Source of the DNA: a virus | Direction: 5' to 3' (one strand) | IMG/VR virus record: IMGVR_UViG_3300030294_000155 | Span: 1 to 24,647 of that record | Length of the DNA: 24,647 nt | In this document: positions 1 to 24,647 of the stretch, piece by piece | How positions within the stretch are numbered: the stretch's first letter is position 1 | How the letters are laid out: the number at the start of each line of letters is the position of its first letter | Translations under genes and position numbers: made by a program | The notes under the pieces: model-generated | Databases searched by the model: none | Told to the model about the DNA's origin: nothing | What the model saw: the letters and a program-made list of their open reading frames with translations, nothing else

Positions 1-96
1 AAAAATAAAGTATCTCAAAATCGTATTAATATGTTAAATAGTGTTGGATTTAAATGGGAACTTACATCTGGTGGATCAAAAAAATATGTAATATAG
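1..96 (+). CDS. C-terminal end of an unidentified protein (partial)
   Basis: Frame 1 is open from the first base to a TAG at 94-96 and gives 31 residues. The segment RINMLNSVGFKWE resembles the terminal repeat of helicase-associated (HA) domains, where an Arg, a Leu and a Gly-Phe-x-Trp pattern recur; that link is a guess from a short match. The stop lies 13 nt before the next start codon, and the next gene's Shine-Dalgarno follows directly, so the two are probably co-transcribed. The rest of the gene lies outside the window, and no function can be assigned. Confidence 0.55.
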   Translation, partial: KNKVSQNRINMLNSVGFKWELTSGGSKKYVI

Positions 97-109
97 GGAG
101 GTAAACAAA

Positions 110-1231
110 ATGGACAGAGTATTAGCACATATAGAAAAAATACATAATATCAGACCAATTATGGGTGCTGACAGAATTGAGCAAGTTAACGTTTTGGGTT
201 GGAATGTAATTACCAAGAAAGGTGAATTTAAGGATGGTGATTTAGGTGTTTATATCGAAATTGACAGTAGAGTACCATCTGATAATCCAGAATTTGAATT
301 TCTTGAAAGTAAACATTTTAAAGTCAAAACCATGAATATGAGAAAAACAACCAGTCAAGGTTTAGTTTTACCTTTATCAATTCTTCCAGATAACCATTAC
401 GTAATTGGTGATGATGTTACTGAAATTCTTGGTATCACTAAGATTTTAGAAGATTATGAGCCACCTAAAGTTGATATGATAGTAAAAATTCAAGGCAGAC
501 ATAAAAAATTATTTAAGAATAAATTGTTTAAGCGTTTAATTAAGCACCAATGGTTTAAAGATTTTGTAATACATATGTTAAAGCCAAAGGTTAATTTAAA
601 TAAGTTTCCTTATTGGGTTGTTAAAACAGATGAGGAAAGAGTACAAAATATGCCAAACGTACTTCAAAATAAAGCACCATTTATGGTCACAGAGAAACTT
701 GATGGTACTTCAACTACGTTTACTTTAAAGAAAGTCAAAAATAACAAATATCAATTTATCATTTGTTCTCGTTCTGTTGCACAACCAACTCCAAGCAAAA
801 AGTGTTTTTATGACGATAATGTATATTGGGAAATGGCTTTAAAATATAATGTAGAATCAACTTTAAGAGACTTAATTGGTGACAATGATTACATAACATT
901 ACAGGGCGAAACAGTAGGTGAGACAATCCAAAAAAATAAGTATCATATTACTGGAAGAGATTTTTATGCTTTCAATTTGATTAAAGAAAAAGACGGTAAG
1001 ATTGATAGCATTAGTGCAAGAGACATTCTGTCCAAATATGGTATTAAATTCGTTCCTATTGTTCAAACTGATTACATATTACCAGATACTATTGATGAAT
1101 TAATGACATTTTCAACAGGCAAATCAAACATCTATGATACACTTAGAGAGGGTTATGTGTACAGAAATTATGATTTAGGTATTTCCTTTAAGTGTGTAAG
1201 CAACGAATTCTTATTACAGTGGAGTCTATAA
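110..1231 (+). CDS. RNA ligase, Rnl5 (DRB0094) type
   Basis: 373 aa, predicted ATP-dependent RNA ligase that would seal 3'-OH/5'-phosphate RNA breaks. The nucleotidyltransferase motifs are in order: motif I TEKLDGTS with the adenylated Lys at 196, motif III-like QGETVGE near 265-271 with FYAFNL at 285-290, motif IV EGYVYR at 347-352, and motif V SFKCVSNEFL with Lys361. Residues 1-115 form a separate N-terminal module (GADRIEQV, GWNVITKKGEFKDGDLGVYIEIDS), as in the Deinococcus Rnl5 family, where it is an OB-like domain. Length fits that family. The start has a very strong GGGAGGT site 8 nt upstream. A nucleotidyltransferase and a kinase-HD protein follow within 5 kb, which suggests a phage RNA-repair set. 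Substrate is not visible from sequence. Confidence 0.9.
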   Translation: MDRVLAHIEKIHNIRPIMGADRIEQVNVLGWNVITKKGEFKDGDLGVYIEIDSRVPSDNPEFEFLESKHFKVKTMNMRKTTSQGLVLPLSILPDNHYVIGDDVTEILGITKILEDYEPPKVDMIVKIQGRHKKLFKNKLFKRLIKHQWFKDFVIHMLKPKVNLNKFPYWVVKTDEERVQNMPNVLQNKAPFMVTEKLDGTSTTFTLKKVKNNKYQFIICSRSVAQPTPSKKCFYDDNVYWEMALKYNVESTLRDLIGDNDYITLQGETVGETIQKNKYHITGRDFYAFNLIKEKDGKIDSISARDILSKYGIKFVPIVQTDYILPDTIDELMTFSTGKSNIYDTLREGYVYRNYDLGISFKCVSNEFLLQWSL

Positions 1232-1264
1232 TTTAAAAATTTAAGAAAGAATAGGTATTTTATT

Positions 1265-1735
1265 ATGAAAAAGGAATTTAAAACAGTTACATTTAGAAAT
1301 TATAAAAATCCATTCAATATATGTGAATTGGGATATAGGAAACAGAAAAAAAATGAGGGTGTTGGAGATTTTATAGGATTTGCCACACTTAGAGATGAAA
1401 AATCTAAAAACGTTATTATGTTAACAAGATACGATATGTCTAAAACAGATTTGGACTCAATGGATATTCTTACAGAAATTTCTGGTGCAATTCCTAATCA
1501 AAATTATGATTATTTAATTGATACTCTAAATAATAATACAGGGTTAGTTGTTGAATGGTCACAAGTTGATGGGACTACAAGTGATTATCGTATATTACAC
1601 GATATTGATATTAGTGATAACGACAAGTATAAAGATGTTATTAAAAAAGTAAGTAACGTGTATAAACAAGACAATAATGAAATTTCTAGTTATAAATATA
1701 CCGAATATAAAAATGGTATTATAGCAAAGGTCTAA
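1265..1735 (+). CDS. hypothetical protein
   Basis: 156 aa, not recognised. It is soluble, mixed alpha/beta in composition and rich in Asp, Asn, Lys and Tyr, without cysteine pairs, Walker motifs or membrane segments. The 33-nt gap after the RNA ligase contains no terminator, so it is probably in the same transcript. The ribosome site is weak (AATAGG about 9 nt before the ATG), suggesting modest translation. No function is proposed. Confidence 0.75.
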   Translation: MKKEFKTVTFRNYKNPFNICELGYRKQKKNEGVGDFIGFATLRDEKSKNVIMLTRYDMSKTDLDSMDILTEISGAIPNQNYDYLIDTLNNNTGLVVEWSQVDGTTSDYRILHDIDISDNDKYKDVIKKVSNVYKQDNNEISSYKYTEYKNGIIAKV

Positions 1736-1773
1736 TAAAATTAATAACAAAAAAAGGAGATGATGATTAAAAT

Positions 1774-1947
1774 ATGAAGCATATTAAATCAGAATATATT
1801 TCAAGTGGTATAGATTTTGGAACAGCGTTAGCTATTGTACTTTCATACACATTACATCATTCTATATTTTGGGCAATAGTAAATGGATTTTTTAGTTGGT
1901 TTTATGTAATTTATTATTATTTTACATATGGTGGAGGGATACATTAA
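1774..1947 (+). CDS. small hydrophobic membrane protein
   Basis: 57 aa, preceded by a good AAAAAGGAGAT site. Residues about 11-50 are hydrophobic and aromatic: one helix around GTALAIVLSYTL and a second around FWAIVNGFFSWFYVIYYY. This suggests a hairpin of two membrane segments or one long amphipathic segment. Small proteins of this look (a short charged start, then WAIxxGFFxWFYVIYY) occur in Gram-positive phages and their hosts without known function; that similarity is from memory. The TAA stop overlaps the ATG of the next gene (TAATG), so translation is probably coupled. Confidence 0.75.
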   Translation: MKHIKSEYISSGIDFGTALAIVLSYTLHHSIFWAIVNGFFSWFYVIYYYFTYGGGIH

Positions 1948-2105
1948 TGGAGAAATTTATATGTCCTAAGTGTGGTAAAGAATGGAGTAAAGACTTGTGG
2001 TATCAAAAATCTTTAAGTTATCAAAATTTTTTATATATGACATCAAGTGGTGGTAAAGAAATTGAAAATTGTTGTTTTAATTGTGGATATGTGGAGAAAA
2101 AATGA
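1947..2105 (+). CDS. small zinc-ribbon protein
   Basis: 52 aa. Two Cys pairs, CPKC near residues 6-9 and CFNC near residues 44-47, are spaced as in a zinc ribbon. An open frame extends upstream to 1896, but the ATG at 1947 is preferred because it follows GGAGGG at the usual distance and overlaps the previous stop. The longer version would read through the preceding gene. Function unknown; such mini zinc ribbons usually bind nucleic acid or a protein partner. Its stop overlaps the next start (ATGA). Confidence 0.75.
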   Translation: MEKFICPKCGKEWSKDLWYQKSLSYQNFLYMTSSGGKEIENCCFNCGYVEKK

Positions 2106-2329
2106 AAATAAGTGAATTTAGAAAAATAGTTGATAAAATAGATAATCAAGCAAAAGAATATGGTATTGATAGAGATGTTACAATCGCATTATTATCAACA
2201 TCTTACGGGAAATCATCTAGTAATTTTTCTGATGTATCATCTATTGAAGCAGGATTCGGATTGACTGGATTTGAAATAACAATTTTTGCGGAAGATTATT
2301 TAACTAAATTTAAGGATAAAAATAAATGA
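2102..2329 (+). CDS. hypothetical protein
   Basis: 75 aa, not recognised. The start at 2102 is chosen over the in-frame upstream codon at 2081 because it overlaps the previous stop as ATGA and has a GGAG site just upstream. The N-terminal half (ISEFRKIVDKIDNQAKEYGI) looks helical, and the middle is Ser-rich (SSYGKSSSNFSDVSS pattern). No cysteines or motifs suggest a function. It ends in an ATGA overlap with the following membrane-protein gene, so it sits inside a tightly coupled string of small genes. Confidence 0.7.
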   Translation: MKISEFRKIVDKIDNQAKEYGIDRDVTIALLSTSYGKSSSNFSDVSSIEAGFGLTGFEITIFAEDYLTKFKDKNK

Positions 2330-2529
2330 AAAAATTTAAAAAGTTAGATATTAAAGATAAGGTATTTGTTATAACCGTAGTATTACAGATTATATTTTTT
2401 ATAACATTTGCAATCCTTGCTATCGTAAAAGGTAATGTATTTTTAGTTACATTGGGTGGTATTGGTCAATTAATCATATATCTTATAGGATTAATTATTA
2501 GCGTATTAATTAGTGTATTTGAAGAATAA
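2326..2529 (+). CDS. small two-helix membrane protein
   Basis: 67 aa. A Lys-rich N-terminus (KKFKKLDIKDK) precedes two hydrophobic helices at about residues 12-34 and 40-64, separated by a short polar Lys-Gly-Asn turn, followed by a Glu-Glu end. The pattern suggests an inner-membrane hairpin with the Lys-rich end in the cytoplasm. It overlaps the preceding gene by ATGA and has no strong ribosome site of its own, so coupling is likely. Family unknown; it is too unlike a holin, and too far from any lysis gene, to make that call. Confidence 0.7.
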   Translation: MKKFKKLDIKDKVFVITVVLQIIFFITFAILAIVKGNVFLVTLGGIGQLIIYLIGLIISVLISVFEE

Positions 2530-2564
2530 AACTTGAATTTTATACAAGAGAGGATAATGAAAAA

Positions 2565-2771
2565 GTGAATGAATATATGATTTCAGAAAGTAAAAATGTA
2601 TCAGTAAAGATGATAAAAAAAGGTGACGAAAAATTGATAAGTTGTAAACATGATGAGTTAATATGTTCTTCATATACCGTAGATGGTGGTATCCTAGTTT
2701 GGATTTGCCCTAAATGTCATAGTTGGTTTCAAACATCTGTTCCAGTAAAAAAATTGAAAAGGATAAAATGA
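2565..2771 (+). CDS. small Cys/His (zinc-ribbon) protein
   Basis: 68 aa from a GTG start, or 64 aa from the in-frame ATG at 2577. The GTG lies about 11 nt after AGAGAGG and is slightly favoured. Potential zinc ligands are CKHDELIC around residues 27-34 and CPKCH around residues 48-52, giving a four-Cys ribbon with spare His. The C-terminus is basic (VKKLKRIK), which would suit nucleic-acid contact. Function unknown. The next start lies one base after the stop. Confidence 0.65.
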   Translation: MNEYMISESKNVSVKMIKKGDEKLISCKHDELICSSYTVDGGILVWICPKCHSWFQTSVPVKKLKRIK

Positions 2772-2772
2772 T

Positions 2773-3150
2773 ATGGAAGAAGTATTTAAAGCAAAAGGCA
2801 GAATAATTTTTAGATATACTAATACTGGTATTCAGACTCAAACATATGATAGAGATTACTATCTTAGACAAAATGATAACTACTCTGACTATGTTGATTT
2901 TATTTATGGAAGTCATTTTAGTCGTAGTATTTATGATTTAATGACAGGTAAAGAATTTTATAAAGAAGTGGATTCTGAATGTTTTATTGATTATGATGGA
3001 TCAATTGCAGATGTTTTTGTTGACGGATACCTAAGTAATTTAGGATTAGCGTATAAAGAAATTTGCCAAGGTGATTTTTTAGTAGATGGAGAGGTATGGC
3101 TTGAAATGTGTAATAGTCGTGATATTCAAGTTAATTGGGCAAACAAATAA
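2773..3150 (+). CDS. hypothetical acidic protein
   Basis: 125 aa, not recognised. Rich in Asp and Tyr (DRDYYL, DNYSDYVDFIYGSH, FIDYDGSIADVFVDGYLSNLG), soluble and strongly acidic. The single cysteines are not paired, so metal binding is not suggested. The ribosome site AAAGGAT lies inside the end of the previous gene. Its TAA overlaps the ATG of the following gene (TAATG). Confidence 0.7.
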   Translation: MEEVFKAKGRIIFRYTNTGIQTQTYDRDYYLRQNDNYSDYVDFIYGSHFSRSIYDLMTGKEFYKEVDSECFIDYDGSIADVFVDGYLSNLGLAYKEICQGDFLVDGEVWLEMCNSRDIQVNWANK

Positions 3151-3476
3151 TGGAAAGTATATTTAAAGGTAACTATTTTCATTTCATATGCCCACGTTTT
3201 ATTGATTTTGAAAGTCTACATGCCTATACTAACCAAGAAAAACAAAAATGTTTAGAGAGTCTATGTAAGAGTGCTATTGATGTCCCTATTATTAAAGATG
3301 ATGTTGTTATTGGAGTAATTAAAGATTGCCATATTGCAAAAGGGGGAGATAGATTAGTATATGGTGGAATAATTTGGGATAATGTGTTACAAGAAATAAT
3401 AGTTGGCAAAGATAATAAACCTAAAATATCTTCTATAATTCTAAATAAGAATGGGGATATAAATAATGGGAGATAA
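3150..3476 (+). CDS. hypothetical protein
   Basis: 108 aa, not recognised. A TTG at 3135 is in frame, but the ATG at 3150 fits better: it forms the TAATG overlap with the preceding gene, like its neighbours. Residues about 47-75 (VPIIKDDVVIGVIKDCHIAKGGDRLVYGG, in pieces) read like beta strands with a Gly turn. The end of the gene overlaps the start of the next small zinc-ribbon gene in another frame, consistent with translational coupling. Confidence 0.65.
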   Translation: MESIFKGNYFHFICPRFIDFESLHAYTNQEKQKCLESLCKSAIDVPIIKDDVVIGVIKDCHIAKGGDRLVYGGIIWDNVLQEIIVGKDNKPKISSIILNKNGDINNGR

Positions 3477-3642
3477 TATTGTTAAAGCAGAGTGGACAGA
3501 GGGAACATATTTTTGTCATGATTATGATACAGGAGATTATTCTCATGTTACTTATTATAAATGCTCAAATTGTGGTGCTGAATTTGAATATCGTAAAACG
3601 GCATATTGTCCATCTTGTGGATCAAAAATGAATTTAGATTAA
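3466..3642 (+). CDS. small zinc-ribbon protein
   Basis: 58 aa, overlapping the preceding gene by 11 nt. The C-terminal half is a classical ribbon: CSNCG near residue 37, then CPSCGSKM near residue 52. The N-terminus is acidic and aromatic (EWTEGTYFCHDYDTGDY). Proteins ending in a YKCSxCG...CPxCGxKM module are common in Gram-positive phages as uncharacterised rubredoxin-like or zinc-ribbon proteins; this is family knowledge from memory. The start at ATGGGAG is preceded by GGGGATAT about 9 nt upstream. Confidence 0.75.
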   Translation: MGDNIVKAEWTEGTYFCHDYDTGDYSHVTYYKCSNCGAEFEYRKTAYCPSCGSKMNLD

Positions 3643-3656
3643 GGATTGATAAAATT

Positions 3657-3896
3657 ATGAAAGTATTACTTGAAATAGATTTTAATTTTGACGGAATGGA
3701 AGACTGTAGTGACGAAGAATTTAAGGATTGCTTAAAGGAAGTGTTGCATGATGGTTCTGATTGTACAAACACTGACATTGAAATACTAAATATCCAAACA
3801 GAAGTAGATAAATCATGGAAGAAAATAGTAAAAATACCTAAAACAAAAATTAGTAAAAGGGAAAATGGATCGATAACTATAGAATCTTTTATTTAA
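3657..3896 (+). CDS. hypothetical acidic small protein
   Basis: 79 aa, not recognised. The frame is open from 3606, but ATG 3657 follows an AAGGATTG ribosome site and begins after the previous stop. The sequence alternates as beta strand (KVLLEIDFNF), acidic helix (DCSDEEFKDCLKEVL) and strand (IEILNIQTEV), then a basic end. It is the last gene before a new promoter at 3925, so the transcription unit from the RNA ligase may end or be reinforced here. No terminator is obvious. Confidence 0.65.
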   Translation: MKVLLEIDFNFDGMEDCSDEEFKDCLKEVLHDGSDCTNTDIEILNIQTEVDKSWKKIVKIPKTKISKRENGSITIESFI

Positions 3897-3924
3897 AATA
3901 TAAAAAATTGAATTCTTATTTTAC

Positions 3925-3953
3925 TTGACAAATAAATAAATATAGACTATAAT
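3925..3953 (+). promoter_or_regulatory. sigma-A type promoter P1
   Basis: Perfect TTGACA (3925-3930) and TATAAT (3948-3953) separated by 17 nt, in the gap before the gene at 3974. It carries the ACTTGAC and ACTATAATATA blocks also found in the other three promoters of the window. A start point near 3960 would give a leader of about 14 nt. Confidence 0.88.
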
Positions 3954-3973
3954 ATAGGTATAGAGATGATAAA

Positions 3974-4147
3974 ATGTGTAATTCAAAATTTGTTATGACT
4001 GGATTAATTTGTAGCGAATGCGGAAATGAAGATACTATTATGAGAAAATCTGGAAAGTTAAAAAGGTCTGGTCATATTAAAGATTTATATTGTTATAAGT
4101 GTAAGAAGAGAACAAAACATACAGAAATGACAAAAGGATGTATTTAA
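3974..4147 (+). CDS. small zinc-ribbon protein
   Basis: 57 aa, first gene after promoter P1. Zinc ligands: CSEC near residues 13-16 and CYKC near residues 41-44, with the basic linker RKSGKLKRSGHIKD between them and a Lys-rich tail. The arrangement resembles small phage proteins of the form TGLxCSxCG...HIKxLYCYxC, which are uncharacterised as far as I know. It is too short for many gene finders, but the ribosome site (GAGATGAT), the promoter and the one-base gap to the next gene support it. Confidence 0.75.
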   Translation: MCNSKFVMTGLICSECGNEDTIMRKSGKLKRSGHIKDLYCYKCKKRTKHTEMTKGCI

Positions 4148-4148
4148 A

Positions 4149-4556
4149 ATGGAAACTATTTATGAAGAAAAAGTTATAAAACGTCCTGTTAAGTTTATAG
4201 CAAAAGACGGAAGAGAATTTCATAGTTTACTAGATTGTGCAAATTATGAAAAACAAATAAGTATTAATGATGCCATAAAAAATATACCACATTTTGAATT
4301 TGATATTGACGATATGACAGATTGGTTTTATATCACATCTGAATCTGATTTTATATCAGTAATTCAGTTTATGTTTTTAACTGGTTATTTACATATACCT
4401 ATATATAAATATCATAATGAACTTGGATGGTATGGGTTTTCATTTGAATCTAATAATGATAGTGCTGACGAAGTTTATTATACCCCATTAAAATCAGTCA
4501 CAGATAATTATGATAAATTTATCAGTGTAATAAATAGTAAAGGAGTAACGAAATGA
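4149..4556 (+). CDS. hypothetical phage protein
   Basis: 135 aa. The N-terminus (YEEKVIKRPVKFIAKDGREFHSLLDCANYE, in pieces) is of a type seen in several Gram-positive phages, where a short strand-turn-strand is followed by a His-Ser-Leu-x-Asp helix; function unknown. The rest is acidic (FEFDIDDMTDWFYI, SESDFISVIQF). No metal or nucleotide motif. AAAGGATG lies about 10 nt before the ATG. Its stop overlaps the start of the nucleotidyltransferase gene (ATGA), so expression of the two is probably coupled. Confidence 0.75.
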   Translation: METIYEEKVIKRPVKFIAKDGREFHSLLDCANYEKQISINDAIKNIPHFEFDIDDMTDWFYITSESDFISVIQFMFLTGYLHIPIYKYHNELGWYGFSFESNNDSADEVYYTPLKSVTDNYDKFISVINSKGVTK

Positions 4557-5422
4557 ACAAAGAACGAATTTTAGAAATATTACAAAAATACAAAGAAGAC
4601 TTAGAAAAAGATGGATATAAAGTAGCTTATATAGCATGTTATGGAAGTAATAACTATGGTTTAGATTTGTACACAGATACATATAAATCTGACTTAGATG
4701 CCAAAGCGGTTATTGTGCCAGACTTAGATGCCTTAGTTTATAATAGCAAACCTGTTTCATTTGTCAAAAAAATGGAATTTGGAGAATGTAACATTCAAGA
4801 TATTAGGGTATATATGACATCTTTAATCAAAGCAAATCCTGCGTATATTGAGACTCTTTATACTGATTATTTTATTATTGACGATAATTTTAAAAGTGAA
4901 ATGTCACAAATTATTTCCAAAAGAGACGATCTAGTATACGCTCTAAGAGGACAATTTATGAGAGCAATATACGGAATGATGTGTGAAAAAGATGTTGCAT
5001 TGTGCCATCCATATCCTGCAACAATGGCTAAGATAGAGAAATGGGGTTGGGATGGGAAACAATTAAGTCATAACTATAGACTGTTATGCTTAATGACTAA
5101 TTATTTTTTTGACAATAAGCCATTAAAAGAGTGTTTCTGTCCAGATCAAGTAAGCAAAACTATAATTATTAACTATAAATTAAATCAAACTCCTACTGGT
5201 GTAGACGAAGCAACGTATATAAGCAATCGATATGTACAACTAGGTAAATCTATGAGAGCAGAAATATTATCAAAGCTAGATGAAAAAATAATCGACTATT
5301 CTGTCAAGGATGAAATCATCGCTTTATCGAGAAACATTATTAAAAGTCATATCGAAAAAAGCGTTTCATATAAGTGTTTTTATGATATGATCGATAAATT
5401 AAATGCGTGTAATTATGACTAA
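4553..5422 (+). CDS. RlaP-type nucleotidyltransferase (pol beta superfamily)
   Basis: 289 aa. The minimal nucleotidyltransferase signature is present: YGSNNYGL at about residues 30-37 (Gly-Ser), then SDLDAKAV at about 45-52 with the metal-binding Asp-x-Asp. This matches the family known as RlaP (Pfam RlaP / COG3541), which comparative genomics has linked to RNA-repair operons. The rest is helical, with ETLYTDY and ALRGQFMRAIYGMM segments typical of the family. Reaction and substrate are not known for the family. Lying between an RNA ligase and a kinase-HD protein, it may add or remove nucleotides or tag RNA ends during repair; that is inference. Start overlaps the previous stop (ATGA), with AAAGGAG upstream. 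Confidence 0.82.
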   Translation: MNKERILEILQKYKEDLEKDGYKVAYIACYGSNNYGLDLYTDTYKSDLDAKAVIVPDLDALVYNSKPVSFVKKMEFGECNIQDIRVYMTSLIKANPAYIETLYTDYFIIDDNFKSEMSQIISKRDDLVYALRGQFMRAIYGMMCEKDVALCHPYPATMAKIEKWGWDGKQLSHNYRLLCLMTNYFFDNKPLKECFCPDQVSKTIIINYKLNQTPTGVDEATYISNRYVQLGKSMRAEILSKLDEKIIDYSVKDEIIALSRNIIKSHIEKSVSYKCFYDMIDKLNACNYD

Positions 5423-5454
5423 ATTATTAGTAAAGATTAATAATGGTGAAAAAT

Positions 5455-5652
5455 ATGAATTTATTAAAAGTTAACATTAAAGACATTAACCTTGAAGAAG
5501 TTATACGGATCAATGATTCTGCTGATGATCTATATAGCTACACAAGTGTTGATATGATAACAGAATGCCACGGTTTTAATAATCGTGTGATTACTAAATT
5601 CCCAACAAAAGAATGGGAAGAAATTAAAAAACAGGGATATTATATGGCTTAA
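5455..5652 (+). CDS. hypothetical small protein, possibly the frameshifted 3' part of a longer gene
   Basis: 65 aa from ATG 5455; an in-frame ATG at 5443 would add four residues. GGTGA sits 6 nt before 5455. The sequence (INLEEVIRINDSADDLYSYTS, ending in KEWEEIKKQGYYMA, given in pieces) is an acidic strand-helix mix without known motifs. Just upstream a 19-codon frame begins at 5415 with an ATGACTAA overlap on the previous gene and encodes MTKLLVKINNGEKYEFIKS. The two may be one gene broken by an indel in the A-rich stretch at 5449-5475. Confidence 0.55.
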   Translation: MNLLKVNIKDINLEEVIRINDSADDLYSYTSVDMITECHGFNNRVITKFPTKEWEEIKKQGYYMA

Positions 5653-5674
5653 ATTAAGAAAGGAGCAAAATTAA

Positions 5675-6586
5675 ATGCAAAAATTTATAATGTTGGTAGG
5701 AATATCTGGTTCTGGAAAATCTACATATTCTAAATTATATACAGATATTTCAATGGAATTCAAAATTCATTCTTCTGATGCTTTAAGAGCAGAATTATAC
5801 GGAAATGAAAGTATAAAAGGAAATAACAATGAGTTATTTAGTGAACTACATAAACGTATAATTTCAGACCTAACAAATGGCAAAAGTGTTATTTACGACG
5901 CTTGTAATCTTTCATGTAAACGTAGGATGGCTTTTTTACAAAGTATCAAAAAAATAGATTGTTATAAGGAATGCGTGGTAATCGCTACACCTTATGAACA
6001 ATGCCTAGTAAATAATTGTAAAAGAGAACGCAAAGTTCCAGAAGACGTTATTAAAAGAATGTATATGAGTTTTTGTTTTCCTGCATACTTTGAGGGTTGG
6101 AATAACATAAGCATACATTATTATAACAGTTTAATTACAGGATATAAAATTAAAGATTTAAATATCCTAAATACATATGATCAACATAATCCAAATCACA
6201 CACTTACCCTCGGTGGTCATATGAAAAAATGTGGTGATTATGTTTCTTCACAAATTAATAGCCGTAAAGAATTGGATTTGGCGGCATATTTACACGATAT
6301 TGGTAAACCATTTTGTCAAACATACCAAAATACTAAAGGAGAAACAACAGAAAAAGCACACTATTATTGTCACGAAAATGTGGGTGCTTATCTTGCTATG
6401 TTTTATTTATATAATGAAAATTGTATAAATAGTGAAATTGTTGAAATTTGTACACTCATTCAAAATCATATGAAACCATATTTCTTTGAGTTTGAAAAGA
6501 CAAGAAAAAGATATAATGATTTATTTGGTGATAGGCTATATAATGACATTATGTTAATAAACAAAGGCGATAGAGTAGCACATTAA
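5675..6586 (+). CDS. polynucleotide kinase-like P-loop domain fused to HD phosphohydrolase
   Basis: 303 aa. Residues 1-150 are a T4-Pnk-like kinase: Walker A GISGSGKST at 9-17, SSDALR with the likely catalytic Asp35, DACNLS at 75-80, and a basic lid RERKVPEDVIKRM at 117-129. Residues about 165-300 are an HD domain: His182 (GGH), the HD pair at 207-208 (LHDIGK), His229 and His233 (KAHYYCHEN), His265 (QNHMKP). The kinase would phosphorylate 5'-OH ends. By analogy with bacterial HD-Pnk enzymes the HD domain could remove 2',3'-cyclic or 3'-phosphates, making this a two-headed end-healing enzyme, but the domain order is reversed from Runella HD-Pnk. The start follows AAAGGAGC. The stop codon is inside the terminator hairpin. 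Confidence 0.85.
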   Translation: MQKFIMLVGISGSGKSTYSKLYTDISMEFKIHSSDALRAELYGNESIKGNNNELFSELHKRIISDLTNGKSVIYDACNLSCKRRMAFLQSIKKIDCYKECVVIATPYEQCLVNNCKRERKVPEDVIKRMYMSFCFPAYFEGWNNISIHYYNSLITGYKIKDLNILNTYDQHNPNHTLTLGGHMKKCGDYVSSQINSRKELDLAAYLHDIGKPFCQTYQNTKGETTEKAHYYCHENVGAYLAMFYLYNENCINSEIVEICTLIQNHMKPYFFEFEKTRKRYNDLFGDRLYNDIMLINKGDRVAH

Positions 6587-6618
6587 TAGACTTATTTAAT
6601 CGGATAAGTCTATTTTAT
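6585..6618 (+). terminator. Rho-independent terminator after the kinase-HD gene
   Basis: An 11-bp stem, AATAGACTTAT (6585-6595) with ATAAGTCTATT (6604-6614), has an 8-nt loop and is followed by TTATTT. It starts within the stop codon of the kinase-HD gene. The stem is A+T-rich, as expected here, and the U tract is short, so termination may be partial. Confidence 0.7.
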
Positions 6619-6689
6619 TTAATTAAAATATGTTCATATTGTAATATGAATATATTGTGCAAAATCCCAAAATTAATTTTTAAATTCAC

Positions 6690-6718
6690 TTGACTATTTG
6701 TATGATTTGCACTATAAT
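6690..6718 (+). promoter_or_regulatory. sigma-A type promoter P2 for the Ro60-like gene
   Basis: TTGACT (6690-6695), 17-nt spacer, TATAAT (6713-6718). Flanks share AATTCACTTGACTATTT with promoter P3 and ACTATAATATA with all four promoters. Transcription would start near 6725, giving a leader of about 205 nt before the ATG at 6931, far longer than the leaders of P1, P3 and P4. That leader contains two of the three related RNA elements. Confidence 0.88.
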
Positions 6719-6739
6719 ATAATTGTAAGGGAAATAAAT

Positions 6740-6801
6740 AAGACACTAACAGCGATACATATAAAGAATTTACTGTTAATAAATCATCTTTAATGTGTCT
6801 T
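6740..6801 (+). ncRNA. structured RNA element E1 in the leader of the Ro60-like gene
   Basis: The outer stem AAGACAC (6740-6746) pairs with GTGTCTT (6795-6801). It is stacked directly on the inner stem TAACAG (6747-6752) with CTGTTA (6773-6778), which encloses a 20-nt loop. A 16-nt unpaired segment on the 3' side ends in TTTAAT, just before the closing strand. ACAGC begins nine bases after the start of the stem, followed by an A/U run containing ATATAAA. The same plan recurs at 6822-6889 and 8447-8502. It could be a small RNA bound by the Ro60-like protein or a cis-regulatory leader structure. It carries no ORF. Confidence 0.6.
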
Positions 6802-6821
6802 GATATTAACCCACACCGATT

Positions 6822-6889
6822 AATTTTAGTCACTGACAGCAAAATATATAAAAATAATGTTTTCTATTATTATTAAGGTGGCTAGAATT
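6822..6889 (+). ncRNA. structured RNA element E3 in the leader of the Ro60-like gene
   Basis: A 13-bp stem pairs AATTTTAGTCACT (6822-6834) with GGTGGCTAGAATT (6877-6889), with three G-U pairs. Its upper 7 bp (AGTCACT/GGTGGCT) occupy the place of the AAGACAC stem of E1 but have a different sequence. The 5' strand is followed by GACAGC and an A/U run containing ATATAAA. An inner hairpin AATAAT (6853-6858) with ATTATT (6866-6871) has a U-rich loop. ATTAA precedes the 3' strand, as TTTAAT does in the other copies. It lies 20 nt after E1 and 41 nt before the start codon. Confidence 0.55.
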
Positions 6890-6930
6890 TAGAACACATC
6901 TAAATTATTAAATTAAAAGGAGAAATTGAA

Positions 6931-8424
6931 ATGGCTAATTTATTTGTTAATGGATTAAAAACAGAGGAAAATAAAACTTATACGACAAATGGTTGTCAAG
7001 CACTCAAATCAACTAATAACTCGTTATTGGATTTGTTTGGAAGTATTGGTTCACTGCGTTCTCGTACAGAAGACGATATTACAAGAATGTTTTCTTTAGC
7101 ATTTGCAGAAGATAAATTACTTGCAACTAAGATGAGTTTTTATTGTAGAGATATTCGTGACGGTGGTCAAGGCGAAAGAAATACACCTAAAGTTATTTGG
7201 AAGTTCCTTGCTAAAAATTATCCAGAGATTATAAAGAAAAATATCGCAAATATCGCATATTTTGGTAGATTTGATGATCTTTACTGTTTAATTGGTACTC
7301 CTGTTGAGGAAGATGTTTGGAAATTTATTTATACACAGATCATCGAAGATATTAAAAATATGAACGCAAATAAACCTATTTCTTTAGCGGCTAAATGGTT
7401 GAAATCTTGCAATGCAAGTTCTAAAGAAACAATCAAACTTGGTAAATTGACAGCTAAAAATTTACACTTATCGCCAAAAGATTATAGACACGTTCTATCT
7501 TCTTTAAGAGCATATATTAATGTTACCGAGGTTAAAATGTCTGCTAATAAATGGGATAAGATTGATTACGAAAAAGTACCATCTAAAGCTATGAATATAT
7601 ACAGAAACGCTTTTAAGTCACACGATACAGAGGGGTTCGCTGACTATATTGGAGCAGTAGTCAAGGGTGAAGCAAAAATTAACGCAACTACTTTATTCCC
7701 TTATGATATTGCGGAGAAATATTTAGGTACATCATACATGTGGGGTGGAAACTTCCGTGGATATTCTTCACAAATCGATCCAGTTTTAGAAGAGCAATGG
7801 AAAGCATTGCCTAATTATGTTGACGGAGAAAATAATGTTTTGGTGATGGCTGATGTTTCTGGTTCAATGAGAGGTAGACCTATGGCAACTTCTGTTGGAC
7901 TTGCTACATATTTTGCTGAAAGAAATAGTGGTGCTTTTAAAAACCTATTTATGAGTTTTAGTTCAAGACCTCAATTAGTTGAACTAAAAGGAGAATCTCT
8001 TTACGAAAGAATTACTAACGTAATGAAAACGCATTGGGATATGAACACTAATATTGAATCGGCATTTAACATGGTATTAATGACGGCTTTAAAAAATAAC
8101 GTTCCTGCAAACCAGATGCCTAAAGCTATTGTCATTATTTCAGATATGCAATTCGATTCAGCAAGTGGTAGAGACTGGACTTTCTATGATAAAATGAAAA
8201 CTAAATTTAACACAGCAGGATACGAAATCCCTAATATAGTATTCTGGAATGTTAATGATACGCAAGACACATTCCATGCGTTTTCTGACTATCATGGTGT
8301 TCAAATGGCAAGCGGTCAATCTGCAAGTACATTTAAGCAAATACTTGCTAATTTTGATTCTACACCTTATGAGAGTATGTTAAAGACATTAAATTCAGAG
8401 GTATATAATAGGATTTCAATTTAA
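6931..8424 (+). CDS. DUF2828 / TROVE-like (Ro60-like) protein with vWA domain
   Basis: 497 aa. The N-terminal helical-repeat part (about 40-260) has the hallmarks of the DUF2828/TROVE group: YCRDIRDGGQGER at 71-83, IAYFGRFDDL at 108-117, KINATTLFPYDIAEKYLG at 249-266. The C-terminal vWA domain keeps the metal-site pattern: DVSGS at 308-312, Thr373 in MNTN, Asp405 in ISDMQFD. Ro60/Rsr proteins bind Y RNAs and misfolded RNAs in a toroid closed by the vWA domain. DUF2828 members are a distant branch, common in phages, with no settled function, so an RNA-chaperone role is inference. Support comes from the RNA-repair genes upstream and the three related RNA elements flanking the gene. AAAGGAG precedes the ATG; transcription is from P2. 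Confidence 0.82.
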   Translation: MANLFVNGLKTEENKTYTTNGCQALKSTNNSLLDLFGSIGSLRSRTEDDITRMFSLAFAEDKLLATKMSFYCRDIRDGGQGERNTPKVIWKFLAKNYPEIIKKNIANIAYFGRFDDLYCLIGTPVEEDVWKFIYTQIIEDIKNMNANKPISLAAKWLKSCNASSKETIKLGKLTAKNLHLSPKDYRHVLSSLRAYINVTEVKMSANKWDKIDYEKVPSKAMNIYRNAFKSHDTEGFADYIGAVVKGEAKINATTLFPYDIAEKYLGTSYMWGGNFRGYSSQIDPVLEEQWKALPNYVDGENNVLVMADVSGSMRGRPMATSVGLATYFAERNSGAFKNLFMSFSSRPQLVELKGESLYERITNVMKTHWDMNTNIESAFNMVLMTALKNNVPANQMPKAIVIISDMQFDSASGRDWTFYDKMKTKFNTAGYEIPNIVFWNVNDTQDTFHAFSDYHGVQMASGQSASTFKQILANFDSTPYESMLKTLNSEVYNRISI

Positions 8425-8433
8425 TCCTATTAT
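8405..8433 (+). terminator. terminator-like hairpin over the stop codon of the Ro60-like gene
   Basis: An 11-bp stem, ATAATAGGATT (8405-8415) with AATCCTATTAT (8423-8433), has a 7-nt loop and is followed by TATATA rather than a U run. It overlaps the last codons, as the hairpin at 6585 does. With so weak a U tract it may act in processing or 3'-end protection and allow read-through into the element at 8447. Confidence 0.5.
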
Positions 8434-8446
8434 TATATATAAATTA

Positions 8447-8502
8447 AAGACATATACAGCAATATTATATAAAATATGTATGGTATATTTTTAATATGTC
8501 TT
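8447..8502 (+). ncRNA. structured RNA element E2 downstream of the Ro60-like gene
   Basis: The outer stem AAGACAT (8447-8453) pairs with ATGTCTT (8496-8502) and can grow to 9 bp. Directly above it, ATAC (8454-8457) can pair with GTAT (8478-8481). A 14-nt segment ending in TTTAAT lies before the 3' strand. ACAGC starts nine bases into the element, as in E1, followed by A/U sequence with ATATAAA. Relative to E1, the seventh outer pair changes from C-G to U-A, so pairing is kept. It sits between the gene's hairpin and promoter P3 and has no promoter of its own, so it would be made by read-through. Confidence 0.6.
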
Positions 8503-8544
8503 GTTAATAATATATATGAATTAAAAATTCTTTCTGTAATTCAC

Positions 8545-8573
8545 TTGACTATTTTAGTAATTTGTACTATAAT
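8545..8573 (+). promoter_or_regulatory. sigma-A type promoter P3
   Basis: TTGACT (8545-8550), 17-nt spacer, TATAAT (8568-8573), with the shared ACTTGAC and ACTATAATATA blocks. From AATTCACTTG through the early leader (GTAAG, then AAATAAATAA) it is nearly a copy of P2. It drives the gene at 8610 and probably the recombination and replication genes that follow. Confidence 0.88.
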
Positions 8574-8609
8574 ATATATGTAAGACAAAATAAATAATAG
8601 GAGTTTTTC

Positions 8610-8939
8610 ATGAAAATTTTAATTGATAAACAAAATAAAGCGGTAATTGCAACTGGTTGGTATAAAGGTAAAAAGATTAGAGCAGTTGCCGTGTGTCACA
8701 AAGAAGACACTTTCGACATTGATTTTGGAGTTGAACTTGTTAAGAAAAAATACAAGATTAAACAAACTTATGTTAAGATGAATATTCACGAATCAAATGC
8801 CAAAAGGTTACTCGGTTTAAGAGATTGGATTGTTAAAGAAGTCTTGTCTGAAAATAAGATTATCATTTCTTTGGATAGTAAAATTCTTAAAGATTCTGAT
8901 GATTGCGAAAAATTTATTAAATCAAAATACAACAAATAA
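8610..8939 (+). CDS. conserved phage hypothetical protein
   Basis: 109 aa, first gene after P3, with a TAGGAG ribosome site. The core KKIRAVAVCHKEDTFDIDFG, followed by VELVKKKYKIK, belongs to a type I recall from many Gram-positive phage genomes (pattern VxGVAKCxPxDxFDxxxGxxLA), usually annotated only as hypothetical. The C-terminal half is helical and basic. No catalytic motif can be seen. Its position at the head of the recombination operon suggests an early-expressed accessory factor, which is only an inference. Confidence 0.78.
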   Translation: MKILIDKQNKAVIATGWYKGKKIRAVAVCHKEDTFDIDFGVELVKKKYKIKQTYVKMNIHESNAKRLLGLRDWIVKEVLSENKIIISLDSKILKDSDDCEKFIKSKYNK

Positions 8940-8953
8940 GGAAGTATAATAAC

Positions 8954-9193
8954 ATGTTAGAAAATACTAATACAAAAGATACTATCACAGAAGTAACAGA
9001 GCCAAGAGTAATTATCCATAGAGATTTAGCACCACACCGCAGAGTTAGTTATCGTATCTGTAAAGAGTGTGGTAAAATGTATCATCTTACAGATGGTGAT
9101 GCTATTTATTTTATTACTAAATACGGTTCTCTTCCTTTAAGATGTGAAACATGTAGAGAAAAGAATAGAACTGATATTATTAGTAAAGTTTAA
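8954..9193 (+). CDS. zinc-ribbon protein (zf-trcl-like)
   Basis: 79 aa. Two knuckles, CKECGKMY at about 37-44 and CETCREKN at about 63-70, surround a DGDAIYFITKYGSLPLRC segment. This fits the probable zinc-ribbon domain PF13451, whose pattern is a CxxC knuckle, an aromatic-rich helix with Gly, then Pro-x-Arg-Cys-x-x-Cys-Arg. Such proteins are thought to bind nucleic acids, without a defined role. AAGGAAG lies about 10 nt upstream. It follows the 8610 gene after 14 nt and is in the same operon. Confidence 0.78.
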   Translation: MLENTNTKDTITEVTEPRVIIHRDLAPHRRVSYRICKECGKMYHLTDGDAIYFITKYGSLPLRCETCREKNRTDIISKV

Positions 9194-9252
9194 TTAGAAT
9201 TATATTATTTTTAATATAAAATATAAAGAATAAAGTGAGGTAATCAAATAAT

Positions 9253-10233
9253 ATGGGTTTTAACTTTGCAGTTGAAAAAGCAGTAAGAGAAAAGATTTAT
9301 GTTAAACTTGCGTTAATGAGTCCATCTGGTGGTGGAAAAAGTTATTCTGCATTAAGAGTAGCCACAGGAATGAAAAGTGAAATGGAAAAAATCTTAAAAA
9401 GAAAAGTAAAAATTCTTTTAGGTAACACAGAGGGAGCAAGAGGTCGGTATTATGCTAATGAATTTGACTATGATATTGTAGATTTATCTGCTCCATTTAG
9501 TCCAGAAATGTATGTTGCTTTTGTTGACTATGCAGTAACCAGTGCTTATGATATTCTAATTATCGATGGTACAAGTCCAGAATGGGAGGGAACTGGTGGT
9601 TGTTTAGAACTACAGCAAACAGCAGGTGGTAAATATCAAGATTGGGGTAAAGTAACTCCAAGACATAATAAATTCATTCATGCTATTGCAGATAGTCCAA
9701 TACATATTATTGCTACTATGAGAGGTAAAGATCAGTACGAAGTTGAAAAAGATGATCGTGGTAAAACCTCTGTTAAGAAACTCGGTGTTGGTGCTAAACA
9801 AAGAGAGGGATTTGAGTATGAATTTACTTCAACTTTCTTGATTGATCAAAAGACTCACTTAGCTGAATCTCAAAAAGATAATACTCACATTTTTGAAAAC
9901 GATCCTAATTCATTATTGACAGAAGATCATGGTGAGAAGATTATTCAATGGGCAAATAGTGGTGAGGGATATACACCGCCTGTTAGAGACGGAGCAGATG
10001 ATACGACTAACATTAATGAACTAAAAGAAGCAATTACAAACATTGATAGTTTGGCACATCAGTTAAGTGATAACGGTGTTGATTCTAAAGCAATCGCTGA
10101 TGCAGTAAAAGTACATAATGAGATCAATGGTCGTAAAAATGCAAACTATAATAGTATTAAAGATATCGATATCGCTAAAAAAGTTTTAGAAGAATTAAAA
10201 ACTTTAATTAAAGACGAAAGTAAGGGAGAATAA
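9253..10233 (+). CDS. Sak4-like RecA-fold ATPase (recombination mediator)
   Basis: 326 aa. Walker A SPSGGGKS at 23-30 and Walker B ILIID at 101-105, followed by GTSPEW, define an AAA_24/RecA-like ATPase. IIATMRGKDQYEV and KQREGFEYEFTSTFLID are typical of phage Sak4-like proteins. Residues 240-326 form a helical, acidic tail. Sak4 proteins promote single-strand annealing and work with SSB. Here the SSB gene starts three bases after the stop, and a Cas4/RecB-like nuclease follows. The function would be phage recombination and replication repair in the cytoplasm. The start follows GAGGT about 11 nt upstream. An alternative is a plain AAA ATPase of unknown role. Confidence 0.8.
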   Translation: MGFNFAVEKAVREKIYVKLALMSPSGGGKSYSALRVATGMKSEMEKILKRKVKILLGNTEGARGRYYANEFDYDIVDLSAPFSPEMYVAFVDYAVTSAYDILIIDGTSPEWEGTGGCLELQQTAGGKYQDWGKVTPRHNKFIHAIADSPIHIIATMRGKDQYEVEKDDRGKTSVKKLGVGAKQREGFEYEFTSTFLIDQKTHLAESQKDNTHIFENDPNSLLTEDHGEKIIQWANSGEGYTPPVRDGADDTTNINELKEAITNIDSLAHQLSDNGVDSKAIADAVKVHNEINGRKNANYNSIKDIDIAKKVLEELKTLIKDESKGE

Positions 10234-10236
10234 TAT

Positions 10237-10641
10237 ATGTCAATTGGTAATAACGTAGGTTTCATTGGTAGATTGGTAGCAGATCCAGAACTTAAAGTCA
10301 TTAGTGACACATTTTCAGTAGCTAATTTTACACTTGCTAGAGATAGATATAGTAAAGATAAAGATAAACAAGAAGCAGATTTCGTAGATTTTGTTGCCAC
10401 AAATAAGTCAGCAGAATTTTTGGTAAAATACTTCAAAAAGGGTAGCAAAGTTGGAGTTCAAGGAGAAATTAGGGTTCGTCCATATACAGATAAAGACGGC
10501 AATAAGCGTAAATCTTTTGAAGTATATGTAAGTAATTTTGAGTTTGTTGATTCAAAAGGTTCTAGTTCTGATTCTGATTCAACGATAGATACTAAACCAA
10601 CAGAGTCAGAAGATACTGGTGATGATTCTCTACCTTTTTAA
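10237..10641 (+). CDS. ssb: single-stranded DNA-binding protein
   Basis: 134 aa. The OB-fold spans about residues 1-106: VGFIGRLVADPEL, FSVANFTLARDRY, ADFVDFVATNKSAEFLVKYFKKGSKVGVQGEI (in pieces), then RPYTDKDGNKRKSFEVYVSNFEFV. A Ser/Asp linker leads to the acidic tip DDSLPF, which in bacterial SSBs docks partner proteins. It coats single-stranded DNA during phage replication. GGGAGA sits just before the ATG, and it follows the Sak4-like gene with a 3-nt gap, a pairing that matches the known Sak4-SSB cooperation. A terminator lies 36 nt after the stop. Confidence 0.95.
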   Translation: MSIGNNVGFIGRLVADPELKVISDTFSVANFTLARDRYSKDKDKQEADFVDFVATNKSAEFLVKYFKKGSKVGVQGEIRVRPYTDKDGNKRKSFEVYVSNFEFVDSKGSSSDSDSTIDTKPTESEDTGDDSLPF

Positions 10642-10676
10642 TTTAAGATATATACTTAAAAATTAAATAATAACAG

Positions 10677-10718
10677 AATAACCCACGGAATTACATGTTC
10701 TGTGGGTTATTATTATAG
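10677..10718 (+). terminator. Rho-independent terminator after ssb
   Basis: A 14-bp stem, AATAACCCACGGAA (10677-10690) with TTCTGTGGGTTATT (10698-10711), has one G-U pair and a 7-nt loop, followed by ATTATAG. It is the most GC-rich and stable hairpin in an intergenic gap of this window. It separates ssb from the nuclease gene, for which no new promoter is visible, so read-through must feed the downstream genes. Confidence 0.8.
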
Positions 10719-10732
10719 AAAACGGTGAATAA

Positions 10733-11509
10733 TTGAATAATACAAATATTACAGAACTACCAAGATATAGTTTTTCTAAGATTTCAAGTTTTGAAAATTG
10801 TAGATATGGATTTTTTAAACACTATTTCGAGGGTAAAGATGGGTTGTCACATGGCACAAGTGAGTTTGGTGGATTTGTTCATCAAATATTAGAAGATTAC
10901 GAAAAAGGTAAACTTGAATTAAGCGATATGTTACCGTACTACATAGAACATTATGATGAAAATGTTACTTCTGATTTTACTTTAGTTATGTCGGAAAATT
11001 TCTCAAAAGACTTTGCCCATGATTATTATGATAGCGGCATTAAATATCTTGAAAACTTTGAGGGGTTTAATGATTTTAAAATATTAGAAGCAGAATATCA
11101 ATTTGATACAGTTATTGATGATTTGTTTGTTTTCAATGGAAAGATAGATTTAATAGCAGAAGATAGTGATAACAATCTTATTATTATAGATCATAAGTCA
11201 AAAGCTAATTTTAAATCCAAAGCTGAACTACATAAATACGCAAGACAATTATATTTATATGCTTATGCTACATATCAGAAGTATCATAAATATCCTAAAA
11301 AAATGATGTTCAATAGATTTAGAAAAAACGAATGGACTATAATCGACTTTAAGCAAGAGAATTTTGATGAAGCTGTAAGTTGGGCAGTTAATAACGTAAA
11401 GGAAATTGAGAGTTGTTTTGACTTCTATGCCAATCCTAATACGTTTTTCTGCAACAATTTTTGTGCTTTTAGAGATGGCAATTGTGATAAGCAGAATGGG
11501 GATGAATAA
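10733..11509 (+). CDS. Cas4/RecB-like PD-(D/E)XK nuclease
   Basis: 258 aa from a TTG start with GGTGA 5 nt upstream; no in-frame ATG lies near. Motifs of the PDDEXK_1 family are in order: YSFSKISSFENC at about 12-23, FGGFVHQILEDY at about 46-57 (His of motif I), ILEAEYQF at about 117-124, GKIDLIAE at about 136-143 (catalytic Asp), IIDHKSK at about 150-156 (Asp-x-Lys), QLYLYAY at about 172-178. Four cysteines (Cys23 plus CNNFC and NC near the end) are placed like the Fe-S ligands of Cas4/AddB-type nucleases. It probably trims DNA ends for the Sak4-like recombinase. Length is normal for the family. Confidence 0.87.
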   Translation: MNNTNITELPRYSFSKISSFENCRYGFFKHYFEGKDGLSHGTSEFGGFVHQILEDYEKGKLELSDMLPYYIEHYDENVTSDFTLVMSENFSKDFAHDYYDSGIKYLENFEGFNDFKILEAEYQFDTVIDDLFVFNGKIDLIAEDSDNNLIIIDHKSKANFKSKAELHKYARQLYLYAYATYQKYHKYPKKMMFNRFRKNEWTIIDFKQENFDEAVSWAVNNVKEIESCFDFYANPNTFFCNNFCAFRDGNCDKQNGDE

Positions 11510-11511
11510 TC

Positions 11512-12165
11512 ATTAAGGATTTATTTGGTCGTATATATATGATTACTAATATAGAAAATAACATGAAATATATAGGTCAAACAATAGGTAGTATAGACAA
11601 AAGATGGAACTTACATAAAAATAAATGTAGTCATTGTTTAGAATTACATAATGATATAGAAAAATATGGTGACTATTCGTTTGTAATAAAAGAGATTGAT
11701 ATCGCATATTCGCAAGATGAACTAGACACAAAGGAAATATATTGGATTCACAAAGAAAACACAATATATCCAAATGGATATAATAAACAATTTGGGGGAT
11801 TATGTGGAACACTATGTGAAAATTCAAGAAGCAAAATGGGTAAAAAGGGTAAATTACATTGGGGTTATGGAGAACATAGAACCAATGAAGAAAAATTAAA
11901 AATTAGTAATAGCAAAAAAGGAAAATGTAAAGCAGAAAATAATCCATTTTATGGAAAACATCATTCAGAAGAAAGCAAACAAAAAATAAGAGACTCTAAA
12001 AATACTAAAAAGGTTATTTGTTTAGAAACAGGAGATGTTTTTTTATCATCTAGGGATGCTCAAAATAAAACTGGAATTAAAAATATATCAAAAGTTTGTA
12101 AACATGAAAGAAAATCCGCAGGAGATAAACATTGGGAGTATATAGGTGCAGATGATGGTGAGTGA
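11512..12165 (+). CDS. GIY-YIG homing endonuclease (start codon uncertain)
   Basis: 208 aa from ATG 11539, or 217 aa from an ATT at 11512. The ATG would leave out the GIY strand: the residues just before it, LFGRIYMITN, are the expected first motif, and KYIGQT is the second. No ATG, GTG or TTG exists upstream in frame after the TGA at 11503, so the gene uses a rare ATT (GGGGAT lies 8 nt before it) or makes a truncated product. The linker has NUMOD3-like repeats (HRTNEEKLKISNSKKG, then HHSEESKQKIRDSKN) and a NUMOD1-like end (KKVICLETGDVFLSSRDAQ). It is free-standing between nuclease and primase genes and overlaps the primase start by about 11 nt. Confidence 0.8.
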   Translation: MKDLFGRIYMITNIENNMKYIGQTIGSIDKRWNLHKNKCSHCLELHNDIEKYGDYSFVIKEIDIAYSQDELDTKEIYWIHKENTIYPNGYNKQFGGLCGTLCENSRSKMGKKGKLHWGYGEHRTNEEKLKISNSKKGKCKAENNPFYGKHHSEESKQKIRDSKNTKKVICLETGDVFLSSRDAQNKTGIKNISKVCKHERKSAGDKHWEYIGADDGE

Positions 12166-14140
12166 TTTATTTGATAATATTCAAGAAGCAAAAAACAGAA
12201 TGGGAGATAATGCCGCTAATATTATAGCAGAACTTAGCGGATTAGAACAATTTGACGAAGAACATTTAAAAAGTTTATGTCCTTTCCATGAAGAAAAAAC
12301 TGGTTCTTTTATGTGGAACAAAAAAGAACACTTCTTTCATTGTTTTGGATGTGGGCGTAATTTTGGGATACTTGATCTATATACGCAGTTAGAGGGTTCA
12401 TATAAAAAAGCACTTAAAAGATTATTTGAAGAAGTGGGTATCGAATATGACCTAAAAACATACGCACCTAATAAACAAGATAGAAATGATTATCTTAAAA
12501 ATTACATATATCCTAAAGAAGAAACTAATACAGATAGATCAAAAGTAGAAGAATATTTGGGTAAACGTGGTATATCTAAAGCTACACTTGATTATATGGG
12601 TGTTAAGCAAGACTCACAGGGCAATATTGTTTATGAGTTAAGGGATTTAGACGATACTTTATTGGCGGTCAAATACAGACCATCAAGAGCAGTAAAAAAG
12701 GGCGAAACAAAAATGTGGTGGCAACCAAAAACCTCTAATTGCCCATTGCTTTATAACATAAATAAAATTGATATAACTAAACCACTTGTACTTACAGAGG
12801 GATATCAAGATGCGTTAGCTTGTGTTGAAGCAGGATATACCAATGTATGTTCAATTCATGGTGGAGCAAATGATTTAGGTTGGGTTGAGTTTAATTATGA
12901 TTTTCTTGAAAACTTTGAAGATATAAGATTATGGTTTGATAATGATTCAGCAGGAGAAGAGGGGTTAAAAAATACTATCAATCGTCTTGGAGAATATCGT
13001 TGCAGAATTATAAAACGTGATAGTGATATCGAGGATAAGGTTGAGTCTTACTATAAAGGATTTAGTGATGCGCTTACTATTAGAAAGACGGATGCCAACA
13101 ATATTCTTTTAGCTTGTGGGAAAGATCAGATATTACAATTAATTGAGAACGCAGAAGAAGTTCCTTTAGACGATGTGATAGATTTAATGACAGTCGAAGA
13201 GTTTGATATTGAAAAGGTAAAATATAATCCTACAGGAATTAGTTTGTTAGATAAGAAAATCTATGGATATATCAATGGTTCTGTAAATATATGGACTGGA
13301 TATACAAGTCTTGGTAAGACAACCCTTGTGTCACAAAGTTGTGTATTAGAAAATGCTGATAGGGGTGAATCTGTATTCTGGTTTAACGGAGAGAGTGTAA
13401 ACTCACAGATGTTAAACTGGATTTTGGCACAGGCGGCAGGAAGAGATCATACAGTAGAATTTACTACACCACAAGGATTTAAGTTCTACAAGCCAACACT
13501 ACAAGCAATGGCTAAGATTAAAGAAACATACAAGGGACGTATTCTTGTATACGATAATCTATTACTTACTAATCCAGATGCTATTCTAAGTAAAATGAAA
13601 GACCTTTATAAACGTAGAGGAACTAAAACTTTTGTATTAGATAACTGGATGTGTCTAAACTTTAAGAGTACAACTGATGTTGAATTAGTTGGTGTACAAG
13701 TTGAGTTTATGAATAACTTAATTCATTTTGCTAAAAGAAACGATGTATCAATTGACTTGATCTGCCATCCACGTAAACCAAATATGTTAATGCCAATTAC
13801 AGAATACGATGTTTTAGGTTCTTCTAATATAGTAAACTTAGCGGATAGAATTTTTGCACTTGAAAAGAAAACGCTTGCAAAAGGTGAACCAGAAAAATAC
13901 GACAGACATATTACAATGCTAAAAGACAGAATTTTGGGAGAAAAAGGATTGTCAGTTGGATTACATTACGATAAGGCTACCAGAAGATTGTTCTGTGATG
14001 AAGACGATAAATATAAAAAATATAATTGGGATGATGGTTCTATTAAATATTCATCTAACAGGTTCGGGGAAAATGGTCTTTTGGTAGGAAAAAGAAAATT
14101 AGCATGTGACGTTGTCGAACAAGACTGTGACCAAATGTAA
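12155..14140 (+). CDS. DNA primase-helicase, T7 gp4-like
   Basis: 661 aa. In order: CHC2-type zinc finger (Cys42, His45, Cys63, Cys66 in CPFH and CFGC), linker, TOPRIM domain (LVLTEGYQDAL with Glu215, SIHGG, WFDNDSAG at about 260-267), then a DnaB/RecA-like helicase with Walker A GYTSLGKTT at about 382-390, FWFNGES, and Walker B TFVLDNWM at about 492-499. It would prime lagging-strand synthesis and unwind DNA at the phage fork. Several starts are possible (GTG 12146, ATG 12152, ATG 12155, GTG 12158); 12155 has AGGTG at 6 nt. The true start lies inside the 3' end of the GIY-YIG gene, probably as a result of that gene's insertion. Confidence 0.92.
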   Translation: MVSDLFDNIQEAKNRMGDNAANIIAELSGLEQFDEEHLKSLCPFHEEKTGSFMWNKKEHFFHCFGCGRNFGILDLYTQLEGSYKKALKRLFEEVGIEYDLKTYAPNKQDRNDYLKNYIYPKEETNTDRSKVEEYLGKRGISKATLDYMGVKQDSQGNIVYELRDLDDTLLAVKYRPSRAVKKGETKMWWQPKTSNCPLLYNINKIDITKPLVLTEGYQDALACVEAGYTNVCSIHGGANDLGWVEFNYDFLENFEDIRLWFDNDSAGEEGLKNTINRLGEYRCRIIKRDSDIEDKVESYYKGFSDALTIRKTDANNILLACGKDQILQLIENAEEVPLDDVIDLMTVEEFDIEKVKYNPTGISLLDKKIYGYINGSVNIWTGYTSLGKTTLVSQSCVLENADRGESVFWFNGESVNSQMLNWILAQAAGRDHTVEFTTPQGFKFYKPTLQAMAKIKETYKGRILVYDNLLLTNPDAILSKMKDLYKRRGTKTFVLDNWMCLNFKSTTDVELVGVQVEFMNNLIHFAKRNDVSIDLICHPRKPNMLMPITEYDVLGSSNIVNLADRIFALEKKTLAKGEPEKYDRHITMLKDRILGEKGLSVGLHYDKATRRLFCDEDDKYKKYNWDDGSIKYSSNRFGENGLLVGKRKLACDVVEQDCDQM

Positions 14141-14176
14141 CAACAAAAATTTACATATAAGGGGATGATTTTATAT

Positions 14177-14956
14177 ATGAATGTAGAATATTATAAAAAT
14201 AAATATATTGGATTACATAATAAAAATATACAAAATTTAGATATGGAAATTATAGAATATAATTCATACGATAATATTTTAATTAAATTTGAAGATGGTA
14301 CTATCGTGAGTAGCTTAATCAATATTTTCAACAATGGCAGAATTTTAAATAAAAATATGCCAGAAATATATGATAAATATTTTCTTGGATACGGAGAATA
14401 TAGTGCTAAAAAGGAAAATGGATATTCAACATGGATGCATATTTTGCACAGAGTTAATATAGATAAGAATAGTAGTGATCATAGAGAAAAATCATATATA
14501 GGTTGTGATATTTGTAAAGAATGGTATAATTTTCAAAATTTTGCCAAATGGTTTAAAGAAAATTATTACACTGTAAATGATGAGAAAATGTGTATTGATA
14601 AGGATTTACTTATACATAATAATAAAATTTATTCTCCAAAAACTTGTATCTTTGTGCCAGAATATATTAATCTAATTTTAGCAAAATCAAAATCATCAAG
14701 AGGAACATTACCAATAGGTGTTAGATCATATACTAGTAAAAACACTATTAAATATATGGCTTATATGAAACAAGGTAGAAATAATAATAGAAAACAAATT
14801 TCTCTTGGAATATATAAGGATCAAAAATCAGCATTTATGGCTTATAAAATAAATAAAGAAAATTATATTAAACAAATAGCTAATGAATATAAAAATAAAA
14901 TACCAGATAAATTATACAATATTATGTATAATTACCAAATAAATATTGACGATTAA
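14177..14956 (+). CDS. HNH/AP2-type homing endonuclease
   Basis: 259 aa. ATG 14177 is chosen over 14165 because AAGGGG would touch the latter. The central part GCDICKEWYNFQNFAKWFKENYY at about 108-130 (given as a region), followed by CIDKDLLI and KIYSPKTCIFVP, is the HNH-like core common in phage homing enzymes. Residues about 176-235 resemble an AP2 DNA-binding domain: GVRSYTSKNTIKYMAYMK, then ISLGIYKDQKSAFMAYK. It would cut a specific site in rival phage DNA to spread itself. It is free-standing, placed directly before the polymerase gene, and its leader resembles the polymerase gene's leader. Confidence 0.8.
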   Translation: MNVEYYKNKYIGLHNKNIQNLDMEIIEYNSYDNILIKFEDGTIVSSLINIFNNGRILNKNMPEIYDKYFLGYGEYSAKKENGYSTWMHILHRVNIDKNSSDHREKSYIGCDICKEWYNFQNFAKWFKENYYTVNDEKMCIDKDLLIHNNKIYSPKTCIFVPEYINLILAKSKSSRGTLPIGVRSYTSKNTIKYMAYMKQGRNNNRKQISLGIYKDQKSAFMAYKINKENYIKQIANEYKNKIPDKLYNIMYNYQINIDD

Positions 14957-14973
14957 CGGAGGTAAATTTTATA

Positions 14974-17900
14974 TTGAACAGGTATAATAATTATCATAAA
15001 CATACTCATATATCTAATATATTTACACCAGATACTCCATTTAAAGCAGAGGATTATTGTAAGCGTGCTGTTGAATTAGGAGATACCACATATTTTACAA
15101 CGGAACATGGTAGTGGTGGAGATATATTTGAAGCAAAGACATTATGTGAAAAATATAAATTAAAATGTATATTTGGAATGGAGGGATATATAGTACCTAA
15201 TCCTTTAGAAAAAGATAATTCAAATTATCATATAATGTTAATTGCCAATACAAATAAAGGGAGAAGAGAAATCAATAAAGCAAGTTCTCACGCTAATAAA
15301 AATGGGTATTATTATAAACCAAGATTATTCTTAGAAGATTTATTAAAAATGGATAAAAATGATGTTTTTATTACTACAGCATGTGCAGGTGGATTATTTA
15401 AAGATGAGGTTTCTGAAAATAAAATAGTATTACCACTTATAGAACATTTTCAAGAAAGTTTATTTTTAGAATTACAAAGTCACAATAATGATCTTCAAAA
15501 AAGAATAAATCTTAAAGCGTTGGAATTTCAAAATAAATATGGATTAAAATTAATTTCAGCAAATGATAGTCATTATATTTATCCAGAGCAAGCTATTGAT
15601 AGGACTCTTTTTTTACAAGGAAAACATATTAATTATCCAGAAGAGGAAAGTTTTGTATTGGATTATCCAAATTTTGATACATTATATAAAAGATATCAAA
15701 ATCAAGGACTTTTATCTGAATCTGATATTGTAGATGCAATTAATAACACATTAATTTTCGATAATTGTGAAGAAATAGATATTAATAAAGTCCCAAAAAT
15801 GCCAACAATATATCCTAATTTATCAGATGATGAAAAAGAATTGAAACTAAAAAATATAGTTTATTCTAATTTCGAACAAATAATTAAAGACGATAGTATT
15901 ACAGAGGACAGCTTAGAAAAATATAAAAATGAAATAGAAAGCAATCTAAAGGTAATTCATGAAACATCTAAAGTACATACATCAGATTATTTCTTATTAA
16001 ACACTGAAATTGTAGAAAAAGCTACTACTAAATATCATGGAATATTAACTCGCACATCTAGAGGAAGTTCAGCAGGATTTTATTTAAACAGAGTTTTGGG
16101 TATGACTCAAATGGATAAAATGACAACATCCTTACCATTATATGCTGATAGATTTATGTCAACCGCAAGAGTATTAGAAAATAATTCATTTCCAGATATA
16201 GATTATAATGTCGTATCTCAACAACCTTTTTTTGATGCTACTAGAGAATTATTAGGGGAGACAGGATGTTATCCTATGTCTGCATATGGAACTATGCAAG
16301 AAGCAGAAGCATTTAGAAATTTATGTCGATCAAAAGATATAGATTATGAAGAATTTAATATAGTGGCAAAAAATTTAGATGCTTATAAAAACGACAAGAA
16401 ATGGAAAAACCTAATAATAGAATCTGAAAAAATGGTGAATGTAATCGTGAGTGCTTCTGTGCATCCGTGTGCGTTTGTATTATCTAATGACGATATAGAA
16501 TCGGAGTTGGGTATTATAAAAATTGGAGACGCATTATGTTGTATGATTACATCTGATGAAGCAGATGAATGGAAATATCTAAAGAATGATTATCTTATTG
16601 TAAGCGTATGGGATATTATTAGTCAAGTATTTGAGAGAATTAATAAACCAATCATGAGTATAAATGAACTTAGAAGTAAACTTGATGATAAAACTTGGGA
16701 GATATATGAAAAAGGACTAACCTGTACTATTAATCAATTAGATAGTGATTGGGGTACTCAATTAGCCATCAAATATAAGCCAAAAACCATTGATGAAATT
16801 GCCAAACTGGTTGCCGCAATTAGACCATCTTTTAATCCTTGGAGAGATAAATTTATAAACAGAGGAACTTATACTAATGGTACAAAGCAACTTGATGATT
16901 TATTTCAGTATACAGACCACTATCTATTATTTCAAGAAAATATTATGCAATATTTTGATTGGCTAGGAATTACACCATCTGAATCTATAGGTTTAATTAA
17001 AAAAATATCTAAGAAAAAAATCAAACAAGAACATTTTGATAAACTCGAAGAAACTCTTTCAGAAAATTGGATAAAAAATACTGGTAGTATTGATAATTTT
17101 AAGAACGTTTGGGATATGGTTCAATCTTGTATGGCATATGGATTTAATGCCCCTCATGGACTTGCGTATGCATATGATAGTCTTTATGGTGCATACTTAA
17201 AATCACATTATCCAAATGAATATTATTCAGTTGTATTAAATATTTATCAAGATGATGAAGATAGGACTGCAAAATTAACAAAAGAATTAGAATATTTTAA
17301 AATCAACCTTGAAGAACCTAAATTTAGATATGCTAAATCTGAATATTTTTTTGAAGAATCTACTCATTCTATTTATAAGGGTATGAAATCAATAAAATTT
17401 GTAAGTCAAAATTGTGCGGATGATCTGTATAATTTAAAAGAATTTCCATATAATAGTTTTACTGATTTATTATATGATATTAAAAATACTTCTGTAAATT
17501 CGAGACAATTAAATATTTTAATTAGATTGGATTTCTTTTCTGAATTTGGAAATTCAAAAGAACTACTAAGAATTGCAGATAAGTTTGATTATTTTAAACA
17601 AGGTGATTCTAAAATGATCAAAAAAGAAAAAATTATTAATGATAATATTTTAACGAGTATCGTTAATAGAAATTCAGTATCGACAGAAATCTCTAAGTCT
17701 TATACTAAACTAAATTGTTACAAAATACTTAAAGAGTGTGAAGAATATTTAAGGTGTCAAAATATTGAAGATTTTTCAGTTAAAGATAAATTATTAACAC
17801 AATTAGAATTTTTAGGATATATCAATATTTGTACTCATTCACAAGACGAAAAAGAACGTAGAAAATTGGTTATTTTAGAGATAAGACCAATTGCCGATAG

Positions 17901-18096
17901 ATTTAGTAAAACCAAAGGTAAAGTTTGGAAATACGCAATAAAAACACAATCAATAGGTTCTGGAAAGCATGGTTCTTTCTATGTGCCGTCTGGCTTGTTT
18001 GATAAAGATCCAATTAGTCAATATGATATTATATTTGCAGAAAAAGTATTTCAAGAAAAAGGATATTGGAATATAGGTGCTTATCACCATATTTAA
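14974..18096 (+). CDS. dnaE: DNA polymerase III alpha subunit, DnaE type
   Basis: 1040 aa from TTG with an excellent GGAGGT 10 nt upstream; the PHP motif starts at residue 8, so no later start works. The PHP domain (about 1-260) keeps its metal motifs: HKHTH at 8-12, TEHGS at 43-47, ANDSHY at 196-201. The palm has SRGSSAG at 362-368, FPDID at 406-410 and LKND with Asp539. The fingers region ACMAYGFNAPHGLAYAYD is written here as MAYGFNAPHGLAYAY, near 730. There is no 3'-5' exonuclease insertion, so proofreading would rest on PHP or another protein. Residue 412, where DnaE enzymes often have the second palm Asp (PDxDxD), is Asn. It is the phage replicative polymerase, next to the primase-helicase. 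Confidence 0.93.
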   Translation: MNRYNNYHKHTHISNIFTPDTPFKAEDYCKRAVELGDTTYFTTEHGSGGDIFEAKTLCEKYKLKCIFGMEGYIVPNPLEKDNSNYHIMLIANTNKGRREINKASSHANKNGYYYKPRLFLEDLLKMDKNDVFITTACAGGLFKDEVSENKIVLPLIEHFQESLFLELQSHNNDLQKRINLKALEFQNKYGLKLISANDSHYIYPEQAIDRTLFLQGKHINYPEEESFVLDYPNFDTLYKRYQNQGLLSESDIVDAINNTLIFDNCEEIDINKVPKMPTIYPNLSDDEKELKLKNIVYSNFEQIIKDDSITEDSLEKYKNEIESNLKVIHETSKVHTSDYFLLNTEIVEKATTKYHGILTRTSRGSSAGFYLNRVLGMTQMDKMTTSLPLYADRFMSTARVLENNSFPDIDYNVVSQQPFFDATRELLGETGCYPMSAYGTMQEAEAFRNLCRSKDIDYEEFNIVAKNLDAYKNDKKWKNLIIESEKMVNVIVSASVHPCAFVLSNDDIESELGIIKIGDALCCMITSDEADEWKYLKNDYLIVSVWDIISQVFERINKPIMSINELRSKLDDKTWEIYEKGLTCTINQLDSDWGTQLAIKYKPKTIDEIAKLVAAIRPSFNPWRDKFINRGTYTNGTKQLDDLFQYTDHYLLFQENIMQYFDWLGITPSESIGLIKKISKKKIKQEHFDKLEETLSENWIKNTGSIDNFKNVWDMVQSCMAYGFNAPHGLAYAYDSLYGAYLKSHYPNEYYSVVLNIYQDDEDRTAKLTKELEYFKINLEEPKFRYAKSEYFFEESTHSIYKGMKSIKFVSQNCADDLYNLKEFPYNSFTDLLYDIKNTSVNSRQLNILIRLDFFSEFGNSKELLRIADKFDYFKQGDSKMIKKEKIINDNILTSIVNRNSVSTEISKSYTKLNCYKILKECEEYLRCQNIEDFSVKDKLLTQLEFLGYINICTHSQDEKERRKLVILEIRPIADRFSKTKGKVWKYAIKTQSIGSGKHGSFYVPSGLFDKDPISQYDIIFAEKVFQEKGYWNIGAYHHI

Positions 18097-18140
18097 TTTA
18101 TGAATTGTATAATACATACAAAATCAATATCCAAGTTTAC

Positions 18141-18169
18141 TTGACAAATAGACATATTTGCACTATAAT
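18141..18169 (+). promoter_or_regulatory. sigma-A type promoter P4
   Basis: TTGACA (18141-18146), 17-nt spacer, TATAAT (18164-18169), with the shared ACTTGAC and TTTGCACTATAATATA blocks. It lies 44 nt after the polymerase stop and would start transcripts near 18176, giving a leader of about 15 nt to the gene at 18191 and the nucleotide-metabolism genes. Confidence 0.88.
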
Positions 18170-18190
18170 ATAAATAGAGAGGAAATTATT

Positions 18191-18418
18191 ATGGAAAACT
18201 TAGACAATAAAAGAGTTAGAATAAAAACGTCAGAAATTATTAAATCAAATAAATATTCTAATAATTTTATTAAGTTTATCAAACAAAATAAAAACACTAT
18301 CTTTACTGCTAAATTAGATATTACTAATAATTATATTACGCTTTATTCATTAATGGAAGACAAAAATATTCCTAAATGGATATTTAGTGATAAAGATTTA
18401 GAGGTAGTGGATAGATAA
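18191..18418 (+). CDS. hypothetical small protein
   Basis: 75 aa, not recognised. The frame is open from a TTG at 18158, but that codon lies within promoter P4, so ATG 18191 with AGAGG 7 nt upstream is the start. Basic N-terminal half (NKRVRIKTSEIIKSNKYS), then a strand-rich part (IFTAKLDITNNYITLYSL) and IPKWIFSDKDLEVV. It resembles small phage proteins built as a single beta-sheet module, with no known function. It is the first gene under P4 and stands 18 nt before the hydrolase gene. Confidence 0.7.
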   Translation: MENLDNKRVRIKTSEIIKSNKYSNNFIKFIKQNKNTIFTAKLDITNNYITLYSLMEDKNIPKWIFSDKDLEVVDR

Positions 18419-18436
18419 CAAAAAGGATGTGATGTT

Positions 18437-19069
18437 TTGAAAAAAATTAGCGCAACATGTATTTTACTTTCAGTGTTGATATTTCTTTCAGTTCAAAACA
18501 GAAGTATTGATTTTGAAGTAAAAGCAAGTGAAACGTTGATTCAAAAAGTGAAAATAGAAAATTGTATTGGAAAGTTAAACACTTATAATCAACCATCGAT
18601 ATTTAATCAAATTAGCGAATTAACTGGTCAAGATATTAAATCAATGAAAATTCAGTCAATTTACACTCCAAAAGTTGAAGTTAAAAAAAATTATACCGAC
18701 GATGATGTGTTTTGTTTAGCAGTAGCTATTTATAGAGAACATGGTAGTAATACCTGTTCTAATAGGCAACGTATTCTTGATGGTAATGTTATTATGAACA
18801 GAGTTAGGAGTGGCGATTTTGCAAATACCATTCGTGGTGTCCTAACATCAAAGGGTGCTTATGATGGTTTTCAACATGGTGTAAAATTCCCAAAGTCAGC
18901 AAAAGCTGATTGTGAAAAAGAAGCTGTAAAAAGAGCATACGAATGTGCTAAAAGAGTGTTAGACGGAGAAAAACTTTGTCCAGATGATGTCATATATCAA
19001 AGTGAATATAGTTCACTTGGAGTCGTATGGGAAAAAATTGGTAATACATACTATTCAAGAAGAGGATAA
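18437..19069 (+). CDS. secreted SleB-like cell wall hydrolase (Hydrolase_2)
   Basis: 210 aa from a TTG start with AAGGATGTGATG upstream. Residues 1-30 look like a signal peptide: KK, then the hydrophobic ATCILLSVLIFLSV, and a possible cleavage site after KASE. Residues about 90-208 match the cell wall hydrolase family related to spore-cortex enzyme SleB: VFCLAVAIYREHG with the likely catalytic Glu101, GNVIMNRVRSGDFANTIRGVL at 116-136 (given as a region), KGAYDGFQHG, ending in GNTYYSRRG. It would cut peptidoglycan glycan strands outside the membrane. The family's common YxEA is YREH here. Its place among nucleotide-metabolism genes is unusual for a lysis or morphogenesis enzyme. Confidence 0.82.
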   Translation: MKKISATCILLSVLIFLSVQNRSIDFEVKASETLIQKVKIENCIGKLNTYNQPSIFNQISELTGQDIKSMKIQSIYTPKVEVKKNYTDDDVFCLAVAIYREHGSNTCSNRQRILDGNVIMNRVRSGDFANTIRGVLTSKGAYDGFQHGVKFPKSAKADCEKEAVKRAYECAKRVLDGEKLCPDDVIYQSEYSSLGVVWEKIGNTYYSRRG

Positions 19070-19100
19070 TATATTAAAAATTTAGAAAGTGAGGGTAGAT

Positions 19101-19736
19101 ATGAAATTTGAAAATACACGAGTTTTTAATTTTGATGGTGCATTTAGAGGATTAAGAAACCCCATGAGTAGTTGGGAAAAATCAGATAGTTATATAAGCT
19201 ATGATGGTGATGATTTTATTATTGGCAAAAATGATATGAATCTTGCCCAAAGAATGATCAAAGGTGGAACAGAAGAAAGCAAATTTCTTAGACAAATTTT
19301 TATTTCAGTTGATATTGTTGCGCCTAGATATTGGTGGTCTGAATTTGATACATATAAAGTTGGTACTACTGCTAATTCCTGTTCGACGATGCATAAACTA
19401 TCAGCTTATCCTATTACAACTGATATGTTTGAGATAGATAGAAACGAAAATGGAGAAATTGAAGAATTATCATATTGGAATATTTTAGTTGATCATCTTG
19501 AAATGCTAAGACAAAAATACTTAAAAGACAAAAACTACAAATGGTTCAGACTTTTAAAACAAGAACTACCAGAGGGATATTTGCAAAGACGTACAATTAC
19601 ATTCGATTATGCTAATTTAAGAAGTATGTATTTTCAGCGTAGAAGTCATAGATTAATTTGTTGGAATACAAAATTTATGGATTGGGTAAAATCACTACCA
19701 TATAACGAAGAATTAATCATGTTTGAGGGCAAATAA
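19101..19736 (+). CDS. divergent ThyX-like protein (tentative)
   Basis: 211 aa. GTG 19089 is in frame, but ATG 19101 has GAGGG at 5 nt. Conserved-looking blocks are GAFRGLRNPMSSWEKSD at 13-29, FLRQIFISVDIVAPRYWWSE at 62-81, DTYKVGTTANSCSTMH at 83-98 and FDYANLRSMYFQRRSHR at 168-184. I recall this as a phage family often left hypothetical. The arrangement suggests a degenerate FAD-dependent thymidylate synthase: the second and third blocks take the place of the RHR...S substrate motif, and the NLR block that of the C-terminal NLR motif. The canonical RHRxxSxNxxSxR is absent. Location beside guanylate kinase, ribonucleotide reductase and dUTPase supports a dNTP role, but activity is unproven. 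Confidence 0.6.
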   Translation: MKFENTRVFNFDGAFRGLRNPMSSWEKSDSYISYDGDDFIIGKNDMNLAQRMIKGGTEESKFLRQIFISVDIVAPRYWWSEFDTYKVGTTANSCSTMHKLSAYPITTDMFEIDRNENGEIEELSYWNILVDHLEMLRQKYLKDKNYKWFRLLKQELPEGYLQRRTITFDYANLRSMYFQRRSHRLICWNTKFMDWVKSLPYNEELIMFEGK

Positions 19737-19738
19737 GT

Positions 19739-20269
19739 ATGAAAAATATTTATCTTATTTGTGGCGCATCTGGCGCAGGAAAAACACGAATAACATCTGA
19801 ATTAATTAAAAAATATAATCTTAAAAATCTTCAAAGTTATACTACAAGACCTAAACGTGAACTAAACGAATATGGTCATATGTTTGTTACAGATAAAGAG
19901 TTTGACGAACTAAAAGATATCGTGGCTTATACATATTACAGAGGAAATAAATACGGAGCAACAACAGAACAAGTTAATAATAGCGATTTATATGTTATCG
20001 AACCAGAGGGGATTAGATTTTTTAAAGAGAAATATCATGGCGATAAGGGCATAAAAATCATAGCTATTGATGCAAGTGTTGATTTAAGAATACTACGTAT
20101 GAAATTACGTGGAGATTCAGATGAACAAATTGACCAAAGAGTTAAGGTAGACACGGCTATATTTAAGAATTTGAGGGATATTGCAGATGTAATATTTGAA
20201 AATAATGATTTAAATTTAACCGTTAAAAATATATACGAATACATATGTGAACAAGAAAGAGGGATTTAA
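19739..20269 (+). CDS. guanylate kinase-like nucleoside monophosphate kinase
   Basis: 176 aa. P-loop GASGAGKT at 9-16; YTTRPKRELNEYGHMFVT at 38-55 corresponds to the GMP-binding segment of guanylate kinases (TTRxxRxxE...Y.Fv); YTYYRGNKYGATTEQV follows; an Arg-rich lid LRILRMKLRGDSDEQIDQR lies near 117-135. It would phosphorylate GMP or dGMP with ATP as part of phage dNTP supply. It is slightly shorter than bacterial Gmk (about 205 aa). GAGGGC lies in the end of the previous gene, and its stop overlaps the reductase start (TAATG), so the two are coupled. Confidence 0.87.
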   Translation: MKNIYLICGASGAGKTRITSELIKKYNLKNLQSYTTRPKRELNEYGHMFVTDKEFDELKDIVAYTYYRGNKYGATTEQVNNSDLYVIEPEGIRFFKEKYHGDKGIKIIAIDASVDLRILRMKLRGDSDEQIDQRVKVDTAIFKNLRDIADVIFENNDLNLTVKNIYEYICEQERGI

Positions 20270-21078
20270 TGATATCGCAAGAAATGACAGTGGAAGATTG
20301 GTTAGGAACTGACAATACCCTTGGAATAGATATTTGGAATACCAAATATAGAAACAAGAATGAAAGTTTCGTTGAATGGTTAGATCGTATATCTAATCAT
20401 AATGAAGAACTTAAACAATTAATTATTAGTAAGAAGTTTTTATTTGGTGGAAGAATCTTGTCAAATAGAGGACTAAATAAAGATGGTGAAAAAGTTACAT
20501 ATAGCAATTGTTACGTGGTTACACCACCAGAGGATAATATTGAATCTATATTTGAGTGTGCAAGCAAATTAGCAAGAACGTTTAGTTATGGTGGTGGTTG
20601 TGGAATTGATATTTCAAAACTTTCACCAAGGGGTGCTAAAGTTAATAATACAGCTAAAGAGACATCTGGTGCGGTATCATTTATGGACTTATACTCATTG
20701 GTTACTGGATTAATAGGTCAAAATGGTAGACGAGGGGCATTAATGATCTCGATTGACTGTAATCATCCAGATTTAGAAGAGTTTATCGACATTAAGTCTG
20801 ACCTAAATAGAATCACAAAAGCCAATATTTCAATTCGTGTCACAAATGAATTTTTAGAAGCAGTAAAAACAAAATCTAATTATGATTTAACATTTACTAG
20901 AAAAGAAACAGGTGAAACAATAACAAAAACCGTAAACGCTTATGAAATATTCAAGAAATTTGCAACAATGAATTGGAACTATGCCGAACCTGCATTTTTG
21001 TATTGGGACAGAATTAAAGATTGGAATTTACTTTCTAATACAAAAGAGTTTGAATACGCAGGAACTAACCCTTGTGCT
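20269..21078 (+). CDS. nrdJ: class II (B12-dependent) ribonucleotide reductase, exon 1
   Basis: First 270 codons of an 800-residue spliced protein. Blocks: FLFGGRILSNRG at 57-68, YSNCYVV with the redox Cys81, LARTFSYGGGCGIDIS, GRRGALMISIDCNHPDLEEFI (given as a region near 160), ITKANISIRVTN, and GTNPCA at 265-270. The last residues are the first half of the N-P-C-x-E active site: Asn267 and the radical-bearing Cys269. The coding frame hits TGA directly after Ala270; the Glu that completes the motif is 308 nt downstream. The enzyme reduces ribonucleotides using adenosylcobalamin, so the host must supply B12. The ATG overlaps the kinase stop codon. Confidence 0.93.
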
Positions 21079-21386
21079 TGATTTTTGGGCGCAAGTAAAA
21101 CATTCCGTAAAATCGATGAACCCTAAGTTATAAAATATGGGAATATCGAGAACCCACTGCATCATAGGGGTTTGTAACGCATAGATGGTGAGCGATATGA
21201 AAGCAATAATCCATCCAAGAGTACGGAACTAACAATTTTTAACATCACTCCCATGATGTTAAAAATTGTTAGAAAATATATGCTAGACTGGTCTGAATTG
21301 ACAGACGTATCGTTTAATTGGGTAAAGAAAACGTATGAGAGAAATCTCCAGAAGTAAGGGATAAAAAGCCTTTACGACAATATTCG
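21079..21386 (+). ncRNA. ORF-less group I-type intron in nrdJ
   Basis: 308 nt between the codons for NPCA and EEPLPAGGSC, so exact removal restores the reductase. P1 can be drawn: exon end CTTGTGCT (21071-21078) pairs over 8 bp with GGCGCAAG (21088-21095), and the last exon U faces G, the required U-G at a 5' splice site. The intron ends in G (21386). The exon sequence AAGAA at 21388-21392 can pair with the U run 21082-21086 as a P10. Other helices: a perfect 19-bp hairpin (21229-21247/21254-21272), GTCTG/CAGAC (21291-21306), GAGA-GAAA-TCTC (21337-21348), GTAAGGG/CCTTTAC (21354-21375). The P3-P7 core was not resolved. No reading frame of note. Confidence 0.85.
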
Positions 21387-22979
21387 GAAGAACCTTTGCC
21401 CGCAGGAGGAAGTTGTTTACTTGGCAGTATCAACCTTTCAGAATTTGTCAAAGATAACGATTTTGATTTTGATGGATTTAAACACACTGTTGATGTATCC
21501 GTTAAGGCACTTAATGATATCTTAGAAGAGGGTTTACCACTTCATCCATTGCAAGAACAAAGAGATAGTGTAGCAAAATGGAGACAAATCGGGTTAGGAA
21601 TGTTTGGATTAGCTGATCTATTAATTAAACTAGGTATTACATATGGAGATAATAATTCAATTTTTTTATGTGATAAAATCGGGAAAATTATGATTAACCA
21701 AGCATTGCAAACATCAGCTATGTTAGCCAAAGAATATGGTGCTTTTCCTGCATGTAATATTGAAGAAATTATGTCAACTGACTTTTTCAAAGATAATGCA
21801 ACCAACGAAACTAAAATGTTTGTTAAAACTTATGGATTAAGAAACTCTCAATTACTTACAATTGCACCTACTGGTACGCTATCTACTATGCTTAGAATAT
21901 CTGGTGGTATAGAACCTATATTCGCAAATTCATATGAGCGCACGACACAATCATTACATGGCAAAGATGTAATTTATAAAGTATATACACCAATTGTAGA
22001 ACAATATCTTAAAGACCATAATATAACTGATGAAAAAGATTTGCCAAAATATTTTATTACATCACAGAAATTACATTATACAAATCGTATTAATATGCAA
22101 TCAACTTGGCAACGTCATATCGATGCATCTATAAGTTCAACCGTAAATGTTCCTAATGAATTTACTATTGAGAACGTAGAAGATTTATATATGTATGGAT
22201 ATACAATGGGATTAAAAGGTATTACAATTTACAGAGATGGATGTAAAAGAAGTGGTGTTCTTTCAACGGCAGATTCAACTAAGACAGAAGAAGCTGAAAC
22301 TAAAGTTGAAGACGATCAAGAACAAGAAAATTTCTTAAAACGTGGTGATATTCTTTTAGTAAGTGACGATGAAATTGGTAAAAAACGTGATCTTGTAACT
22401 GGATGTGGTACATTACATTGTAACGCTTGGTTCGATCCAGAGACAGGAAATTTGCTTGAAACATACTTTAGCAAGGGTTCAACTGGTGGATGTTTAAACT
22501 CATTAACAGGGCTTTCTCGTATGATTTCTTTAAGTGCAAGACTTGGTGGAGATATCCACACTATTATTGATCAGTTAAACAGTTGTGGTATATGCCCATC
22601 ATATCATGATAGAACTAGAACACTACACGACACATCAAAAGGTACTTGTTGCCCTGTAGCAATTGGAAACGCACTATTAGATATGTACAAAGATGTACGT
22701 AGTGATTTAGGATTAGATGATGATGAAGACGAAGATGAAGATAATTCAGATAAGATAGATATTGAGAGCGTAGAAGAAATGAATAAAGCGGTTAAAAATA
22801 TCTCAAAGATCACAATTAAAAATGCTGAAATTATCGGAAATGTTTTAAAATCTATTAAGCCTAAATTAGTATCAGAACAAGATTTAATTGACAATGATAT
22901 CTGTCCTCAATGTGGAGATAAATTATTACATAGTGGTGGTTGTATTCAGTGTAGTTGTGGTTGGAGCAAATGTCTATAA
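21387..22979 (+). CDS. nrdJ: class II ribonucleotide reductase, exon 2
   Basis: 530 codons joined in frame to exon 1. It begins EEPLPAGGSCLLGSINLSEF, supplying the active-site Glu. Blocks typical of the alpha-barrel follow: QIGLGMFGLADLLIKLGITYG (given as a region near 21592), LLTIAPTGTLSTML, ITIYRDGCKRSGVL. Then a TSCPD domain (CGTLHCNAWFDPETG, STGGCLNSLTGLSRM), a very acidic stretch DDDEDEDEDN, and a C-terminal cysteine module CPQCGDKL...CIQCSCGWSKC for metal binding or redox relay. The TSCPD domain and NPCxEP signature point to NrdJ rather than class I NrdA/E. Unspliced RNA could yield this part only from an internal codon such as TTG 21396, which would lack the active-site Asn and Cys. 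Confidence 0.93.
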   Translation, partial: EEPLPAGGSCLLGSINLSEFVKDNDFDFDGFKHTVDVSVKALNDILEEGLPLHPLQEQRDSVAKWRQIGLGMFGLADLLIKLGITYGDNNSIFLCDKIGKIMINQALQTSAMLAKEYGAFPACNIEEIMSTDFFKDNATNETKMFVKTYGLRNSQLLTIAPTGTLSTMLRISGGIEPIFANSYERTTQSLHGKDVIYKVYTPIVEQYLKDHNITDEKDLPKYFITSQKLHYTNRINMQSTWQRHIDASISSTVNVPNEFTIENVEDLYMYGYTMGLKGITIYRDGCKRSGVLSTADSTKTEEAETKVEDDQEQENFLKRGDILLVSDDEIGKKRDLVTGCGTLHCNAWFDPETGNLLETYFSKGSTGGCLNSLTGLSRMISLSARLGGDIHTIIDQLNSCGICPSYHDRTRTLHDTSKGTCCPVAIGNALLDMYKDVRSDLGLDDDEDEDEDNSDKIDIESVEEMNKAVKNISKITIKNAEIIGNVLKSIKPKLVSEQDLIDNDICPQCGDKLLHSGGCIQCSCGWSKCL

Positions 22980-23012
22980 TTTAAATAAAATTTTAAAGGA
23001 GATAAATAATTA

Positions 23013-23450
23013 ATGGATATTAGAATTAAAAAATTAGATCAAAAAGCAAAAATTCCAACAAGAGGTTCAGAACATGCGGCAGGATGGGATTTATATGCTT
23101 GCCTTGATAATCCTATATTAATTAAAGCAGGAGAAACAATAAAAGTTAAAACAGGATTATCGTTTGAAGTTCCTGTGGGATACGCAGGATTTGTATTTGC
23201 AAGAAGTGGATTAGCAACCAGTCAAGGTCTTGCTCCTGCTAATAAAGTGGGAGTTTGTGATCCAGATTATAGGGGAGATTATACAGTAGCACTACATAAT
23301 CATAGTGATAAAAATGTAATTGTAGAACCATATGATAGAATTGCACAAGTTGTATTTATGCCTTATTTAGAAACTAATTTAATACTTTCTGATGAATTAT
23401 CTGAAACAGTTCGTGGTGTGGGTGGATTCGGTTCAACAGGAGTAAAATAA
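23013..23450 (+). CDS. dut: dUTP diphosphatase
   Basis: 145 aa, the usual length of trimeric dUTPases. All five motifs are present: AAGWDLYA at 22-29, RSGLATSQGL at 64-73, NKVGVCDPDYRGDYTVAL at 77-94 (uracil pocket and catalytic Asp), YDRIAQVVFMP at 106-116, and the Gly-rich C-terminal arm RGVGGFGSTG at 134-143. It converts dUTP to dUMP, preventing uracil incorporation and feeding dTMP synthesis, which fits a ThyX-like neighbour. AAAGGAGA precedes the ATG. The following homing gene starts at the base after the stop. Confidence 0.96.
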   Translation: MDIRIKKLDQKAKIPTRGSEHAAGWDLYACLDNPILIKAGETIKVKTGLSFEVPVGYAGFVFARSGLATSQGLAPANKVGVCDPDYRGDYTVALHNHSDKNVIVEPYDRIAQVVFMPYLETNLILSDELSETVRGVGGFGSTGVK

Positions 23451-24626
23451 ATGCCTAAACTTTATATATATAATGTAGGTGATATTGTTGAAACTAAAAC
23501 TGGATATATTAAAATATTAAAACAAATTAAAATACAAAAGAAAGATTGTACAATTAATGGTTATGATTATCAGTGTAATATTGACGGAAACATTGGAATA
23601 ATCAACGAATATGATTTATTATTAAAAAAAGGTTGTCCTGTATGTTCTAATAGAAAAATTCTTGTTGGATATAATGATATGTGGACAACTAATCCAAATT
23701 TAACTTCGAAATTATTAAACAAAGAAGATGGATATAAATATACAGAAAAATGTGGTACAAAAGTTGATTGGGTATGTCCAATATGCGGAAATATTATTCA
23801 AAATAAATCTATAGAAAATACGAATAAACAAGGTTTGTCGTGTCCAAAATGTTCTGATGGTATATCTTATCCAGAAAAAATTATGTATAACTTGTTAAAG
23901 CAATTAAATATTAAATTTAAATATCAATATTCACCATTATGGTGCAAATATGAATTAAATAATAAAACAAAGTATGGAGTTTATGATTTTTATATACAGG
24001 AAAGTAATTTAATTGTAGAAACAGATGGTGGTTGGCATTATGAGGACAATAATCTTACAGATAACACATTAGAAAATGTTTTAGATATAGATAGAATAAA
24101 AGATAAAATAGCAAAAGAACATGGAATTGAAATTGTGAGAATTGATTGTAAAAAGAGTGAATTTGAATACATAAAAAATAATACTATATCTAGTAAATTA
24201 AATAATATATTTAATTTACTAGATATAGATTGGTTAAATATAAATAAACATAGTCAAAAATCAATTATTTATGAAATATGTAAATATAAAAACAAACACT
24301 CTAATATGACAACAAAAGAAATTAGTGAAATTTTTAATATAAATTCACATACAGTATGGAAATATTTAAAACTAGGCAACGAATTTAAATGGTGTAACTA
24401 TAACATATCAAAAGAGCGTAAAAATGTTGGTATAAAAAATGGAAGAAAAATAATATGTTTAACTAATGGAATTATATATAACTCATGTAAAAAAGCTAGT
24501 GATATTTATAGGATTAACGTTTCTGGAATAATTAATTGCTGTAGACACAGACAAAGATATTCTGGAAAGTCAAAAAATGGAGTATCATTAGGTTGGATGT
24601 ATTTATCAGAATACTTAGGAGAATAA
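23451..24626 (+). CDS. homing endonuclease, EDxHD/Vsr-like fold with zinc ribbons
   Basis: 391 aa. N-terminal cysteine pairs CPVC at 62-65, CPIC at 109-112 and CPKC at 131-134 form zinc-ribbon repeats. The nuclease core is at about 140-235: YDFYIQESNLIVETDGGWHY with Asp179, Glu190, Asp192 and His196, then DIDRIKDKIAKEHGIEIVRID, a pattern of the Vsr-like/EDxHD homing family represented by I-Bth0305I. A helix-turn-helix (TTKEISEIFNINSHTVWKYL, near 285) and a NUMOD1-like end (RKIICLTNGIIYNSCKKASD) give DNA specificity. It is free-standing between dut and the next gene. AGGAG in the end of dut serves as ribosome site. Its first residues MPKLY resemble the next gene's MSKLY. Confidence 0.78.
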   Translation: MPKLYIYNVGDIVETKTGYIKILKQIKIQKKDCTINGYDYQCNIDGNIGIINEYDLLLKKGCPVCSNRKILVGYNDMWTTNPNLTSKLLNKEDGYKYTEKCGTKVDWVCPICGNIIQNKSIENTNKQGLSCPKCSDGISYPEKIMYNLLKQLNIKFKYQYSPLWCKYELNNKTKYGVYDFYIQESNLIVETDGGWHYEDNNLTDNTLENVLDIDRIKDKIAKEHGIEIVRIDCKKSEFEYIKNNTISSKLNNIFNLLDIDWLNINKHSQKSIIYEICKYKNKHSNMTTKEISEIFNINSHTVWKYLKLGNEFKWCNYNISKERKNVGIKNGRKIICLTNGIIYNSCKKASDIYRINVSGIINCCRHRQRYSGKSKNGVSLGWMYLSEYLGE

Positions 24627-24630
24627 ATTT

Positions 24631-24647
24631 ATGTCTAAATTATATTT
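24631..24647 (+). CDS. start of next gene, possibly thymidine kinase (partial)
   Basis: Only ATG TCT AAA TTA TAT plus two bases is inside the window, reading MSKLY. AGGAG lies about 10 nt upstream in the end of the homing gene. Bacterial and phage thymidine kinases often begin MxKLYFxYG, and a thymidine kinase would fit beside dUTPase and reductase. With five residues this is only a suggestion. Confidence 0.35.

What the first reader, a model, noticed from the sequence alone, without database searches (positions are those of the whole stretch)
6740..8502. Three related structured RNA elements flank a Ro60-like gene
E1 (6740-6801), E3 (6822-6889) and E2 (8447-8502) share a plan: a closing stem of 7 bp or more, ACAGC just after the 5' strand, an A/U run with ATATAAA, an inner hairpin, and an unpaired segment ending in TTTAAT or ATTAA before the 3' strand. 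The closing stems are AAGACAC/GTGTCTT, AAGACAT/ATGTCTT and AGTCACT/GGTGGCT, so the stem is kept while its sequence changes. Bacterial Ro60 (Rsr) genes are commonly neighboured by Y RNA genes; no such RNA is described, to my knowledge, for phage DUF2828 proteins. I could not match them to the canonical Y RNA Ro-binding helix or to the tRNA-like YrlA type, so they may be a new class or cis elements. A+T richness makes the inner helices less sure than the outer ones.
Basis: partly seen in the sequence, partly recalled or inferred. Interest (0 to 1): 0.88.

Follow-up and report, generated by a model that had tools for sequence, protein, structure and literature searches.

The report
Phage Y-like RNAs displaying tRNA anticodons
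The three small RNA elements around this phage's Ro60-like gene are real and belong to a widespread, apparently undescribed family of phage RNAs: a conserved 7-bp clamp, almost always found with the Ro60-like protein, that holds a copy of part of a tRNA, often its anticodon loop.

Summary
E1, E3 and E2 are copies of one motif ("K"): strand A (RRGRYNC), two bases, ACAGCAA, an insert, the complementary strand B, then an unpaired G. K occurs beside DUF2828/Ro60-like genes in most relatives examined, including Listeria, Staphylococcus, Campylobacter, Felix-type coliphages and mycobacteriophages. All seven pairs covary. A PWM trained on phage loci finds 150 copies on the gene's strand versus 3 on the other in independent genome contigs. 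Of 50 large viral contigs found by the RNA pattern alone, 45 encode the protein.

Many inserts are tRNA-derived: an anticodon stem-loop (E1 has CTGTTAA, tRNA-Asn), a tRNA body with K replacing the acceptor stem, or a permuted tRNA as in YrlA. Some tRNA genes carry K in the anticodon arm. The window protein has a Ro60 fold.

Best explanation: phage Y-like RNAs held by the Ro60-like protein, presenting tRNA mimics. A decoy or sensor for anticodon nucleases is plausible but untested; Lys-UUU and Asn-GUU are over-represented. Rfam's Y RNA families do not match above their cut-offs. Binding, expression and function are not shown.

The parts
6690..6718 (+). sigma-70/A-type promoter-like site TTGACT-17-TATAAT, 21 nt before E1
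   Evidence: 11 of 12 consensus bases, but the scan's total count is at chance level
6740..6802 (+). E1: K element, stem AAGACAC/GTGTCTT, ACAGCGA, insert with anticodon-like hairpin ATTTA-CTGTTAA-TAAAT (tRNA-Asn GUU loop), unpaired G6802
   Evidence: same loop in the syntenic element of L017
6768..6784 (+). anticodon stem-loop mimic inside E1
   Evidence: loop CTGTTAA is the commonest anticodon loop of tRNAs in these phages
6827..6885 (+). E3: K element, stem TAGTCAC/GTGGCTA, ACAGCAA, 6-bp hairpin with 7-nt loop GTTTTCT, unpaired G6885
6931..8424 (+). DUF2828/DUF7788 Ro60-like protein (497 aa), helical-repeat part plus vWA domain with MIDAS-type DxSGS motif
   Evidence: Pfam; phrog_850; AlphaFold2 pLDDT 91; top PDB matches all Ro60
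8447..8503 (+). E2: K element, stem AAGACAT/ATGTCTT, ACAGCAA, 7-bp hairpin with 7-nt loop GTATGGT, unpaired G8503
   Evidence: three compensatory pair changes against L017
8545..8573 (+). promoter-like site TTGACT-17-TATAAT after E2, for the next gene

Best explanation
The elements are phage Y-like RNAs. The 7-bp K helix with its ACAGCAA strand and trailing G is the site held by the phage's Ro60-like (DUF2828) protein (inferred). The insert presents a piece of tRNA: an anticodon stem-loop, a D-anticodon-T body whose acceptor stem is replaced by K, or a permuted T-acceptor-D body as in YrlA (shown by sequence for a substantial part of the family, and for E1 in the window). The likely task is in tRNA quality control during infection: the protein-bound mimics act as decoys or gates for enzymes that cut or handle tRNA anticodons, next to the phage's own RNA ligase, polynucleotide kinase and nucleotidyltransferase (inferred). 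That K RNAs exist and go with the protein: very likely. That K is the protein's binding site: likely. Decoy or sensor against anticodon nucleases: about one in three.
For: Motif reality: enrichment against permuted 6-mers and the opposite strand. On 40 elements the clamp is 98.6% paired with both-sided changes in all 7 pairs; rows were selected for pairing, but RNAalifold also returns the 7-bp clamp, and features not required for selection (strand A consensus, G after strand B at 87%, no covariation at pair 8) are conserved. Held-out test: PWM trained on IMG/VR loci gives 150 versus 3 on the two strands of bacterial-genome DUF2828 loci, 65 of 80 loci, 120 of 150 within 500 nt upstream; 0 in the T5 tRNA array, T5 having no DUF2828. 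Link to protein: 45 of 50 contigs over 40 kb found by RNA pattern alone carry DUF2828, against 681 of 50,697 phage records; the scrambled pattern gave 4 hits, none with the protein. Cargo: of 628 non-redundant inserts 101 have a hairpin of at least 5 bp with a true tRNA anticodon loop (shuffles 3.3), 107 a T arm (0.05), and only 7-nt loops are strongly enriched (366 versus about 176); 33 of 731 are permuted T-acceptor (shuffles 0). Protein fold: Ro60 entries are the 7 best PDB matches. YrlA-like module inside a K clamp in mycobacteriophage JoeDirt. Anticodon bias: Lys-UUU odds ratio 5.3, p 7e-6; Asn-GUU 2.6, p 0.01; CAU, UUC, CCA none; PARIS AriB cuts tRNA-Lys(UUU), Thr(UGU) and Asn(GUU) (PMC12409363).
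Against: No binding, expression or function data. Five of 50 motif contigs lack a detectable DUF2828 or TROVE gene, though they may be fragments. No K was recognised near the gene of Vibrio D482 or in KVP40, and only a doubtful one in Aeromonas PX29, all with the protein. Most inserts have no anticodon loop of the strict set, and window E3 and E2 carry 7-nt loops that match no anticodon loop of that set. Thr-UGU, a prime AriB target, is not enriched. In Listeria CKA15 the very abundant ncRNAs (CKA15_059-061) are not the K elements.
Confidence: 0.72

Rival explanations
1. Cis-acting autoregulation: K elements in the mRNA leader are bound by the Ro60-like protein, which represses or stabilises its own message; tRNA likeness is a relic of origin from neighbouring tRNA genes.
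For: 120 of 150 copies in genome loci lie within 500 nt upstream on the gene's strand; in several loci strand B ends just before the ribosome-binding site.
Against: Copies also lie downstream (window E2, Staphylococcus, JoeDirt, Alf5) and kilobases away among tRNA genes (Bacillus 136); tRNA genes carry K in the anticodon arm; anticodon loops are kept as 7-nt loops on stems that covary, which mere relics would not be.
Confidence: 0.17
2. K is a processing or splicing signal: a hairpin inserted in tRNA transcripts that is cut out or trimmed by phage RNA enzymes, with the Ro60-like protein as cofactor.
For: Form T tRNAs keep acceptor, D and T arms and score above the Rfam tRNA cut-off with about 50 extra bases; the window encodes ligase and kinase.
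Against: Form U elements contain no flanking tRNA to mature; the insertion point varies, and removal would not restore a standard anticodon arm in most cases read by eye.
Confidence: 0.06
3. K is a small self-cleaving ribozyme or metabolite sensor, its two orders (form U and form T) being circular permutations.
For: Short conserved unpaired strands plus a variable helix, and two permuted forms.
Against: No Rfam family matches the elements; there is only one conserved helix and about 8 conserved unpaired bases; strong link to one RNA-binding protein.
Confidence: 0.02
4. Chance A+T-rich repeats without function.
For: Single-sequence folding of E1 prefers another structure; the window is A+T-rich.
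Against: Covariation, strand bias 150 to 3, motif-first co-occurrence 45 of 50.
Confidence: 0.01

Closest known systems
YrlA, bacterial Y RNA with a tRNA-like domain (Rfam RF02553; Chen et al. 2014, cited through PMC7790460 and PMC12282133)
   Same: RNA encoded beside a Ro60-type gene; paired ends enclose a tRNA-like module; some K inserts are permuted T-acceptor-D modules as in YrlA.
   Different: Different conserved clamp (ACAGCAA and trailing G); many inserts are anticodon stem-loops or other tRNA parts, which the YrlA model lacks; tandem copies; best Rfam score 39.8 bits against a cut-off of 69.
Vertebrate and Deinococcus Y RNAs
   Same: Small RNA whose end stem is the Ro60 site and whose loop is the variable effector part (architecture from PMC4726728).
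   Different: No Rfam match; inserts mimic tRNA; comparison of the Ro-binding helix itself was not made beyond Rfam.
Ro60/Rsr (TROVE) proteins
   Same: Fold: Ro60 entries are the top 7 PDB matches; vWA domain with MIDAS-type motif.
   Different: Pfam families are DUF2828 and DUF7788; no TROVE match for the window protein; structure-aligned identity 11-13%.
Phage tRNAs that resist anticodon nucleases (T5 against PARIS, PMC12409363)
   Same: Phage RNAs with Lys-UUU and Asn-GUU anticodons; possible common opponent.
   Different: T5 uses whole tRNAs; form U K RNAs carry isolated anticodon arms or bodies without a normal acceptor stem, so they should not be aminoacylated as normal tRNAs are.

Membership tests
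Y RNA (functional class) | encoded near a Ro60-type protein gene | tested here: met
Y RNA (functional class) | 5' and 3' ends pair into a conserved stem that is the protein's site | tested here: inconclusive
   stem and conserved bases shown; binding not testable
Y RNA (functional class) | discrete stable small RNA bound by the protein in cells | not testable with these tools
   no RNA-seq or pull-down data for K elements
Y RNA (functional class) | match to a curated Y RNA family of Rfam | tested here: not met
   window: only two unrelated weak matches at E up to 5; no Y RNA family above cut-off elsewhere
YrlA (RF02553) | score above the gathering cut-off of 69 bits | tested here: not met
   best 39.8 bits, JoeDirt
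YrlA (RF02553) | permuted tRNA-like module (T arm, closed acceptor hairpin, D arm) inside the end stem | tested here: inconclusive
   present only in a subset: 33 of 731 elements with T arm and closed hairpin, shuffles 0; absent from window E1-E3
Ro60/TROVE protein family | TROVE Pfam model PF05731 | tested here: not met
   window protein matches PF11443 and PF25043 but not TROVE at E 0.001
Ro60/TROVE protein family | Ro60 fold: helical-repeat ring plus vWA domain | tested here: met
   1yvr E 2.6e-7, 2i91 TM 0.57-0.59
tRNA genes with introns | removal of the insert restores a normal anticodon arm | tested here: inconclusive
   read by eye in form T genes; insertion points differ and most are not restored

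The most novel reading that the evidence does not exclude
K RNAs are a phage counter-defence: protein-anchored anticodon decoys, or sensors whose cut anticodon loop frees the Ro60-like protein to act on broken tRNAs, aimed at host anticodon nucleases.
Probability: 0.3. Interest if true: 0.92.

Novelty: new variant of a known kind. Interest (0 to 1): 0.82.

Why it matters
It gives the phage Ro60-like proteins, found in 681 phage records, a specific and testable RNA partner, and suggests that Y RNAs are a modular platform on which different pieces of tRNA are mounted. It offers a direct route to the open question of what bacterial Ro60 and Y RNAs do, and links them to the conflict over tRNA between phages and hosts.

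Tried and rejected
Rfam for the window and relatives: nothing on the elements. Listeria CKA15's abundant ncRNAs as expression proof for K: rejected, they lie elsewhere. T5 stable tRNA-like RNAs as K elements: rejected, no K. KVP40 as a DUF2828-negative control: rejected, it has the gene. Form T as ordinary tRNA introns: not consistent. TROVE genes in the five motif contigs without DUF2828: none. Sequence search of PDB for the protein: only weak vWA matches; the fold search was needed. Free-energy folding is uninformative for E1. Chen et al. 2014 and Sim et al. 2020 are not held in the library, so an earlier description there cannot be excluded.

Full report
Observation. The exact shared plan is: strand A of 7 nt, two bases, ACAGCAA (ACAGCGA in E1), an insert of about 33-39 nt, strand B of 7 nt, then G. 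Best registers are AAGACAC/GTGTCTT at 6740-6746/6795-6801, TAGTCAC/GTGGCTA at 6827-6833/6878-6884 and AAGACAT/ATGTCTT at 8447-8453/8496-8502. A promoter-like TTGACT-17-TATAAT lies before E1 and another after E2, so E1, E3, gene and E2 could form one transcript; this is inference, and the scan as a whole finds no more sites than shuffles.

Relatives. Protein and profile searches in IMG/VR gave 4 and then 80 loci. Reading the flanks of the first relatives showed the same element upstream of the gene and, in nearby tRNA genes, a second form: a hairpin in the anticodon arm followed by ACAGCAA. Over 85 loci, ACAGCA occurs 624 times on the gene's strand and 211 on the other; with a downstream partner helix 275 against 28, with an adjacent hairpin 74 against 9; permuted 6-mers mostly stay near 20-50 and 3-20, the higher values coming from shifted overlaps such as AACAGC.

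Definition. Across 307 distinct candidates all 7 pairs carry 0.78-1.7 bits of mutual information and pair 8 only 0.09, while the base after strand B is G in 87%. These were chosen for pairing, so the less biased points are the end of covariation at pair 8, the conserved G, and the strand A consensus. On 40 elements the clamp is 98.6% paired, all 7 pairs with both-sided changes; the inner 5-bp hairpin, which was not used for selection, is 69% paired with both-sided changes in all 5 pairs. RNAalifold independently gives the 7-bp clamp. Window E2 and its syntenic partner in L017 differ by three compensatory pairs.

Independent tests. A weight matrix trained on phage loci, applied to 80 DUF2828 loci of bacterial genome contigs, finds 150 elements on the gene's strand and 3 on the other, in 65 loci, 120 of them in the 500 nt upstream. 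Model R1 finds elements in Campylobacter, Staphylococcus, Enterococcus, Bacillus, Felix-type and mycobacteriophage loci (two Listeria rows and a Rhizobium row are in the model, so those are not independent) and none in T5 or in the four scrambled-pattern contigs. The most telling test started from RNA: the pattern AAGACNCNNACAGCAAN{18,48}GNGTCTTG matched at least 120 stretches in IMG/VR, the scrambled core 4. Of 50 contigs over 40 kb that the protein search had not returned (49 from this pattern, one), 45 encode the protein; 0 of 4 scrambled contigs do.

Protein. The 497-aa product matches DUF2828, DUF7788 and phrog_850 'RNA-binding protein'. AlphaFold2 gives pLDDT 91, and the seven best PDB matches are Ro60. 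It does not match the TROVE model.

Cargo. Among 628 non-redundant elements, 7-nt loops are enriched (366 against about 176 in shuffles) while loops of 3-6 and 8-11 nt are near the shuffled level (the largest excess is at 9 nt, 220 against 164). True anticodon loops occur in 101 (shuffles 3.3) and T arms in 107 (0.05). Some inserts hold D arm, anticodon arm and T arm, so that K stands in place of the acceptor stem (L088, L075, L067, L093; D arms read by eye). Others are permuted: T arm, closed acceptor hairpin, D arm (33 of 731), the order of YrlA. In mycobacteriophage JoeDirt a sub-threshold YrlA match lies inside TGGACTC-ta-GCAGCAA ... GAGTCCA-G, between two further K elements. Form T tRNA-like genes score 39.6-49.1 bits as tRNA with long inserts.

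Function. The elements are multi-copy, variable in place and carry many different anticodons, which fits a trans-acting RNA better than a simple leader switch. Compared with tRNA genes of the same phages, Lys-UUU (19 of 101 against 15 of 361) and Asn-GUU (14 against 21) are over-represented and CAU, UUC, UAA and CCA absent (many anticodons tested, so only Lys-UUU is clearly significant). PARIS AriB cuts tRNA-Lys(UUU), Thr(UGU) and Asn(GUU), and T5 tRNAs of these kinds block it (PMC12409363); Cas13a also cuts U-rich anticodons (PMC11042736). The window phage carries an RNA ligase, a nucleotidyltransferase and a kinase-HD protein. Decoy or sensor is therefore a reasonable but unproven reading.

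Known or new. Y RNAs in mycobacteriophages were reported in 2014 according to PMC12282133, and jumbo-phage TROVE proteins have been linked to a tRNA-like partner in general terms (PMC7824862). I found no description of this motif, its breadth, or the anticodon stem-loop cargo in the papers held, but the two key papers are not held.

Noticed in passing
window 21081-21395: The ribonucleotide reductase gene is split between ...AGTNPCA and ...PAGGSCLLGSINL by about 310 structured bases without an open frame; looks like an intron, but no Rfam intron family matches.
   Followed up: partly
window 110-1231, 4553-5422, 5675-6586: RNA ligase, nucleotidyltransferase and a polynucleotide kinase fused to an HD domain near the Ro60-like gene: an RNA-repair set.
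   Followed up: partly
L260 about 5416-6000 (Listeria phage AG20; CKA15_059-061 in CKA15): A conserved region in 53-54 Listeria phage records, reported as the most abundant phage transcripts in PMC12282133; no Rfam family at the gathering cut-off and no K element.
   Followed up: partly
L001 2623-2736, L002 939-1060, L004 4492-4618, L013 1570-1690, L014 935-1055 and 1234-1360: tRNA-like genes with a K hairpin in the anticodon arm, missed by ARAGORN and scored as tRNA by Rfam; annotation pipelines may misname them.
   Followed up: partly
L363 (T5), 10285-13950: T5's annotated stable tRNA-like RNAs of unknown function contain no K motif and T5 has no DUF2828; their role stays open.
   Followed up: partly
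G040 (contig behind L201), about 131.6-133.6 kb: Five K elements in a 192-kb viral contig without a detectable DUF2828 or TROVE gene; fragment or another partner protein.
   Followed up: partly

Follow-up and report, generated by a model that had tools for sequence, protein, structure and literature searches.

The window, a stretch of 24,647 nucleotides of viral DNA, contains a phage gene for a class II (B12-type) ribonucleotide reductase (RNR) that is interrupted by a 308-nt insert between the residues NPCA and EEPLP. The borders of the insert were placed by comparison with protein profiles and with an uninterrupted homologue. On the NCBIfam profile TIGR02504 (NrdJ_Z), the last residue of exon 1 falls on position 283 and the first of exon 2 on position 284; in PRK08665, the corresponding positions are 281 and 282. 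TIGR02504 spans the junction, and either exon alone stayed below its whole-protein cut-off. The homologue of Clostridioides phage LIBA6276 (L025), with 65% identity to the exon 1 part and 43% identity to the exon 2 part, is uninterrupted: exon 1 ends at L025 position 2753 and exon 2 starts at 2754. These results agree with an earlier note on this DNA, which had described an NPCxE motif split by a 308-nt gap and resumed in frame at EEPLPAGGSC. The range given there, 21071 to 21392, contains the insert and also includes exon bases on both sides; the intron itself occupies 21079 to 21386 (Table 1). The NPC Cys aligns with that of Thermotoga NrdJ (1xje), and the break falls between this Cys and the following Glu. 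We take the NPC Cys to carry the radical and the Glu, two positions after it, to be catalytic.

Table 1. Features of the interrupted reductase gene and helices of its insert (positions in the window)
Feature	Start	End	Strand	Description
Exon 1, class II ribonucleotide reductase	20269	21078	+	270 codons, C-terminal NPCA; PF02867; TIGR02504, residues 31-270 match profile 44-283
P1	21071	21095	+	Exon 21071-21078 with guide 21088-21095; 8 bp; U·G at splice site (21078)
Group I intron	21079	21386	+	308 nt; longest open reading frame, 59 codons
In-frame TGA	21079	21081	+	First intron codon, directly after NPCA
P3	21103	21228	+	21103-21109 with 21222-21228; 7 bp; both-side changes in 5/7 pairs; 100% paired
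P4 and P5	21113	21149	+	P4, 21113-21118 with 21144-21149; P5, 21121-21123 with 21139-21141; both-side changes in 5/9 pairs; 95.1% paired
P6 hairpin	21150	21173	+	21150-21155 with 21168-21173; from minimum-energy fold alone
P7	21177	21284	+	21177 and 21179-21183 with 21279-21284; 6 pairs; 100% paired; bulged C at 21178
P7.1	21184	21215	+	21184-21188 with 21211-21215; both-side changes in 3/5 pairs; 100% paired
P8 hairpin	21229	21272	+	First 5 pairs: 4 vary on both sides, 92.2% paired; site of GIY-YIG gene in relatives
P9	21288	21351	+	21288-21291 with 21348-21351, further hairpins inside; both-side changes in 3/4 pairs
3' hairpin, conserved	21354	21375	+	21354-21360 with 21369-21375; both-side changes in 6/7 pairs
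Intron terminal G	21386	21386	+	G at 3' end
Exon 2	21387	22979	+	530 aa plus stop; N-terminal EEPLPAGGSC; frame kept with exon 1

Related introns were found at the identical base in 11 other RNR loci from independent records, which allowed the splice site helix to be examined across 12 introns. The 8-bp P1 proposed in the earlier note was recovered, with all eight pairs forming in the window, and the U·G pair between the last exon base and the guide is present in 12/12 introns. Compensating changes occur at P1 pairs 2, 4, and 7. Pair 7, to which the Pro codon contributes its third base, occurs as U-A in seven introns, A-U in three, G-C in one, and broken in one. The exon of L135 encodes Gly in place of Ala, and its P1 pairs 2 and 4 are changed to match. 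Departures from complete pairing comprise a U-U mismatch at pair 4 in five of the 12 rows and the loss of pairs 7 and 8 in L248. The intron-final G, likewise proposed before, was found in 11/11 introns at this base with an available 3' end (L035 is cut off). A P10 helix, previously suggested as possible, would be imperfect: by eye, the first base of exon 2 is unpaired and is followed by five pairs.

The ribozyme core was evaluated in an alignment of 18 introns without internal genes, the window included, with helices set by hand and P3, P4, P5, P7, P7.1, P8, P9, and the 3' hairpin scored. Candidates were matches to a pattern derived from the window's intron family in 60 viral contig stretches, plus L023 and L003. 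Seventeen were kept, nine were set aside as not intron-like, and 34 were set aside because no 5' core nearby or no 3' end was recognised (because they are truncated, contain an endonuclease, or are not introns); the remainder were removed as duplicates or as running off the contig. Standard pairs filled 97.9% of 772 cells. Changes on both sides were seen in 28 of 43 pairs, compared with at most 9 in slid controls and a mean of 13.4 in shuffles (0/500 reached 28), although these counts do not represent independent events because the rows are related. The covariation score was 0.482, versus 0.184 in shuffles and no more than 0.112 when partners were slid. P6 was left out of the count since the alignment is gapped there.

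Within P7, the outer pair, which alternates between A-U and G-C, and the pair 21181-21281 vary on both sides. The putative guanosine-site pair, G21179-C21283 in the window, is G-C in 18/18 aligned introns, and the bulged base is C in the window and A or C across the rows. P7.1 follows the 5' strand of P7 and precedes the 3' strand of P3. P7.1 is a hallmark of IA group I introns. By this predicted helix the intron belongs to subgroup IA, an assignment made above the level of IA1, IA2, and IA3. The conserved 3' hairpin is common to introns of Staphylococcus, Listeria, and Clostridioides phages, and DNA resembling the 3' part of the intron is present in phages of several Gram-positive hosts. The helices follow the order of group I introns, with P3-P8 and P4-P6 domains and P7 crossing P3 (P6 from the fold only). 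Fold z-scores of the intron were -3.83 and -3.86, beyond what chance would give. Single-sequence folding did not yield P7, because P7 crosses P3, and the minimum-energy fold of the isolated intron mis-paired its ends; folding alone was set aside as proof of the core.

This imperfect fold would also suit a decayed group I intron that has lost splicing and left a dead or split reductase. So would the lack of an endonuclease, as the window's 308 nt hold no homing endonuclease gene of their own (longest frame, 59 codons). However, the window's intron has kept its core helices and guanosine-site pair intact, and the two exons read through 800 codons without a stop, with the catalytic and C-terminal cysteine motifs retained. 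We consider decay very improbable.

A covariance model (R1) was built from 17 introns, with the window excluded and P7 unmodelled. It matched 21102 to 21286 with 112.1 bits (E = 1.9e-27), the only match in the 24,647-base window; part of this score is due to selection, since the training introns were chosen by a pattern of the window's own intron family, but that pattern fixes 17 bases and the score far exceeds their contribution. Each of the 11 same-site relatives given to R1 was matched, with scores between 107.2 bits (L094) and 29.0 bits (L147). It gave no match in the empty L025 locus, in T4 (L093), or in the intein-bearing loci L139, L107, and L137, nor at the RNR junctions occupied by the other intron classes.

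Rfam, in contrast, was silent. RF00028 had no match in the window at its gathering score, nor at E values up to 10 on positions 20900 to 21500, and no group I match was reported by Rfam in 11 relatives either. The search for a group I core put forward in the earlier note thus failed with this model and succeeded through covariation and R1. T4 controls account for the miss: RF00028 scored the nrdB intron at 35.7 bits, below its cut-off of 50, and left td unreported, which indicates that the model is insensitive to phage IA introns and that matching it does not define a group I intron. It reported 0/5 members of the window's intron family. It did detect a second intron class described below (E = 9.3e-7 to 6.9e-4), with matches below threshold in L104, L112, and L132, and it was weak on a third class (E = 0.088). 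Phage IA introns may be widely unannotated. A whole set of phage introns is overlooked by the Rfam model, and gene callers will split such genes. Apart from the Rfam miss, nothing speaks for a different element, such as a group II intron, an IStron, or an assembly artefact. Rfam gave no group II match, the 308 nt contain no transposase frame, and introns of this type sit at the identical base in 11 further loci, which come from independent records. Group II introns and IStrons were dropped, as no feature of either was found, and this explanation as a whole, in practice ruled out by the covariation, P1, and the R1 match, is hardly credible.

Taken together, P1, the P3-P9 core, the covariation in 18 introns, and the R1 match bear out the earlier interpretation as a group I intron, and we infer that the insert very probably cuts itself out of the RNA. 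The transcript would fold so that exon 1 pairs with the guide in P1, and guanosine would be bound at the P7 G-C pair. The RNA would then be cut after U21078 and U21078 joined to G21387. The joined frame would encode an 800-aa enzyme with NPCAEEPLP restored; from unspliced RNA, translation would stop at the TGA directly after NPCA. The earlier note had held splicing to be indispensable for any functional enzyme. Passages of a published account describe phage Aeh1 NrdA as functioning as two separate polypeptides (PMC3653736), and in view of this precedent the wording is slightly too absolute. The same precedent would favor a reductase assembled from two polypeptides with no splicing at all. Here, though, the first possible restart in exon 2 is a TTG at 21396, past the catalytic Glu, and the conserved ribozyme core in the intervening RNA would be superfluous. 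Since a product from this restart would lack the Glu, the need for splicing very probably holds, and assembly from two pieces is extremely unlikely. We are highly confident that the insert is a group I intron whose splicing restores the 800-aa reductase and which arose or spreads by homing or is moved in trans.

The introns at the same base differ mainly in what they carry. In Clostridioides phages pCD1602_4 (CP069348) and ES-S-0107-01 (CP067347), the gene, the base, the ribozyme type, and the 3' hairpin are the same as in the window, but their introns of 671 and 666 nt, respectively, have an HNH-type frame in the P5 loop (broken in CP067347), which the window intron lacks. The remaining nine, all matched by R1, come from IMG/VR loci L003, L035, L046, L094, L099, L135, L144, and L147 and from a Terrisporobacter metagenome-assembled genome (MAG; L248). 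Most of these introns carry a GIY-YIG gene in P8 or an HNH gene in P5, unlike that of the window. GIY-YIG in P8 was recognised in L003 (in pieces), L035, L046, L099, and L147 (by sequence similarity), and HNH-type frames in P5 were found in L022, L028 (broken), L144, and L248. Endonuclease-free introns at this site are those of the window, L094 (316 nt), and L135 (336 nt); the window copy is a minimal form. It could have arisen or be spreading by homing and have lost its endonuclease, or could have been moved by an endonuclease from elsewhere. The window intron is 86.5% identical to that of L003 over 148 nt, whereas identity in the flanks is 72.0% (962 nt) and 67.5% (1051 nt). Recent transfer was rejected as a proven explanation of this difference because ribozyme cores are constrained.

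A candidate for an external endonuclease lies in the window itself. The free-standing GIY-YIG/NUMOD3 gene at 11539 to 12165, flanked by a nuclease-like gene and a primase/helicase gene, matched TIGR01453 (group I intron endonuclease) above its cut-off. Its product is 40.7% identical over 113 aa to the intron-borne GIY-YIG protein of L035, a resemblance that would allow homing in trans. Two further free-standing genes look like endonucleases by eye, at 14165 to 14956 (AP2/HNH-like) and 23451 to 24626 (DUF559/VSR-like); Pfam gave no match above cut-off for either.

The use of this junction by other elements was surveyed in RNR genes retrieved with an alignment of six exon 2 proteins, five of them from interrupted genes. 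Eighty viral contig loci and 80 genome loci were obtained and six more added (one being the L120 contig and one already among the viral loci), so that 165 loci were examined. In this sample, which is skewed to kin of interrupted genes and includes near-copies, the junction was uninterrupted in 123 loci, interrupted in 38, and not judged in four. Interruptions were counted in 34 of the 80 viral loci (44 uninterrupted, two not judged) and in one of the 80 genome loci (78 uninterrupted, one not judged). Among the 34, nine have the window's intron type at the same base, five (L104, L105, L106, L112, and L132) have a second intron class nine bases downstream, and one (L123) has a third class. The other 19 hold in-frame inserts read as inteins, which start at the NPC Cys and leave Cys-Ala-Glu behind. 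Both other intron types and the inteins lie within about 12 nt of the window's insertion base. Three intein-like inserts were checked and have intein splicing domains together with LAGLIDADG or HNH domains. Inteins at NPC-x-E are not new, as some 380 additional positions (860 to 1244) stand at precisely this point of the archaeal-type profile PRK08332. Such inteins, of the PRK08332 type and in phages, interrupt the same codons as the window's intron but leave the protein rather than the RNA and are inserted three bases or more upstream. Judged from these comparisons of sequence, the NPC-x-E junction is a hotspot for introns and inteins.

A tree was computed from 142 distinct reductases, with identical proteins and those shorter than 600 aa excluded. 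Its labels were 117 empty, 12 with the window's intron type, 10 with an intein, and two and one with the other classes. The distribution needs 21 label changes, 10 of them for the window's intron type, on a quick tree with weak deep branches in which gain and loss are indistinguishable. Close relatives are more telling. L135, which has the window's intron type, and L139, which has an intein, carry their inserts within four bases of each other, and their DNA identity is 94.9% downstream (4.7 kb) and 95.9% upstream (2.3 kb). Identity falls to 87.5% in the 343 bases immediately before the site, a dip that would suit co-conversion. Among Clostridioides phages, reductase proteins from intron-bearing and intron-free genes are 92 to 93% identical. 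Because near-identical phages differ in the insert at this site, homing and displacement are directly testable. It is conceivable, though we think it unlikely, that the active-site Cys and Glu codons are a contested landing site in phages, where unrelated elements able to remove themselves, namely inteins and group I introns of three types, replace each other. The window intron would then be moved in trans (e.g., by a free-standing endonuclease such as the GIY-YIG gene at 11539 to 12165) or be retained because reductase synthesis is gated by its splicing.

Phage RNR genes are well-documented carriers of group I introns. Parts of one paper place a pair of them close to conserved residues of Twort nrdE and tally 16 phage genomes with split RNR genes, including two nrdJ cases (PMC3653736), and excerpts of another describe RNR introns in Bastillevirinae (PMC11878797). 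That introns and inteins favor conserved sites is stated in sections of PMC2814812 and of a review (PMC3984707). As in the window, the introns in Twort nrdE, SPbeta bnrdE/bnrdF, Brochothrix A9 nrdE/nrdF, and Bastillevirinae lie near conserved RNR residues, according to portions of PMC3653736 and PMC11878797. These reside in class I reductases, whereas the window encodes class II, and the likeness covers intron type, gene, and proximity to conserved residues. In titles and abstract starts of the literature on nrdJ or RNR with group I introns or inteins, in which subscription journals are thinly covered, this junction does not appear. The intron is thus of a known kind, and what is new is a further member at an unusually busy site. 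With it, class II reductases gain a clean example of a group I intron that lacks an endonuclease, and the survey provides a dense natural case in which introns and inteins have selected identical active-site codons.

Some minor observations were made in the surveyed genes. The second-class introns of L104, L112, and L132 carry a related GIY-YIG gene. In a more distant viral reductase (L005), an intein-like insert at 1991 to 3419 was recognised by eye, starting from the same NPC Cys. This gene family is interrupted at a second place, in exon 1 near residue 154 (QNGRR|GALM region), in L099, L102, L112, L135, and L147. The four of these inserts that were read contain GATAGTC, a group I-like sequence, close to their 3' border, and two (L099 and L112) are weakly matched by R1.
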